Assembly (NCBI RefSeq): GCF_026239695.1
Contig: NZ_JAPIVS010000007.1
Location: 62,001-126,000, forward strand
Reading direction: 5' to 3'
From: Pedobacter sp. MC2016-15
GTDB taxonomy: Bacteria; Bacteroidota; Bacteroidia; Sphingobacteriales; Sphingobacteriaceae
DNA: 64,000 bases
Shown: positions 1-64,000 of the stretch, piece by piece
Layout of the letters: the number at the start of each line of letters is the position of its first letter
Position numbering within the stretch: the first letter of the stretch is position 1
The notes under the pieces: model-generated
The model's database searches: none
Told to the model about the DNA's origin: nothing
What the model saw: only the letters and a program-made list of their open reading frames with translations
Translations under genes and position numbers: made by a program

Positions 1-466
1 TCTGGAGATCGCTCATAAATTTAAAGACTCACGCAACTGTTTGTTCCTGGGTAGGGGGAGTGGTTTTCCTGTAGCGCTGGAAGGGGCTTTGAAGCTGAAG
101 GAGATCTCGTACATTCATGCAGAGGGTTACCCTGCTGCGGAGATGAAACACGGGCCTATCGCGCTGATTGATGAGGAGATGCCTGTAGTGGTAATTGCCA
201 CGAGGAATTCTTCGTATGAGAAGGTGATCAGTAATATCCAGGAGGTGAAGGCGCGTAAAGGTATTGTGCTGGCGATCGTTACTGAAGGGGATACTGAGGT
301 ACGTGATATGGTGGATTACTGTATCGAGATTCCTGATGCAAGTGAGGCGTTTTTGCCGCTGCTGGCGACGATTCCGCTGCAGTTACTGGCGTATCATATC
401 GCGCTGCTGCGGGGTTGTAATGTGGATCAGCCAAGGAATCTGGCGAAGAGCGTTACTGTTGAATAA
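1..466 (+). CDS. glmS: Glutamine--fructose-6-phosphate aminotransferase, C-terminal part (5' end outside window)
   Basis: The reading frame is open from base 2 to the TAA at 464-466, so only the last 154 codons are present. They correspond to the second SIS (sugar isomerase) domain of GlmS, which makes glucosamine-6-phosphate from fructose-6-phosphate and glutamine at the start of amino-sugar (peptidoglycan and LPS) synthesis in the cytoplasm. Recognisable stretches are FLGRG near the start, [29 protein letters not shown], and the closing [15 protein letters not shown], the invariant GlmS C-terminus. The N-terminal glutaminase domain would lie upstream. A strong bidirectional terminator follows the stop directly. 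Confidence 0.96.
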
Positions 467-542
467 AAAAAGGTGCTGTGTTTTTGATGCTGTACGCTGC
501 TGAAACGCAGCCTAAGGCATCAAAAATACAGCACCTTTTTTT
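465..542. terminator. Bidirectional rho-independent terminator between glmS and dxs
   Basis: A long interrupted inverted repeat joins an A-tract with GGTGCTGT and TTTTTGATGC on the left to GCATCAAAAA and ACAGCACC with a T-tract on the right. Inner GCTG/CGCAGC pairing closes a short loop. It works as a hairpin plus U-tract on both strands and sits between the convergent stops of glmS and dxs, so it likely ends both transcripts. Confidence 0.88.
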
Positions 543-2469
543 AAGAAGCAATCGTTGCAGTAGTTCTGCTAACGGCGATCTTCTTTACGGTTTGGATGAT
601 GCCATTCTTATCGTATCCACAGATCGCCCATAACTCAGGCTGCTCGCCGTGCTCCACAACTTCATCAGGTAGTCCCAGACGGATAACATTTGCCTGATAG
701 TTATGATCAGCCATGAACTCAAGAACGGCAGAACCCATGCCGCCCTGAAGGCAGCCGTCTTCTACTGTGACAATCTTTTTATAGCGTTTAAACACATCGT
801 GAAGCAGTACCTCATCAAGTGGTTTCACAAAACGGATATCGTAATGGGCAGGATGGATACCTTCGGCATTGAGCTCCTTACAGGCCTCTACAGCAAAGTT
901 TCCGACATGACCGATCGTCAGGATGGCAACATCTTCACCATCACAGATTTTACGGCCCTTACCTACTTCAATAGCTTTGAAGGGACGTTTCCAGTCGAGC
1001 ATAACACCTGATCCCCTTGGGTAACGGATAGAGAATGGTCCCGCATCTTTCAGCTGGGCAGTATACATCAGGTTACGCAGTTCTTCCTCATTCATAGGTG
1101 CAGCAACCGTCATATTCGGGATGCAGCGCATATAAGCCAGGTCGTACGCACCATGGTGTGTAGCACCATCAGCACCAGCCACGCCGGCACGGTCAAGGCA
1201 GAACACAACATTCAGGTTCTGGATCGCTACATCGTGGATCACCTGATCATAGGCACGCTGCATGAAGCTGGAGTAGATATTACAAAAAGGTACAAGCCCC
1301 TGTGTAGCCAGTCCGGCAGAGAACGTTACGGCATGCTGCTCAGCTATACCGACGTCAAAGGCACGGTCGGGCATGGCCTTCATCATGATATTCATGGAAG
1401 ATCCCGAAGGCATCGCAGGCGTGATCCCTACAATTTCTTTATTGTTTTCCGCCAGCTCCACAAGGGTATGTCCGAAGACATCCTGATACTTTGGTGGCTG
1501 CGGTTTATCATTCAGAGATTTTTTAATCTCCCCCGTCATTTTATCAAAGAGACCGGGTGAGTGCCACTTGGTCTGATCTTTCTCTGCCAGGGCAAAGCCT
1601 TTACCCTTTACGGTTACGCAATGCAGCAGTTTAGGTCCGGGAATATCTTTCAGGTCGCGCAGAATAGCAGCAAGCTTTTTCACATCGTGGCCATCCACAG
1701 GTCCGAAGTACCTGAAGTTTAAGGCTTCAAACAGATTGCTTTGTTTGAGCAGGGTACCTTTGATGCTTTTTTCGATCTTTTTTACAAAGGTATGGGCGTT
1801 AGGGCCCAGTTCCGAAAGCTTGATCAGTACGCTTGATATATCATCGCGGAAGCGATTGTAAGATTTGGAAATTGTAATGCTGGTAAGGTATTCCTTCAGA
1901 GCACCTACGTTGGGATCGATCGACATACAGTTGTCGTTCAGGATCACCAGCAGGTTAGAGTTTTCTATTCCGGCGTGGTTGAGGCCTTCAAAAGCCATCC
2001 CTGCGGTCATGGAACCATCCCCGATGACAGCCACATGCTGACGGTCATTTTCGCCCTTGTAATGGGAGGCTACAGCCATACCCAGTGCTGCAGAAATGGA
2101 AGTGGAAGAGTGGCCGACACCAAAGGTATCGTATTCACTTTCACTCATCTTAGGGAAGCCACTGATACCATTGAGCACGCGGTTGGTATGGAAAACAGAC
2201 TTTCTGCCGGTCAGGATTTTATGTCCGTAAGCCTGATGGCCGACATCCCACACGAGTTTATCGTAGGGGGTATTGAGTACGTAATGTAAGGCAACAGTAA
2301 GTTCTACCACTCCCAGGCTGGAGGCGAAGTGCCCTCCGTTAACGCTCACAACATCAATGATATACTGACGTAATTCCTGGCTGATTTGCTCGAGATCATC
2401 TTCTTTATACTGCTTGAGATCAGCAGGGTAATTTATGTTCGGTAGTAATGGAGTGGTAAAGTTTTCCAT
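541..2469 (-). CDS. dxs: 1-deoxy-D-xylulose-5-phosphate synthase
   Basis: Condenses pyruvate and glyceraldehyde-3-phosphate to DXP, the first step of the MEP isoprenoid pathway, with thiamine diphosphate. The 642-residue product has the expected length. Visible motifs: [12 protein letters not shown] (active-site His), the ThDP motif GDGSMTAG through LNDNCMSI, the transketolase central pyrimidine-binding segment with [32 protein letters not shown] and the C-terminal transketolase domain. I start at the ATG at 2469, which begins MENFTTPLL; a TTG seven codons upstream is in frame but less likely. It is divergent from glyA across 167 bp. A TACTTTGTA sequence on the minus strand about 20-30 bases upstream resembles a -7 element but lacks a clear -33. 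Confidence 0.97.
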
Positions 2470-2636
2470 GCAGATATTAGTAGACAACAATATACAAAGT
2501 ACGTGATTTTAGTTAATAAAACCGCGAAATTTTAGCGTTTACATCATTTGTGTTTAAACGTGTGAGCAGGATGACATATTTATGCCCTTAAAATTGGCAG
2601 GAAATCGTTATTTTTACCGAAATTATATTTTAATAA

Positions 2637-3908
2637 ATGGAAAGAGATACTTTAATCTTTGATTTGATTGACAAGGAATTAGACCGTCAGGAGAATGGCC
2701 TTGAGCTGATCGCTTCAGAGAACTTCGTAAGCAGACAAGTAATGGAAGCTGCAGGTTCAGTGTTAACGAACAAATATGCTGAAGGCTTACCAGGCAAACG
2801 CTATTATGGAGGTTGTCAGGTAGTTGATGATATCGAAACTATTGCCATTGAGCGTGCGAAGAAACTATTTGGCGCTGCATGGGTAAACGTTCAGCCTCAC
2901 TCTGGTGCACAGGCAAATGCTGCCGTGATGCTTGCAGTATTGCAGGCTGGTGATAAGATCCTTGGTTTTGATCTTTCACATGGCGGTCACTTAACGCACG
3001 GTTCTCCGGTTAACTTTTCAGGAAAATTGTACCAGCCACTTTTCTATGGTGTAGGTAAAGAAGACGGACGTATTGACTATGCTAAACTTGAAGAAGTAGC
3101 ACTGGCAGAACGCCCGAAACTGATTATCTGTGGTGCTTCCGCTTATTCGAGAGAATGGGACTATGCTTTTATCCGCAGTGTAGCCGATAAAATTGGTGCT
3201 TTGGTACTGGCAGATATTTCTCACCCTGCAGGATTTATTGCTAAAGGATTGCTGGCAAACCCACTTCCACATTGCCATATCGTTACAACGACTACGCACA
3301 AAACGCTTCGCGGACCACGCGGAGGGATGATCATGATGGGCAAAGATTTCGAAAATCCTTTCGGTTTGAAAACTCCTAAAGGCGAAACACGCATGATGTC
3401 ATCTGTACTGGATATGGCTGTATTCCCTGGAACACAGGGCGGACCATTGGAGCATATCATTGCCGCTAAAGCAATCGCATTTGGCGAGGCACTGAGCGAT
3501 GATTATCTGGTATATATCAAACAAGTTCAGGCGAATGCGCAGGCTATGGCGAAGGCTTTTGTTGCCAAAGGATATGGAATCATTTCTGGCGGAACAGATA
3601 ACCACCTGATGCTGATCGACTTGAGAAATAAAAATATCACCGGTAAACTTGCTGAAAATGCGCTTGAAAAAGCTGATATTACGGTGAACAAAAACATGGT
3701 GCCTTTTGATGATAAATCACCTTTCGTAACCTCAGGAATTCGTGTAGGAACTGCTGCAATTACTACCAGAGGTCTGAAAGAAGAACAAATGGGCGAAATC
3801 GTTGATTTAATCGATCAGGTGTTGACAAACGCTGAAGATGAAGCAAACCTTGCCGCTGTTAAGAAACAAGTAACTGCCCTGGTTACACGTTTCCCATTAT
3901 ATAAGTAA
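2637..3908 (+). CDS. glyA: Serine hydroxymethyltransferase
   Basis: PLP enzyme interconverting serine plus tetrahydrofolate with glycine plus 5,10-methylene-THF, the main cytoplasmic source of one-carbon units. The 423-residue protein matches family length. It shows [33 protein letters not shown] near the N-terminus, the PLP lysine at residue 222 in [14 protein letters not shown], and the C-terminal [14 protein letters not shown]. The ATG at 2637 is the only sensible start. A TATTTTTA sequence near 2609 resembles a -7 box. A sensor kinase gene follows after 21 bp and may be read through from here. gcvH (30.9 kb), metF and metH (63-64 kb) act in the same one-carbon network. Confidence 0.97.
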
Positions 3909-3929
3909 AAATTAAAGGGTTAATCAAAT

Positions 3930-6395
3930 ATGTTGCAGAATTCAGGAGTGTTGTCAAATCATGAGCATGACAGGTTATGTGCCTTACATGCTTATCACAT
4001 CCTGGATACCCCCGCAGAAAGCAGCTTTGATAACCTGGTTAATTTAGCCACCCAGATATTTAATATGCCCATTGCCTTTATCTCTCTTATAGATGAGAAA
4101 AGGCAATGGTTTAAATCTTCTATCGGTCTCAACGATAAGGAGATGCCCCGTGAAGCTTCCTTCTGTGAACATACCATCGGGGGAACTGATATCATGGAGG
4201 TTTGTGATACCCTGCTGGACAACAGGTTCAGTACGTACGGTATCGTTACCGAAGAACCTTTTGTACGTTACTATGCAGGTGCTCCGCTGATCGATGAGGA
4301 TGGTTTTGCACTGGGTACGCTCTGCGTGGCCGACAGCAAACCCAATGAGCTTTCCGATCTCCAGAAGGACATTCTCCGCAACCTGGCGAAGGAGGTGATG
4401 GTGCACATCAAATTAAAGAAAAAGGAGCAGGAGATTGCTGCCAATGCCCTGCGGCTGGAGGAAACGAAGAAGCTGGAAAGCGATCGCATGAAGCTCTCTT
4501 TTGTGGCCAGCAAGATCAATAATGCGGTAGTGATCAACGATTCCAATAACCTGGTGACCTGGGTAAATGCGGCATTCGAAAAAATTACCGGATTTACATT
4601 GGAAGATGTAAAAGGAAAACGCCTGAGCGACCTGATTACTGGTCCGAAGACGGATATGGAACTGCTGGACGAAGTAAGACGGCTGACCGAAAAACGGCAG
4701 TCATTTACGATCGATATGCTGGCCTATCGCAAGGACAAACGTGAGATCTGGGTTTCCCTGTACAATACCGTGGTGCTGGATGAAGAGGGCAATGTGGATG
4801 CTGAGATAGAAATCATCATCGATATCACCGATAAGAAAAAGGCCGAGGAAGAGCTGATGCTGCTTTCGCTGGTGGCGAGTAAAACCGATACAGGGGTAAG
4901 CATCCAGGACAAGGAAGGAAGAACCACCTGGGTGAATAAGTCGCTCGAAAGAATGACGGGCTACACCATGAAGGAATTACGCGGGCACCAGATGGGAAAT
5001 ATCTTGTCGCCCAATTTCTACGACCAGGACCTGATTGAAGAATCGCGGAACAAGAGCTTAAACAGTCAGTCGTACAGTATCGAAGTGCTGGGCGAAAAGA
5101 AGGATGGCACACCGATCTGGTTTTCTATCTCGAATACGCCGATATTAAACAGCAGGGGCATGGTTGAACGCCAGATTGACCTGATCTCTGATATTACCCA
5201 GCGCAAGCAGGTAGAAAAGGAGATGATTGAAGCCAAAGAACAGGCTTTAAAGTTGAGTCAGGCGAAGCAGATGTTTCTCTCAGTGATGAGCCACGAGATC
5301 CGTACGCCGTTAAATGCCGTGATCGGGATGACACACCTGCTACTGGATAACGATCCGAAAATCTCGCAGATTGATGACCTGAATATCCTGAGGTTCTCGG
5401 GAGAAAACCTGTTGCATATTATCAATGATATTCTTGATTTTACCAAGATTGAAACGGGCAAGATGGAACTGGAAATCTTTCCTTTCAGTCTGAAGACACT
5501 GGCCAATGATATTATCCATTCCCTGCAGGTTAACGTTAAGAAGAACAGCAATGAACTCCGACTGATATTTGACCAGAATATACCTGCGCAGGTGTCAGGG
5601 GATAAGAACCGTTTGTATCAGATCCTGATGAACTTCCTGGGTAATGCCATCAAGTTTACGGACAAGGGGCTGGTGCAACTGAGGATTCAGCTGATAGAGG
5701 AAAATGACAGTGAGGCGGTGATCAGGTTTGAGGTGGAGGATAATGGTATTGGTATACCAAAAGATAAACAACAGTATATCTTCGAAACGTTTACGCAGGC
5801 AAAGACTGATATCTCCAGAAAATACGGCGGTACAGGATTAGGACTGGCGATTACGAAGAAGCTGCTGGACATGTTTAATTCTGAGATTACTGTAGAGAGT
5901 ACTGAAGGAAAGGGCACGACCTTCTCCTTTGATATGAGATTTAGCAGGACGCATGAGCAATCCCTGGCATCTGCACTCGGACCTGAGATGAGTGTATTTA
6001 TCGGGAAGAAAATTCTGGTGGTAGATGATAACGAGATCAACATCCTGATTGCAAAGCGCATACTGAGCAAATGGGGTCTGGAGATCGATGCTGCCATCAA
6101 CGGCTATGAGGCGATAGATAAGATCATGACCATACATTACGATCTTGTTTTTATGGATATCAAAATGCCGGGACTTGATGGGTTTGAAACAGCGGGTATC
6201 ATTCGTGATATCAGTGGCCTGTATTACAAGGAGGTGCCGATCATTGCTTTGACAGCCTCTACTCTAAAAAATGATCACTACAAATTCAAGGAATGCGGTA
6301 TGAATGGGCATGTGCTGAAGCCCTTCAATCCCGAGGAGATCAAACAATTGCTTTCAGGCTTCCTCTCTGCGGAGACACTGGAAAGCCAGTACTAA
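3930..6395 (+). CDS. GAF-PAS-PAS hybrid sensor histidine kinase with C-terminal receiver
   Basis: An 821-residue signalling protein with no transmembrane segment or signal peptide, so probably cytoplasmic. Order of domains: a GAF-like domain (about 20-165), a short coiled coil, two PAS domains (about 185-305 and 315-430), a HisKA dimerisation helix with phospho-acceptor His455 in SHEIRTPLNAV, a HATPase_c domain with N box NFLGNAIKFTD, G1 DNGIGIP and G2 GGTGLGLAI, then a receiver domain (about 690-810) with acidic VVDDNEIN, phospho-acceptor Asp743 in FMDIKMPG and Lys in LKPFN. Being a hybrid kinase, it needs a downstream phosphotransfer or response regulator partner, and none is encoded nearby. 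The GAF-first architecture resembles proteins that sense small ligands or redox state; the signal is unknown. The gene lies 21 bp after glyA and ends at a clear terminator. Confidence 0.93.
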   Translation: MLQNSGVLSNHEHDRLCALHAYHILDTPAESSFDNLVNLATQIFNMPIAFISLIDEKRQWFKSSIGLNDKEMPREASFCEHTIGGTDIMEVCDTLLDNRFSTYGIVTEEPFVRYYAGAPLIDEDGFALGTLCVADSKPNELSDLQKDILRNLAKEVMVHIKLKKKEQEIAANALRLEETKKLESDRMKLSFVASKINNAVVINDSNNLVTWVNAAFEKITGFTLEDVKGKRLSDLITGPKTDMELLDEVRRLTEKRQSFTIDMLAYRKDKREIWVSLYNTVVLDEEGNVDAEIEIIIDITDKKKAEEELMLLSLVASKTDTGVSIQDKEGRTTWVNKSLERMTGYTMKELRGHQMGNILSPNFYDQDLIEESRNKSLNSQSYSIEVLGEKKDGTPIWFSISNTPILNSRGMVERQIDLISDITQRKQVEKEMIEAKEQALKLSQAKQMFLSVMSHEIRTPLNAVIGMTHLLLDNDPKISQIDDLNILRFSGENLLHIINDILDFTKIETGKMELEIFPFSLKTLANDIIHSLQVNVKKNSNELRLIFDQNIPAQVSGDKNRLYQILMNFLGNAIKFTDKGLVQLRIQLIEENDSEAVIRFEVEDNGIGIPKDKQQYIFETFTQAKTDISRKYGGTGLGLAITKKLLDMFNSEITVESTEGKGTTFSFDMRFSRTHEQSLASALGPEMSVFIGKKILVVDDNEINILIAKRILSKWGLEIDAAINGYEAIDKIMTIHYDLVFMDIKMPGLDGFETAGIIRDISGLYYKEVPIIALTASTLKNDHYKFKECGMNGHVLKPFNPEEIKQLLSGFLSAETLESQY

Positions 6396-6431
6396 GCCTC
6401 TTCATCTAACCAGAAAGGCGTTTTAAAAGAT

Positions 6432-6472
6432 AAAGGGCCGATATTTCTGGGAAGAAATGACCGGCCCTTTTA
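6432..6472 (+). terminator. Rho-independent terminator after the hybrid kinase gene
   Basis: AAAGGGCCG (6432-6440) pairs perfectly with CGGCCCTTT (6462-6470) around a 21-nt loop, ending in TTTTA. It lies between the convergent kinase and comF genes and could serve both strands, as the left arm is preceded by A-rich sequence. Confidence 0.8.
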
Positions 6473-6559
6473 CCATCTAAATTAACGCTCTCGAATATAT
6501 AAACGCAGACATTCCTGAAATGTTTTATTCCGGGATAAAAAAATAAGATTTATTTCTTT

Positions 6560-7276
6560 TTACTCCGTAAAAGCAAGCGCAGCTATGCTGAGCTGCTGCA
6601 GCCCGCTGTCCAGCAAAACCTGTCCGCATGCCTCCAGCGTGGCGCCGGTAGTGATGACATCATCCACCAGTAACACATGTTTACCTGCAAGGGCTGCCTG
6701 ATCAGGGACACTGAAAACAGCCTTCATATTCTCGAAGCGCTTATAGCGGTTTTTTTTGGTTTGCGTAGCTGTAGAACGTTTGCGGATGAGCTGAGTGGTT
6801 CCGACAGGAATATGCATCACAGCGGATATACCTTCGGCGATCTTCTGGCTCTGGTTATAACCGCGGCTTCTTCTTTTAGCGGGATGGAGTGGGACGGGGA
6901 TAATCAGGTCTGGCAGCGCATCAGCAGTTGTAAAGCCTTCCAATAACTTTTCTCCGAGTATTTCCCCCAGCCTGACGCCCAGTTCAGACTGGGAGCGGTA
7001 TTTGAGCTGGTGAATGAGCTGCTGCACTTTGGAGGTCTTTCTGAAATACAGCATCGCCATAGCACTATGACAGTTGATCCTGCCCCAGAATAGCCTGGCA
7101 AGGGGGTTGTCGGGATAAAGATGGAAGTCGGTATAAGGCAGGTCGTACAGACAAGTTGTGCAGATCTGTTTTTCTCCATGAAAAAGCTGTTGCCCGCAGG
7201 CTGCGCAAAGATCAGGGAACAGCAGATTGAAAAAATCTGCCAGGTATCTTTTGAGGATGGTGGCTTTAAATTTCAT
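6560..7276 (-). CDS. comF: ComF-family phosphoribosyltransferase-like protein
   Basis: A 238-residue ComF/GntX-type protein. The N-terminal zinc-ribbon-like part has two cysteine pairs (Cys24/Cys27 and Cys39/Cys42), followed by a type I phosphoribosyltransferase fold with IIPVPLHPAKRRSRGYNQSQ and the PRPP-binding loop VLLVDDVITTGAT. In naturally transformable bacteria ComF takes part in handling incoming single-stranded DNA; in most others the role is unproven. The gene stands 34 bp downstream of rlmN on the same strand and is probably cotranscribed with it. No competence genes are nearby, so a DNA-uptake role is not supported by context. Confidence 0.9.
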   Translation of the reverse strand: MKFKATILKRYLADFFNLLFPDLCAACGQQLFHGEKQICTTCLYDLPYTDFHLYPDNPLARLFWGRINCHSAMAMLYFRKTSKVQQLIHQLKYRSQSELGVRLGEILGEKLLEGFTTADALPDLIIPVPLHPAKRRSRGYNQSQKIAEGISAVMHIPVGTTQLIRKRSTATQTKKNRYKRFENMKAVFSVPDQAALAGKHVLLVDDVITTGATLEACGQVLLDSGLQQLSIAALAFTE

Positions 7277-7309
7277 GCCGCCAATGTACTGCCGTTCTGG
7301 AATATCCTG

Positions 7310-8362
7310 TTAGGCCTTTTCTTTCACCGCCAGCTGTCCGCAGGCAGCATCGATATCTTTTCCGCGGCTGCGTCTGATATTGGTGTTTACGCCCTGGCTT
7401 TTGAGGTAGTTGGAGAAGGCATCAATTTTATCACCTTCGGCATTGATGAAATCTGCAAACTGGATAGGGTTATACTCAATCAGGTTCACTTTGCAGGGTA
7501 CATGTTTACAGAACTTGGCCAGGTCCATGGCATCCTGTATCTCGTCATTGAAACCATTAAAAACGATATACTCATAAGTAACCGGGTTTTTGGTTTTTGC
7601 GAAATAATACCGCAGTGCTTCTGCCAGTGCTTTCAGTGAGTTATGCTCAGTGATGGGCATGATCTCGTTCCGTTTTTTGTCGTCTGCCGCGTGAAGAGAG
7701 AGGGCAAGATTAAACTTAGCACCATCGTCGCCGAGTTTACGGATCATTTTGGCGATGCCCGCTGTAGAAACGGTAATCCTTTTATAAGACATGTTTAAAC
7801 CATCAGGAGCAGTGATGCGCTCGATGGATTTCATGACATTGGCATAATTTAACAGCGGTTCGCCCATGCCCATATACACGATATTGGTAAGGGGAGCATT
7901 GTAATTCTTTTTGGCCTGCTCATCAATTAAGACCACCTGATCATAAATCTCATCAGCATTGAGGTTACGCTTTCTGTCCATATAACCCGTAGCGCAGAAC
8001 TTGCAGGTTAAACTGCAGCCTACCTGAGAGCTCACACAGGCTGTCATCCGTTCTTCCATCGGGATGAGAACCCCTTCCACGATGTTGCCATCGTATAAAC
8101 GGAAACTGCTTTTGATGGTATGATCGTTACTGTGCTGCGAGTTATTTACTGATACCACATTGATGGCATAATTTTCATCCAGTTTCCTTCTCAGGTCTTT
8201 GGAGAGGTTGCTCATCTCCTCGAATGTACGCGCAGATTTTTCCCATAGCCATTGGTAAACCTGTTTGGCTCGGTAGGCGGGCTCGTTCATTTCTTTGAAG
8301 TGTTGCTGAAGCTGGATCAGATTCAGTGAGCGGATATCAGTTTTAGTTAGTGTTGCAGGCAT
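7310..8362 (-). CDS. rlmN: Dual-specificity 23S rRNA/tRNA adenine-C2 methyltransferase
   Basis: Radical-SAM enzyme that methylates C2 of A2503 in 23S rRNA and A37 in some tRNAs. The 350-residue product carries the cluster motif CSLTCKFC (Cys116, Cys120, Cys123), a preceding conserved ACVSSQVG, the GMGEPLLNY motif for SAM binding, and the second catalytic cysteine near the C-terminus (Cys341, in DAACGQL). I start at ATG 8362 (MPATLTKTD); a TTG three codons upstream is in frame but superfluous. It is likely the first gene of an rlmN-comF unit. Confidence 0.96.
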   Translation of the reverse strand: MPATLTKTDIRSLNLIQLQQHFKEMNEPAYRAKQVYQWLWEKSARTFEEMSNLSKDLRRKLDENYAINVVSVNNSQHSNDHTIKSSFRLYDGNIVEGVLIPMEERMTACVSSQVGCSLTCKFCATGYMDRKRNLNADEIYDQVVLIDEQAKKNYNAPLTNIVYMGMGEPLLNYANVMKSIERITAPDGLNMSYKRITVSTAGIAKMIRKLGDDGAKFNLALSLHAADDKKRNEIMPITEHNSLKALAEALRYYFAKTKNPVTYEYIVFNGFNDEIQDAMDLAKFCKHVPCKVNLIEYNPIQFADFINAEGDKIDAFSNYLKSQGVNTNIRRSRGKDIDAACGQLAVKEKA

Positions 8363-8447
8363 TTGATGCAAAGTTACCTAAAATTTGTAAGCCACCCAAT
8401 ATTTATAATGAGTTGACTTACAGATGGCATTAGGATTTCGGGGTGCT

Positions 8448-8482
8448 GCAGAGGGGCATGCTGTTAGCATTCCGCACTCTGC
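8448..8482. other. Short hairpin between rluF-like and rlmN genes
   Basis: GCAGAG (8448-8453) pairs with CTCTGC (8477-8482), enclosing a second small hairpin ATGCT-GTT-AGCAT (8458-8470). No T-tract follows on either strand, so a classical terminator is doubtful. It could be an RNA processing or termination signal at the end of the pseudouridine synthase transcript. Confidence 0.35.
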
Positions 8483-8490
8483 TGATTGGG

Positions 8491-9546
8491 TTATCTTTTA
8501 GGACTTCTGGTTTTTCCTGCAGGAGCTCCGGATTTTCCGTTTGATGGTCTTACAGGTCTGCGGCTTGGTCCGCCGGATTTATTCCAGTCGCCCGCCGCTG
8601 AAGCAGGTTTATATGAAGATGAGCCTCCGGCTTTTGACGGCCTTTCTGAAGCTTCTCCTCTTCCTGCACCGCTTCTTGAAGATCTTGGAGCATCTGCTCC
8701 GGCTTTAGCTCTTCCAGCTCCGGCCGGTTTAGCACGTGAAGAAGATCTTTTTGGTGTTACATTTACCAGATCATCATCACCTTTGACTGATTTTTTGGCA
8801 ACCCTCTTAGGAGTTTTATCTGCTACAGAGCTTGATTTGGCTACCAAATTATAGATATCCGTTTCCTCTTCAGGCGTCAGTTCTCTCCATTCGCCAACCG
8901 GAAGGCCTTTAAGGCTGATATTCATGATACGCACACGTTCCAGTTTGGTGACATTGAAACCAAAGTGTTCACACATGCGTCGGATCTGTCTGTTGAGGCC
9001 CTGAATCAGGATGATCCTGAAAACAAAAGGACTTTCTTTGATCACCTTACATTTTTTGGTCATAACGCCCAGTACAGGTACACCCTTGGCCATGTCAGTA
9101 ATGAACTTATCTGTAACCGGCTTATCAACCGTTACCAGGTATTCTTTTTCGTGATTGTTGCCCGCACGTAGGATCTTATTAACCAGATCGCCATTGTTGG
9201 TCATGAAGATCAGTCCCTGCGAGTCCTTATCTAACCTTCCGATAGGGAACACACGCTCGCTATGGTTCACATAGTCTACAATATTACTTTTTACCCCTGC
9301 TTCGGTAGTGCTGGTTACGCCAACAGGTTTATTAAATGCCAGTAAGATAGAATTTTCTGCCTGTTTAGGCTCGATGGTCTGTCCGTTTACCGAAACCAGG
9401 TCGCCGAAATAAACCTGGTCGCCAATTTTGGCTTTTTTGCCGTTAATGAATACATTCCCTTGCTCTATATACCTGTCAGCCGCTCTTCTTGAGCACATTC
9501 CGCTTTCACTGATGTATTTATTTAATCGGGTGGTAGAATCAGCCAT
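8491..9546 (-). CDS. rluF: RluF-type 23S rRNA pseudouridine synthase with long basic tail
   Basis: Isomerises uridine to pseudouridine in RNA (RluF acts on U2604 of 23S rRNA in E. coli). Residues 1-60 form an S4 RNA-binding domain ([19 protein letters not shown]). Residues 65-230 are the RsuA/RluB/E/F catalytic domain with the aspartate motif [10 protein letters not shown], then [15 protein letters not shown] and [14 protein letters not shown], which match RluF more closely than RsuA or RluB as I recall them. From about residue 245 to 351 the chain becomes a Lys/Arg/Ser/Gly/Ala/Pro-rich low-complexity tail, probably disordered and RNA-binding. ATG start at 9546, with a perfect 11-bp inverted repeat just upstream. 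Confidence 0.9.
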
Positions 9547-9552
9547 AAATTA

Positions 9553-9589
9553 ATTAATTGATTTTCTTTTTACAAAGTAATCAATTAAT
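9553..9589. promoter_or_regulatory. 11-bp inverted repeat in front of rluF
   Basis: ATTAATTGATT (9553-9563) is the exact reverse complement of AATCAATTAAT (9579-9589), with a 15-bp spacer. It begins 6 bp upstream of the rluF start codon. The spacer holds, on the minus strand, most of a TACTTTGTA sequence that resembles a Bacteroidota -7 box, so the arms may be an operator flanking the promoter or a stem in the mRNA leader. AT-rich content makes chance more likely than for a GC-rich palindrome. Confidence 0.4.
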
Positions 9590-9661
9590 ACCCATATATG
9601 CTATCAAAATAATTTAATAGGCTTTCACTACACTATTAACTGGCAAGTATCAGGAAGCTAT

Positions 9662-9691
9662 TTGCAAGCTGATGGTAATTGGCTAATTTTA
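9662..9691 (+). promoter_or_regulatory. Candidate housekeeping promoter of the ECF sigma / cupin pair
   Basis: TTG (9662-9664), a 19-bp spacer and TAATTTTA (9684-9691) fit the Bacteroidota pattern TTG-N19-TAnnTTTG with one mismatch. It places transcription start near 9697, 20-25 bases before the ATG at 9721. Confidence 0.55.
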
Positions 9692-9720
9692 CACCAAATA
9701 AAAGTATACACACAAATTAT

Positions 9721-10272
9721 ATGATCATTCCTTCCCCTCAGAACGATGTGGATCACAACTTCGTCGCCATGTTTCAGCACGGCGATAAAGAGGTGTATGC
9801 CCGTCTGTATAACAAATATGCACCTGCTATGCTTGGTGTATTACAGCGAATGACAGGGGACAGGGAACTGGCTGAGGAATGTGCCAATCAGGCTTTTCTC
9901 GCGATCTGGTCACAGCGGAAGGAGTATGATCCTGCGAAGGAGCGCTTGTTCACCTGGATCATGAAAATTGCGAAGCAGTCGCTCGCCTGTGTGGCTCCGG
10001 AGAAAAGAAACCAGATGGCCGATGAGATACGCGAGGAGATAGACCTGGTGTATGCCATGGATATCAAAACATATCTTCAGGAGATGCAGAAGGAGCAGGG
10101 TGATAATTTTGCTGCAGGCCTTGATGCAAACATCCGCGAAGCTATCCATCTCATATATTTTGAATCACAGAGCTTTGCCGGTGCGGCAGAAAAAATTGGT
10201 ATCCCTGCAGACACCCTCAGGGGGAAAATGATTCAAACGATCAAACAAATTAAGGGTTCCATACTGTCATGA
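9721..10272 (+). CDS. ECF-type RNA polymerase sigma factor
   Basis: A 183-residue protein with the two-domain layout of an extracytoplasmic-function sigma factor. Sigma-2-like part: FVAMFQHGDKEVYARLYNKY, then EECANQAFLAIW and FTWIMKIAKQ. Sigma-4-like part: IREAIHLIYFESQSFAGAAEKIGIPADTLRG, a recognisable helix-turn-helix. Conservation is loose, so target promoters cannot be guessed. I start at ATG 9721 because an upstream in-frame TTG (9679) falls inside the predicted promoter. Its stop overlaps the start of the next gene, a cupin anti-sigma candidate, which supports translational coupling of a sigma/anti-sigma pair. Confidence 0.82.
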   Translation: MIIPSPQNDVDHNFVAMFQHGDKEVYARLYNKYAPAMLGVLQRMTGDRELAEECANQAFLAIWSQRKEYDPAKERLFTWIMKIAKQSLACVAPEKRNQMADEIREEIDLVYAMDIKTYLQEMQKEQGDNFAAGLDANIREAIHLIYFESQSFAGAAEKIGIPADTLRGKMIQTIKQIKGSILS

Positions 10273-10925
10273 TGAATCTGGAAGAATTTATAGCGTCCGG
10301 GATTCTGGAACTGTATGTTCTGGGTGATACTTCTGATGAGGAAACTGCGGAGGTCCTGATTATGCTGAGTAAATTTCCAGCAGAGATTACACATGAAATT
10401 GAGGAAATCAGCACAGCGCTGGAAAAACTTGCACTGGAAAATGCCGTAGAACCATCCGCAAAAGTAAAGGAAGGTTTTTTTGCCAAATTAAATGAACTGG
10501 AAGCCGGCAAGGCTGCGGCTAAGTCGTCAGTTCAAAGGGGAACTGTATTACATCAAAGCAGCCGGCCAGCGACTGAAATCCCGCTCTTAACGCATTTTTC
10601 AAAAAAAGAGGATTATACTGACTGGTTCAGTCCTGAAGACCTGCTCATGCCTGAAGGCTTTGCGGGTGTACACCTTAAAATGCTCGGTCATACCGAAAAG
10701 ATGACCACCTTGCTGATCATCGCCACTGCAATTGAAGGTGAAGTGCATCATGACCTCTATGAAAAACTACTGGTGATTGAAGGCACCTGTAATGTTATTG
10801 TAGAGGGTAAAGTGCATACTTTTCAAAAAGGGGATTACATCAATATCCCACTCCATAAATGGCATGATGTAGTGATCCCTGATGGTACGATCTGCAAGGC
10901 CATTCTGCAAAGAATCCCCGTATAA
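10269..10925 (+). CDS. Probable anti-sigma factor with C-terminal cupin domain
   Basis: A 218-residue soluble protein. The N-terminal 60 residues (FIASGILELYVLGDTSDEETAEV...EITHEIEEISTALEKLA) look like the cytoplasmic sigma-binding part of RskA-type anti-sigma factors. A linker (about 75-110) leads to a cupin beta-barrel (about 120-218) with candidate metal ligands His160, His161, Glu165 and His199. The arrangement recalls ChrR, the zinc cupin anti-sigma that senses singlet oxygen in Rhodobacter, but I see no N-terminal zinc motif of the ChrR type and no membrane helix. It overlaps the sigma gene by 4 bp. The inference is that a ligand or redox change at the cupin frees the sigma factor. Confidence 0.75.
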   Translation: MMNLEEFIASGILELYVLGDTSDEETAEVLIMLSKFPAEITHEIEEISTALEKLALENAVEPSAKVKEGFFAKLNELEAGKAAAKSSVQRGTVLHQSSRPATEIPLLTHFSKKEDYTDWFSPEDLLMPEGFAGVHLKMLGHTEKMTTLLIIATAIEGEVHHDLYEKLLVIEGTCNVIVEGKVHTFQKGDYINIPLHKWHDVVIPDGTICKAILQRIPV

Positions 10926-10976
10926 ATATCTTTCGCTTTTATCAGCTTTGGCGGGAATAACCGTTATTTGTACGAT

Positions 10977-12152
10977 ATGATTTCATACATTTCCGCATCC
11001 TGGATCTACCCTGTAAGCACTGAACCGCTGGAAAATGGCGTTATCGCGCTGCATCCCGACGGTACTATTGAAGAAGTACTGTCTGCAGAGGAGGCATCAG
11101 CAAGAAACATCACCGATATTTCCTCTCATGAGGGTATACTGGTTCCCGGACTGGTGAACACGCACTGCCATCTGGAACTTTCTCATTTAAAAGGAAAGAT
11201 TGCGGAGCATACCGGTCTGCCTGGTTTTGTACAGCAGGTGATACAGCAGCGTGCTTCTTCTCCTGAGGAGATCGAAAATGCGATGCTGCATGCCGATGAG
11301 GAAATGTATAACAATGGTATCGTAGCCGTTGGGGATATCTCTAACCAGCCCGTTTCAAAAAACGTTAAACTGAACAGCAAAATCTATTACCATACTTTTG
11401 TAGAGGCCATGGGCTTTAATCCGGCAAAGGCGGGCGACATTATCGCCGCTGCGAAGCTTACCCGGGAAGCATTTGCTCCTCTCAAGGCCACGATCGTACC
11501 CCATGCACCGTATTCTGTTTCGGCCGAGCTCTTTCAGGAGATCAATGCACTTTCCGGAATCACAGGGGAGTCGGTTTCGATACATAACCAGGAGACGGCT
11601 GATGAGAATGCTTTTTTTGAAAGCAAGACTGGGCATTTCCTGAAGCTCTATGAGTTTCTGGGGCTGGATATCTCTTTTTTTGAAGCCGGCGGGAAATCTT
11701 CATTGCAGAGCTATCTGCCACGGTTATCTGCTGCGCCAAGAACGCTGCTGGTGCACAATACTTTTACAAGCAAAGCTGACCTTGAATTTGCTGCATTAAC
11801 ACATCCACAGCTTTTCTGGTGTTTGTGTCCCAATGCCAATCTTTATATTGAGAACAGGCTGCCTGATATTGCGCTGCTGAAGGATGCAGGCATAAGGCTT
11901 ACGCTGGGAACTGATAGCCTGGCGAGTAACCATCAGCTGAGTATCCTGGCAGAAATGCTGAGCCTGCAGGAAAGGGAAGCAGTATCTTTTGAGGACGTAC
12001 TGCGCTGGGCAACACTAAATGGTGCTGCCTTTCTTGGAATAGATACAATATATGGTAGTTTTGAAAAGGGAAAGAAACCTGGTCTGAACCTGATTACAGG
12101 GACTGAGGAAGGGCGGATCACAAACCGTACAAAGATTAAGCGTTTGATTTAA
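10977..12152 (+). CDS. Amidohydrolase-superfamily deaminase (TRZ/ATZ-chlorohydrolase-like)
   Basis: A 391-residue metal-dependent hydrolase. It shows the N-terminal beta-sandwich segment and metal pair in LVNTHCHLELSHL, a third metal His in VPHAPYSVSAE, LVHNTFT, and the metal Asp in LTLGTDSLASNH, followed by the C-terminal GSFEKGKKPGLNLI. This order matches the cytosine-deaminase-like group that includes S-adenosylhomocysteine, N-formimino-glutamate and aminofutalosine deaminases. The substrate cannot be read from sequence. I start at ATG 10977; a TTG at 10968 is in frame. It sits between the sigma pair and a FabK-like gene, with no shared pathway evident. Confidence 0.85.
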   Translation: MISYISASWIYPVSTEPLENGVIALHPDGTIEEVLSAEEASARNITDISSHEGILVPGLVNTHCHLELSHLKGKIAEHTGLPGFVQQVIQQRASSPEEIENAMLHADEEMYNNGIVAVGDISNQPVSKNVKLNSKIYYHTFVEAMGFNPAKAGDIIAAAKLTREAFAPLKATIVPHAPYSVSAELFQEINALSGITGESVSIHNQETADENAFFESKTGHFLKLYEFLGLDISFFEAGGKSSLQSYLPRLSAAPRTLLVHNTFTSKADLEFAALTHPQLFWCLCPNANLYIENRLPDIALLKDAGIRLTLGTDSLASNHQLSILAEMLSLQEREAVSFEDVLRWATLNGAAFLGIDTIYGSFEKGKKPGLNLITGTEEGRITNRTKIKRLI

Positions 12153-12162
12153 AATAAAAGCT

Positions 12163-13113
12163 ATGTCTAACCGAATTAACAGCTTGTTTGATATTCAGTA
12201 TCCCATTATCCAGGCAGGGATGGTCTGGTGCAGCGGATGGAAGCTGGCCTCGGCGGTATCCAATGCCGGGGGGCTGGGGATCATCGGTGCAGGATCTATG
12301 TACCCTGATGTATTGTGGCAGCATCTGCAGAAAATGAAAACGGCTACCGACAAACCTTTTGCTGTAAACATCCCTCTCATGTATCCGGATACGGAAATCC
12401 TGATGGACATCATTGTGAAGGAGGGCGTGAAGATTGTCTTTACCTCTGCGGGAAACCCGGCGATATGGACACCCTTTTTAAAGGGAATGGACATTACGGT
12501 AGTACATGTGATTTCCAATACGAGGTTTGCGAAAAAGGCAGAGGACGCAGGTGCGGATGCCATCGTTGCGGAAGGATTTGAAGCCGGGGGGCACAATGGG
12601 AAAGAGGAAACTACAACGCTGTGCCTGGTACCGATGATTGCCGATGCTGTAAAGATCCCGGTAATTGCTGCCGGGGGTATATCTTCTGGCAGAAGTATGC
12701 TGGCAGCGATCGCTTTAGGTGCCGAGGGCGTGCAGGTAGGATCGGCATTTGCCGTTGCCGAAGAATCTTCTGCGCATCCGGCATTTAAGGAAAGGATCAT
12801 CAAGGCCAATGAAGGGGATACGCGGATGCACCTGCAGAAAATTGTACCGGTGAGGTTACTGCGAAATACCTTTGAAGCAGCCGTGGCAGCGGCAGAAGCA
12901 GAGGGTGCAGACCCTGCAACATTAAAATCTTTGTTGGGTCGCGCACGGGCAAAATTAGGTATGTTTGACGGAAATATGGAGGAGGGGGAGCTGGAAATAG
13001 GGCAGGTCTCGGCTATGCTGAAGGAAATTCGCCCTGCGAAAGTTATACTGGATGAAATCTGGCAGGGTTTTCTGTCTGAGCAGCAAACGCTCTCTAAGTT
13101 TGATATTAAATAA
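12163..13113 (+). CDS. FabK / nitronate monooxygenase-family flavoprotein
   Basis: A 316-residue FMN TIM-barrel protein. Seen: YPIIQAGMVWCSGWKLASAVSNAGGLGIIGAG at the N-terminus, AVNIPLM, GADAIVAEGFEAGGHNG (the phosphate and active-site region) and IPVIAAGGISSGRSMLAAIALGAEGVQVGSAF. The family includes enoyl-ACP reductase FabK and nitronate monooxygenases (2-nitropropane dioxygenases), which sequence motifs alone do not separate well. The gene is 10 bp from the amidohydrolase and 5 bp before acylphosphatase, so these three are probably one transcript. Confidence 0.86.
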   Translation: MSNRINSLFDIQYPIIQAGMVWCSGWKLASAVSNAGGLGIIGAGSMYPDVLWQHLQKMKTATDKPFAVNIPLMYPDTEILMDIIVKEGVKIVFTSAGNPAIWTPFLKGMDITVVHVISNTRFAKKAEDAGADAIVAEGFEAGGHNGKEETTTLCLVPMIADAVKIPVIAAGGISSGRSMLAAIALGAEGVQVGSAFAVAEESSAHPAFKERIIKANEGDTRMHLQKIVPVRLLRNTFEAAVAAAEAEGADPATLKSLLGRARAKLGMFDGNMEEGELEIGQVSAMLKEIRPAKVILDEIWQGFLSEQQTLSKFDIK

Positions 13114-13118
13114 ATAAG

Positions 13119-13391
13119 ATGAAGCATATTACGATCAAAATAACGGGTAAAGTACAGGGTGTCGGTTTCAGATATACGACGAAAGTTGTGGCCGACCAGA
13201 TGGGTGTAAGGGGAATGATCAGGAATGAAAAGGATGGCACTGTATATATCGAAGCAGAGGGAGACGATACGCTGCTGGAAGTATTTCTGGAATGGTGCAA
13301 CGAAGGGCCTGACCGCTCAAAGATAGAAAACGTGGAGGTTACGCCGGGCGAACTGAAAAACTATCGTAATTTTGAAATTATTAAGAAGTAG
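13119..13391 (+). CDS. acyP: Acylphosphatase
   Basis: A 90-residue protein of normal length that hydrolyses acyl phosphates in the cytoplasm. The family signature is clear: KITGKVQGVGFRYTTKVVA near the N-terminus with the catalytic Arg, then the second signature GMIRNEKDGTVYIEAEG with the catalytic Asn. Starts 5 bp after the FabK-like gene. Confidence 0.94.
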   Translation: MKHITIKITGKVQGVGFRYTTKVVADQMGVRGMIRNEKDGTVYIEAEGDDTLLEVFLEWCNEGPDRSKIENVEVTPGELKNYRNFEIIKK

Positions 13392-13419
13392 AACATCCAT
13401 TTTCGTTTAATCCGGTCAC

Positions 13420-14901
13420 GTGTCAGTTATCAAAAAGTTTTTAGGTCAGACAGCTGTATATGGTCTCAGTACCGTATTCTCAAGGCTGTTTAATTTTATC
13501 CTAACGCCATTATTTACCAAGGTTTATGCGACAAGCGTATATGGCATCTTTACTACCTTATATAGTTATGCCTCGCTGATCAATGCAGTACTCGCCTTTG
13601 GGATGGAAAGTACTTATTTCAGGTACCTGAACAAACATGAGGATAAAAAGCAGGAGGTATACAACAATTCTTTTCTTTGTATTGCCTTTATTGCGCTGCT
13701 GTTCCTGATCACGGGTTCTGTTTTTGCCAACGGTATTGCCTCATGGATCAATAACGGGCATGAAGCGCAGGTGCTGGATTACCAGTTGTATATCCGTTTT
13801 TTTGTATGGCTGCTGTTTCTGGATGCAATCTGTGTGATTCCTTTCGCAAAACTAAGGGCTGACAACAAAGCTTTTAAATACAGCCTGATCAAGTTTTTGA
13901 ATATCGGCTGCTTTGTAGGCTTTAATCTATTTTTTATTTATGTGGTACCGCTGATCATCAAAAGTCAGGGGCCGGTTGGGACCTGGTTTGAATCATGGTA
14001 CCGCCATGGATGGGTAGGATATGTTTTTATTTCCAACCTGATTGCCAGTCTGGTGACATTTGTATTGCTGCTGCCAGAATTTTTACAGATCAGGTTCCGT
14101 TTTGACAGAGAGTTGTTTTCAAAGATGCTTTCCTACAGCTGGCCGATACTGGTGGCTAACCTGTCATTCATCGTGAATGAAAACCTGGATAAGATTGTGC
14201 TGAGCAGGTTGCTGCCAGATGAGATTGCAGATGGGCAGGTAGGTATCTATGGGGCGGTGTGTAAGATCGCGATATTTCTGAGCATTTTTATTACGGCTTT
14301 CAGGCTGGGTGCAGAACCATTTTTCTTTAGCCATGCCAAACAGGCGAATGCAAGAAACACGTATGCAGTGATCCTCCATTATTTTGTGATCGCTTTATCG
14401 CTGTTGTTCCTTGGACTGGTAGCAAATATTGAAATTCTGAAACATTTTATTGCAGAAAACTACTGGGTCGGATTACCGGCAGTACCGTATCTGCTTTTCG
14501 GCTATGTCTGCCTGGGAATTTATATGAACCTCTCTATCTGGTACAGGTTATCGGATCAAACGAAGTATGGCTTATACATCTCAATGGTAGGCGCAGTGAT
14601 CACCATTGTTTTCAACGTGATCCTGATCCCGAAATTTAGTTATATGGGCTCTGCATGGGTGTCAATGCTGGCTTACTCAGTCATGATGGTGATATCTTAT
14701 GTTCTGGGCCAGAAGTATTATCCGATACCCTACAAACTGAACAGAATCCTGGTGTACCTGCTGACCTCACTGGTATTGGTGGTACTCTCTTTCTGGGTAT
14801 TTCACAGGAATATCTATATCGGCAACGGCCTGCTGCTGCTGTTCCTCGCGGGAATATATTATGTAGAAAAGGACGAAGTAAAAGCGCTGCTTAAAAAATA
14901 A
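13420..14901 (+). CDS. Wzx/MurJ-like polysaccharide flippase
   Basis: A 493-residue integral membrane protein with about 12-14 hydrophobic segments, of the MOP/oligosaccharide flippase superfamily. It begins VIKKFLGQTAVYGLSTVFSRLFNFILTPLFTKV, the typical first helix pair of the RfbX/Wzx type, and keeps charged loop residues (Arg, Asp, Lys) between helices. It probably flips a lipid-linked sugar across the inner membrane; whether for O-antigen, capsule or a peptidoglycan precursor cannot be said, because no glycosyltransferases lie nearby. The start is GTG at 13420; no ATG gives a complete first helix. Confidence 0.88.
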   Translation: MSVIKKFLGQTAVYGLSTVFSRLFNFILTPLFTKVYATSVYGIFTTLYSYASLINAVLAFGMESTYFRYLNKHEDKKQEVYNNSFLCIAFIALLFLITGSVFANGIASWINNGHEAQVLDYQLYIRFFVWLLFLDAICVIPFAKLRADNKAFKYSLIKFLNIGCFVGFNLFFIYVVPLIIKSQGPVGTWFESWYRHGWVGYVFISNLIASLVTFVLLLPEFLQIRFRFDRELFSKMLSYSWPILVANLSFIVNENLDKIVLSRLLPDEIADGQVGIYGAVCKIAIFLSIFITAFRLGAEPFFFSHAKQANARNTYAVILHYFVIALSLLFLGLVANIEILKHFIAENYWVGLPAVPYLLFGYVCLGIYMNLSIWYRLSDQTKYGLYISMVGAVITIVFNVILIPKFSYMGSAWVSMLAYSVMMVISYVLGQKYYPIPYKLNRILVYLLTSLVLVVLSFWVFHRNIYIGNGLLLLFLAGIYYVEKDEVKALLKK

Positions 14902-14929
14902 TATCATATACGAATAACCATATATTACA

Positions 14930-15361
14930 ATGAAGATCAATATTATCAACAAATCAGGACTGGCATTACCACAATATGAAACTGCACATGCCGCCGGAAT
15001 GGACATGAGAGCGTTTACGCCGCAAGAGATTGTGATTAAACCTTTACAGCGTATTCTTGTCCCAACAGGATTACATATTGAACTTCCTGTGGGTTACGAA
15101 GCGCAGATCCGTCCGAGAAGTGGTCTGGCCTATAAACATGGGATCAGCATTGTTAACTCTCCGGGAACAATTGATGCGGATTACCGTGGCGAGATCAAAG
15201 TGCTGCTGGTAAACTTGTCTGATACGGATTTTGTGATCAATAACGGCGACAGGATTGCGCAGATGGTCATTGCAAAACATGAAACCATCAGCTGGGAAAG
15301 CGTAGACGTACTGAGTGACACTGCACGTGGCGAAGGTGGCTACGGGCATACTGGTAAATAA
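14930..15361 (+). CDS. dut: Deoxyuridine 5'-triphosphate nucleotidohydrolase
   Basis: Trimeric dUTPase that converts dUTP to dUMP, keeping uracil out of DNA and feeding dTMP synthesis. All five conserved motifs are visible in 143 residues: [44 protein letters not shown] and the P-loop-like C-terminal [10 protein letters not shown]. It heads a tight run that continues 8 bp later with a TPR gene. Confidence 0.97.
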
Positions 15362-15369
15362 AAAATATC

Positions 15370-16794
15370 ATGTTTAGAATTGTTGTTTTATGCGGTATAC
15401 TTTTAACAGGAATGCAGGCTGCAGCGCAGCAGGCAGTGACCCCTGTACGTGACAGTAGCCTCATTAAACAACTTTTCTTTGCAGGGCTGAAAGATAAACT
15501 GAACGAAAATTACGACAAGAGTAATGAGAGTTTCAGCAGGATTACAGCCATAGACCCGCGCAATGCTGCTGCATGGTATGAAATTGCCCTGCTGAATTTC
15601 AGGCAGAACAGAATGCCCGAAGCAGAGACGGCAATCAAAACGGCTGTGGGGCTGGACAAGGATAATCTCTGGTACTGGAAACTCATGGCGGAGCTTTATA
15701 AAAGCACCGGCAATATGGAGAAGCTGATCCCTGCATTTGACCAGCTGATCAGGCTTTCTCCGGAACAGAAGAATTTCTATTTTGACCGGGCAAATGCTTT
15801 ATCCATAGCCGGGAAAAAAGAAGAGGCTCTGGCGGCATACACGCTGCTGGAAAAGAAATTTGGTCCTTCGGCTTCGCTCAACAGGGCAAAACAGAGGGTT
15901 GCTGCCGAGCCATTGCCAGCTGATTCTATGGCCATGGCGACACTGTATGCAGGACAGAAGAACTTCCAGGCTGCTGCCCGTATCCTCAAAAATATTGCTC
16001 CCGCACATCTCGACGACCCCTTGTACTTTGCGCTTTCGGGCGATATCCTCTACGAGAACGGAAACCTGCCGGCGGCACTGCGTAGTTATCATAAGGCTTT
16101 GAAAATAAGCGATCAGCTTTACGGTGTCTGGGAAAAGGTTTTGAATATACATATCCTTCTGGGGCAGTATAAGCAGATGATTGAAATGGGTGAAGCCGCT
16201 TTATCGGTTTATCCAAATCAGGCGATCCTGTATTACTATATGGCTTTTGCGCTGCACCGTGAAGAGAAGAACAGCGCGGCCCTGAGCAATATTAAAACCG
16301 CGCTTTCGCTGGATGGTGAAAACAAGGAGTTGCAAGCCTTGATTTTTGCTTTGCAGGCGGAGATCCTGATTGATGAACGTAAACCGGATGCGGCAGATGC
16401 GGCCTTCGACAAGGCCATCAGGCTTGATCCGAAGAATTACCTGATCATGAATAATTACGCTTATTATCTCGCGCTGCGAAATGAGAATCTCAATAAGGCG
16501 ATTACATTGATAGATGTTGCAGCCCGGGCATTGCCCAATGACGCTTCCATAGCAGACACCTATGCGCTGGTTTTATTTAAAGGTGGTAAGTATACGATAG
16601 CCAGAACCTGGATAGAAAAGGCGCTGGAAAACAAGGAGGCGGGAAATAGTGTTTACCTGGAGCATTACGGGGATATCCTGTTTTTGCTGGGTGAGGCAGA
16701 TAACGCAGTGCTGCAATGGAAAAAATCGAGGGATGCAGGGAATGATTCAACGCTGCTTAAAAGAAAAATAGATGAGAAAAAATACGTTAAATAG
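15370..16794 (+). CDS. Secreted tetratricopeptide-repeat protein
   Basis: A 474-residue protein with a Sec signal peptide (cleavage near AAAQQ, residues 18-21) and about ten TPR-like helical repeats across most of the chain (for example IDPRNAAAWYEIALLNFRQNRMPEAE and LDPKNYLIMNNYAYYLALRNENLNKA). Probably a periplasmic scaffold. The final codons overlap the next gene (DUF4292) by 23 bp, implying translational coupling. This order (dut, TPR, DUF4292, EnvC-like, TatA) recurs in Bacteroidota as I recall it, so an envelope role is likely. Confidence 0.87.
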   Translation: MFRIVVLCGILLTGMQAAAQQAVTPVRDSSLIKQLFFAGLKDKLNENYDKSNESFSRITAIDPRNAAAWYEIALLNFRQNRMPEAETAIKTAVGLDKDNLWYWKLMAELYKSTGNMEKLIPAFDQLIRLSPEQKNFYFDRANALSIAGKKEEALAAYTLLEKKFGPSASLNRAKQRVAAEPLPADSMAMATLYAGQKNFQAAARILKNIAPAHLDDPLYFALSGDILYENGNLPAALRSYHKALKISDQLYGVWEKVLNIHILLGQYKQMIEMGEAALSVYPNQAILYYYMAFALHREEKNSAALSNIKTALSLDGENKELQALIFALQAEILIDERKPDAADAAFDKAIRLDPKNYLIMNNYAYYLALRNENLNKAITLIDVAARALPNDASIADTYALVLFKGGKYTIARTWIEKALENKEAGNSVYLEHYGDILFLLGEADNAVLQWKKSRDAGNDSTLLKRKIDEKKYVK

Positions 16795-17566
16795 CCTGCT
16801 GCTGCTGTCGCTGATTTTCATAGCTGCAGGATGTAAGTCGAAAAAGGCTGTGGTAAAAGCACCTTCTGTGGCAGAGACACCTGCGCCGGTGCTGAATACT
16901 AAAAAACTGGAGAACCTGAAGACTTTGAAATCAAAGGATCTCCCTTTCAATACGCTTTCCCTGAAGGGCAAGGTAAGTATGGAAATAGAAGGCAAAGAGA
17001 ATGGCGTATCTGTGAATGTGAGAGTGAAAAAAGATGAAAAGATCTGGATCAGCCTGACTGCGATTGCGGGAATTGAGGTAGCACGTGCGCTGATCACCCC
17101 GGACAGCCTGATTGTGAGAAACAACCTGCAGTCGGTAGCCCTCAAAAAGCCTTTCAGCTATATCTACAGGTTTGCCGGTAAACAGGTCACCTTTAAGATG
17201 TTACAGTCGGTGCTGACAGGGAATACCATAGATGAACTGATGACAGAACAGTCGGTAGTTGAGCTCAACGGAGGTATCTTTACGCTTACAGGCGATAAGA
17301 GCGGCCTGGGTTACCGGGTGTTGTTTAATACACTGCTGAAAACCGCTGAACTGAACCTGAATGACGCCAGGGCTGGTCAGGCCCTGAAGGTAAACTATGG
17401 CGAGTATCAGGATGTAACGGGAGCACTTTTCCCATCCGTCACCAGAATTAACTCCGTTTCAGGTACAAAAAAAACCAGCATTGCATTTGATTTTAACAAG
17501 ATAGAGCGTAATGTTCCGCTTGATTTTCCGTTTAGTGTTCCCAAAAGGTTTGAGTTAATAAACTAA
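16772..17566 (+). CDS. DUF4292 lipoprotein
   Basis: A 264-residue lipoprotein: signal peptide with lipobox ending AAGC (Cys about residue 19), then a Lys-rich linker and a domain of alternating beta strands (LSLKGKVSMEIEGKENGVSVNVRVKKDEKIWISLT) typical of DUF4292, an LolA/LolB-like fold family by my reading. LolB-like folds bind lipoprotein acyl chains, so a lipid-transport function is possible but not shown. Overlaps the upstream TPR gene by 23 bp. Confidence 0.8.
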   Translation: MRKNTLNSLLLLSLIFIAAGCKSKKAVVKAPSVAETPAPVLNTKKLENLKTLKSKDLPFNTLSLKGKVSMEIEGKENGVSVNVRVKKDEKIWISLTAIAGIEVARALITPDSLIVRNNLQSVALKKPFSYIYRFAGKQVTFKMLQSVLTGNTIDELMTEQSVVELNGGIFTLTGDKSGLGYRVLFNTLLKTAELNLNDARAGQALKVNYGEYQDVTGALFPSVTRINSVSGTKKTSIAFDFNKIERNVPLDFPFSVPKRFELIN

Positions 17567-17587
17567 TTTTTTTATACTTTTGATGCA

Positions 17588-18841
17588 ATGAAGCTACACA
17601 AATTACTTTTCTTTCTTTTATTTTTTGCGTTTGTATCCACTGCGGTTGCGCAAAGCAGTTCACAGCTGAAAAGAAAAAAAGAAGCCATACAGCGGGAAAT
17701 TGAACTCTTACAGCGAAATCTGAACAAGGCTTCACAAAGCAAGAAGCTTACTTTAGGGGAGATCCGTGCGCTGAGCACCAAGATTGACCTGATGCAGAAT
17801 AAAATCACGGTGATTAACTCGGAGATAAAAAACCTGGACAGTGAGATCCATGAAAATACGAACACCGTACATTCACTACAGGGTCAGCTGGCGCAGTTAA
17901 AAAAAGAATATGCCGGGATGATCAGGTTTGCACAGCGCAACAGGAACTCATACGACAAGATGATGTTCATCTTTGCGGCGCGTGATTTTAACCAGGCCTA
18001 TAAAAGAATAAAATACCTGCAGCAATTTGGTCAGTACCGCAAGAAGCAGGCTGATTATATCCAGGGAACAGAAAAGAACTTAAACTACAAGATTGTAGTA
18101 CTTGACAAGAGTCTGAAAGCAAAAAGCAGTTTGCTGAAGGAACAGGAGTCGGAGCAGGATAAACTGGCAAGGAACAAGAAAGAGCAGGCTTCTGTGCTCA
18201 ACAAGGTAAGCAGACAGGAAAAAGAGCTTGGCCGTGATATTGCAAAGAGGAAGAAACAGCAGTCGGCCATAGACAGGGCGATCAGGGATGCAATTGCGCG
18301 TGAGATTGCCATTGCCAGGAAGAAAGCTGAAGACGAAGCCCGTGCTGCTGCTGCAAGAGCAAGGGCAGAGAATAAGGCTGCACCTGTAGAGAAGGCAAAA
18401 ACCAGTAGCAATTACCTGACATCTACACCTGAAGCCGCGAAATTATCCGCTGGCTTTGAGAACAACAGGGGACGTTTGCCATGGCCGGTAGGACAGGGAT
18501 CGATCACCGAAAACTTTGGAAGACATACTGAAGGTGAAGCAAGCTATACCAATGACGGGGTGAATATCCTGACAGCTGACGGAGCGGCAGTAAGAGCGGT
18601 ATTTGGCGGAGAGGTGCTTTTTGTGAGGATGATACAGGGTATTTATGTTGTGGCTATCCGTCATGGTGATTACTTTACGATCTATCAGAACCTGAGATCT
18701 GCTTCGGTAGCGAAAGGCGACAAAGTGGAGACACGCCAGACGATAGGATCTGTTGCCACAACCTCAGATGGGCCAGTGTTACATTTTGAAATCATGCGCG
18801 GTCAGGCTAAGCTGAATCCGGAGGCGTGGATAGCAAAATAA
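17588..18841 (+). CDS. EnvC-like murein hydrolase activator (degenerate LytM/M23 domain)
   Basis: A 417-residue exported protein: signal peptide to about AVAQ, a long coiled coil (residues 22-270, Lys/Glu/Gln-rich heptads such as QLKRKKEAIQREIELLQRNLN), a short linker and a C-terminal LytM/M23 domain. In active M23 peptidases zinc is held by HxxxD and HxH. Here the first site reads NDGVNI and the last reads VLHFEI, so one His, the Asp and the first His of HxH are lost. That is the pattern of EnvC, which activates amidases during septal peptidoglycan splitting rather than cutting itself. Lies in the dut-to-mltD envelope run. Confidence 0.86.
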   Translation: MKLHKLLFFLLFFAFVSTAVAQSSSQLKRKKEAIQREIELLQRNLNKASQSKKLTLGEIRALSTKIDLMQNKITVINSEIKNLDSEIHENTNTVHSLQGQLAQLKKEYAGMIRFAQRNRNSYDKMMFIFAARDFNQAYKRIKYLQQFGQYRKKQADYIQGTEKNLNYKIVVLDKSLKAKSSLLKEQESEQDKLARNKKEQASVLNKVSRQEKELGRDIAKRKKQQSAIDRAIRDAIAREIAIARKKAEDEARAAAARARAENKAAPVEKAKTSSNYLTSTPEAAKLSAGFENNRGRLPWPVGQGSITENFGRHTEGEASYTNDGVNILTADGAAVRAVFGGEVLFVRMIQGIYVVAIRHGDYFTIYQNLRSASVAKGDKVETRQTIGSVATTSDGPVLHFEIMRGQAKLNPEAWIAK

Positions 18842-18892
18842 ATAATTGGGTTTAAAATGATTATATTTGTTGAGATTTATTAATTTGTTGAT

Positions 18893-19657
18893 ATGAATTT
18901 TGGAGTGATATTAGAGTTTTTAAATATGGGCGGTGGAGAAATCATGCTGATCCTTGGCGTGGTGCTGTTGTTATTTGGGGGTAAGAAATTACCTGAACTG
19001 GCAAGAGGACTTGGTAAAGGTATCAGGGATTTCAAAGATGCGTCCGAAGGTGTGAAGAGAGAAATCCACAGGAATATCAATGCAATGGATATTGACGACG
19101 ATCTGAAAGCTGAGAACGAAAAATACGAGCAGCAGCATCCGCCGGTAAATACACCAACTTTAGAGGAGCAAATGTACCCTACTGCTGCGGCAGCTGCGAG
19201 TACGGCTACACATGAAGAAGTGGAAATCCCTGCTTCGGAAGCTCCTGATGAAGTGGTATCAGAAGCACCGGAAGTTCCGGTTGAAAATGCAGAGCAGCCT
19301 GAGGCGAAACCTGCACCAGCACCACTGGGTACGCCAATTGCAGCTTATTCTGCAACCGCTGCAGCAGCAAAGTCAAATGCAGTTCCGGAACCGGAGACAG
19401 TAACGCCGGAGACGGCATCAGCTGATGAAGCCCCGGCGGCAAAAGCTGAGCAGCCTGCAGCTGAAGCTCCAAAAGCTGAGGCTCCGAAAGCTCCTGAGAC
19501 AGTGACGCCGGAAACGGCATCAGCAAAAGCTGAGAAACCTGCAGGCAAAGCTCCTGAAGCCCCAAAAGTTGATGCAGCTGCATCAGCAGCACCTGCGGTT
19601 GAGACGGTAACGCCTGACACGCATCAAACAGTTCCTTCAGAAACAGAAAAAAAATAA
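18893..19657 (+). CDS. TatA/B-family translocase protein with long Ala/Pro/Glu tail
   Basis: A 254-residue protein. Residues 1-65 carry the TatA signature: a membrane helix ([29 protein letters not shown]), a hinge FGGKKLPEL and an amphipathic helix ([13 protein letters not shown]). The remaining 180 residues form a low-complexity tail rich in Ala, Pro, Glu and Thr with three copies of a variant [10 protein letters not shown] repeat. TatA and TatB proteins are usually 60-180 residues, so the tail is unusual. The extended amphipathic part suggests a TatB-like role beside the short TatA encoded 18 bp later. tatC is at 43.9-44.8 kb. Confidence 0.87.
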
Positions 19658-19675
19658 AATTTAATTCTTACGATC

Positions 19676-19879
19676 ATGTTGAATACAACAATATTAGCTG
19701 CCTTGGGCACACCAGAAATCCTTATTATTTTAGCGGTTGTTCTATTGCTTTTTGGCGGTAAAAAAATTCCTGAACTCATGCGCGGACTTGGTAGAGGCGT
19801 AAAAGAATTCAAAGACGGTAAAGACGGCGCGGATGATTCAGTTGAATCAAACCACACCAATACCCATAAACCTTTGTAG
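19676..19879 (+). CDS. tatA: Sec-independent protein translocase TatA
   Basis: A 67-residue protein with the complete TatA layout: one membrane helix ([25 protein letters not shown]), the FGGKKIPEL hinge, an amphipathic helix ([13 protein letters not shown]) and a short acidic tail. It forms the pore-like assembly for folded twin-arginine substrates at the inner membrane. Immediately downstream of a longer TatA-like gene with which it shares the helix and hinge, so the pair looks like a tandem duplication. Confidence 0.93.
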
Positions 19880-19922
19880 GTTTAATTTTTGAATTGCTAA
19901 CCCTTTAATTGCCGCTTACAGT

Positions 19923-21353
19923 TTGAAGAAGTATACATCTTTATCAGAGATACAAGCATTGATTGATCAAAAAAAGCTTGTTCTTCCTGATCTGCTTGAC
20001 CACTATTTTACACAGATAGAAAATCATATAAACCTCAATGCATTCAACGAGGTTTTTTTTGACTCTGCAAAAAAACAAGCGCAGGAAGTGCAGCAAAAGG
20101 TCAATAATGGCACTGCGGGGAAACTTGCAGGGATGGTCATTGGTATCAAGGATAATATACTTTACAAGGATCACGCTACTACCGCTTCTTCAAAGATGCT
20201 GGAGGGTTTTGTGTCTCCTTACTCGTCGACCGTTGTGGAGCGGCTGATTGCTGAAGACGCCATCATCATTGGCAGGTTAAACTGTGATGAATTTGCGATG
20301 GGCGGTTCAAACGAAACCTCTTATTACGGACCGGTACGCAATGCTGCGAATACAGAGATGGTAGCCGGTGGCTCATCCGGTGGTTCTGCGGTTGCAGTAC
20401 AGGCTGATCTTTGTCTTTCTGCCCTTGGTACCGATACCGGTGGTTCGGTGAGACAACCCGCTGCTTTTTGCGGATGTTTTGGCTTTAAGCCTACTTACGG
20501 ACGTATTTCGCGCTATGGCGTAATTGCTTATGCTTCTTCCTTTGATCAGGTAGGTACGCTGACCTCGTCGGTCACTGATGCAGCCCTGCTGATGGAAGTG
20601 CTCGCCGGCGCTGATGCATACGATAGTACCGTATCGACTTTGCCGGTTCCTGCTTACACTGCGAAGCTGGATGATCAGGGTAAAAAGAAAATTGCAGTGC
20701 TGAAAGAAACACTGGAAAGCGAGGGACTTGATCCTGATATCAAATCTTCCATTCTTGCCGCGATTGAAGAATTCAAAGCTCAGGGACACACGGTAGACTA
20801 TGTATCGTTTGATCTGCTGGAGTACCTGGTGCCTGCCTATTATGTATTAACAGCTGCTGAAGCCTCTTCTAACCTTTCCAGGTATGATGGGGTACATTAC
20901 GGATACCGCAACCTGCAGGCAGAAAACCTGAACAACTTATACAAAAAATCGCGTGCCGAAGGCTTTGGGGATGAAGTAAAAAGAAGGATCATGCTGGGTA
21001 CTTTTGTACTGAGTGCAGGATACTATGATGCTTACTACCAGAAAGCCCAGCGTGTAAGAAGGATGATCAGAGATAAAGTTGAAGAGCTTTTTCAAAGCTA
21101 CGATGTGCTCTTAAGTCCTGTTGCACCAACTCCGGCCTTTAAAATCGGGGACAATATCCAGGACCCGCTGGTGATGTATCTTGCTGATATATACACTGTA
21201 CTGGCCTCTCTGAGTGGTATTCCTGCAATTGCAGTACCTCTGGGCAATAATTCATCAGGTTTACCGTTAAGCTTACAGTTAATGGCAAAACATTTTGAGG
21301 AAGATGTTTTACTTTCTATAGCAAAGAGTTTTAGCACCCCTAAGCGCTTATGA
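19923..21353 (+). CDS. gatA: Aspartyl/glutamyl-tRNA amidotransferase subunit A
   Basis: Amidase subunit of GatCAB, which converts Glu-tRNA(Gln) or Asp-tRNA(Asn) to the amide form with ammonia from glutamine. The 476-residue sequence has the amidase triad: Lys76 in GIKDN, Ser151 in GGSSGGSAVAV and Ser175 in GTDTGGSVRQPAAFCG. The start is TTG at 19923 (KKYTSLSEIQ follows, the family's N-terminus); no in-frame ATG lies upstream before a stop. gatB and gatC are not in this window. It overlaps the next gene by 4 bp (ATGA). Confidence 0.95.
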   Translation: MKKYTSLSEIQALIDQKKLVLPDLLDHYFTQIENHINLNAFNEVFFDSAKKQAQEVQQKVNNGTAGKLAGMVIGIKDNILYKDHATTASSKMLEGFVSPYSSTVVERLIAEDAIIIGRLNCDEFAMGGSNETSYYGPVRNAANTEMVAGGSSGGSAVAVQADLCLSALGTDTGGSVRQPAAFCGCFGFKPTYGRISRYGVIAYASSFDQVGTLTSSVTDAALLMEVLAGADAYDSTVSTLPVPAYTAKLDDQGKKKIAVLKETLESEGLDPDIKSSILAAIEEFKAQGHTVDYVSFDLLEYLVPAYYVLTAAEASSNLSRYDGVHYGYRNLQAENLNNLYKKSRAEGFGDEVKRRIMLGTFVLSAGYYDAYYQKAQRVRRMIRDKVEELFQSYDVLLSPVAPTPAFKIGDNIQDPLVMYLADIYTVLASLSGIPAIAVPLGNNSSGLPLSLQLMAKHFEEDVLLSIAKSFSTPKRL

Positions 21354-22672
21354 TAAGAAATGTACTTGTAGTAATGTTCTCTGTACTCGTTGGTTTAACT
21401 GCTGCAGCACAGGAAAAAATAAACAAGCTGGATTCCATCTCCCCGATCAGCTTTCTTTCAACGACCTATACAGGTGACACCACCGCGGTACCAGCGGTTC
21501 TTGAAAATCCATTATTCTACAATTACAATTTCACTTACAAAAAACGTCTGGATTCCATTCAAAGGGAAATTCCGCTGACCTATAACGAATCTGTACAACG
21601 CTATATTGATGTTTATGCCGGCCGGAAAGAGATGATGGGTAAGATGCTGGGGCTTTCAGAATATTATTTCCCGATTTTTGAAAATGCGCTTAAAGCTTTT
21701 AGTGTGCCTGCTGAACTCAAATATCTGCCGATCATAGAATCTTCAATGAACTCTCACGCGATTTCGAGAGTAGGTGCTACGGGTTTATGGCAGTTTATGT
21801 TTACTACCGCTAAAGGCTACGGTCTGAACATGGATAATTATGTGGATGAGCGTAAAGATCCGATCCAGGCGAGTTATGCCGCTGCAAAATATTTTAAAGA
21901 TGCTTATGCAGAGCTGGGCGACTGGCTGCTGGCGATAGCTGCCTACAACTGCGGAACGGGTAACGTAAACCGTGCCATTGCAAAAGCTAACTCAAGGGAT
22001 TTCTGGGCGATCAGACCATTCCTGCCGATGGAAACAAGAAATTATGTACCTGCATTCATCGCGGCGATCTATGTGATGAACTGTCCTGATAAACACCAGA
22101 TTCTGGCACAGAAGTCGCTTTTTGCGATCAAAACTGATACTATCCAGGTGAACCGTTACGTATCCCTGACTGAGCTTGCAGAAGCGATGTCTATGGATGA
22201 AACAGATCTTTGTACTCTGAACCCTTCTTACAAGAAAAAGATTGTGAATGGATCTGCAGACTTACCAAAAAGGATCATCATGCCAAAGGTCAGTCTGGCG
22301 AGTTATGCCAACATCTATGAAGTATTGAATGACCATACTCTGGCGGCCAGTCCTCAAATCATTCTGGCATCCAATGACGACAGGAGAATTCAAAAGAAGC
22401 GCAGGGAGCCGGTGACTGAGAAACCTGCTTTAAAATACCACAAGGTAAGCGCAGGACAAAACCTGACTACCATTGCCGATCAGTTCGGGGTAGAAGTACA
22501 GGATATCAAAGTATGGAATAAACTAAAAGGGAATAACATTGTTCCCGGACAGAAATTAATCATATCCAAAGACGGTGCTGCCGCCGGGCACACTGAAGCG
22601 CGTACAACCAAAAAATACATTTCTTACAGGGAACGCTCAAATGGAGTTTCCAAGTCCTCAGGAAGGCTTTAA
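21350..22672 (+). CDS. mltD: MltD-like lytic transglycosylase with LysM domain
   Basis: A 440-residue exported enzyme that cleaves peptidoglycan glycan strands with anhydro-muramic ends. Signal peptide (residues 1-20, cut near TAAAQ), SLT domain (about 105-260) with catalytic Glu130 in IIESSMNSHAISRVGATGLWQFM and the later IAAYNCGTGNVNRAI, then a C-terminal LysM repeat (KVSAGQNLTTIADQFGV...VPGQKLII) for glycan binding. A single LysM is visible; E. coli MltD has two. The 3' end carries a basic tail. Confidence 0.92.
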   Translation: MIRNVLVVMFSVLVGLTAAAQEKINKLDSISPISFLSTTYTGDTTAVPAVLENPLFYNYNFTYKKRLDSIQREIPLTYNESVQRYIDVYAGRKEMMGKMLGLSEYYFPIFENALKAFSVPAELKYLPIIESSMNSHAISRVGATGLWQFMFTTAKGYGLNMDNYVDERKDPIQASYAAAKYFKDAYAELGDWLLAIAAYNCGTGNVNRAIAKANSRDFWAIRPFLPMETRNYVPAFIAAIYVMNCPDKHQILAQKSLFAIKTDTIQVNRYVSLTELAEAMSMDETDLCTLNPSYKKKIVNGSADLPKRIIMPKVSLASYANIYEVLNDHTLAASPQIILASNDDRRIQKKRREPVTEKPALKYHKVSAGQNLTTIADQFGVEVQDIKVWNKLKGNNIVPGQKLIISKDGAAAGHTEARTTKKYISYRERSNGVSKSSGRL

Positions 22673-23014
22673 AGGCCCTCATTCTTTTTGTTCATTCCTG
22701 ATACAGTCTTCTTATTGCTCAAATATTATCTGATATTCGTATATTCTTCGCATGAATTATGTGGGGAGAAAATTTGTGTAGGTAAATTTAATACACAATA
22801 AAGAATTTAATAATATTTCTCTATTAACTTTGGCTCAAAAAACAGCAATATGTGATCATGTAGACCTGAAATCCATCTCTTTATTAAACGCTCCTTTAGT
22901 AAAAGTTTAGATTAACGAAAAGCTCAGAGTAATCAAGGTGTTGCAAATCATTATCAATGGTAGATTCCTTTTAGTAGCTTTAACACATTGATTTTAGCGA
23001 AAAAATAGAAAAAT
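22673..23014. other. 342-bp intergenic region before ruvA
   Basis: No ORF of note. It contains TAACTTTG (22825-22832), an exact TAnnTTTG -7 box, but no TTG at the right distance upstream, so a promoter for ruvA is only possible. A second TAnnTTTA match occurs near 22980. I see no hairpin strong enough for a terminator after the transglycosylase gene. Confidence 0.6.
22825..22832 (+). promoter_or_regulatory. Possible -7 element upstream of ruvA
   Basis: TAACTTTG matches TAnnTTTG exactly but no matching -33 is present, and the distance to the ruvA ATG (about 180 bp) is long. Confidence 0.25.
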
Positions 23015-23599
23015 ATGTACGATTATATTGATGGCAGGCTGACGTTTAAATGTCCTGCTTATGTTGTGGTTGAAGCTGGTGGTATAGGATATCATATCAA
23101 CATATCACTGAATACCTACAGTGCACTGGGAGCTGGTGAGCGTTGCAAGATGTATGTTTGGCTCCATGTAAAAGAGGACGCACACACGCTTTATGGATTT
23201 ATCGATGAAGGAGAACGACGGTTGTTCCTGCACCTGATCTCGGTGTCGGGCATCGGGCCAAATACCGGCAGGATGATGCTCTCATCGATTACCCCGGCAG
23301 AGATTCAGACTGCCATTGTCAATGCAGACTTACCACTGATCCAGCGGATCAAGGGTATTGGTGCGAAATCCGCACAGCGCTTAGTATTAGAACTTCAGGA
23401 TAAACTGAAAAAAGAAGGTACGGGATCTCTGATCGCGGCCCCGCTGAGCAATACAACGAGGGAAGAATCATTATCTGCCCTGATGATGCTGGGCTTTGCA
23501 AAATTACCGGCAGAAAAAGCCATCGATAGCGCCATTAAAAATGGTGGAATGGACCTGACTGTTGAACAAATGATAAAAATAGCTTTAAAGAATTTATAA
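23015..23599 (+). CDS. ruvA: Holliday junction branch migration protein RuvA
   Basis: DNA-binding subunit of RuvAB that grips the four-way junction in recombination and repair. The 194-residue protein has the N-terminal OB fold (YDYIDGRLTFKCPAYVVVEAGGIGYHI), two helix-hairpin-helix motifs (SVSGIGPNTG and IKGIGAKSAQRLVLEL) and the C-terminal RuvB-binding domain (REESLSALMMLGF). No ruvB or ruvC is adjacent. sprA starts 27 bp or 33 bp downstream, an order I recall from other Bacteroidota. Confidence 0.96.
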   Translation: MYDYIDGRLTFKCPAYVVVEAGGIGYHINISLNTYSALGAGERCKMYVWLHVKEDAHTLYGFIDEGERRLFLHLISVSGIGPNTGRMMLSSITPAEIQTAIVNADLPLIQRIKGIGAKSAQRLVLELQDKLKKEGTGSLIAAPLSNTTREESLSALMMLGFAKLPAEKAIDSAIKNGGMDLTVEQMIKIALKNL

Positions 23600-23626
23600 G
23601 ACCAAATAGCCTGTACCTATATTTTT

Positions 23627-26600
23627 TTGCCTTTGAGAAACACTTTTACGTTGCTGATCTTCCTGGTTCTTTCATTCTGCGGCATTCATGTTTTTGCCCA
23701 GGTGAGACGCGTAGTTCCCTCCAGGGACACTACCAGGAATACTTTTGGCCTAAGGGAAAAGCAAAGACTGGGTATCAGGCAACCTTTTAATTCATTTGCG
23801 CCGCTTCCTGATAACATGACAAGGGAGGTGGAGTACGATGCGCTGAACAAAAGGTATATCATCAGGGAAAGAGTGGGAGGAAGGATGCTCGGTCTGCCGC
23901 AGTATCTGACCATCGATCAGTACCAGCGCCTGGTGAACAGCGAAATCAAACGCAATAACTGGCGTGAAATTTCCAATTCAGAAGTTGATGAGATCAGGAA
24001 TACGGGGGTGATCCCGAGTCTGACCATTGAAAACAGATCTTTTGCCCGTTTATTTGGTGGCAACCAGATCAATATCCAGCCGAGGGGGGAGGCAGAGCTC
24101 ACATTTCTGGGCAGAGTAAACAAAAATGAGAATCCCCTCTTTAATGAGCGGCAGCGCAAGCAGAGCAATTTCGATTTTAACCAGCGTATCCAGATGGATG
24201 TGGTGGGTAATATCGGAACGAAGCTGAAGCTGAACATGAACTACAACACCGAAGCCCAGTTCGACTTTGAAAACCAGATTAAACTGGACTACACGGGGGG
24301 CGAGGATGACATCATCAAAAAAATTGAAGCGGGTAACGTAAGTATGCCGCTGAGCACTGCCCTCATCCCCGGAACGCAGGCGCTATTCGGAATCAAAACC
24401 CAGCTCCAGTTTGGGAAACTGAATGTGACCTCGGTTTTCTCGCAGCAGAAATCGCAGTCGCGCGAACTCAAAATCACCAATGGTGCCCAGCAGAATGAAT
24501 TCAGGCTTGGTGCCGATAACTATGAGGCCAACAAACATTATTTCCTCGCCAAATATTTCAGGGATACCTACAACAGATCCCTGGCTACTCCACCTACGGT
24601 TTTATCCGGAATCAACATCACGAAAATAGAAGTCTGGATAACCAATAAAACTGGAAACACCCAGGACTCAAGGGACGTACTGGGGCTGATTGACCTGGGA
24701 GAAAACCAGCCATTTAATACGGGACAGATTGTAGGTGGGGCGGGTTTCTCAGTAGTGCCATCCGGATATTTACTGCAGGGCAGCCGGCAATCCAACGACC
24801 TGCTGACCAAACTGCCCGCGGGAGCACGGCAGACGAACTCCAATGATATCATTTCTTTCTTCCAGGCAAATGGAGGAACTGATAACTTCGGAAAGATGAC
24901 CTATGCCCGGAAGCTGTCAGACAGGGAATATACCTTACATACCCAACTGGGTTATATCTCGCTGAACAATCCTTTAAATGCAGATGAGATTCTGGCTGTA
25001 GCTTTCAGGTATACCTTTAACGGCGTGGAATATCAGGTGGGGGAGTTCTCTACCGATGTGAGTTTTGATCAGGCTTCGCCAAAAGTGCTGTATGCGAAGT
25101 TGCTGAAGAACGAGACGCTGAAGACCAATCTGCCTACCTGGGACCTGATGATGAAAAATATTTACTCCATCGGGGGATACCAGATCAGTCCGCAGAACTT
25201 CAGACTGGATGTATTGCGTCTGGATAATGAATCGGGTATTGAAAAACCGGTGATGTCTGAAGGGATCAACACCGCGAATAAACTCTGGATTAACCTGACG
25301 GGACTGGACAGGTTAAACCAGCAGAATGAACGCAAGCCTGACGGGGCTTTCGACTTTGCGGCGGAAGATAAACCTTTCGCCAGTACGGCCAGTTCAGGTA
25401 CACAGACCTCAGCAGGAAATATGAATGTGCCGGGAAACTTTGGTGCGGGTACAACGAGTAATGGCCTTTCTTCATTCATCACGAATACCAGTGCGGGCTA
25501 TGTGACGATTGATCCCCTTAACGGCAGGGTGATCTTTCCGGTGGTGGAGCCTTTTGGTAAAGACCTGGCCTCACAGTTTAATCCCGGGGAGCAGAACCTG
25601 ATCGACAAATATACTTTTCCGGCCCTCTATGACTCTACCAAGGTGGTTGCACAGCAGCTGTTTACCAAACAAAACAGGTTTATCATCAGAGGAGCATTTC
25701 AGTCGGAAGTAGCTTCAGAATTTAGTCTGAACTCTATCAATGTACCCGAAGGCTCTGTAAAAGTATTTTCCGGAACAATTCCTTTACAGGAAGGTGTGGA
25801 TTTTACAGTGGATTACCAGGGCGGACGTGTAAAGATCATCAATGCGGGCTTACTGATCTCCGGTCAGCCGATCAGGATTACAACGGAGAACAGTGAGCTG
25901 TTTGGTTTACAGCAGCGCTCACTCTTTGGGACCCGTCTGGATTACCGCGTGAACAATAAGCTGAATCTTGGAGGTACCTACCTGAACCTGACGGAGAAGC
26001 CGCTGACGCCAAAGGTTAACCTGGGCGAGGAGCCGATCAGCAACACCATCTACGGGCTGGACCTGAACTACAGTTCTTCCTCCAGGTTTCTGACGAAGAT
26101 GGTGGACCGCCTACCGTTCATCTCTACAAAAGCGCCTTCGAAGATCAGCTTCTCGGCAGAATTTGCGCAGCTGGTGCCGGGGCATCCGGGGGCATTGAAC
26201 AGCGCCGGAGATAAGGGTGGGGTGAGTTATCTGGATGACTTTGAAGCTACGCGCTCGGTGATTGATCTGAAAAGTGCGATCGCCTGGCAGTTGTCGGCCA
26301 CGCCACAGCTTTTCCAGGAATCACAGCTGATAGATAATCTTGCCTATGGCTACAACCGGGCGAAGATGGCCTTTTACAACATCGACCCTACATTTTATAA
26401 CAGCGCCGGAACGAACCTTCCGGCCAGCATCAGAAACAACAGGGCGGAGCTGTCCAACCACCTGGTGCGGGAGGTCATTGAGCAGGAGGTTTTTCCATTT
26501 AAGGAAACGCCTACAGGACAAAACGTATCGCTGCCTACATTGAACGTTGCCTTTTATCCCACAAAGAGGGGACCGTACAACTACGCTACTACCGGATTTA

Positions 26601-29600
26601 GTCCAACGGGCGACCTGCAAAACCCGAGATCGCGCTGGGGAGGTATCTTCAGAAAGATTGAGACGAACGACTTCCAGGCGCTGAATATCGAATACATAGA
26701 ACTCTGGGTGATGGATCCGAATATCTATAAACCGAATTCTCTGGGAGGGGATGTATATTTCAACATCGGGAACCTTTCTGAAGATATCCTGAAGGACGGC
26801 AGGAAATCGCTGGAGAACGGGCTTCCTGCAGACGGGGATCCTTCGAAATATGATGAAACCAACTGGGGCCGCGTATCTAAACTGCAGCCGGTGATCCAGG
26901 CTTTTGATAACGACCCCGCTGCACGCCGTGCTCAGGATGTGGGTTTGGACGGTTTGTCCAGCAATGATGAAAAGGTGAAATTTGCCGCGCAGATCTCGCA
27001 GATCAAAGCACAGCTGAACCCTTCGGCAGCAGCAGAAATTGACAACGACCCAAGTTCTGATAACTATACCTTCTACCGCGGCCCTGCCCTGGATCAGGCA
27101 AATGCCGGAATTCTGAAGCGCTATGAAAATTACAACGGCCCTGAGGGAAACTCGAAAACCTCGCAGCAATCGCAGGAGGAGCTGGGCATAGACAACTCGG
27201 CCTCTACCTCATTACCTGATGCGGAGGATGTGAACAGGGATAACAACATGACGCAGAGTGATGAGTATTTTCAGTACAAAGTGTCGATGCGCAAGGGCGA
27301 TCTGGAAGTGGGCAAAAACTACGTGACCGACGCCGTAACTTCGCAGGTGAAGCTGGCGAACGGGCAGACACAGCCGGTTACCTGGTACCAGATCCGCATC
27401 CCTCTGGCAGATTATGAACAAAAGGTTGGGAATATCCAGGACTTTAAATCTATCCGTTTCTTTAGGATGTTCCTGACGAATTTTGCGGATACTACGGTGC
27501 TGAGGTTTGCAAAGATACAGCTGGTACGTGGGGATTGGAGACAGTACAATTCGCTGAATGAAAGTTCACAGATCATCACCGATCCGGCATTGAATACGGT
27601 GACGGCAGATAACTCGACGATTGAGCTGACTACCGTCAACATTGAAGAGAACGGAAAGCGCTCGCCTATCCCGTATGTGATCCCTCCGGGAATTATCAGG
27701 GAGCTGGACTATAATAACTACAGAACGGATACAAAACTCAACGAGCAGTCGCTCGCTTTCACGATACGCAACCTGCGCGATGGTTATGGCAGGGCGACTT
27801 TTAAAACTACGCTGAGTGATTTCAGATCGTACAAACGTCTGAAAATGTTTGTGCATCTTGAAGCGCTGGGCAATACAGTGATTAACAATGGCGATCTGCA
27901 TGCATTTATCAGGGTTGGAGCGGATAATCAGGATAACTACTATGAGTATTCACAGCCGATGACGGTGACGCCACCAAACACCAGTAACCCGGATGCGATC
28001 TGGCCGGATGCCAACGTGATGGATATTGAGCTGAAGCTGTTCCAGGATGCCAAGCTGGCACGGAACAGGGCCAGGGATGTGAATGGAGCCTTATGGGATA
28101 TCAGTAAACCATTTACCTATGTAGTAGAGGGCAACAGGACCATCACGATCAAGGGGCAACCTGACATGGGCCAGGTGAAGGTGTATATGCTGGGGGTAAG
28201 AAACCCGCTGAAGAATGCGGCCATTCCGGGAGCTGATGACGGGCTGGAGAAAAGTGCGCAGCTCTGGTTTAATGAATTGAGGCTTACAGAATTTGATGAA
28301 CGCGGGGGATGGGCGGCAGCGGCAAGGATGAACGCGCAGCTGGCAGATTTTGCAGAGGTAAATGTATCGGGAAGTAAAACGACGATCGGCTTTGGCTCAC
28401 TGGACAGCCGCGTGAGTGAACGTAACAGGGATGACAATGTATTTTTTGATATCTCTTCAAATATTCAGCTGGGCAAGTTCTTCCCGCAGAAGTCGGGTTT
28501 GAAGGTGCCGATGTTTGTGAGTTACTCTAACCAGGTGAGCACGCCGCAGTATGATCCGAAGATGCCGGATATTGAACTGAAAAGGGCTGTAGCGACAGCC
28601 ACCAGGGAGGAGAAAAAGGAAATCCTGGACTACTCTCAGGATGTAACAACACGCAACAGTATCAACTTTACGAATGTACATAAGGAACGTACCGACCCTT
28701 CGAGGAAACCGCAGGTGTGGGATGTGGAGAACCTTAGTGCCAGTTACTCCTTTACGAAATTCCTGCACCATGATTTTATCAACCAGAATACGGTGCAGAA
28801 AACTACGTTTGCATCGCTGGCATACAATTACTCCGGACAATCGAAGAACTATCGTCCATTTGACAAGATCATCAAAAACAATACGCTGGCGTTGTTGCGG
28901 GATGTGAACTTCAGTCTGCTGCCAAGTGCGATCAATTTCAGGATTGATGTAAACCGCTTTTACTCGGAGAACAGTTTGCGGAACAATGATCCTACCAACA
29001 GTATCCCGATCAATACCACCTATAATAAGAACTTCCTGATCACGCGGGTATATGCGATTTCCTGGAACCTGACGAAGTCGATGACTATAGATTTTGACGC
29101 AACGAACTATTCCATCATCGATGAACCGGAAGGCAGGATCAACGGCCTGAAAAGGGATACCGTATGGCAGAACCTGAAAAGCCTGGGCCGTACCACTGAT
29201 TACAGTCATAACCTGAACATCACTTATACGCTGCCGCTAAACAAGATCCCGGGAATGGACTGGGTAAATGTGGCTACCCGTTACGGAACAAACTTTAACT
29301 GGCAGACAGAGCCTTTGTCGACACTGAACGACCCGAATATTAATCTCGGAAATACGATTCAGAACTCGAGGACGATCCAGCTGAACCCTACGCTGAACTT
29401 CAACGGGCTGTACAATAAGTTTGGGGCACTGCGCAACATGAAGGATGGTGATGGCAGCGGATTTTCAGGGGTGATGGCCAACCTGCTGACCAGCATTAAA
29501 AACATTAACGCGGCGTACACACAAACCAAAGGGATCTTCCTGCCGGGCTACCTCCCGAGAACAAGTTATTTTGGTATCGATGATCTCACGGGTGCCCCCG

Positions 29601-30817
29601 GTCTGGGTTTTGTTTTCGGAAGCCAGAGGGACATCAGGCAGATGGCACTGAACAATGGCTGGATCACCAGAGATACGCTCCAGCAGCAGCTGTATATCAA
29701 TACGCTTAGGGAGGACATCAGCGTGACGAGTGTGCTGGAGCCCTTCCGGGATTTAAGGATTACGCTGACAGCAAACAAGAACAGGACACTGAACTATTCC
29801 ACGAACTTCAGGTACGACAATACCAGTCAGGCTTTCCGGAATCTGAGTCCGTATACCACGGGTGATTACAGTATTTCATTTATCACGCTGGGAACGGCAT
29901 TCTCGGAGAAGGCCGGCAGTACGGTATCACAGCTGTACAACCGTTTTATGGCGAACCGCAGTGTCATCTCGCAGCGTCTGGGGGCTTTAAACCCGAATTC
30001 AAGAGGGCTGAGCGGGGGATTTGCTGATGGTTATGATCAGAACTCTCAGGATGTGATTATCTCGGCATTTATGGCTGCTTACAGGGGTAAAGATGCTTCA
30101 ACCTCGAGTCTGAATGCTTTCCCTAAGATTCCTCTGCCCAACTGGCGTATCAACTACGGCGGACTGGGCAGGCTGGACTTTATGGCGGAGACTTTTAAAT
30201 CGATCGATCTGAGACATGCCTACCGCTCTGTGTACAGTGTAAACGGTTTCAACTCACTGCTGCGCTATACGGAGAACAATGGTTTTTCGAATACAAGGGA
30301 TGATAACCAGAACTTCCTTCCCTTTTACCAGTTCCAGCAGGTAACGATTGCAGAAACTTTCTCGCCGCTGATCGGTGTGGACACGCGGTTGAAGAATAAT
30401 CTGACGGCGAATTTTGAGATCGGCAGAACGCGGTTGCTGGGTCTGAGCCTCTCCAACAGTCAGCTGGCACAGCTGTCGGAGAATAACCTGGTGTTTGGAA
30501 TCGGCTACAGAACGACGAAGTTCAGGTTCCCTTTCGGGCTGTTCAAGGAGCTGAAGCTGGACAACAACATGGACTTTAAACTGGATCTTGCCATACGGGA
30601 CAACAAAACCGTGATCTACAGGGCGGACGTGCTGGAAGCAGAAGTTTCTTCGGGAGCCAAAAATATCACTTACAGGCCTACAGTGGATTACATCCTGAAC
30701 CAGCGTTTCAATATCAAATTATTCTATGATGCGAACCTGACCAAGCCTTATACCTCGCAAACCTTTAATACTTCGTTCAGCAATTTCGGCTTTAGTTTGC
30801 GTATTACACTGAATTAG
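23627..30817 (+). CDS. sprA: SprA/Sov, type IX secretion outer-membrane translocon
   Basis: A giant protein of 2396 residues with a Sec signal peptide (cut near VFAQ), predicted to form the 36-stranded barrel through which T9SS cargo leaves the cell, and needed for gliding in gliding species. Seen: N-terminal LGLPQYLTIDQYQRLV, the cell-surface SprA core (RLFGGNQINIQPRGEAELTFLGRVNKNENP), GGVSYLDDFEATRSVIDLKSAIAWQLSATP, and a C-terminal run of amphipathic strands ending with the aromatic-rich NFGFSLRITLN. Length is normal for the family. Start is non-ATG: TTG at 23627, or TTG at 23633 giving RNTFTLLIF; both leave the signal peptide intact. Followed by gcvH under its own promoter. Confidence 0.93.
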   Translation: MPLRNTFTLLIFLVLSFCGIHVFAQVRRVVPSRDTTRNTFGLREKQRLGIRQPFNSFAPLPDNMTREVEYDALNKRYIIRERVGGRMLGLPQYLTIDQYQRLVNSEIKRNNWREISNSEVDEIRNTGVIPSLTIENRSFARLFGGNQINIQPRGEAELTFLGRVNKNENPLFNERQRKQSNFDFNQRIQMDVVGNIGTKLKLNMNYNTEAQFDFENQIKLDYTGGEDDIIKKIEAGNVSMPLSTALIPGTQALFGIKTQLQFGKLNVTSVFSQQKSQSRELKITNGAQQNEFRLGADNYEANKHYFLAKYFRDTYNRSLATPPTVLSGINITKIEVWITNKTGNTQDSRDVLGLIDLGENQPFNTGQIVGGAGFSVVPSGYLLQGSRQSNDLLTKLPAGARQTNSNDIISFFQANGGTDNFGKMTYARKLSDREYTLHTQLGYISLNNPLNADEILAVAFRYTFNGVEYQVGEFSTDVSFDQASPKVLYAKLLKNETLKTNLPTWDLMMKNIYSIGGYQISPQNFRLDVLRLDNESGIEKPVMSEGINTANKLWINLTGLDRLNQQNERKPDGAFDFAAEDKPFASTASSGTQTSAGNMNVPGNFGAGTTSNGLSSFITNTSAGYVTIDPLNGRVIFPVVEPFGKDLASQFNPGEQNLIDKYTFPALYDSTKVVAQQLFTKQNRFIIRGAFQSEVASEFSLNSINVPEGSVKVFSGTIPLQEGVDFTVDYQGGRVKIINAGLLISGQPIRITTENSELFGLQQRSLFGTRLDYRVNNKLNLGGTYLNLTEKPLTPKVNLGEEPISNTIYGLDLNYSSSSRFLTKMVDRLPFISTKAPSKISFSAEFAQLVPGHPGALNSAGDKGGVSYLDDFEATRSVIDLKSAIAWQLSATPQLFQESQLIDNLAYGYNRAKMAFYNIDPTFYNSAGTNLPASIRNNRAELSNHLVREVIEQEVFPFKETPTGQNVSLPTLNVAFYPTKRGPYNYATTGFSPTGDLQNPRSRWGGIFRKIETNDFQALNIEYIELWVMDPNIYKPNSLGGDVYFNIGNLSEDILKDGRKSLENGLPADGDPSKYDETNWGRVSKLQPVIQAFDNDPAARRAQDVGLDGLSSNDEKVKFAAQISQIKAQLNPSAAAEIDNDPSSDNYTFYRGPALDQANAGILKRYENYNGPEGNSKTSQQSQEELGIDNSASTSLPDAEDVNRDNNMTQSDEYFQYKVSMRKGDLEVGKNYVTDAVTSQVKLANGQTQPVTWYQIRIPLADYEQKVGNIQDFKSIRFFRMFLTNFADTTVLRFAKIQLVRGDWRQYNSLNESSQIITDPALNTVTADNSTIELTTVNIEENGKRSPIPYVIPPGIIRELDYNNYRTDTKLNEQSLAFTIRNLRDGYGRATFKTTLSDFRSYKRLKMFVHLEALGNTVINNGDLHAFIRVGADNQDNYYEYSQPMTVTPPNTSNPDAIWPDANVMDIELKLFQDAKLARNRARDVNGALWDISKPFTYVVEGNRTITIKGQPDMGQVKVYMLGVRNPLKNAAIPGADDGLEKSAQLWFNELRLTEFDERGGWAAAARMNAQLADFAEVNVSGSKTTIGFGSLDSRVSERNRDDNVFFDISSNIQLGKFFPQKSGLKVPMFVSYSNQVSTPQYDPKMPDIELKRAVATATREEKKEILDYSQDVTTRNSINFTNVHKERTDPSRKPQVWDVENLSASYSFTKFLHHDFINQNTVQKTTFASLAYNYSGQSKNYRPFDKIIKNNTLALLRDVNFSLLPSAINFRIDVNRFYSENSLRNNDPTNSIPINTTYNKNFLITRVYAISWNLTKSMTIDFDATNYSIIDEPEGRINGLKRDTVWQNLKSLGRTTDYSHNLNITYTLPLNKIPGMDWVNVATRYGTNFNWQTEPLSTLNDPNINLGNTIQNSRTIQLNPTLNFNGLYNKFGALRNMKDGDGSGFSGVMANLLTSIKNINAAYTQTKGIFLPGYLPRTSYFGIDDLTGAPGLGFVFGSQRDIRQMALNNGWITRDTLQQQLYINTLREDISVTSVLEPFRDLRITLTANKNRTLNYSTNFRYDNTSQAFRNLSPYTTGDYSISFITLGTAFSEKAGSTVSQLYNRFMANRSVISQRLGALNPNSRGLSGGFADGYDQNSQDVIISAFMAAYRGKDASTSSLNAFPKIPLPNWRINYGGLGRLDFMAETFKSIDLRHAYRSVYSVNGFNSLLRYTENNGFSNTRDDNQNFLPFYQFQQVTIAETFSPLIGVDTRLKNNLTANFEIGRTRLLGLSLSNSQLAQLSENNLVFGIGYRTTKFRFPFGLFKELKLDNNMDFKLDLAIRDNKTVIYRADVLEAEVSSGAKNITYRPTVDYILNQRFNIKLFYDANLTKPYTSQTFNTSFSNFGFSLRITLN

Positions 30818-30819
30818 CC

Positions 30820-30849
30820 TTGCTAAGAAGCAGATATTATTTACCTTTG
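30820..30849 (+). promoter_or_regulatory. Promoter of gcvH
   Basis: TTG (30820-30822), 19 bp, then TACCTTTG (30842-30849) match the Bacteroidota sigma-ABfr consensus TTG-N19-TAnnTTTG exactly. The start codon of gcvH is 28 bases downstream. It overlaps the end of sprA by a few bases (stop at 30817), so gcvH is expressed independently of sprA. Confidence 0.7.
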
Positions 30850-30877
30850 GTTCATACAAACAAAACCAAACAAGAAA

Positions 30878-31258
30878 ATGAATTTTCCATCAGAACTAAA
30901 GTACACGAAAGACCACGAATGGGTTAGAGTTGAAGGTAATGAAGCCTTTATTGGTATTACTGATTTTGCACAACGCGAACTGGGTGACATCGTTTATATC
31001 GATATCAATACAGTAGGTGATGAGATTAGCAAAGATGAAGTTTTTGGTACTGTTGAGGCGGTTAAAACTGTGTCTGATCTTTACATGCCTGTTACTGCAA
31101 CAGTCCTGGAAGTAAATACAGCATTAAACGACAATCCTGAACTGGTAAATTCTGATCCTTATGGTGAAGGATGGATGGTTAAAGCTACAATCTCTGATGC
31201 TTCTCAGGTAGAAGGTTTGTTAACTGCAGAAGCTTATCAGGCCTTAGTTGGTGCATAG
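30878..31258 (+). CDS. gcvH: Glycine cleavage system H protein
   Basis: A 126-residue lipoyl carrier that shuttles the aminomethyl group between the P, T and L proteins in glycine breakdown to 5,10-methylene-THF. Lipoyl lysine is Lys63 in [12 protein letters not shown]. Other conserved parts: [42 protein letters not shown]. gcvP and gcvT are absent from the window. It links functionally to glyA at 2.6 kb. Confidence 0.97.
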
Positions 31259-31266
31259 ATCATACA

Positions 31267-31734
31267 ATGAGTAAAATGAAAACATTATCATATCAGCGAT
31301 GGACGGTTCTCTGGACGGTCGTGATCCTGATATTTTGTACTGCGAAAATGCCCGATACCCAAGGTTCGGGCTTTTTCTTTGCTGGATTTGACAAGCTGGT
31401 GCATCTGGGATTTTTCTTTGTGCTGAGCATTTTGTTGTTCTACGGAAAAATTAAAAGCCAGTCGAGCTACAGTTTCAGGGTGATGACGATCTTTAAGATC
31501 GTTGCGCTGACCTTCTTTGTAGGTGCAGGAATTGAGGTTCTTCAGCTGGAGTTGTTTCCCTACAGATCTGCCGAATGGTGGGACCTGGGTGCGGATATGA
31601 TGGGGGTGATGATGGCGGTATTTAGCTACATTCTTTTACACCGGTCAAACTACAATGAGTCTGCAATGAGCAGGGAAATCCGTAAGAACAATGAAGCTGC
31701 ACTTGAAGAAGCTGTTGAAGTTGAGAAAAAATAG
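31267..31734 (+). CDS. VanZ-like membrane protein
   Basis: A 155-residue protein with four hydrophobic segments and the VanZ features FDKLVHLGFFFVLSILLFYGK and GIEVLQLELFPYRSAEWWDLGADMMGV. The tail (EAALEEAVEVEKK) is charged and cytoplasmic. VanZ in enterococci gives low-level teicoplanin resistance, but the family is broad and its general biochemical role is unknown; resistance should not be assumed. It follows gcvH by 8 bp, an order often seen in Bacteroidota as I recall. Confidence 0.86.
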   Translation: MSKMKTLSYQRWTVLWTVVILIFCTAKMPDTQGSGFFFAGFDKLVHLGFFFVLSILLFYGKIKSQSSYSFRVMTIFKIVALTFFVGAGIEVLQLELFPYRSAEWWDLGADMMGVMMAVFSYILLHRSNYNESAMSREIRKNNEAALEEAVEVEKK

Positions 31735-31760
31735 TTTTTATTTTACCAAATAATTTTCCG

Positions 31761-31898
31761 ATGAAGACAAGGTATAGTATTTTATTTCTGGGAGTAGTGA
31801 TGCTGGCCAGCGGATGCAGGATCTTTAAACCGGGCTGCAACTGTCCGCATGTAGTTTCTGCTGCGGAGCTCAAAAAACAGGAAGTTAAAAGATCCTGA
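31761..31898 (+). CDS. Small lipoprotein of 45 residues
   Basis: ATG at 31761 opens 45 codons ending at TGA 31896-31898. The product has two basic residues, a hydrophobic stretch (YSILFLGVVMLASGC) with a lipobox at LASGC (Cys19), then a short mature part with Cys-rich CNCPHV and a Lys/Glu tail. Mature length is only 27 residues. Similar tiny lipoproteins with a CxCP motif occur after gcvH/VanZ in related genomes, as I recall. It begins 26 bp after the VanZ-like gene and precedes a hairpin. Confidence 0.72.
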   Translation: MKTRYSILFLGVVMLASGCRIFKPGCNCPHVVSAAELKKQEVKRS

Positions 31899-31903
31899 TT
31901 TTT

Positions 31904-31937
31904 AATACATAATGGATATCCCTATCCTGTGTATTTA
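31904..31937 (+). terminator. Possible terminator after the gcvH-VanZ-lipoprotein unit
   Basis: AATACA (31904-31909) pairs with TGTATT (31930-31935) and GGATA (31914-31918) with TATCC (31923-31927), giving an interrupted stem with a 4-nt loop, followed by TAATTTGTT. The T-tract is poor. Confidence 0.45.
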
Positions 31938-32029
31938 ATTTGTTACCCTTCTTTCTGTTTGTCATTTCAAACTATTTGCAGGAACTGGAGTCTGATACCT
32001 TAGACAAACAAACATACTCCTCATTCTTG

Positions 32030-34900
32030 ATGACAACTTCTACAAAAAATCTGCTGCTGATAGCTTTTCTTCTGATCAGCTTCTCCTCATTTGCTCAAAC
32101 CAAAAATGGTTCCGTGACCGGAAAAGTGGTGAATGCCAAAGACCGCCTGCCTGTAGATTTTGCTTCTGTAGCAGTCAAAAATTTAGCGGATACTACACAG
32201 ACCTCAGTAATCAATACACAGGCTGATGGTTCTTTTTCTATCGGCGGACTTGCCCCAGGCAGCTATCGCCTGACGGTGGCTTATCTGGGTTTAACTAACC
32301 TGAACAAGCAATTCTCTATCAGTGCTGCGGCTCCCCAAGCTGCTTTGGGTGAACTGGCCATGGAAAACGGTGGGGTAGATTTGAAAACAGTGGTGATCAA
32401 TGGGGTGGTGACACCGGTAACGGTAAAAACGGACACCGTAGAATACGATGCGAAAGCATTTAAGGTGAGGGAGAATGCCGTAGTGGAGGATGTGCTCAAG
32501 AAATTACCAGGTGTGGATGTAGCTAAGGATGGCTCTGTCAAAGCGCAGGGGGAAACGATTACCCGCGTGCGCGTAGATGGAAAGGACTTTTTTGGGAACG
32601 ACCCGCTGCTGGCCACTAAAAACCTGCCGGCGGATATGATCGAGAAGATCCAGGTGATTGACCTGCTGTCTGACCAGGCGCAGTTTACGGGTGTGGATGA
32701 CGGCAACAGGGAGAAGATCATTAATATCACGACGAAGAAGGATATGAAGAATGGCTATTTCGGAAATTCTTCTGCCGGCTATGGTACCAACTCAGGTGCA
32801 GGAACGGACCCGCGGTATGATGTAAGTATCAATGCAAATAAATTTAACCAGGACCAGCAGTTTTCTGTAATCGGCCAGTTCAACAATGTAAACAAGCAGA
32901 ATTTTGGCAGTGGTGGCGGAGGCGGTAACCGTGGTGGTGGTGGCGGAAGAGGTGGATTTGGTGGTGGTGTCAGCACTGGTGCGCCGCAGCAGGGAATTAC
33001 CACGACCAATGCTTTCGGGCTCAACTTTGCGGATGTGTATACCGATGAGACAAAGATCACAGCCAGTTACTTTTTTAATAAAAGTTCTCTTTTTAATGAT
33101 CAGAGCAGTTTAAGACAGAACTTACTGGGGAACAGTACAACAACTTTTGATGAAGACCTGAACAGTCTGACTGACAGAAAGAATCACCGCTTTAACTTTA
33201 TGATCGATACAAAGATCGATACGGCGACAACGATTCGTATTGAACCGGCAGTAACGTATACGGAAAGTGGTCTGAACCAGAATAGTTCCTATGTGAATAC
33301 CTACGCTACTTCGCAAACCGTAGGAACGCAACGCCTGAATACAAAGACAACTGCACCAACGGTTAATAACAATATCCTGTTGCGTCATAAGTTCCCGAAA
33401 AAAGGGCGTACATTATCATTGAATATCAGAACGACGATCAATGAGAGTGATGGCAGAAACTTCAATACGATCCTCAACAGGACGACCTCTGGTCTGGATT
33501 CGCTGACACTGGACAATACAGATCAGCTGAATAATACAAATTCCAATTCAATCAGCAATACCTCAAGGCTGGTCTATACAGAACCGCTGTCGAAAACGCT
33601 AAGCCTGGAACTGAACTATCAGAACGTCTATAATTTTGATAACAGTGAGCGACTGACCTATAATTATAACACGGTTACTTCACTGTATGATATTCCTGAT
33701 TTTACATATACCAATACCTACGAAAACAAGACTTTAACGAATGCGGTGGGTGCCAGCATCAACAAGACGGCCAGTAAGTACAACTGGAACATCGGACTGG
33801 CAGTGCAGAATGTAGACAGAAGAAATGATAACCTGACTACAGGCAATGTTTTTGATCAGAATTTTAACAATATTGTGCCGAGCGGGCAGCTGCGTTATAA
33901 CTTCAGTAAAAGCAAAAGACTGGTGATCAGATACCGCGGAAGTACACAACAACCGTCAATTACCCAGATACAGCCTATTCCTGATAACTCGAATACACAG
34001 AGTATACCTATTGGTAATCCGGATCTGAAACCGGCCTTTACAAATAACATGACGGTGCTGTACAATAATTTTGATTTTGCCCATTTCCGCTCGCTGTTTA
34101 TTTTCGCTAATCTGAGTCAGACGATCAATGCCTTTGGTAATAACAATACACTGATCAATGATGCCAATGATCCTAATTTTGGTAAGATCGCAGTAGTTCC
34201 TGTAAACGTGCACGGTGTGTATCAGGGTACACTGGGTTCATCCCTGGGATTGCCGATTATAAAAGAAAATAAGCTGAACCTGAATATTGACCTCGGAGGT
34301 ACCTACGCAAGAGGAGTGAACTTTACAAACTCGATTGAGAATATTACCAATGATGTTTCTGTTACCAATAAATACAGGCTGGTGAGTTCTATGGATAAAC
34401 TGGATCTGACGGCAGGTATTGCAGGATCAATCAACAGGGCTACTTACTCTGCACAATCCAATGCGAATACGACATATTATACGCTGAACCCTACTGCCAA
34501 TGTGAGTTATATGTTCCCTGGGGAATTCAGGCTGGCCATAGATGCAGATTATTATCAAAATACGGGCAGGGGTCCTGGGTTTGATACCAACTATACCATT
34601 GTGAACGGTTATATCAGTAAACAGTTTTTCAAAAACCGGGGAACCTTTAAGCTGTCGGTAAATGATGCGCTGAACCAGAATCAGGGAATCACCAGAACAT
34701 CGAGCAATAACACGATCACGGATTTGAGATACAATGTGCTTAAGCGGTTCTATATGTTTTCCTTCACTTATTCGTTAAACCGTATGGGTGGCAGGAACAT
34801 GAACAACATGACGCCTGGTCAGCGCGGAGAGCGTGGAGATCGCGGCATGGGAGGCGGCATGGGTGGCTTTGGTGGCGGCGGAAGACGAGGAGGAATGTAA
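32030..34900 (+). CDS. Outer-membrane beta-barrel protein with carboxypeptidase-like N-terminal domain
   Basis: A 956-residue TonB-receptor-related protein. Signal peptide (to about SFAQ), a carboxypeptidase-D-regulatory-like domain (about 25-110: GSVTGKVVNAKDRLPVDFASVAVKNL), a plug-like part (AFKVRENAVVEDVLKKLPGVDV, FFGNDPLLATKNLPADMIEKIQVID), and a beta-barrel of the OMP_b-brl_3 type ending in aromatic-rich strands. Two Gly-rich stretches stand out: one after NKQNFGS (about residues 285-310) and the C-terminal RRGGM tail. I start at ATG 32030; a longer frame opens upstream with no signal peptide. There is no SusD-like partner, so it is not a classic SusCD pair. Function and substrate unknown. 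Confidence 0.85.
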   Translation: MTTSTKNLLLIAFLLISFSSFAQTKNGSVTGKVVNAKDRLPVDFASVAVKNLADTTQTSVINTQADGSFSIGGLAPGSYRLTVAYLGLTNLNKQFSISAAAPQAALGELAMENGGVDLKTVVINGVVTPVTVKTDTVEYDAKAFKVRENAVVEDVLKKLPGVDVAKDGSVKAQGETITRVRVDGKDFFGNDPLLATKNLPADMIEKIQVIDLLSDQAQFTGVDDGNREKIINITTKKDMKNGYFGNSSAGYGTNSGAGTDPRYDVSINANKFNQDQQFSVIGQFNNVNKQNFGSGGGGGNRGGGGGRGGFGGGVSTGAPQQGITTTNAFGLNFADVYTDETKITASYFFNKSSLFNDQSSLRQNLLGNSTTTFDEDLNSLTDRKNHRFNFMIDTKIDTATTIRIEPAVTYTESGLNQNSSYVNTYATSQTVGTQRLNTKTTAPTVNNNILLRHKFPKKGRTLSLNIRTTINESDGRNFNTILNRTTSGLDSLTLDNTDQLNNTNSNSISNTSRLVYTEPLSKTLSLELNYQNVYNFDNSERLTYNYNTVTSLYDIPDFTYTNTYENKTLTNAVGASINKTASKYNWNIGLAVQNVDRRNDNLTTGNVFDQNFNNIVPSGQLRYNFSKSKRLVIRYRGSTQQPSITQIQPIPDNSNTQSIPIGNPDLKPAFTNNMTVLYNNFDFAHFRSLFIFANLSQTINAFGNNNTLINDANDPNFGKIAVVPVNVHGVYQGTLGSSLGLPIIKENKLNLNIDLGGTYARGVNFTNSIENITNDVSVTNKYRLVSSMDKLDLTAGIAGSINRATYSAQSNANTTYYTLNPTANVSYMFPGEFRLAIDADYYQNTGRGPGFDTNYTIVNGYISKQFFKNRGTFKLSVNDALNQNQGITRTSSNNTITDLRYNVLKRFYMFSFTYSLNRMGGRNMNNMTPGQRGERGDRGMGGGMGGFGGGGRRGGM

Positions 34901-34939
34901 TTTCTGCATCATCTATGCAGGTGATATGTGACTCATTAT

Positions 34940-34970
34940 TTGGATTTATTATCGATAAAGGGTAAATTGC
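34940..34970 (+). promoter_or_regulatory. Candidate promoter of feoAB
   Basis: TTG (34940-34942), a 20-bp spacer and TAAATTGC (34963-34970), a partial match to TAnnTTTG. Start codon of feoA is 16 bp on. No clear Fur box is visible in the 85-bp gap. Confidence 0.35.
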
Positions 34971-34985
34971 CAGCTAATTTAAGGT

Positions 34986-35201
34986 ATGAATCTTTCACAT
35001 TTAAAACCAGGAGAACGCGGCACAATCGTAGCTTTTACAGATCTTGAAATGTCTGTAAAATTAATGGAAATGGGCTGTCTGCCTGGGGAGATGGTTGAAG
35101 TTGAGCGTTTTGCCCCTTTAGGTGATCCTATGGCAATCCGTGTGGCGGGATACCAGCTTTGTTTGCGTAAAGACGAAGCTTCAGTTATTATCATTACATA
35201 G
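34986..35201 (+). CDS. feoA: Ferrous iron transport protein A
   Basis: A 71-residue SH3-like protein that assists FeoB. It shows the normal FeoA pattern LKPGERGTIVAF, KLMEMGCLPGEMVEVERFAPLGDPMAIRVAGYQLCLRKDEASVI. Five bases separate its stop from the FeoB start, so the two form an operon. Confidence 0.95.
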   Translation: MNLSHLKPGERGTIVAFTDLEMSVKLMEMGCLPGEMVEVERFAPLGDPMAIRVAGYQLCLRKDEASVIIIT

Positions 35202-35206
35202 ACACA

Positions 35207-37321
35207 TTGAGCCATATTCTAAAAATCGCGTTGGTTGGTAATCCCAATACGGGAAAATCAACTTTGTTTAACTTACTTACAGGATTGAACCAGAAGATCG
35301 GGAACTTTCCCGGTATCACGGTTGACAAGAAGGTAGGTTATTGCAAATTGACGCCCGATCAGCAGGCTGAAGTAACCGACCTTCCGGGAACTTATAGTTT
35401 ATACCCAAAAAGTAAAGACGAAAGCATAGTTTTCCAGGTCCTGGCAGATAAAGGCAATGCGAATCATCCTGATATGATCGTGGTTGTTGCCGACGCGACC
35501 AACCTGCGCAGAAACCTGCTGTTGTATTCTCAGGTGGCGGATCTGAATATTCCTGTGGTACTGGCGCTGAACATGACGGATATGGCGAAGAAAGAGGGGA
35601 TCAACATCAACGTTGATAAACTCTCTGCCAAACTGGGTATACAGGTGGTGCCGATTTCTGCCCGCAGTAATACGGGACTGAAAGAGCTGAAACAGGCCAT
35701 CGCCAATATTACTCCTATTGCTACGCAGGAAAAAGGTGCTGATATGAAAGTACTGGCCGGAGGAGCGATTGAGGAAGTGAAAACGCTGGTAGGTACGGAC
35801 AACGATTATTATGCCCTGCAGTTGCTGCACCAGCATGAACATCTGGAATGTTATACCTCTCAATACGAGGAGTTTGAAACGATTGAAAGAAATCACCATT
35901 TTGAATCTTCGAAACTGCAGGCGGCAGAAACAATTGCTCGCTACAAACACTTAAGTACAATCTTATCTGACGTGATTGAGGATACGGGAACAGCAAAGAA
36001 GTTTGTGATCAGTGACCGTATTGATGCGATCCTGACGAACCGCTTCTGGGGTTTCTTCATTTTCCTTTTCATCTTACTTTTTGTTTTCAATGCTATATTT
36101 TCATGGGCAAGTTATCCTATGGACCTCATTGAAGAATCCTTTGCATGGCTGACCAGCACGGGGCATGAGCATCTTCCCCCAGGTGTTTTAACCGACCTCC
36201 TACTGGACGGGGTGGTAGCCGGATTGGGAGGGATTGTGATCTTTATTCCGCAGATTGCGATTCTCTTTGCCTTTATTTCTATCCTGGAGGATACGGGATA
36301 TATGGCGAGGGTGACCTTCATGATGGATAAGATCATGCGCAAGTTTGGTCTTAGCGGCAGGTCTGTGGTACCGATGATTGGCAGTCTGGCCTGTGCCGTG
36401 CCTTCTATTATGAGTGCAAGAACCATCGAAAGCTGGAAGGACAGGATCATTACGATTATGGTGGCTCCGCTGGTGAGCTGCTCGGCCAGGTTACCGGTAT
36501 ATACCTTGCTGATCTCACTGATTATTCCTGAGGAAAATGTATTTGGCTTTATTAGTCTGCAGGCATTAACGCTGATGGCGATGTACCTGATCAGTATTGT
36601 GGCCGCGATGGTCGTAGCTTTTGTGATGAAGTTTATCATCAAGGCCAAAGAGAAATCGTATTTTATCATGGAGCTGCCGGTGTACAGAATGCCACGATGG
36701 AAGAATGTGCTTTTTACGATGTATGAGAAATCGAAGACCTTTGTACTGGAAGCAGGAAAGGTGATTATAGCGATCTCTATCGTATTATGGGTGCTGGCAA
36801 GTTACGGCCCATCAGAGAAGTTTAAGGCAATTGACAGTAAATATGCACAGATTGAGCTGAAGCAGGATAGCCTGCAGGTGAGTACGCTTGAAAGGGATAA
36901 ATCAGCAGAGAAGCTGGAGAATTCTTATGCAGGTATACTTGGTCATACGATTGAACCGGTGATCAGACCGCTTGGTTTTGACTGGAAAATCGGTATAGCT
37001 CTGATTACATCATTTGCCGCCAGGGAAGCCTTTGTAGGTACAATGGCGACGATTTATAGTGTGGATGGTGTCGCGGATAATGAAGGGACTATACGGGATA
37101 AAATGCGGGTTGCCGTGGATGCCAAAACTGGTCTGCCACTGTTTACTTTTGCTACCGGATTTTCGCTGATGTTGTTCTATGCTTTTGCCATGCAATGTAT
37201 GAGTACGGTGGCTGTGGTATACAGGGAGACAAAAACCTGGAAATGGCCAGTGATACAGACAGTCTACATGACGGTAATGGCTTATGTTGCCAGCTTAATT
37301 GCCTATCAGATTTTAAAGTAA
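35207..37321 (+). CDS. feoB: Ferrous iron transporter FeoB
   Basis: Inner-membrane GTP-gated Fe(II) importer of 704 residues. N-terminal G domain: G1 GNPNTGKS, G2 GNFPGITVDK, G3 DLPGTYSL, G4 NMTD, then the helical guanine-dissociation-inhibitor part (about 180-260), two Gate domains with core motifs (GYMARVTFMMDKIMRKFGLSGRSVVPMIGSLACAVPSI and EAGKVIIAISIVLWVLA) and about 8-10 membrane helices. The first codon is TTG at 35207 (SHILKIALVGNPNTGKS); I see no alternative ATG before the G1 motif. Operon with feoA. Confidence 0.95.
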   Translation: MSHILKIALVGNPNTGKSTLFNLLTGLNQKIGNFPGITVDKKVGYCKLTPDQQAEVTDLPGTYSLYPKSKDESIVFQVLADKGNANHPDMIVVVADATNLRRNLLLYSQVADLNIPVVLALNMTDMAKKEGININVDKLSAKLGIQVVPISARSNTGLKELKQAIANITPIATQEKGADMKVLAGGAIEEVKTLVGTDNDYYALQLLHQHEHLECYTSQYEEFETIERNHHFESSKLQAAETIARYKHLSTILSDVIEDTGTAKKFVISDRIDAILTNRFWGFFIFLFILLFVFNAIFSWASYPMDLIEESFAWLTSTGHEHLPPGVLTDLLLDGVVAGLGGIVIFIPQIAILFAFISILEDTGYMARVTFMMDKIMRKFGLSGRSVVPMIGSLACAVPSIMSARTIESWKDRIITIMVAPLVSCSARLPVYTLLISLIIPEENVFGFISLQALTLMAMYLISIVAAMVVAFVMKFIIKAKEKSYFIMELPVYRMPRWKNVLFTMYEKSKTFVLEAGKVIIAISIVLWVLASYGPSEKFKAIDSKYAQIELKQDSLQVSTLERDKSAEKLENSYAGILGHTIEPVIRPLGFDWKIGIALITSFAAREAFVGTMATIYSVDGVADNEGTIRDKMRVAVDAKTGLPLFTFATGFSLMLFYAFAMQCMSTVAVVYRETKTWKWPVIQTVYMTVMAYVASLIAYQILK

Positions 37322-37338
37322 ATACTTATCTTAGGACT

Positions 37339-37953
37339 GTGGAAAAAGTGAATGTTTTAGCACAGTATATGCCTCCTGAAGCTGCTCCGGTAATTGCTAA
37401 ATGGATAGATTATTTTCAGTGCGAATTTAAGATTTCTAAAAGCCGTGCTACCAAGCTTGGGGATTACAGGCATCCATACAAGGAGCTTGGCCACAAAATT
37501 TCTGTAAACAATAACCTCAACAGCTACGCTTTTCTGGTAACTACGGTACATGAGTTTGCGCATTTGCTGACCTGGAACGATCACCGGAATAAGGTTAAGC
37601 CCCATGGGGAGGAATGGAAAGTTAACTTCAAAAGGATGATGAAGCCCTTTCTGGAGAAACAGGTGTTTCCTGCCGATCTTGAGCTGGCCATCACCAGTTA
37701 TCTGAATAACCCTTCTGCTTCCAGTTGTACTGACCTGAAGTTATCGCGGGCACTGAAACGTTATGATGCACTGGCGGACCATACACGTCTGGAAGAGTTG
37801 CCGCGACATACGGTATTTGCCATCAAGGACGGCCGAAGGTTTAAAAAAGGGGAGCAGTTGCGGAAAAGGTTCAGGTGCGAATGCCTGGATAACGGTAATA
37901 TCTATTTGTTTAGTCCGCTGGCAGAAGTACTGGTACTGTCTACAGGTACGTAA
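37339..37953 (+). CDS. SprT-like zinc metalloprotein
   Basis: A 204-residue protein with the SprT-like HExxH-type motif HEFAHLLTW and further GEEWKVNFKRMM, resembling the SprT/Spartan protease fold. I start at GTG 37339 (VEKVNVLAQYMPPEAAPVIAKWIDYFQ); a frame open further upstream lies inside feoB. SprT-like proteins in bacteria are mostly uncharacterised; Spartan in eukaryotes cuts DNA-protein crosslinks. Its 3' end overlaps the convergent gene at 37902 by 52 bp, so the two transcripts would be complementary there. Confidence 0.82.
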   Translation: MEKVNVLAQYMPPEAAPVIAKWIDYFQCEFKISKSRATKLGDYRHPYKELGHKISVNNNLNSYAFLVTTVHEFAHLLTWNDHRNKVKPHGEEWKVNFKRMMKPFLEKQVFPADLELAITSYLNNPSASSCTDLKLSRALKRYDALADHTRLEELPRHTVFAIKDGRRFKKGEQLRKRFRCECLDNGNIYLFSPLAEVLVLSTGT

Positions 37954-38723
37954 ACTGCCTCTTTATCCTTGATTTTCCATTTTAAGCTGAGTTTATCATC
38001 TTTGAATACTGAAGGGAAATTTAAGAGGCTATCTATAAAAGCATCCCTGGTATTGACCAGCAAACTGGCTTTGTAGTTACTGGGATTCTTACTTTTCAGA
38101 AAGATATAATGTGCATCAGGATAAGTGGTGATATTATCAAAAACCATCTCAAACTTATCTTTACCTGCGATCGCATCATCCATACTTTTGATATCATCTG
38201 TATAATCCTCTGCTGGGTATTTGTTATCCGAAGGCTGGACTAAGAGATAGGGCAATGTAGACAGCGCAGCGGCAGAACCGGCAGTTCTGCTGTCCATTTT
38301 GAAGGTTACGTTGTTGCGGAGATAGGTACGGATATTCTTGTATACCTCGACACCTTCATTCATAATTTTGTCCTGCTCTTTTACCAGAATAAGACTATCA
38401 TTTTTAAAATAATAGCTTTTTACGCTGTTGCTGATGTTGCCATTGGCACTATATGTTTTATACAATTTGCCATCGCCGTAGGCACTGTACTTTTCTGCAT
38501 ACACGGAAAGATCCCCCGAAAGGTAGATCAGGCTATATTCTTTTTTGTAATGGCTTAATGTTCTATCTATAGTAGCAGAGTAGTTGAGGATAGATTTATC
38601 AGTCATGCCCGTGGTTCCTCCCTGTCCGGGCAATGCAGCTTGTGGGTGTTCCGATTTAAAGTAATTACAGCTGCAAAATGTAAACAGTAAGCATACTAAA
38701 CTAAAAAACCGGATCGTGTTCAT
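37902..38723 (-). CDS. Hypothetical lipoprotein
   Basis: A 273-residue protein of unknown family. Signal peptide with lipobox ending FCSC (Cys about residue 19), then a mature part with mostly polar residues, several Tyr/Ser-rich stretches (TLSHYKKEYSLIYLSGDLSVYAEKYSAYGDGKLYKTYSAN) and a possible beta-rich fold. Nothing in the sequence suggests an enzyme. It converges on and overlaps the SprT-like gene by 52 bp. The upstream gap to the E1 stop is about 60 bp. Confidence 0.72.
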   Translation of the reverse strand: MNTIRFFSLVCLLFTFCSCNYFKSEHPQAALPGQGGTTGMTDKSILNYSATIDRTLSHYKKEYSLIYLSGDLSVYAEKYSAYGDGKLYKTYSANGNISNSVKSYYFKNDSLILVKEQDKIMNEGVEVYKNIRTYLRNNVTFKMDSRTAGSAAALSTLPYLLVQPSDNKYPAEDYTDDIKSMDDAIAGKDKFEMVFDNITTYPDAHYIFLKSKNPSNYKASLLVNTRDAFIDSLLNFPSVFKDDKLSLKWKIKDKEAVYVPVDSTSTSASGLNK

Positions 38724-38782
38724 AAGGTCTTGGTAATTGGGTTGATATCAGCTATAAGGCTATTATCGTGCCAATGAAATCC

Positions 38783-40759
38783 TTAGTAAGCCAATAATTT
38801 TTGGATAGAGGTATGTAACCTGCTTTTGGCGAGAAACTGATCCTCCAGTATATTGTTCATCGGGATGGCGGTATCCAGACTTGCACAACGCATCACAGGG
38901 GCATCCAGCATACTGAAGCAGTTCTCGGCAATCCAGGCTGCCAGTTCTGCCCCAAAACCGTTGCTCAGTGTATCTTCATGTAAGATCAGTACTCTTCCTG
39001 TCTTTTTTACGGCCTCCGCCACAGCATCCTGATCCCAGGGTTGTAAGCTGCAGAGATCCAGTAGTGTTGCTGACAACTGCGGGTATTCTGCCAGGTAAGC
39101 GAGTGCCCAGTGTACCCCAAGGCCGTAGGTGATGATACTGAGTTGCTCACCTTGGCTGAGTACATTCGCTTTACCTATTTGCATGGTATAATACCCCGAC
39201 GGAACCTGTCCGCTGATGTTTCTGTACAGATATTTATGCTCAAAATACAGTACTGGGTTGGGGTCTTCTATGGCGGCTAACAGTAGTCCTTTCGCATCCG
39301 CGGGGAAGGCGGGATACACAATCTTTAAACCCGGTGTTTTCGTAAACCAGGCTTCATTGCTCTGGGAATGGAAAGGTCCGGCACCGGTTCCTGCACCGGT
39401 AGGCATTCGGATAACTACATCAGCCTTCTCTCCCCAGCGGTAATGCGTTTTTGCGAGGTTATTTACGATCTGGTTAAATCCACAGGTGACGAAATCAGCA
39501 AACTGCATTTCTATCACCGCCTTATATCCATTGATGGACAAGCCCAGTCCGGCACCTACGATGGCGGATTCACAGATGGGGGTATTGCGTACCCTGGCTT
39601 TCCCGAACTCCTCAGCAAAACCCTGTGTGATCTTGAAGGCTCCGCCATATTCAGCAATATCCTGGCCCATCAAAATCAGGTTACCGTGCTTTTGCATGCC
39701 AGTTCTGAGTCCGTCGCTGATCGCATCAATATACCTCATCTTATTACTTACCCTTGAGGGCGCTGCAGGCAGGGGATGATGTGGTTTGTACATATCACTG
39801 AGTTCCTCCTCTGCTGAGGATACCGGTTCAGGATCATGAAAGGATAATTCTATTTCCTGATCAATCTGGATTTTGAAATCTGACCTGATTTTTTGTATGG
39901 ATTCAGGGCTGAGCACTTGTTGTGCCACCAGATAATCTTCGAAGTTCTGCAGCGGATCTTTCTGCTGCCATTCTTCCAGCAATGCTGCAGGAACATATTT
40001 TGTACCTGAGGCTTCCTCATGTCCCCTCATTCTGAAAGTTAAACACTCCACCAGTACCGGTCTGGGCTTAGTTCTTATCTTTTCTGCGATTGCGGAGAGG
40101 GTATCCAGCACTTCCAGCACATTGTTGCCATCGATCTGCAAACCTTCGATACCATAACCTGGTGCTTTATCGCTCAGGTTTGCACAATTGTACTGTTCCG
40201 TAATGGGAGTAGAGAGGCCATAGCCGTTATTTTCTATAAGAAAGATTACTGGTAAATTCCAAACGGAAGCTACATTGATGGCTTCGTGGAAGTCGCCCTC
40301 ACTGGTGGCACCTTCACCACTGAAAACTAGTGTAACTTTTTCCTTTTTACCGATCAGATCTGCCAGGGCTATGCCATCTGCAATGGCCAGCTGAGGCCCC
40401 AGATGGGAGATCATCCCGATAATCTTATGGTGCTGTGTACCGAAATGGAAGGACCTGTCGCGGCCTTTGGTAAAACCTGTGGCTTTCCCCTGCCATTGTC
40501 CCATCAGTTTTCTAAGGGGGATCTTTCTGGCGGTAAAGACACCGAGGTTGCGGTGCATTGGCAGGATATATTCATCGGCATTCATTGCCAGGCTGGCACC
40601 AACAGCAATGGCTTCCTGACCGATTCCTGAGAACCATTTTCCTATTCTGCCCTGCCTCAGCAGGATCAGCATTTTTTCTTCGACGAGTCTGGGATAGAGC
40701 AATTCCCTATAGATGGATATAAGGGTACTATTGCTTTTATCTCTCCGGTCGAACTGCAT
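38783..40759 (-). CDS. 2-oxoacid dehydrogenase E1, fused alpha and beta subunits
   Basis: A 658-residue fusion. Residues 1-320 are the E1-alpha type with ThDP motif GEGATSEGDFHEAINVASVWNLPVIFLIENN; residues 340-658 are the E1-beta type (MRYIDAISDGLRTGMQKHGNLILMGQDIAEYGG, PICESAIVGAGLGLS, YEFHKYLYR-like region LYFEHKYLYR, ILHEDTLSNGFGAE). Branched-chain 2-oxoacid or pyruvate is the likely substrate; Bacteroidota commonly carry this fused form annotated as BCKDH E1. The E2 and E3 partners are not in the window. Starts 3 bp after the stop of the LutB-like gene, so the pair is cotranscribed. Confidence 0.92.
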   Translation of the reverse strand: MQFDRRDKSNSTLISIYRELLYPRLVEEKMLILLRQGRIGKWFSGIGQEAIAVGASLAMNADEYILPMHRNLGVFTARKIPLRKLMGQWQGKATGFTKGRDRSFHFGTQHHKIIGMISHLGPQLAIADGIALADLIGKKEKVTLVFSGEGATSEGDFHEAINVASVWNLPVIFLIENNGYGLSTPITEQYNCANLSDKAPGYGIEGLQIDGNNVLEVLDTLSAIAEKIRTKPRPVLVECLTFRMRGHEEASGTKYVPAALLEEWQQKDPLQNFEDYLVAQQVLSPESIQKIRSDFKIQIDQEIELSFHDPEPVSSAEEELSDMYKPHHPLPAAPSRVSNKMRYIDAISDGLRTGMQKHGNLILMGQDIAEYGGAFKITQGFAEEFGKARVRNTPICESAIVGAGLGLSINGYKAVIEMQFADFVTCGFNQIVNNLAKTHYRWGEKADVVIRMPTGAGTGAGPFHSQSNEAWFTKTPGLKIVYPAFPADAKGLLLAAIEDPNPVLYFEHKYLYRNISGQVPSGYYTMQIGKANVLSQGEQLSIITYGLGVHWALAYLAEYPQLSATLLDLCSLQPWDQDAVAEAVKKTGRVLILHEDTLSNGFGAELAAWIAENCFSMLDAPVMRCASLDTAIPMNNILEDQFLAKSRLHTSIQKLLAY

Positions 40760-40762
40760 AGG

Positions 40763-42154
40763 TTAAATGTCTGTTTTGCTTTTTTGTTTCTCCTGCCACT
40801 GTGCAGCAAAAGATTTGTCGGCAATTTCTGGCATAGCACGATACTTACCCCACATCTTTTTAAAGAAGAATTTGAGCAGGAAGTTTTTGATCTTTCCTCC
40901 AACCATATCCATCCGGGAGCGTTTGGACATGCCCGTGTTCCACATTTTCCAACCGATGTCCTCTACTTTTGTATTTTCATGTTGTTCTGCGGCATCCCTT
41001 CGGTTAAACAGCAGCATTTTATGAATATCGATCTTAACGGGGCATACTTCTGAACATTTTCCGCAAAGGCTGGAGGCATAGCTGAGGTGTTTGAAATCCT
41101 TCATCCCCTGTAAATGTGGAGTGATGAGCGAACCGATCGGGCCGCTGTAAGTGGTGTTATATGTATGTCCACCGATGTTTTTATAGATCGGGCAGGCATT
41201 GAGACAGGCTCCGCAACGGATGCAATATAAACCCTGGCGCTGATCTTTCTGGGCCAGCAGGTTTGTACGTCCGTTGTCCAGCAGGATAACATACATTTCT
41301 TCGGGTCCGTCAGTTTCATGCGGCTGTCGTGGCCCACTGAGGATGGTATTGTAAACTGTGAGGTTCTGACCTGTTCCATGGCTGGCCAGCAGCGGCCAGA
41401 AAAGATCCAGGTCGGCCATCGAAGGAATGATCTTTTCGATCCCTACAATGGCAATATGTATCTTGGGGAAGGTAGTGCTTAATCTGGCATTCCCTTCGTT
41501 CTCCGTAAGCGCTATACTGCCTGTATCGGCAATGAGGAAGTTGCCTCCGGTGATACCAATATCAGCAGTGAGGTATTTTTCCCTCAGCAGTTCCCGGGCT
41601 TTCTGTGTGAGCTGCTGCGGTGTGTAGTCTATCGGAGTGCCGAATTTCTCGTGGAAAAGCTTCGCGATATCCTCTTTGGTAAGGTGCATTGCAGGAGTAA
41701 CGATATGGTATGGAGCCTGGCCAAGGAGCTGTACGATGAATTCTCCAAGGTCGCTTTCCAGCGAGTTAATGTCATTTTTCTCGAGGAAATCATTCAAATG
41801 AATTTCTTCGGTGATCATCGACTTGGACTTGATAACCGTTTTACCGCCGCTTTTGCTGATAATATTTAATATCTCCCGCTGTGCCTCTTCGGTATCGTTT
41901 GCCCAGATTACTTTACCGCCACGACGCTGAAAGTTGGCTTCAAATTCTGGTAAGAATTTGTCGAGGTTCTCCATTACTCTCCATTTGATCGTATGGGCCT
42001 TCTTTTTTGAGTTCTCTAAATTCTCAAATTTAGTGAGGCCTCTCTCAACCGCGGCATTATATTTACCAATGTTATGGTTAATCGTGTCACGGTGATCCAG
42101 ATCAAATGCCTTCTCATCTGCCTTTACCAAAAACTCCTCAGCAATCTTCGTCAT
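40763..42154 (-). CDS. LutB-like lactate-utilisation iron-sulfur protein
   Basis: A 463-residue protein: an N-terminal LUD domain (about 60-310, with GGGKVIWANDTEEAQREI-type and MITEEIHLN stretches) and a C-terminal two-cluster ferredoxin-type domain with CIRCGACLNACPIY and CGKCSEVCPVKIDIH. LutB works with LutA and LutC in L-lactate oxidation in Bacillus; here only the B-type gene is present and it is paired with a 2-oxoacid dehydrogenase gene 3 bp downstream. I start at ATG 42154 (TKIAEEFLVKA); a longer in-frame start would run through the terminator hairpin at 42190. A TATATTTG box lies directly upstream of this ATG, which would leave almost no leader. Confidence 0.88.
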   Translation of the reverse strand: MTKIAEEFLVKADEKAFDLDHRDTINHNIGKYNAAVERGLTKFENLENSKKKAHTIKWRVMENLDKFLPEFEANFQRRGGKVIWANDTEEAQREILNIISKSGGKTVIKSKSMITEEIHLNDFLEKNDINSLESDLGEFIVQLLGQAPYHIVTPAMHLTKEDIAKLFHEKFGTPIDYTPQQLTQKARELLREKYLTADIGITGGNFLIADTGSIALTENEGNARLSTTFPKIHIAIVGIEKIIPSMADLDLFWPLLASHGTGQNLTVYNTILSGPRQPHETDGPEEMYVILLDNGRTNLLAQKDQRQGLYCIRCGACLNACPIYKNIGGHTYNTTYSGPIGSLITPHLQGMKDFKHLSYASSLCGKCSEVCPVKIDIHKMLLFNRRDAAEQHENTKVEDIGWKMWNTGMSKRSRMDMVGGKIKNFLLKFFFKKMWGKYRAMPEIADKSFAAQWQEKQKSKTDI

Positions 42155-42189
42155 CTTCAAATATAAATAAATACGTTTATAGGTAAACA

Positions 42190-42219
42190 AAAAAACCTGC
42201 CGGTTGGGGCAGGTTTTTT
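42190..42219 (-). terminator. Rho-independent terminator of the M28 peptidase/tatC unit
   Basis: AAAAAACCTGCC (42190-42201) is the exact reverse complement of GGCAGGTTTTTT (42208-42219) with a 6-nt loop. On the minus strand it gives a GC stem followed by a long U-tract. It lies 20 bp past the stop of the peptidase gene. Confidence 0.9.
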
Positions 42220-42238
42220 ATTGTTTTACAAGTATTTT

Positions 42239-43858
42239 TTATTTTTTAGGAGTACCATCTTCGTTTTTGTCCACTACAGGGCGTTTAGCGCCGTTCGCGA
42301 GTTCCCATGCAGTGTAATAAACCAGCTGAGCGCGTTTGCTGAGCAGGTCAAAATTGATTTTGCTCACTTCATCTCCGGGCTGGTGGTAATCTGCGTGTAC
42401 ACCACTGAAGTAAAAGATAACCGGGATACCATGTTTAGCGAAGTTATAATGATCTGAACGGTAGTAGAACTGATTTGGATCTGTCCTGTTATTGTATCTC
42501 ATATCCAGGTTCATTTTGATGTTATCGTCATTCGCTTTGATACCGATGGCATTCAGGTCGGAACTTAACATATCAGAACCAATAATATAGATATATTCAG
42601 GATTGTCCTGGTGTGCATCATCAACACGTCCGATCATATCGATATTCAGGTCAGTAATGGTTTTATCCAGTGGAAATACCGGGTGTTCTGAATACCATTC
42701 AGATCCAAGTAATCCTTTCTCTTCACCAACAACGGTCATAAACAGGATGCTTCTTTTTGGTCCTTTACCTGCTTTTTTTGCTTTGGTGAAAGCATCTGCA
42801 AGCAACATCACTCCTGTAGTACCAGAACCATCATCATCAGCACCATTGTTCACTTTATCCGGGCCGGAAGTTGTGAGTCCGATATGGTCATAGTGACCGG
42901 TGATGACCAGGATCTCATCTTTCAGAACAGGATCAGATCCTTCCAGGAAACCCAGTACGTTCTCTGCCCTTACTTTAACTTCTTCTTTTGCTGCTTTTCC
43001 GGCTACGGCAACCTTTAAGTTCCGGGATGCCGGCTTTCCTGAAGAAGTAATTTTTTGCTGCAAAGCTGACACTGTAGTACCTGCAGCTTTTAACAATTCA
43101 TTAGCAGTAGCAGTGGATACTCTGATTGACGCAAGTGTATTTGCGCTCTGCAGTTTTGCCGTGTTTGCTGCGTTTTTCAGCATCACGTCACCTTTGCCAC
43201 TGTAGTTCATTTTCATCTCTTCAGTGATGTTATCCAGATTTGGATCGATCTGAATCACTGCAAGTGCTTTGTGCGAAGCCAGGTATTGTATTTTTGCCTG
43301 CTGAGCAGCCATCATCTTTCTTCTGGCAGCACGGTCTGCAGGAGCAGCAGCAGTGTCTTTAGTTGTTGGATCGCCATAAGCAAAAATCAACACTACTTTT
43401 CCTGCAACATCTACACCTGCAAAGTCATTGTAACCCTGCTGATCCAGGCCATAGCCTGCGAAAACGATATCTTTTGCATCGAAATTGAATCCGCCTAAAG
43501 CAACTGTAGAAGCAGAAACTACGAAATCTTTGGCATATTCCTTCGTTTGTCCATTGATGGATAAAGCCATCCCGCTAAGGTTATAGGAAACCATATCAAT
43601 CGGCTGGAAATAACTTCCGTTCACAGGAGCTTTTAAACTCAGTGATTTAAAATAATCCCTGATATAATCAGCGGCCATCCAGGCGCCTTTTTTACCGGTT
43701 TCCCTACCTTCATACTCATCAGATGCCAGCACTGACAAATGTTTGTAGGCATTGTCTTTATTGATGGAGGTGCTGAATTTCTCGGCAGTTTTGTTTTGTG
43801 CAGCACAGCCCAGGCATAGTAATAAGGCTAAGCTGGTGCTTAAAAATTGTTTGTTCAT
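42239..43858 (-). CDS. Secreted M28-family metallopeptidase with PA domain
   Basis: A 539-residue exported aminopeptidase-type enzyme. Signal peptide at the N-terminus (LALLLCLGCAAQN, possibly a lipoprotein), a protease-associated domain (about 100-260), then an M28 zinc-peptidase core with metal ligands in ITGHYDHIG, NGADDDGSG, VVGEEKGLLGSEWYSEHP and LNIDMIGR, and a last His in YYRSDHYNFAKHGIP. Two zincs are expected. It lies 3 bp from tatC and probably shares its transcript. Substrates are peptides in the periplasm or outside the cell. Confidence 0.9.
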   Translation of the reverse strand: MNKQFLSTSLALLLCLGCAAQNKTAEKFSTSINKDNAYKHLSVLASDEYEGRETGKKGAWMAADYIRDYFKSLSLKAPVNGSYFQPIDMVSYNLSGMALSINGQTKEYAKDFVVSASTVALGGFNFDAKDIVFAGYGLDQQGYNDFAGVDVAGKVVLIFAYGDPTTKDTAAAPADRAARRKMMAAQQAKIQYLASHKALAVIQIDPNLDNITEEMKMNYSGKGDVMLKNAANTAKLQSANTLASIRVSTATANELLKAAGTTVSALQQKITSSGKPASRNLKVAVAGKAAKEEVKVRAENVLGFLEGSDPVLKDEILVITGHYDHIGLTTSGPDKVNNGADDDGSGTTGVMLLADAFTKAKKAGKGPKRSILFMTVVGEEKGLLGSEWYSEHPVFPLDKTITDLNIDMIGRVDDAHQDNPEYIYIIGSDMLSSDLNAIGIKANDDNIKMNLDMRYNNRTDPNQFYYRSDHYNFAKHGIPVIFYFSGVHADYHQPGDEVSKINFDLLSKRAQLVYYTAWELANGAKRPVVDKNEDGTPKK

Positions 43859-43861
43859 GTC

Positions 43862-44755
43862 TTAGTCTTGTTTGGGTGCTTTACGTGTTCCATAAAGCTC
43901 TTTATTCTTTTTACCTTCGATGTAGGCTGATATATAGATACTCAATTCATATAGAAGGAAAAGCGGGAAGGCTACAACAAGCATGGTAATCATGTCAGGT
44001 GTAGGCGTTACAATTGCAGCGATAATCAGGATGACAACTACCGCATAACGACGGCTGGCTCTCATGAACGCAGGGGTCATCACACCAAACAGTGACAAAA
44101 TGTAAATGATTACAGGTAGTTCAAAGATAATTCCCGTTCCGATGGTTAAAGTTGCTATGGAAGAGAGGTAAGAATCAATGGTAAAGGTATTTTCAATCAT
44201 CGGACTGATCGAAAAGCCTGTCAGGAAATTTATCGATAGGGGACAGATGATAAAATAACCAAAAAATACACCGGTGAAAAAAAGTATCGAAGCAAAGAAT
44301 ACAAAACCGCGGGCTGACTTTCTTTCTTTGTCATGCAAGGCTGGTTTGATGAACAGCCACAATTCAAACAGCAGGTAGGGGATACCAAAAACAATTCCCG
44401 TCATGATACAGGAGTTGATCTGAAGCGTAAACTGTCCTGCCATTTCTGTATTGATGATTTTACCTTTTATTTCTGTAATACAAAAATCGGCACCCAGCGA
44501 AGGAAACTGGGCCACCAGTTTACACATCATACGGTAAGTCCAGAAATCAGGACTTTTAGGGCCCATGATCACTACATTGAAAAGGTATTCGTAATACCAG
44601 AAAGCGAGACCCGTAAAAATTACTATCGCCAATAAAGCACGCAGGAGGTGTTTTCTTAATACATCAATATGGTCAAAAAAGGACATTTCGGCTTCTAAAC
44701 TCTTTCCTTTATTCTTAACGGCCTCTATAAGGTCCTGCGCTCTATTATCACTCAT
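43862..44755 (-). CDS. tatC: Sec-independent protein translocase TatC
   Basis: A 297-residue inner-membrane protein with six predicted helices, the receptor for twin-arginine signal peptides. Typical elements: an N-terminal cytoplasmic SFFDHIDVLRKHLLRALLAI, periplasmic loops, and FSISPMIENTFTIDSYLSSI... then ELPVIIYILSLFGVMTPAFMRASRRYAVVVILIIAAIVTPTPDMITMLVVAFPLFLLYELSIYI. The N-terminal 20 residues form an extra charged leader compared with E. coli. tatA genes are near 19 kb on the other strand, so the Tat set is split into two loci. Confidence 0.95.
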   Translation of the reverse strand: MSDNRAQDLIEAVKNKGKSLEAEMSFFDHIDVLRKHLLRALLAIVIFTGLAFWYYEYLFNVVIMGPKSPDFWTYRMMCKLVAQFPSLGADFCITEIKGKIINTEMAGQFTLQINSCIMTGIVFGIPYLLFELWLFIKPALHDKERKSARGFVFFASILFFTGVFFGYFIICPLSINFLTGFSISPMIENTFTIDSYLSSIATLTIGTGIIFELPVIIYILSLFGVMTPAFMRASRRYAVVVILIIAAIVTPTPDMITMLVVAFPLFLLYELSIYISAYIEGKKNKELYGTRKAPKQD

Positions 44756-44833
44756 GAATATAATTTGTAAACAAAAATACCATTCTATTTAATTTAGAAT
44801 GGTATTTACGTTAAATATAATAATTAGATCTTT

Positions 44834-46174
44834 TTAATCAGTAAAAACAAAAGTTTCCATGAATTTTGTGGTGAAATTACCTGCCCTGAAGTTAGGATCT
44901 TTCATTAATTTCAAGTGGAAAGGAATGGTAGTTTTTACACCTTCAATCACAAATTCACTTAAAGCGCGTTCCATGGTACTGATAGCTTCTTCGCGTGTTT
45001 GTGCTGTACAGATCAGCTTCGCAATCATGGAATCATAGTTTGAAGGGATCTGATAACCCGCATAAACGTGAGTATCAACCCTTACGCCATGACCACCTGG
45101 TGAATGGAAGTTTGTGATCTTTCCTGGTGAAGGCCTGAAGTTATTGTAAGGATCTTCAGCATTGATCCTGCATTCGATAGAGTGCAAATTAGGGAAGTAA
45201 TTCTTTCCTGAAATTGGCACACCTGAAGCAACTTTTATTTGTTCTTTAATTAAATCGTAGTTGATGATCTCTTCTGTTACCGGATGTTCTACCTGGATAC
45301 GGGTATTCATTTCCATGAAATAGAAGTTACGGTGTTTGTCTACCAGGAATTCGATGGTTCCTGCACCTTCGTAAGATACTGCAGTAGCACCTTTGATGGC
45401 AGCTTCACCCATACGGTCTCTCAGCTCTGGAGTCATAAACGGAGAAGGAGCTTCTTCTACCAGTTTCTGATGACGACGCTGAATAGAGCAATCGCGTTCT
45501 GATAAGTGACATGCTTTGCCATACTGATCACCAATAATCTGGATCTCGATATGTCTTGGATCTTCAATATATTTCTCAAGATAAAGACCATCATTACCGA
45601 AGGCAGCACCAGACTCCTGTCTTGCGCTATCCCAGGCATTTTCAAAGTCTTCATCTTTCCAAACCACGCGCATTCCGCGGCCACCACCACCGGCAGTAGC
45701 TTTGAGGATGACAGGGTAACCAACTTTATTAGCCAGTTCGATACCTTCTTTTACACTTTCCAGTAATCCTTCAGATCCCGGAATGGTAGGTACACCTGCT
45801 TTTTTCATGGTTTCTTTGGCTGATGCTTTATCACCCATAGAGTTGATCTGCTCAGGTGTAGCGCCAATGAATTTAATACCGTAGTCTCTGCAAACAGAAG
45901 AGAATTTTGCATTCTCTGACAAGAAACCATAACCCGGATGTATAGCATCCGCATTGGTTAATTCAGCAGCAGAGATAATATTTGGAATACTCAGATAAGA
46001 ATCTTTACTCGGAGGCGGGCCTATACAAACAGCTTCATCCGCGAAACGAACATGTAGACTTTCCCTATCTGCAGTAGAGTAAACAGCGACAGTTTTAATG
46101 CCCATTTCTTTACAGGTACGAATAATACGCAAGGCAATCTCGCCCCTGTTGGCAATTAATATTTTTTTAAACAT
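44834..46174 (-). CDS. accC: Acetyl-CoA carboxylase, biotin carboxylase subunit
   Basis: Carboxylates the biotin on AccB using ATP and bicarbonate. A 446-residue ATP-grasp protein: [12 protein letters not shown] at the N-terminus, [13 protein letters not shown] loop, [15 protein letters not shown] in the grasp core, and a biotin-carboxylase C domain ([14 protein letters not shown]). I use the ATG at 46174 ([13 protein letters not shown]) rather than an upstream in-frame codon, because that start matches family length. 34 bp separate it from accB; together they supply half of the carboxylase (AccA/AccD absent here). Confidence 0.96.
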
Positions 46175-46208
46175 ATAATTGATAAGATGATGATTTGCTA
46201 AAAGCAAA

Positions 46209-46700
46209 TTACATAGGTTCTACTAAAAATAATGGTTGGTCATATTCTACCGGAGATGAATTGTCTACCAGTACTTTAACTACTCTTCCAGAAACTTCAC
46301 TTTCAATTTCGTTGAATAACTTCATAGCCTCGATGATGCAAATTACCTTACCCACAGCGATCTCATCACCAACATTTACAAATGATGGTTTTTCAGGGCT
46401 TGATGAACGGTAAAATGTACCGATCATTGGAGATTTAACAGTAATATATTTTGAAGTATCCTCTGCTGCTACTGCTGCTGGTTCAGCTACCGGAGCTGCA
46501 TTTGCGATCACAGCAGCTGGTTGTGCAGCTGGTGCTCCTGCCAGCACTTGTGGTGCTACAGCGGGTACAGTAGTATTTATAACCGTTGGGGTCTGGTTAG
46601 TTTTGATAGTGATTTTGAAGTCTTTTTGTTCAATAGCAACTTCATTGACGCCCGAACGAGAAACAAATTTAATGAGTTCCTGAATTTGTTTGATATCCAT
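46209..46700 (-). CDS. accB: Biotin carboxyl carrier protein
   Basis: A 163-residue AccB. Biotin is attached at Lys127 in [16 protein letters not shown], and the domain (about 85-163) is a biotinyl fold. The N-terminal 30 residues and a Pro/Ala-rich linker ([21 protein letters not shown]) are normal for the family. Cotranscribed with accC. Confidence 0.96.
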
Positions 46701-46769
46701 TTTGTGGTATTTTGTTGAAAAGATTTCTGTCTTATAAAGACTCTAAGTTAATATTTATTATCGTATAAA

Positions 46770-47759
46770 TTAGTAAGCCCATTTGATGTACACGGCACCC
46801 CAGGTAAAGCCGCCCCCAAAAGCAGCGAGAACAATGTTGTCGCCTTTTTTAAGCTTGCTTTCCCATTCCCACAAACAAAGTGGGATGGTTCCGTTGGTCG
46901 TATTGCCGTAACGCTCAATATTGATCATTACCTTTTCTGATCCTACGCCCATTCTTGCGGCAGTAGCATCGATAATTCTTTTGTTGGCCTGATGCGGTAC
47001 CAGCCAGGCTACATCATCAGCGGTCAGCTCATTTCTGTCCATAATCTCGGCAGCGACATCGGCCATATTGGTAACAGCAAACTTAAATACTGTTTTACCT
47101 TCCTGGAATACGAAGTGCTCTTTGTTATCTACAGTTTCATGAGAAGCTGGTTTCACTGAGCCTCCGGCTTTCTGGTTCAGGAACTGTCTGCCGGCACCAT
47201 CAGATTTAAGGATAGAATCCATAATTCCATTGCCCTCTTCATTTGGTTCTACCAAAACAGCGCCACATCCGTCACCAAAAATGATGCAGGTAGTACGGTC
47301 TGTATAGTCGATGATCGATGACATCTTATCACCACCAACAACCAGTACCTTTTTATGTTTGCCTGATTCGATAAATTGTGAAGCTGTAGTGAGTCCGAAG
47401 ATAAACCCTGAGCAGGCTGCCTGGAGATCAAATCCCCATGCGTTTTTAGCGCCTATTTTATCCGCGAGGATATTTGCTGTTGCCGGGAATGGCATATCAG
47501 GAGTAGTGGTACAGAAAATGATCAGATCGATTTCTTCAGCACCGATACCGCGTTTTTTTAGCAGGCCATTTACAGCATGCACAGCCATATCGGAGGTTCC
47601 GAGACCTTCACCTTTTAATATTCTTCGCTCTTTAATACCCGTTCGTGAGGTGATCCATTCGTCTGTTGTATCTACAAGAGATTCTAATTCTTTGTTAGAC
47701 AATACATATTCGGGAACATAACCTTGAACCGCAGTAATAGCAGCGTGAATTTTATTCAT
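46770..47759 (-). CDS. fabH: 3-oxoacyl-ACP synthase III
   Basis: Starts fatty acid elongation by condensing an acyl-CoA primer with malonyl-ACP. A 329-residue thiolase-fold protein with catalytic Cys116 in [12 protein letters not shown], His in [10 protein letters not shown], and Asn in [11 protein letters not shown]. Bacteroidota membranes are rich in branched iso fatty acids, so the enzyme likely also accepts branched primers; this cannot be read from sequence. Sits between plsX and accB in a minus-strand cluster. Confidence 0.96.
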
Positions 47760-47770
47760 TTTTCTCGTAT

Positions 47771-48709
47771 TTATTTAAAAGCAGCCTGTATTTTTTCTAC
47801 CAGACCTGTAGTTATCATTTCTCTGGCTTGCAGCACCATATTCTTTACCGCTTTAGGGGTAGAGATACCGTGACCAATGATGACTGGTGCATTCACACCC
47901 AGCACAGGGCTTCCACCATGATTCTCATAGTTGAACCTGTCAAAAAATTCATCCTTGAGTCCTTTCTGGATAGTCATCACATAAAAGGATTCTGCAAGTT
48001 TAAGCATAATATTTCCTGTGAAGCCATCACATACAATCACATCCGCTTTTTCGTTAAAAAGATCGCGGCCTTCAATGTTTCCAATAAAGTTAAACTGCTT
48101 ACATTCCTTCATTAGCGGGAAGGTGGCGAGGCTGAGCATGTTGCCTTTCTCGTCTTCTTCACCAATATTGATGAGACCAACTTTAGGATTGTTGATGTGC
48201 ATGACATTTTCGGCATATAGACTGCCTACGATACCAAACTGTACCAGTACGTCTGGTTTACAATCTGCATTGGCGCCTACATCGAGCATCAAACCAGTAC
48301 CACCGTCCAGTTTAGGCACCAGAGTACAAAGGCTTGGCCTGATAATGCCGGGTACAGTTTTTACGCTGAATACCGCGCCCACCATCATGGCTCCGGAATT
48401 ACCGGCACCAATAAAGGCATCAATTTCTCCCTTTTTTAACATGGAGAAACCTAAAGAAATGCTGGAATTAGGTTTTTGGGCGATTGCCCTTGTAGGATGT
48501 TCGCCCATACCAATTACTTCTTCGGTATGAACATATTCAAAGTGATCGGCATTGAAGCCTTTTTCGGCAAGGATCGGCTTAATCTGCTGTGTATCGCCAA
48601 TCAGCACCAAGTGCTCGTTTGGCGATAAAAGTTCATGAGCTGCTATTGCTCCCAAAACATTTGCTTTGGGAGCATAGTCTCCGCCCATTATATCGAGACC
48701 TATTTTCAT
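47771..48709 (-). CDS. plsX: Phosphate acyltransferase PlsX
   Basis: Converts acyl-ACP to acyl phosphate for phospholipid synthesis. A 312-residue protein of normal length with [10 protein letters not shown] at the N-terminus, [29 protein letters not shown] and [13 protein letters not shown]. It precedes fabH by 11 bp. Confidence 0.95.
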
Positions 48710-48809
48710 AGTAAAAAATCAGTTTGTGAGTAAAGCGTTATTGCCTTTTTTTCCAAGCGCCTAAGTTAAACTTAAAGAGGCTGAAAACACAAACAATTTC
48801 TCAGTAAAA

Positions 48810-49001
48810 TTAACCTATTGAGGTATTTTCAATAACCAATTTACCGTTGTAGTATAAGTTACCGTCAACGTTGTATGCATGGTGAGGAACGTGGATTGCA
48901 CCAGTAGTTTGACAAGTAGCGAAAGAAGGAGCTACCGCTTTATAGTGTGTTCTTCTTTTATCTCTTCTGCTTTTAGAGATCTTGCGTTTAGGATGTGCCA
49001 T
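48810..49001 (-). CDS. rpmF: 50S ribosomal protein L32
   Basis: A 63-residue protein with the L32 pattern [22 protein letters not shown] and the C-terminal [17 protein letters not shown]. The four zinc cysteines of some L32 proteins are missing; only one Cys remains (ATCQTT), so this is the zinc-independent form. It follows the DUF177 gene by 23 bp, the normal order. Confidence 0.96.
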
Positions 49002-49024
49002 TGCTGATTTATTATTTTAAATTA

Positions 49025-49561
49025 TTATTTTAATTTTCGTAGCGCTTCCCAGCGTGGGTCGTCACTTGTTGTTTTTTCTTCCTGTTGTTGAGATGGTGAA
49101 GAGAGGTTTTCCAGTCTTTCAATCATCTCGCTGTCGCATTTAGCATCAATGCCATTCTGCTCACAGATTTTAATGTAGGGTACTGACACTGTAATCAATT
49201 CATATAGAATCTCAGAAATATCAATACTACTTTCTTTTTTGTTGAGCATGATAATCTCCAGATCATCACTCTCTAAATCATCCTCTGCAAACTTCACGAT
49301 CTGCCTTTCTGTAACGTCCAGCGGAGAGTCAAAAACTGCAAGGCATTTATCGCAATCCAGTTTAATCGTTCCGGCAACGTGAATCATCAGAATCAGCATT
49401 GTCTCCTGTTTGTCCAGCTCTACATCTACTTTTAGTTGCCCTTCTTTTACCAAAGAGTACTCAAATGCGTCAAAAAAGCTGTTATCAATCTCAAAATCAA
49501 ATTGATGCTTGCCAATTTTTAAGCCTGTAAACGGGATTGAAAATTGTTGTAAAGGTTTCAA
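49025..49561 (-). CDS. YceD/DUF177 family protein
   Basis: A 178-residue protein with the DUF177 core (QFSIPFTGLKIGKHQFDFEID, LDCDKCLAVFDSPLDV, VPYIKICEQNGIDAKC). The family sits beside rpmF in most bacteria and has been linked to 23S rRNA accumulation, mainly in plants and E. coli YceD; its role here is unproven. The start is non-ATG: TTG at 49561 gives a family-like N-terminus (KPLQQFSIPF); another TTG at 49585 is possible. Confidence 0.86.
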   Translation of the reverse strand: MKPLQQFSIPFTGLKIGKHQFDFEIDNSFFDAFEYSLVKEGQLKVDVELDKQETMLILMIHVAGTIKLDCDKCLAVFDSPLDVTERQIVKFAEDDLESDDLEIIMLNKKESSIDISEILYELITVSVPYIKICEQNGIDAKCDSEMIERLENLSSPSQQQEEKTTSDDPRWEALRKLK

Positions 49562-49637
49562 TTGTAACAAAATTTTAGCCCGCAAATGTATGAATTAATT
49601 TGGGATATCTAAAATGTTTTACAAATATTATTAAAGG

Positions 49638-50717
49638 TTAATTTGCATCATCCTTTACATCGGCTGCAGTTTCTATTACTTTGCCTCCGCTTCTTAACTG
49701 ATTGCTTAACAGAGATTCCTGCTCACGTCTGTGTTTTACAATGTGCGCAGCAGCAAAAACTGCCTCAAGGAATGAGGAAGGATCTGCCACATTTTTGCCG
49801 GCGATACCATATCCCGTACCGTGGTCGGGAGAGGTGCGCACATATTTCATTCCGGCGGTGTAGTTAACACCATTACCGAAAGCAATAGTTTTAAATGGAA
49901 TCAGTCCCTGGTCGTGGTACATCGCCAGAACAGCATCAAATTGTTTGTAAGTTGCGTTTCCAAAGAAGCCATCCGCAGGATACGGGCCGAAGCAAATCAC
50001 GCCTTTATCAAACGCTTCCTGTATTGCAGGTATGATGATATCCTGCTCTTCTGTTCCCAGCAAACCATTGTCGCCTGCATGCGGGTTTAGTCCCAGTACT
50101 GCGATTTTTGGTTTTTCGATCCAGAAATCCTTTTTCAGGCTTTCATTGATCATGACCAGCTTTTTAACGATCTTTTCTTTGGTGATGCTTTGTGCAACCT
50201 GCGTGATCGGGATATGGCCGGTAACGACACCGACACGAATATCTTCGCTCACGAGGAACATCAGCACATCTCTTGCGCCACTGCGTTCCTGCAGGTATTC
50301 TGTATGTCCGGGAAAGTTAAAAGTATCAGACTGTATATTATGTTTATTGATTGGTGCGGTAACCAGTGCATCTATATCTCCGCTGACCAGGTCTTCAGTT
50401 GCTTTTTCCAATGATAACAAGGCATATTTTCCACCGGTAGGGGTTGATAGACCAAGTTCGATCTTCACATCTTCCTCCCAGCAGTTGATCATATTGGCTT
50501 TTTTCGGATTTGCATCCGCAGCCTGACTGATGACGTTGAAACTGAAATCACTTAAACCGAGGGCTTTTCTATGATAGGATGCTACTTTGGTATGTCCATA
50601 AACGATAGGGGTGCAGTAATCCAGGATACCTTGATTAGCTAAAGTCTTCAGAATAACTTCCAAACCAATGCCATTTACGTCGCCTATACTGATACCTATT
50701 TTAATCTTACTGCTCAT
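49638..50717 (-). CDS. pdxA: 4-hydroxythreonine-4-phosphate dehydrogenase
   Basis: A 359-residue PdxA, an NAD-dependent step in the DXP-dependent pyridoxal phosphate route. Metal His residues lie in NFPGHTEYLQERSG, LNPHAGDNG and MYHDQGLIPFK; GTGYGIAGKNVADPSSF closes the active site. I start at ATG 50717 (SSKIKIGISIGDVNGIG) because the longer frame would add a stretch without family support. DXP for this pathway comes from the dxs product. PLP feeds GlyA and ThrC in this window. Confidence 0.95.
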   Translation of the reverse strand: MSSKIKIGISIGDVNGIGLEVILKTLANQGILDYCTPIVYGHTKVASYHRKALGLSDFSFNVISQAADANPKKANMINCWEEDVKIELGLSTPTGGKYALLSLEKATEDLVSGDIDALVTAPINKHNIQSDTFNFPGHTEYLQERSGARDVLMFLVSEDIRVGVVTGHIPITQVAQSITKEKIVKKLVMINESLKKDFWIEKPKIAVLGLNPHAGDNGLLGTEEQDIIIPAIQEAFDKGVICFGPYPADGFFGNATYKQFDAVLAMYHDQGLIPFKTIAFGNGVNYTAGMKYVRTSPDHGTGYGIAGKNVADPSSFLEAVFAAAHIVKHRREQESLLSNQLRSGGKVIETAADVKDDAN

Positions 50718-50875
50718 GCTCAAATAAAAATTTAGCGCAAAATACAGAAAATTCATCAGGATAGTGTTTTTTAGTGGGTCATATGTCCGGTGTTACCCCA
50801 TTAATCATAAATCTTTAGTTATTTTGCAGGAATGATGACGGTGGTTACTGTTTTCAAATTTAATAAGGATAGCAT

Positions 50876-51682
50876 ATGAGTCTGGTAAGGGCGAAAAAAC
50901 ATTTGGGACAACACTTTCTGACCGATAAGAAGATTGCGGAAAAGATTGTGAACGGTCTTGTTCATACTGATCAGTACCGTCAGGTGCTGGAGGTAGGCCC
51001 GGGGATGGGTATTCTTTCTGACATCCTTCTGGAGAGGGATTATCTGGAGACTTTTATGATAGACATTGATACGGAATCGTATCATTTCCTGAATGAGAAG
51101 TATCCGCAAATGGGAAGCCGGCTGATCAATGGGGATTTCCTGAAGCTTGACCTGGCGGCTGTTTTTCCGGGAAAGTTTGCCATTATTGGTAATTTCCCTT
51201 ACAATATATCTTCACAGATCCTGTTCAAAGTACTGGAACACCGCGATAATGTGGTGGAAATGGTGGGTATGTTCCAAAAAGAAGTTGCAGAACGCTGTGC
51301 TTCAAAATCGGGAACTAAGGAGTATGGTATCCTCAGTGTCCTGATACAGGCGTACTATGATATAGAATACCTCTTTACCGTAAAGCCCGGTACTTTTAAT
51401 CCGCCACCAAAAGTAAACTCGGGTGTGATCAGGCTGAGCAGAAACAAGGTGGAAACGCTGCCATGCGATGAGAAACTTTTCTGGGCAGTAGTAAAGGCGG
51501 GCTTTAACCAGCGCAGGAAAACATTACGCAACGCTTTGTCGGGTGTGCTGCCCAAAGCGAAAATGGACGATCATATTTTTTTTGAAAAACGTGCGGAACA
51601 GCTGACGGTGGAAGATTTTATTACACTTACACAGCATGTAACTGAACGCGCTAAAATTACTATACAAACAGATGAAGGGTAA
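50876..51682 (+). CDS. rsmA: 16S rRNA A1518/A1519 dimethyltransferase
   Basis: The KsgA enzyme that dimethylates two adenosines in the 3' hairpin of 16S rRNA. A 268-residue protein with the SAM motif LEVGPGMGILSDILL, the catalytic NFPYNISSQILFK motif and the C-terminal RNA-binding part (GFNQRRKTLRNAL). The start is preceded by AAGGATAGC, a plausible ribosome binding site, which is unusual among neighbours. Its end overlaps the next gene by 11 bp. Confidence 0.96.
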   Translation: MSLVRAKKHLGQHFLTDKKIAEKIVNGLVHTDQYRQVLEVGPGMGILSDILLERDYLETFMIDIDTESYHFLNEKYPQMGSRLINGDFLKLDLAAVFPGKFAIIGNFPYNISSQILFKVLEHRDNVVEMVGMFQKEVAERCASKSGTKEYGILSVLIQAYYDIEYLFTVKPGTFNPPPKVNSGVIRLSRNKVETLPCDEKLFWAVVKAGFNQRRKTLRNALSGVLPKAKMDDHIFFEKRAEQLTVEDFITLTQHVTERAKITIQTDEG

Positions 51683-52598
51683 AATTTTAATTGTTGACGA
51701 CCTGCATCCTGTATTTAAGGAGAGGGCAGTACAACTGGGTTATGAAGTTGATGACCTTCCAAAAATCACAAGAGCTGAAACAATGGCCGCAATTGCGGGA
51801 TATGATGGTATTGCCGTGCGTACAAAATTCAGAATTGATAAGGAACTGATGGACGCGGCTCCCGGGCTTAAGTTTGTAGCCAGGGCAGGAGCTGGACTGG
51901 ATAATATTGATGAAGCCTATGCCAATGAAAAAGGCATTTTGCTGATCAATGCCCCGGAAGGAAACAGGGATGCTTTAGGTGAACATGCCGTGGCGCTGCT
52001 GCTTTCACTGATCAATAATCTGCGCAAGGCTGATATTGAAATCAGGAATGGTATCTGGGACCGTGAAGGCAACCGTGGCTGGGAACTGAAGGGTAAAACT
52101 GTCGGAATCATAGGCTATGGCTTTATGGGCAGCAGTTTTGCACAAAAACTTTCAGGTTTTGGTGTTAAGGTGATTGCCTATGATAAATACAAGACCGGGT
52201 TTTCTGATGCCTATGCACAGGAATGCAGCATGGAGGAGATTGTAAAACACAGCGATGTGCTCAGTCTGCATATCCCCCTGACTTCAGAAACCAGGCAAAT
52301 GGTAGATGCAGAGTACTTTTACCATTTCAAAAAGAAGATATTTTTTATCAATACTGCGCGGGGCGAAATTGTGAGCACGAAAGCGGTGCTTGAGGGTTTG
52401 TCATCCGGCAAGATCATGGGTGCCGGATTGGATGTACTGGAGGCAGAGAAGTTCCCTAATTTGGGAGAACAGAACTGGTATGACGAGCTAAAAGTCTCTC
52501 CGAAGGTGTTGCTGAGCCCTCATGTGGGTGGCTGGACCTTTGATTCGTACCGTAAGATCTCAGAAGTTCTTGCTGATAAGCTGGAACAGCTAAAATAA
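51672..52598 (+). CDS. D-2-hydroxyacid dehydrogenase, SerA-like
   Basis: A 308-residue NAD-dependent dehydrogenase of the phosphoglycerate/hydroxyacid group. Seen: DGIAVRTKFRIDKELMDAAP, Rossmann motif GIIGYGFMGSSFAQKL, catalytic Arg in INTARGEIVS, and the His in LLSPHVGGWTFDS. It lacks a C-terminal ACT domain, so it is the short type; phosphoglycerate dehydrogenase is the best guess but substrate is not proven. It overlaps rsmA by 11 bp, suggesting translational coupling. Confidence 0.87.
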   Translation: MKGKILIVDDLHPVFKERAVQLGYEVDDLPKITRAETMAAIAGYDGIAVRTKFRIDKELMDAAPGLKFVARAGAGLDNIDEAYANEKGILLINAPEGNRDALGEHAVALLLSLINNLRKADIEIRNGIWDREGNRGWELKGKTVGIIGYGFMGSSFAQKLSGFGVKVIAYDKYKTGFSDAYAQECSMEEIVKHSDVLSLHIPLTSETRQMVDAEYFYHFKKKIFFINTARGEIVSTKAVLEGLSSGKIMGAGLDVLEAEKFPNLGEQNWYDELKVSPKVLLSPHVGGWTFDSYRKISEVLADKLEQLK

Positions 52599-52602
52599 TA
52601 AA

Positions 52603-52638
52603 GAGGCCGTATCATAAACCATTTACGATACAGGCCCT
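52603..52638. terminator. Possible hairpin after the SerA-like gene
   Basis: GGCC-GTATC (52605-52613) pairs with GATAC-A-GGCC (52627-52636) with one bulged A. The T-tract is weak, so termination efficiency is uncertain. It lies directly after the stop at 52598. Confidence 0.45.
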
Positions 52639-52719
52639 ATTGTATATCGTTATGTTTTTGATTATCCTCTGTTGAGTTACAGAAGGTATTCTGGTCGCTA
52701 TTACCAGAGGTTTAGGAAG

Positions 52720-52804
52720 CTGTTGATGAGGTGTTGACAGGCTCAATTCATCGTTTTGAGCCTGTCAACACCCTGTTAACACCCCGTTAACAGCCTGCTA
52801 AGTA
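52720..52804. repeat. Cluster of 11-bp repeats with a 17-bp perfect inverted repeat
   Basis: Four tandem 11-bp units follow one another at 52761-52804: CCTGTCAACAC, CCTGTTAACAC, CCCGTTAACAG, CCTGCTAAGTA. Two further units lie in the opposite orientation at 52720-52741. The innermost units form a perfect 17-bp inverted repeat, 52730-52746 with 52756-52772, around a 9-nt loop. It sits in a 282-bp gap between convergent genes, so one use could be termination, but no U-tract is present. The periodic unit suggests an iteron or an intergenic repeat family. Confidence 0.75.
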
Positions 52805-52880
52805 TGAAGCAGATGCCTGCCGGGGGCGATGATCGGACGATCTTATATATCACTGTCTTATACGATGTCTGCTCCTGATT

Positions 52881-54746
52881 TTACTTTTTCCAGTCGTTAT
52901 TTGCTGGTGTAGCATCCATATAGATACCGCCATCAATCACAATTGCAGCAACTGCCTTTTTAGCGGTAAACTGAACTGAAGTGGATTTCTGGTTGGCTTT
53001 CCAAACTGCAGGGGTATGGTGGAATGCTTGTGTGGTGCCGTCTGCATAAGTTACTTTGACATCGAAAGGAATGGCGAAACCACCTACATTATTTAACGCA
53101 ACTGCATATTCATCACCCTTGATAGAAACTTTGTCGATAGCCAGATCTATATAGTTATTACTGAAGAACCAGTTATTCCAGTACCAGTTGAGATCCTGAC
53201 CGGAAACATTATTGATTGAATTAAAGAAATCCCATGGCACAGGATGTTTACCGTTCCAGCGATCCATATAGGCACGGAGATATTTTTTGAAGGCCTCATC
53301 ACCGAAAAGATCCTTTAAACCAAGGTAAGCCAGAGAAGGTTTTACATAGGCGTTATTGCCTGTGGCAAGAGTAGTGGGCGTAATTACCGGCAGCTCCTCT
53401 TCGGTGTTTTTGCTGGCAATCCATCTTTTTACCCTGAACTGCTTATAGTTTTCTGCTGCTTTTTCTTTACCCAGCTGGTCAATGGCAATCAGGTATTCGA
53501 GAGTAGTTGCCCAGCCCTCATCCATATAAGCGTAACGTGTTTCATTGATACCCATATAAAAAGGGAAGTAGGTGTGTGCGATTTCGTGGTTCATCACAAA
53601 CTGGCTGAATTCCATATCCGGTGTAGTAGAATCGTTCACCATCATTGGGTATTCCATGTCGGCAAAGCCCTGCACTACTGTCATTTTTGAAAATGGGTAG
53701 GGCACTCCCGGCCAGTTCAGAGAGAACCAGTTCAATGCCAGTTTAGACCATTCTACACCGTGTGAAAAGTCTGTAGCTTTTGAATCATAGGCAGATTGTA
53801 CACTTGATCTTCTTTTAGTTTTCGGATCAACGATCACACTTCCGGCATCCCATATATAATGGTTGCTCAGAGCAAAAGTAATATCAGTGATATGATCGGC
53901 AGTAAATTTCCAGGTATTCCATGCATTCTGTTTGGTTACCTGTCCCTTGGACATCTCTTCGGCATTTGCCATGGAAATTACCTCGTCGCTGGTATATGAT
54001 TTTTTCAGGCGCTGGGCAATCTTTGGCTGCAGCACCTCGTCAGGATTTTTCAGGTCACCTGTTGCCCAAACCACATAGTTTTTGGGTGCAGTGACGCTAA
54101 ACTGGTAATCATTGAAATCATTGTAGAACTCTGCCCTGTCGGTATGTGGGATGAGGTCCCAGCCATTATAGTCGTCATAAACGGAAATTCTTGGGAAGGC
54201 ATAGGCAACAAAGAATGTAGTACTGTCCAGTTGTCCTTCGCGTCCGCTTTCTTTGGAAAGAGGGTAGCTCCAGCCAATCTTTAATTTAGCAGTTTCGCCG
54301 GGAAGGATCGCTTTTTTTAATTTAACCATTCCAATCGTTCCCCAGTCTTTTGCATCAATGGCATACGAATCAGCCCCGATAACAAAAGAGCTGATCTTTA
54401 ATCCTGTGGTCAGAAAATCCTGTCCTGTGTAATTGGATCTTGGAGATTCAGGTTTGTGGATATTATTGACAAACCTGACAGCGATGGTGCGTAAAGTATC
54501 AGGGCTGTTGTTGGTATAATCTATGGTTTCATTTCCTTTTACCGTTTTATCATCTGGCGTAACGGTAAGTGACATGTTGTATTTTCCTTTGTTCTGCCAG
54601 TAGCTTTTGCCTGGTTTTCCATCTGCCGAGCGGGTACCTTTATCGAAGGCAGCTTTGATATTTCTAGGCATGTAAAGTTGCTGTGCCTGACTGCTGTAAG
54701 TAAATAACATACCCAGGACGGCCAGTCTTAAAATTTTGCGGTGCAT
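52881..54746 (-). CDS. M1-family metallopeptidase
   Basis: A 621-residue exported peptidase. Signal peptide to about SSQAQ, an N-terminal beta-sandwich typical of M1 (YNMSLTVTPDDKTVKGNETIDYTNN), and the gluzincin active site HEIAH (His387, Glu388, His391) followed by zinc Glu410 in MDEGWATTLEYL. The usual GAMEN exopeptidase motif is replaced by DMEYPMMVND, a form common in Bacteroidota members. Probably an aminopeptidase in the periplasm; substrate unknown. It is divergent from greA and has its own promoter. Confidence 0.92.
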   Translation of the reverse strand: MHRKILRLAVLGMLFTYSSQAQQLYMPRNIKAAFDKGTRSADGKPGKSYWQNKGKYNMSLTVTPDDKTVKGNETIDYTNNSPDTLRTIAVRFVNNIHKPESPRSNYTGQDFLTTGLKISSFVIGADSYAIDAKDWGTIGMVKLKKAILPGETAKLKIGWSYPLSKESGREGQLDSTTFFVAYAFPRISVYDDYNGWDLIPHTDRAEFYNDFNDYQFSVTAPKNYVVWATGDLKNPDEVLQPKIAQRLKKSYTSDEVISMANAEEMSKGQVTKQNAWNTWKFTADHITDITFALSNHYIWDAGSVIVDPKTKRRSSVQSAYDSKATDFSHGVEWSKLALNWFSLNWPGVPYPFSKMTVVQGFADMEYPMMVNDSTTPDMEFSQFVMNHEIAHTYFPFYMGINETRYAYMDEGWATTLEYLIAIDQLGKEKAAENYKQFRVKRWIASKNTEEELPVITPTTLATGNNAYVKPSLAYLGLKDLFGDEAFKKYLRAYMDRWNGKHPVPWDFFNSINNVSGQDLNWYWNNWFFSNNYIDLAIDKVSIKGDEYAVALNNVGGFAIPFDVKVTYADGTTQAFHHTPAVWKANQKSTSVQFTAKKAVAAIVIDGGIYMDATPANNDWKK

Positions 54747-54769
54747 AAAGATTAATCAATTAGTTGCAT

Positions 54770-54802
54770 CAAAAGTAAAGGTTTTAAGTTCTTTCTAAAC
54801 AA
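54770..54802 (-). promoter_or_regulatory. Candidate promoter of the M1 peptidase gene
   Basis: On the minus strand TTG (54802-54800) and TACTTTTG (54777-54770), an exact TAnnTTTG, are separated by 22 bp, slightly longer than the usual 19-21. Confidence 0.45.
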
Positions 54803-54817
54803 TTCAAATCAAAAGAT

Positions 54818-54848
54818 TTGCTTTTATAAGAATTGCCTGTTATCTTCG
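54818..54848 (+). promoter_or_regulatory. Candidate promoter of greA
   Basis: TTG (54818-54820), 20 bp, TATCTTCG (54841-54848), one mismatch to TAnnTTTG. The -33 ends of this and the divergent M1 promoter are 16 bp apart. Confidence 0.5.
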
Positions 54849-54860
54849 TTTTAATTGAAG

Positions 54861-54897
54861 CAAGACTATGTAGGCTTAAAATGCCCATATAGTCTTG
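54861..54897 (+). promoter_or_regulatory. Terminator-like hairpin in the greA 5' leader
   Basis: CAAGACTAT (54861-54869) pairs exactly with ATAGTCTTG (54889-54897), and the stem extends inward by a GU and GGC/GCC with one mismatch to a 7-nt loop. TTTGTATTTT follows at once. It lies between the predicted greA promoter and the greA start, so it would act as an attenuator-like leader element and not as the end of another gene (flanking genes are divergent). Confidence 0.6.
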
Positions 54898-54935
54898 TTT
54901 GTATTTTAAAGGAAGTTATAAATAATAAATAAGCT

Positions 54936-55409
54936 ATGACAGAGGTAACATACTACACTCAGGAAGGATTAGATAAGCTAAAGGAAGAAGTACATTACTT
55001 GACGACAACAGGGAGACAACTGATCTCTAAAGCTATAGCTGAAGCAAGAGATAAAGGTGATCTTTCAGAGAACGCAGAATACGATGCTGCCAAAGAAGCA
55101 CAAGGGCTTCATGAGGCGAAAATTTCAAAATTGAAGGCAACTTTAGCTTCAGCAAGACTGATCGATGAATCAAAACTGGATACATCAAAGGTACTTGCAT
55201 TATCAATTGTTAAAATTAAAAACGTTAAAAACGGGGCGACCATGACTTATCAGCTGGTTGCTGAATCAGAGGCTGATATGAAATCTGGCAAGATCTCAGT
55301 AAAATCGCCTATTGCCCAGGGATTACTGGGTAAGTCTGTTGGCGATAAAGCAGAAATTGAAGTTCCTGCGGGAAAGATAGAGTTTGAAATTTTAGAAATC
55401 AGCAGATAA
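54936..55409 (+). CDS. greA: Transcript cleavage factor GreA
   Basis: A 157-residue factor that rescues backtracked RNA polymerase by stimulating transcript cleavage. N-terminal coiled coil with the acidic tip in GDLSENAEYDAAKEAQG, C-terminal FKBP-like domain (SVKSPIAQGLLGKSVGDKAEIEVPAGKIEFEILEI). Length is typical. It has a hairpin in its leader (see 54861-54897) and is followed after 10 bp by the HIT gene. Confidence 0.96.
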   Translation: MTEVTYYTQEGLDKLKEEVHYLTTTGRQLISKAIAEARDKGDLSENAEYDAAKEAQGLHEAKISKLKATLASARLIDESKLDTSKVLALSIVKIKNVKNGATMTYQLVAESEADMKSGKISVKSPIAQGLLGKSVGDKAEIEVPAGKIEFEILEISR

Positions 55410-55419
55410 ACAATAACAT

Positions 55420-55812
55420 ATGGCAAGTATATTTTCAAAGATTATAGACGGGGAGATTCCCGCGCATGTAGTTGCAGAAACGACAGAATTTCTGGCTTTT
55501 CTGGATATTAATCCCCTGACGATGGGCCACGTGCTGGTGATCCCAAAGAAAGAAGTTGATTATATATTTGACATGGATGACGAGAGTTATTTCGGACTGA
55601 CGCTGTTTGCCAAGATTGTTTCGGCAGGTGTGAAAAAAGCATTTCCATGTATTAAAGTTGGAATGGCAGTGATAGGTCTTGAAGTGCCGCATGCACATAT
55701 CCATTTGATTCCGCTAAATACGATGGATGACATCAACTTTAGCCGTCCCAAGCTGCATCCTACCCAGGAGGAGCTTGAAGAAGCTGCACTAAAAATTAAA
55801 GCACAGTTATAA
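55420..55812 (+). CDS. HIT-family (histidine triad) protein
   Basis: A 130-residue nucleotide hydrolase/transferase. It has the catalytic HAHIHLIPL triad, and the family N-terminus FSKIIDGEIPAHVV. Hint-type members usually hydrolyse AMP-lysine or aminoacyl-AMP compounds. The stop codon lies in a perfect 23-bp palindrome. Likely cotranscribed with greA (10 bp gap). Confidence 0.93.
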   Translation: MASIFSKIIDGEIPAHVVAETTEFLAFLDINPLTMGHVLVIPKKEVDYIFDMDDESYFGLTLFAKIVSAGVKKAFPCIKVGMAVIGLEVPHAHIHLIPLNTMDDINFSRPKLHPTQEELEEAALKIKAQL

Positions 55813-55823
55813 TATAACTGTGC
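55801..55823. terminator. Palindrome overlapping the HIT stop codon
   Basis: GCACAGTTATA (55801-55811) and TATAACTGTGC (55813-55823) form a perfect 11-bp inverted repeat about a single central base. It includes the HIT stop and touches the MazG stop, in a convergent gap of only 10 bp. A bidirectional terminator is likely, though the U-tracts are short. Confidence 0.6.
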
Positions 55824-56149
55824 TATCTTAGTTTCTCATTATTCCGGTGCCTGTCGGCATCCCTTATACTTTTCTTTACCAGATTTTTCTCCAGAGCTTC
55901 CGTCAGGTTAATTCCGGTCTGATTGGCAAGGCAGATCAGAACGAACATTACATCGGCCATTTCTTCTCCCAGATCCACTGCTTCATCACTCTTTTTGAAA
56001 GATTGCTCTCCATAACGGCGCGACATGATGCGGGCTACTTCGCCTACTTCTTCCATTAATATGGCCGTATTGGTGAGTTCATTAAAATAGCGGATGCCCG
56101 TGGTATTGATCCAGCGGTCTACCGTTTCCTGTGCTTCCTGTATGGTCAT
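55823..56149 (-). CDS. MazG-like nucleotide pyrophosphohydrolase
   Basis: A 108-residue single-domain MazG-type protein with the metal-binding pattern MEEVGEVARIMSRR followed by DLGEEMADVMFVLICLANQ. Such enzymes hydrolyse (d)NTPs or related nucleotides to monophosphates and may remove damaged ones. Adjacent to dtd with a 2-bp gap. Confidence 0.85.
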   Translation of the reverse strand: MTIQEAQETVDRWINTTGIRYFNELTNTAILMEEVGEVARIMSRRYGEQSFKKSDEAVDLGEEMADVMFVLICLANQTGINLTEALEKNLVKKSIRDADRHRNNEKLR

Positions 56150-56151
56150 GA

Positions 56152-56604
56152 CTATACTTTATTTTTTGTGTCTATCAGTATGGTTACGGGGCCGTCATTG
56201 AGCAGACTGATTTTCATATCTGCCCCGAAGATTCCGGTTTGAACGGGTTTACCAAGCAGTGTGCTCAGCTGCCTGATCATGGCTTCATATAATGGGATTG
56301 CTTTTTCCGGCCTGGCTGCCCGGGTAAATCCTGGTCGGTTTCCTTTTTTTGTAGCGGCAAACAGCGTAAACTGACTGATCAGCAAAATATCTCCGTTGAT
56401 GTCTGCCAGGGATTTGTTCATGAGTCCCTGCTCGTCGCCAAATATCCTGAGGTTAACAATTTTTGATGCCAGCCATTCCAGGTCTTCCTGCTGGTCGCTG
56501 TCTTCAATACCCAGCAATACCATCAAGCCTCCGGTGATCTCCCCGGTGACCTGTCCATCAACTTTGCAGCTTGCTTCGGTTACTCTCTGGATCACTGCTC
56601 TCAT
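56152..56604 (-). CDS. dtd: D-aminoacyl-tRNA deacylase
   Basis: A 150-residue DTD that removes D-amino acids wrongly charged to tRNA. The chirality-selecting motif is visible as SQFTLFAATKKGNRPGFTRAARP and the C-terminal cis Gly-Pro loop NDGPVTILIDTKN. Start ATG at 56604 shares one base with the stop of rsgA, so the pair is coupled. Confidence 0.95.
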   Translation of the reverse strand: MRAVIQRVTEASCKVDGQVTGEITGGLMVLLGIEDSDQQEDLEWLASKIVNLRIFGDEQGLMNKSLADINGDILLISQFTLFAATKKGNRPGFTRAARPEKAIPLYEAMIRQLSTLLGKPVQTGIFGADMKISLLNDGPVTILIDTKNKV

Positions 56605-57524
56605 TATGCCCTGGTTTCGTTGCCGTGATAGATACTGAGATAACTCTCATAGCGGCTGGTGTCTATTTCTTCATTTTCTACTGCTTTTAATACGGCACAT
56701 CCGGGTTCATTGATATGTCTGCAGTTATGGAATTTACAAAGGTGCATCAGATCGCGCATCTCGCGGAAATAATGGCCCAGCTCTTCGGGTTTGATATCAT
56801 AGATGCCAAGCTCCCTGATGCCTGGTGTATCGATCAGGTATCCCCCAAATGGCAGGGTGTGCATTTCTGCAAAAGTAGTGGTATGCTGTCCTTTATCACT
56901 CGACTCCGAGATCTCTCCCGTTTTAATACTCCTTCCCGGAAGAAGGGCATTGATCAGGCTTGATTTTCCCACTCCGGAATGGCCGGAAAATAAGGTTGTC
57001 TTATCTTTTAAGAGTCCCTCTATTACAGGAATATTGGTTCCTTCCAGTGCAGAGACGGTATAACACGGATAATCCAGACGTTCGTATATACTTTTATAAT
57101 CTGCCAGTACTTCCAGCCCTTCATCGCTGAAGAGATCGAGTTTGTTAAAGATCAGCGTGGCCGGGATACGGTAAGCCTCGGCCGTTACGAGAAAGCGATC
57201 TATAAAGCCCAGCGAGGTACGTGGCGAAACCAGCGTGACAACGAGAAAGGCCTGATCCATGTTAGCGGCGATAATCTGCGCCTGCTTGGAGAGGTTAATG
57301 GATTTCCGGATAATATAGTTGCTGCGTTCATGAAGTTTGAAAATTACCCCATTATCTGAGTTGGGTTCCATTTCAAATTCCACCTGATCACCCACTGCAA
57401 TTGGATTGGTGGTCTGGATACCTTTGATCCTGAATTTACCTTTGATCCTGCAGTCATAATCCTGGCCATCTGCGCCATGAACCTGGTACCAGCTCCCTGT
57501 TGATTTAATTACTAATCCTTGCAT
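56604..57524 (-). CDS. rsgA: Ribosome small-subunit GTPase RsgA
   Basis: A 306-residue circularly permuted GTPase that matures the 30S subunit. OB-fold at the N-terminus, then G4 NKLD, G1 GHSGVGKSSL, G3 DTPGIRELG and the C-terminal zinc finger (CKFHNCRHINEPGC). Divergent from the thr operon across 255 bp. Confidence 0.96.
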   Translation of the reverse strand: MQGLVIKSTGSWYQVHGADGQDYDCRIKGKFRIKGIQTTNPIAVGDQVEFEMEPNSDNGVIFKLHERSNYIIRKSINLSKQAQIIAANMDQAFLVVTLVSPRTSLGFIDRFLVTAEAYRIPATLIFNKLDLFSDEGLEVLADYKSIYERLDYPCYTVSALEGTNIPVIEGLLKDKTTLFSGHSGVGKSSLINALLPGRSIKTGEISESSDKGQHTTTFAEMHTLPFGGYLIDTPGIRELGIYDIKPEELGHYFREMRDLMHLCKFHNCRHINEPGCAVLKAVENEEIDTSRYESYLSIYHGNETRA

Positions 57525-57561
57525 ATTTACAGGGGTAAAGGTAAATTTTTTTATGATTTCC

Positions 57562-57592
57562 TTGCTTATTCAAAAAATATAACTTTACTTTA
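57562..57592 (+). promoter_or_regulatory. Candidate promoter of the thr operon
   Basis: TTG (57562-57564), a 20-bp spacer and TTACTTTA (57585-57592), a loose TAnnTTTG-type box like those before other genes here. An alternative TAACTTTA (57580-57587) has too short a spacing. It would start RNA near 57599, about 30 bases before the leader ORF. Confidence 0.45.
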
Positions 57593-57630
57593 TGGCGCAG
57601 CAACAACTAAATAGTTTTTGCTCCTGAAAT

Positions 57631-57696
57631 ATGAAATCACCTATTACAATTACATCCATTATTATTACCACCACCGGCATGTCCGGAGGCAGGTGA
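57631..57696 (+). CDS. thrL: Thr/Ile-rich leader peptide of the threonine operon
   Basis: ATG at 57631 opens 21 codons ending in TGA at 57694-57696. Five are Ile (ATT) and five Thr (ACA or ACC), so 10 of 21 residues are Thr or Ile, with runs III and TTT together at codons 10-15. This is the composition of thrL leader peptides (E. coli thrL is likewise Thr/Ile-rich). It lies 83 bp before thrA and upstream of a strong terminator. No Shine-Dalgarno is evident, which is normal for the phylum. Translation of this peptide is inferred, not shown. The gene symbol is given by position and composition. Confidence 0.82.
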   Translation: MKSPITITSIIITTTGMSGGR

Positions 57697-57729
57697 GCTA
57701 ATGGTATAAAGAAAATATAAAAAACCATA

Positions 57730-57766
57730 GAAAGCGCCTTCCTCTAAACGGAAGGCGCTTTTTTTT
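57730..57766 (+). terminator. Attenuator terminator of the thr operon
   Basis: AAAGCGCCTTCC (57730-57741) pairs exactly with GGAAGGCGCTTT (57749-57760) around a 7-nt loop, followed by a T-tract to 57766. It ends 13 bp before the thrA ATG. GGAGGC (57685-57690), the end of the leader ORF, can pair with GCCTTC (57735-57740) of the left arm, giving a candidate antiterminator. A ribosome stalled at the Thr/Ile codons would leave that segment free; one reaching the stop would cover it. Confidence 0.85.
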
Positions 57767-57779
57767 TAATTCTAAAATT

Positions 57780-60227
57780 ATGAATATTTTAAAATTCGGA
57801 GGTACTTCAGTCGGTTCAGCAGAAGGCATCCGTACCCTGATCAGTATACTGAAGAAGGGAGAGCAGGAAGAGTATCCTGTAGTAGTACTCTCGGCGATGA
57901 GCGGCGTAACCAACCTGCTGCAGCTCATGGCAGAGAAAGCACTTTTAGCTGAGGAATATGCTCCGGAACTCAAACAAATTGAGGAAAAGCATTTCCAGGT
58001 GGTGCGTGAGTTGTTACCTGCATCTGCACAGAACCCGGTGTTTACCAAATTAAAGATCTACTTTAATGAACTGGAAGACATCCTGCAGTCGGTATATACT
58101 TTAAAGGAATTGAGTCCTCAGACCAGGGATTCTATCCTGAGTTTCGGAGAGCGCTGTTCTACATTCATGATCAGCCATATTGCCAGACAAGATTTCCCTG
58201 CTGCACTTGCCGTGGATGGGGCTGAACTGATCAAAACTGACAGCAACTACGGACAGGCGAAAGTAAATACGCCTTTAACAGAAATGCTGATCCAGGATTT
58301 CTATGCAGCTAATCCTGATAAATTGTTGTTTGTAACCGGATATATTGCCAGCAACACTGAAGGCAGAATCACTACCCTGGGACGCGGCGGTAGCGATTTT
58401 ACTGCTGCGATATGGGGATCTGCCTTAAACGTGAACCAAATTGAAATCTGGACTGACGTAGACGGTATGCTGACTGCCGATCCAAGGATTGTTGAAAAAG
58501 CATTCTCATTGTCAGAACTGAGCTATACCGAAGCGATGGAACTTTCATATTTCGGTGCCAAGGTGATTTATCCGCCAACGATGATCCCTGCCTTTTTAAA
58601 GAAAATCCCTATTGTCATCAAGAATACCTTCAATACAGATTTTGATGGTACGTATATCCGCCATGGCGCAGATTCTTCGGACCTGCCGATCAAAGGAATT
58701 TCATCTATCGATGATATCAGTATCCTGAACCTTTCCGGTAGTGGTATGGTAGGAAAAGCTGGTTTTAGCGGCCGTCTGTTCTCCCTTTTATCAAGAGAGC
58801 AGATCAATGTAGTGCTGATCACACAATCTTCATCTGAGCACAGTATCACTTTTGCAGTGAAGCCGGAAGATGCACTGAGAGCGCTGGCGATCATCAGCAA
58901 AGAATTTGAACTGGAACTCCATGCCAAGAAACTGGAATATCCGCAGGTAGAAAACGGATTGTCTGTACTGGCAATTGTAGGGGAGAACATGAAACACACG
59001 CCCGGTATGTCTGGCAAGTTATTTCATGCCCTGGGCAGAAATGGAGTGAACGTAAGAGCAATAGCACAGGGATCTTCAGAATACAATATCTCGGTAATCC
59101 TGTCGAAAAACGATTTGTCTAAGGCGGTGAATGCAGTGCATGACGCTTTCTTTGCTGATCTGAAAAAGACGCTGCATATCTTTTGTCTGGGCACAGGAAA
59201 TATTGGTAAAACATTGTTCCGCCAGCTGCTTAGCCAAACTCCGCATTTAGCGAAGAACAATGATCTGGAAGTAAAGGTAATGGGTATCAGCAATTCCCGC
59301 CAGATGAGTATGAGCAGCACAGGATTTGATCTTGCCAACTGGGAAGAGGAAATGCAGGTTAATGCAGAGCCCGCTGATCTGAAGGATTTTGTGAAGCAGA
59401 TGAAGGCAATGAACCTGCCGAACTGCGTTTTTGTTGATAATACAGCGAGTCCTAATCCTGTATATTATTATCAGGATATCCTGGAATCAAGCATCTCAGT
59501 GGTGACTTGCAATAAAATTGGTAACTCTGGAGAATATAGCCAGTACAGTGCATATAAGGCTGCTGCACGAACCTACGGGGTAGATTTTCACTATGAAACT
59601 AACGTAGGTGCAGGCTTGCCGATTATCCGCACCCTGAAAGACCTGATGATGAGTGGTGACAATATCGCCAGCATTGAAGCGATCCTGTCTGGTACCATTT
59701 CTTATATCTTTAACAATTTTAAAGGAGATGTGAAATTTCATGAGATCGTGAAGTCTGCACAGGACATGGGTTATACTGAACCTGACCCGCGCGACGACCT
59801 TAACGGGAAGGACTTTATGCGGAAGATGCTGATCCTGGCCAGGGATGCCGGATATCCTCTGGAAGAAGCTGATATCGAAATTGAAAGCATGCTCCCTGCT
59901 TCTTGTCTGGCGGCGGCAACAGTAGCTGATTTTTACCAGGAGCTGGAGAAAAACACGGAATACTTTGAAAATCTCAAAACAACGGCTGCCAGCAGTGGAA
60001 AAGTGCTGAGATATATTGGCAAGCTGGAAGCGGGTAAGGTAGCGATTACACTGCAGATGGTAGATGATTCGCATCCTTTTTATATGTTATCAGGTAGTGA
60101 TAATATTATTTCTTTTATCACTGATCGGTATAAAGACCGTCCTTTAGTGGTTAAGGGGCCAGGTGCAGGTGCAGAAGTTACTGCAGCAGGAGTATTCGCA
60201 GATATAATAAATGTAGGTAAGAGATGA
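57780..60227 (+). CDS. thrA: Bifunctional aspartokinase / homoserine dehydrogenase I
   Basis: An 815-residue fusion catalysing the first and third steps from aspartate to threonine and methionine. N-terminal aspartokinase (about 1-290: NILKFGGTSVGSAEGI, GRGGSDFTAAIWG), two ACT repeats (about 310-460) for allosteric control by threonine, then homoserine dehydrogenase (about 465-815: HIFCLGTGNIGKTLF nucleotide loop, SILSGTISYIFNNF-type active site in EAILSGTISYIFNNF, DPRDDLNGKDFMRKMLILARDAG). It overlaps thrB by 4 bp. Control by the attenuator upstream is inferred. Confidence 0.96.
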   Translation: MNILKFGGTSVGSAEGIRTLISILKKGEQEEYPVVVLSAMSGVTNLLQLMAEKALLAEEYAPELKQIEEKHFQVVRELLPASAQNPVFTKLKIYFNELEDILQSVYTLKELSPQTRDSILSFGERCSTFMISHIARQDFPAALAVDGAELIKTDSNYGQAKVNTPLTEMLIQDFYAANPDKLLFVTGYIASNTEGRITTLGRGGSDFTAAIWGSALNVNQIEIWTDVDGMLTADPRIVEKAFSLSELSYTEAMELSYFGAKVIYPPTMIPAFLKKIPIVIKNTFNTDFDGTYIRHGADSSDLPIKGISSIDDISILNLSGSGMVGKAGFSGRLFSLLSREQINVVLITQSSSEHSITFAVKPEDALRALAIISKEFELELHAKKLEYPQVENGLSVLAIVGENMKHTPGMSGKLFHALGRNGVNVRAIAQGSSEYNISVILSKNDLSKAVNAVHDAFFADLKKTLHIFCLGTGNIGKTLFRQLLSQTPHLAKNNDLEVKVMGISNSRQMSMSSTGFDLANWEEEMQVNAEPADLKDFVKQMKAMNLPNCVFVDNTASPNPVYYYQDILESSISVVTCNKIGNSGEYSQYSAYKAAARTYGVDFHYETNVGAGLPIIRTLKDLMMSGDNIASIEAILSGTISYIFNNFKGDVKFHEIVKSAQDMGYTEPDPRDDLNGKDFMRKMLILARDAGYPLEEADIEIESMLPASCLAAATVADFYQELEKNTEYFENLKTTAASSGKVLRYIGKLEAGKVAITLQMVDDSHPFYMLSGSDNIISFITDRYKDRPLVVKGPGAGAEVTAAGVFADIINVGKR

Positions 60228-61159
60228 GATCGTCAGTAAAAGTTTTTGCGCCAGCTACAGTTGCCAACGTAGTTTGCGGGTTTGATGTGTTAGGATTTGC
60301 AGTAAATGAGCCGGGGGATGAGGTGATCATGCGGGTAACAGATACGCCGGGAGTGTTGATCTCCAAAATTACCGGTGATGAAGGACGTTTGCCGCTAAAT
60401 CCGGCAAAAAATACTGTGAGTGCAAGTGTTCAGGATTACCTGAAACATATTGGACGTACAGATATCGGAATAGATATAGAGTTACATAAAAAGATGCCGA
60501 TTGGCAGCGGGCTGGGTTCCAGCTCTGCAAGTACGGTGGCAGGCCTTTTTGCGATCAATACTCTGTTTGATAACCAGCTTACAGCTCAGGAACTCGTGCC
60601 CTTTGCGATGAAAGGTGAGGAGCTTGCCTGTGGGTACGGTCACGCAGATAATGTAGCCCCGGCCTTGCTGGGAGGATTTGTGTTGATCAGAAGTTATGAG
60701 CCACTGGATGTGATCAGTCTTCCTTTTCCTGAAGAGATGTATGCAGCTATAGTATATCCTGAAGTGGATGTGCCTACAAAAGATGCGCGCCAGATGATCC
60801 GTTCCAAGGTTTACCTTAAAGATGCGGTAAAACAATGGGGGAATGTAGCGGGACTGGTAACAGGTTTGTTCACTAAAGACTACGACCTGATTGGCCGCAG
60901 TATGGTTGACGGACTGGTGGAGCCTACGCGTTCTATCCTGATCCCTGATTTCTATAAAATGAGAAGTATTGCCATGGAAATGGGTGCCATCAGCTTTGGT
61001 ATTTCTGGCTCCGGCCCTTCGGTTTTTGCCTTGACGAAAGACGAATCCACAGGTCATGCGATCACTCAGGCTTTACAGAAACAACTAAAATCCATCCAGA
61101 TCAACAGTTTATCATTTGTATCATCAGTTAATAAAAAAGGTCCGGTTGTACTGGATTAA
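60224..61159 (+). CDS. thrB: Homoserine kinase
   Basis: A 311-residue GHMP kinase that phosphorylates L-homoserine. The ATP loop is visible as PIGSGLGSSSASTVAG, plus FAPATVANVVCGFDVLGFAV at the N-terminus and GISGSGPSVFALTK near the C-terminus. Starts inside the end of thrA (4-bp overlap) and precedes thrC by 11 bp. Confidence 0.96.
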   Translation: MRSSVKVFAPATVANVVCGFDVLGFAVNEPGDEVIMRVTDTPGVLISKITGDEGRLPLNPAKNTVSASVQDYLKHIGRTDIGIDIELHKKMPIGSGLGSSSASTVAGLFAINTLFDNQLTAQELVPFAMKGEELACGYGHADNVAPALLGGFVLIRSYEPLDVISLPFPEEMYAAIVYPEVDVPTKDARQMIRSKVYLKDAVKQWGNVAGLVTGLFTKDYDLIGRSMVDGLVEPTRSILIPDFYKMRSIAMEMGAISFGISGSGPSVFALTKDESTGHAITQALQKQLKSIQINSLSFVSSVNKKGPVVLD

Positions 61160-61170
61160 AGTATATCAGA

Positions 61171-62484
61171 ATGAAATTATATAGTACTAATAACCACGAC
61201 CTGGAAGTAGACTTTCAGTCGGCTGTTTTTAACAGCATGCCACAGGACAAAGGATTATATATGCCGACAGAGATCCCTGTGCTGGATGAAGATTTCCTTA
61301 AAAACCTGGACAAATACACCCTTCCGGAAATTGCCTATAAGGTGGCGTCAGCTCTGTTGCAGGACGATATTCCTGCGGATGACCTGAAGGCACTTATTGA
61401 TGATGCCATCAATTTTCCTGCTCCGGCTAAAAAGCTGGATGAGGAAACTTATGTACTGGAACTGTTCCATGGCCCCTCATTGGCTTTCAAAGATTTTGGA
61501 GCGAGATTTATGAGCAGGGTGATGGGCTATTTCCTGAAAGACGGAGAGCAATTACTGGATGTTCTGGTAGCTACATCAGGTGATACCGGTGGCGCAGTGG
61601 CGCTGGGCTTTCTGGGGGTGCCCAATACACGTGTGACAATCTTATATCCCAAAGGAAAGGTGAGTGAAATCCAGGAGTTGCAATTGTGCAGCAATGGACA
61701 GAATATCCGCGCTATAGAGATCGACGGAACATTCGACGACTGCCAGGCACTGGTAAAACAGGCTTTTGCAGATGATCAGCTGAACGCCGAAATGAGACTT
61801 ACCTCAGCCAATTCGATCAATATTTCAAGACTGATTCCTCAGACGTTTTACTATTTCAATGCCGTAGCACAATTGTACAGGGAGGGTAAAAGAGACATTG
61901 TGTTTTCTGTGCCAAGTGGCAACTTTGGTAATATCGCTGCAGGATTACTGGCCTGGAAAATGGGCTTGCCGGTAAAACAATTTATTGCTGCTACCAATGC
62001 CAATGATACTGTGCCTCGTTTCCTGGAAACAGGGGTTTATGAAACCCGTCCCTCAGTTCAAACTTATGCAAACGCAATGGACGTGGGTGCACCAAGTAAC
62101 TGGGTAAGGATCATGGAACTGTTTAAGCAGGATACTGTAAAGCTGAAAGAACTGGTAAAGAGCTACCGCTATACGGATGATGATACAGTGAAAGCTATTG
62201 AAGCCATTTACCAGCAGTTTAACTATGTAGCTTGTCCGCATACTGCAATCGCATGGCTGGCAGTTCAGGCCTACAAAGCTGAATACCCATCGGCAGAGGA
62301 TGCTTTCGTCTTTTTATCAACGGCACATGCCTGCAAGTTCCCGGATATTTTCTCTGCTGAAATGGCTGCACATATTGATTCTCCGGAGCAATTGGAAGAG
62401 TTGAAAAAGAAAGGTAAATCAGCTACACCAATGAATGTGGATTTTGAAGCCTTTAAAGGGTTTTTACTTACTGAATCTTTTTAA
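61171..62484 (+). CDS. thrC: Threonine synthase
   Basis: A 437-residue PLP enzyme converting O-phosphohomoserine to threonine. PLP Lys in the motif GPSLAFKDFGARFMSRV, the phosphate loop ATSGDTGGAVALGF and the later VPSGNFGNIAAGLLAWKMG are all present. It completes the thrABC operon. Its last 17 bases overlap the convergent META gene. Confidence 0.96.
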   Translation: MKLYSTNNHDLEVDFQSAVFNSMPQDKGLYMPTEIPVLDEDFLKNLDKYTLPEIAYKVASALLQDDIPADDLKALIDDAINFPAPAKKLDEETYVLELFHGPSLAFKDFGARFMSRVMGYFLKDGEQLLDVLVATSGDTGGAVALGFLGVPNTRVTILYPKGKVSEIQELQLCSNGQNIRAIEIDGTFDDCQALVKQAFADDQLNAEMRLTSANSINISRLIPQTFYYFNAVAQLYREGKRDIVFSVPSGNFGNIAAGLLAWKMGLPVKQFIAATNANDTVPRFLETGVYETRPSVQTYANAMDVGAPSNWVRIMELFKQDTVKLKELVKSYRYTDDDTVKAIEAIYQQFNYVACPHTAIAWLAVQAYKAEYPSAEDAFVFLSTAHACKFPDIFSAEMAAHIDSPEQLEELKKKGKSATPMNVDFEAFKGFLLTESF

Positions 62485-62902
62485 AACGCATAATAGCGAT
62501 ATCGCCCATCATGAAGTTGAGGGTGGTATCGCCTGTTATTGCATATTTATTTACTTTTTTCAGCATCTCAAAAAATACGGCCTCTCCTTCACCGGGACAG
62601 GCCATTTTTGTAACTATTAATGGCTCATTGAAATTGATGGAAGTATCATCTGCCTGCAGCTTACCTGAAAAAGAGTTGCAACTGCTGTTTCCGCTTATGC
62701 GTTTGTCGGCAAGGTTGAAAATCATTTGCGGTTTTTTTCCCGGATAAAGACCATTAAAAGCAATCCTTGGTCCCGAAATATAATTCAGTTCCCAGGAGCC
62801 CCCCAGTTTGGACAGATCAGAGCTTGCCTCTACTGTATTCTTAAGCGCATTACATGATGATAATGTAACGATAGCAAGCATAATCAATGTCGTCTTTCTC
62901 AT
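62468..62902 (-). CDS. META-domain lipoprotein (HslJ-like)
   Basis: A 144-residue lipoprotein: signal peptide with lipobox TLSSC (Cys about residue 17), then a META domain (about 35-140) with GGSWELNYISG, NLADKRISGNSSCNSFSGKLQ and MACPGEGEAVFFEMLKKV. META/HslJ proteins are linked to heat shock, antibiotic tolerance or motility in a few bacteria, but the molecular role is unknown. It is convergent with thrC with 17 bp shared at the 3' ends. A 7-bp inverted repeat sits directly upstream of its ATG. Confidence 0.88.
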   Translation of the reverse strand: MRKTTLIMLAIVTLSSCNALKNTVEASSDLSKLGGSWELNYISGPRIAFNGLYPGKKPQMIFNLADKRISGNSSCNSFSGKLQADDTSINFNEPLIVTKMACPGEGEAVFFEMLKKVNKYAITGDTTLNFMMGDIAIMRFKKIQ

Positions 62903-62904
62903 AA

Positions 62905-62924
62905 CGTTCCTGTTTATAGGAACG
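62905..62924. promoter_or_regulatory. Inverted repeat in front of the META gene
   Basis: CGTTCCT (62905-62911) pairs exactly with AGGAACG (62918-62924) around a 6-nt loop, 2 bp upstream of the META gene start codon. It could be an operator or a leader hairpin that limits translation. Confidence 0.4.
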
Positions 62925-62978
62925 GAATGTACAAAGAATCTGCCAATTTTATCCCAGAATAATAATTAGACATCAGAA

Positions 62979-63932
62979 TTAGAAAATTTCGCGGGCAATT
63001 CTCCTGGTCGGTTCGGGATTACTCATGGTATAAAAATGCAATACAGGCGCACCAAGTTTTACTAACTCTTTGCATTGCTGTATCATCCATTCTATACCCA
63101 CTTCTTTTACTTCCTTTTCATTCTTGCAGGCTTGTATCGCCTCTGTCAGGTTCTCAGGAAGATCCAGGTGGAAGATCTTGGGCAGACTGATCAGTTGTTT
63201 GGATGAGGTGATGGGTTTTAGTCCGGGAATAATGGGTACATTTATCCCATTTGCCCTGCATTGTTCAACAAACTCTGAATATTTGGAATTATCGAAAAAC
63301 ATCTGTGTAACGATAAATTCTGCACCCATATCCACTTTTTGCTTTAGATATTTGAAATCTGTTTTGAGGTTTGGCGCTTCGAAATGTTTCTCCGGGTATC
63401 CGGCTACGCCAATACAGAAATCAGTTTGGTAGGCGTCATGGTCTTCAAACAGGTATTTGCCTTTGTTCATGTTAGCTACCTGCTCCAGCAGGTCTGTTGC
63501 GTAGGCATGGCCGCCTGGGGTAGGAATAAACCCGGAATCTGCGTGGCGGGCATCACCGCGCAACACCAGCACATTGTCGATACCTAAAAACTGCAGGTCG
63601 ATCAGTGCATTTTCTGTTTCCTCTTTGGTAAAACCTCCGCAAATCAGGTGTGGAACAGCATCTACTTTATACCTGTTCATGATAGCCGCGCAAATGGCTA
63701 CCGTTCCCGGGCGTTTACGGTATGAAACTTTCTCCAGCAGCCCATTATCATGCTGTTTGTAAATATAATCTTCTCTATGGTACGTTACATCAATGAAAGG
63801 AGGGTTGAATTCCATCAAAGGGTCAATGGCATCGTAAATATCTGAGATACTCTTTCCTTTAACAGGTGGCAGCAACTCAAACGAAAACAGGGTTTTGCCC
63901 CCGGCATTCTCAATGTGTTCGGTAATCTTCAT
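62979..63932 (-). CDS. metF: Methylenetetrahydrofolate reductase
   Basis: A 317-residue FAD TIM-barrel enzyme reducing 5,10-methylene-THF to 5-methyl-THF for methionine synthesis. N-terminal FSFELLPPVKGKSI, PHLICGGFTKEETENALIDLQFLGIDNVLVLRGD, and C-terminal MQQCKELVKLGAPVLHFYTMSN-type closing region (LHFYTMSNPEPTRRIAREIF) are as expected. It starts 8 bp after the metH stop, so metH-metF are one unit. Confidence 0.96.
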   Translation of the reverse strand: MKITEHIENAGGKTLFSFELLPPVKGKSISDIYDAIDPLMEFNPPFIDVTYHREDYIYKQHDNGLLEKVSYRKRPGTVAICAAIMNRYKVDAVPHLICGGFTKEETENALIDLQFLGIDNVLVLRGDARHADSGFIPTPGGHAYATDLLEQVANMNKGKYLFEDHDAYQTDFCIGVAGYPEKHFEAPNLKTDFKYLKQKVDMGAEFIVTQMFFDNSKYSEFVEQCRANGINVPIIPGLKPITSSKQLISLPKIFHLDLPENLTEAIQACKNEKEVKEVGIEWMIQQCKELVKLGAPVLHFYTMSNPEPTRRIAREIF

Positions 63933-63940
63933 TCTCAGTT

Positions 63941-64000
63941 TTAATAAGCTAAATTTGGACTAAGCCATCTTTCAGTATCGTCCAGGGACATGTTTTTTCT
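63941..64000 (-). CDS. metH: Methionine synthase (B12-dependent), last 19 codons only
   Basis: On the minus strand the frame is open from base 64000 to the stop TAA at 63943-63941. It encodes RKNMSLDDTERWLSPNLAY, the C-terminal end of cobalamin-dependent methionine synthase (E. coli MetH closes with a very similar ERWLAPNLGY). The rest of the gene lies to the right of the window. It precedes metF by 8 bp, matching the metabolic link between the two enzymes. Confidence 0.86.
   Translation of the reverse strand, partial: RKNMSLDDTERWLSPNLAY

Follow-up and report, generated by a model that had tools for sequence, protein, structure and literature searches.

Naville and Gautheret stated in 2010 that, before their own case in Firmicutes, leader-peptide systems had been shown only in Proteobacteria and Actinobacteria (PMC2965389). 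In B. thetaiotaomicron, short ORFs located in long 5' UTRs are reminiscent of the leader peptides involved in attenuation (PMC7366714); they are leader-like, and a thr leader is not described there. Furthermore, a leader peptide has been proposed to mediate attenuation in Flavobacterium psychrophilum (PMC9723704), which belongs to the same phylum as Pedobacter and to another family; the paper does not name the thr operon in its main text. An older predicted cis-regulatory RNA of Bacteroidetes, Bacteroid-trp (RF01692; PMC2864571), is tied to trp genes by its name. No covariance-model match to Bacteroid-trp was obtained in the window (the whole stretch of 64,000 nucleotides analyzed here) or in its genome. 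Two out of 60 genomes of the class gave a match, both under the cut-off, and none was found in Sphingobacteriaceae. The broad survey reportedly made by Lopatovskaya et al. in 2010 may already list thr leaders from Bacteroidota.

Here, we describe a leader located upstream of thrABC in the soil bacterium Pedobacter sp. MC2016-15 that is very probably a classical ribosome-mediated transcription attenuator. The basis of this reading is a conserved ORF, mutually exclusive structures, co-variation and the operon context.

The thrABC leader and its predicted operation

The features of the locus are given in Table 1. The candidate promoter resembles the TTG/TAnnTTTG form of Bacteroidota, and TATAACTTTACTTTA is conserved at the same promoter position in most members of the window's clade; a generic sigma-70 scan gave no promoter match on the + strand. 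Of the 79 relatives, 78 have a weak hairpin predicted in front of the leader, with GGTGTA-N-TACAC in many of them. Since it is barely better than shuffled sequences (a median of 16 shuffles out of 100 fold equally well), it is not claimed here as a functional part.

Table 1. Features of the thr locus (positions in the window)
Feature	Position	Strand	Details
Candidate promoter	57562-57593	+	TTG 57562-57564, 21 nt, TACTTTAT 57586-57593; predicted
5' hairpin just before leader start	57600-57621	+	Predicted fold; function uncertain
Leader peptide ORF	57631-57696	+	MKSPITITSIIITTTGMSGGR, then stop; 21 codons, regulatory Thr/Ile codons 5-15; frame conserved
Hairpin 1:2 (protector/pause)	57656-57704	+	Left arm 57656-57677, right arm 57683-57704
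Antiterminator segment 2	57685-57705	+	GGAGGC 57685-57690, GU 57693-57694, CU-AUGGU 57698-57705
Antiterminator segment 3	57724-57741	+	ACCATAG 57724-57730, GCGCCTTC 57734-57741
Intrinsic terminator 3:4	57731-57767	+	Stem 57731-57742/57750-57761, loop 57743-57749, U-run 57759-57767
thrA, bifunctional aspartate kinase/homoserine dehydrogenase I	57780-60227	+	NF006959, 1026.7 bits (cut-off 726)
thrB, homoserine kinase	60224-61159	+	NF002288, 383.5 bits (cut-off 194); TIGR00191
thrC, threonine synthase	61171-62484	+	TIGR00260, 298.3 bits (cut-off 167.1)

Translation of the leader ORF agrees with the preliminary description of this DNA, which reported 21 codons including ten Thr/Ile codons; five of these encode Thr and five Ile. 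Among ORFs of 12-45 aa with an ATG start, no other in the 64 kb reaches nine Thr/Ile per 12 codons, and first-order shuffles give a mean of 0.03 such ORFs per 64 kb. The ORF has no Shine-Dalgarno sequence. This absence, already pointed out in the preliminary description, is not peculiar to this leader and is ordinary for Bacteroidota: Bacteroidetes mRNAs lack this sequence and favor A at -3, -6 and -11 to -15 (PMC7366714).

An intrinsic terminator follows the leader ORF and precedes thrA. Its stem comprises 12 Watson-Crick pairs, or 14 pairs if one A-U and one G-U are added; the perfect 12-bp stem and the U-tract had been recognized previously, but with limits one base too low (57730-57766). 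The fold z-score is -5.1. The region is AT-rich and short ORFs are often over-read at first reading, which could suggest a composition artefact of the intergenic region, placed by chance beside the ordinary terminator of another gene. Such a coincidence is hardly conceivable: a comparable Thr/Ile ORF arises in 2 of 20,000 shuffles of the 255-nt intergenic region, a comparable terminator in none of 2,000, and both features are conserved at 79 loci out of 79. Moreover, the upstream neighbor is divergent (57524 to 56604, minus strand) and the terminator therefore serves no other gene of the + strand.

Two further structures involve the coding part of the leader. The left arm of hairpin 1:2, a hairpin absent from the preliminary description, consists of the Ile/Thr codons, and its right arm contains the leader stop codon. 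In the antiterminator, 57685-57690 pairs with 57736-57741 in one helix and 57698-57705 with 57724-57730 in another. The first had been proposed as a pairing of GGAGGC with GCCTTC. GGAGGC is indeed at 57685-57690 (codons 19-20), whereas GCCTTC is at 57736-57741 and not at 57735-57740; the pairing stands, but not as a single helix, the second one having been missed. Segment 3 shares bases with the left arm of the terminator, so that pairings 2:3 and 3:4 are mutually exclusive. Pairing and co-variation point to an antiterminator whose free strand would be set by the position of the ribosome.

The ribosome stalling, termination in vivo and amino-acid response that we infer would proceed as follows. 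RNA polymerase would transcribe the leader with a ribosome trailing on the 21-codon ORF. When charged tRNA-Thr (and tRNA-Ile) is ample, the ribosome would reach the stop codon, which is inside segment 2, and mask this segment; terminator 3:4 would then form and transcription would end before thrA. Under shortage of Thr (or Ile), the ribosome would stall on codons 5-15 and cover the left arm of hairpin 1:2. Segment 2, left free, would pair with segment 3 by the two helices, preventing formation of the terminator and allowing transcription of thrABC. If the leader is not translated, hairpin 1:2 would form, leading to termination by default.

Conservation and co-variation among relatives

We collected 80 thrA loci, nearly all from Pedobacter, the others being from Daejeonella oryzae and three MAGs. 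Two were left out because their upstream sequence ends too near thrA; the 78 others and the window make up the usable set of 79. According to the preliminary description, attenuation would be refuted if close relatives lacked a conserved leader ORF or terminator. Both the Thr/Ile-rich ORF and the terminator are present in all 79 loci, as well as in eight more Sphingobacteriaceae belonging to other genera or species (L092-L094, L162-L166). The classical thr attenuator geometry that it had recognized is also found, segments 1 to 4 being all present and co-varying. In some relatives, the terminator is 60-190 nt from thrA.

The leader is a short ORF enriched in codons for the product of the operon, and its frame is conserved. 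In a set of 35 non-redundant leaders, single-base differences in the ten codons up to the end of the Thr run number 825 synonymous and 575 non-synonymous in frame, versus 208:1121 and 706:1687 when the same codons are read in the other two frames; being counted pairwise, these differences are not independent of one another. The final two codons of the run encode Thr in 35 and 33 of the 35 leaders, respectively, whereas earlier positions swap among Ile, Thr and Ser, Ile being often replaced by Thr or Ser. Since the last two codons are kept as Thr while the Ile positions change, threonine would be the primary signal and isoleucine a secondary one, as far as codon usage can tell.

T-boxes and riboswitches are common before amino-acid operons and use terminators, so that one of them might occupy this position instead of a ribosome-sensing leader. 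This is extremely unlikely, as none of the T-box or riboswitch families of Rfam matched within 10 kb, with E values up to 5 allowed, and the conserved element is a Thr/Ile reading frame with synonymous drift and not an aptamer.

Compensatory changes in the stems, which the preliminary description had proposed to look for, were found: RNAalifold on a MAFFT alignment indicates that 8 of the 18 pairs of the consensus have changed on both sides; seven of these eight belong to the terminator stem. This consensus supports the terminator strongly but recovers just a short part of hairpin 1:2, as segment 2 is wrongly aligned between clades by MAFFT. Pairings 1:2 and 2:3 were judged by per-sequence pairing and between-species swaps instead. 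Segments 2 and 3 change jointly between clades (GGAGGC/GCGCCUUCC, GCGGGGC/GCGUCCCG and CUGGGGG/GCGCCCCC), and the second, distal helix also has clade variants (CUAAUGG/CCAUAG, UUUGUUGU/ACACAG and CUAGUGGUAUA/UAUACUAG). For 51 non-redundant loci, the mean energy of cognate 2:3 pairing is -16.8 kcal/mol versus -14.3 for between-species swaps, and that of 1:2 pairing is -11.8 versus -10.3 kcal/mol; swaps did as well in 0 of 5000 permutations in both cases, in a test that ignores relatedness and rests on a few clade-level changes.

These data also bear on the possibility that the terminator is real but that the leader works otherwise, by a peptide acting in trans, by translational coupling to thrA or by Rho, the alternative structures being incidental. 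Leader peptides of attenuators can act in trans, as peTrpL does (PMC7298713). Furthermore, some thr leaders of Bacteroidota have no U-tract terminator, and a Thr leader can therefore evidently work without one. Nevertheless, this explanation is very unlikely for Pedobacter. The distance from leader stop to thrA, 83 nt in the window and about 80 to more than 300 nt in relatives, is too long and too variable for reinitiation. The ends of the peptide vary freely (GMSGGR, GINQRG, GIARRKVS, GQCLMGKR) while RNA pairing is maintained, which points to a function of the RNA in cis. Finally, the terminator and antiterminator co-vary. Ribosome-mediated attenuation is thus the reading that we retain.

Leaders without a U-tract terminator

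The regions upstream of thrA were also examined outside Sphingobacteriaceae, in a wider sample of 198 genomes of the class and 392 of the phylum. Forty-two loci harbor a Thr-rich leader ORF ending with TTP, TTPLG, TTR or TTG before the stop codon; their Thr content is selected, as they were chosen for their Thr run. A U-tract terminator between ORF and thrA was not detected in these 42 loci, called type B hereafter, with the exception of L115 (recorded a second time as L129), for which a hairpin with a T-run is predicted near thrA. Such leaders (L103, L110, L117, L120-L128, L133-L148, L188, L189 and others) are located 60-190 nt upstream of thrA.

Type B differs from the window's type (type A, with a U-tract terminator) in several respects. 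The distance from the last Thr codon to the stop has a median of one codon versus six, and the stretch following the stop contains more C than G in 33 of the 42 loci versus 11 of the 79 loci of the window's type. Scored by script, hairpins that span the stop codon reach high values in 27 of the 42 loci, compared with 9.6% of shuffles and 29% of between-family swaps; these hairpins are small and have 16 distinct stem sequences. Several other type B loci carry a hairpin just before the stop codon. CATAT occurs at most 45 nt after the stop in 28 of the 42 loci, and many type B leaders are followed by CATATNAYC and C-rich, G-poor sequence. An Rfam scan of ten type B loci gave no credible match. 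When 28 genomes were searched for a pattern combining the type B hairpin and CATATNAYC, mostly thrA sites were retrieved, over a background of about one per genome, and no further operons.

The same two designs are found upstream of hisG. All 12 Pedobacter genomes examined (L229-L240) carry a His leader with an HHLHLHH motif and a hairpin around or adjoining the stop codon, which is the design of type B thr leaders; no strong terminator was found between leader and hisG in any of the 12. The window's own genome is one of them (L239, MNKHLNHHLHLHHRQLWR, G000:C10 near 110649). In most hisG loci examined by eye in Flavobacteriaceae and related families (L283-L298, L253, L272), a His run is followed by a GC-rich hairpin and a U-run. 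Type A is used for thr in Sphingobacteriaceae and for his in Flavobacteriaceae and others, and type B for thr in Flavobacteriaceae and others and for his in Pedobacter, including the window's genome: the designs at hisG and thr are largely exchanged between lineages. One member of family f22 (L178, genome G497) has an isolated classical thr leader, MNFIITTTTISTTTTISSCRKVCL, with a terminator; the other sampled members of the family have type B. Moreover, an Ile-rich leader (MN-NTNIISN-II-IS...) with a terminator precedes ilvD in six of 12 Pedobacter genomes (L242-L245, L247, L250); it is absent from this position in the window's genome (L241).

Our tentative proposal, which could well prove wrong, is that Bacteroidota have two interchangeable leader designs, type B being a new class in which a ribosome starved beside the stop codon blocks exposed RNA. 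The RNA guarded by the stalled ribosome would most simply be a Rho-loading site. Type B would then act in the manner of tnaC, yet sense a scarce amino acid. Type B may be Rho-dependent; its C-rich sequence and the position of its codons would fit Rho-dependent termination that is blocked by a ribosome stalled at the stop codon.

Comparison with known thr attenuators

The Pedobacter leader scores 34.3 bits with the Rfam Thr_leader model (RF00506), less than the gathering score of 55 bits. We did not retain this score as evidence, as unrelated places of the genome score as high: the model reaches 40 bits elsewhere in the same genome and has matches in 13 of 14 control genomes. The leader is not filed under RF00506 because it is below the cut-off and the model matches such unrelated places.

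The Pedobacter attenuator would provide a case of amino-acid sensing by ribosome position in a phylum where translation mostly starts without Shine-Dalgarno pairing, and makes the timing of transcription and translation in Bacteroidota directly testable. The comparison also reveals, in other lineages, a second leader design that lacks the terminator and takes the place of the first at these genes; if it is truly Rho-dependent, it would be a new way of building an amino-acid switch.

Compared with thrL of E. coli, the leader belongs to another phylum, has no Shine-Dalgarno sequence and has no significant match to RF00506. It shares with thrL a 21-codon Thr/Ile leader, a fused AK-HSD thrA as first gene, a hairpin 1:2 that takes in the regulatory codons and carries the stop codon in its right arm, and a GC-rich terminator followed by a U-run. 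Even the distance from leader stop to thrA is similar (81 nt in E. coli). By every feature that can be tested here from sequence, the Pedobacter leader is a new example of the known ribosome-mediated thr attenuators.
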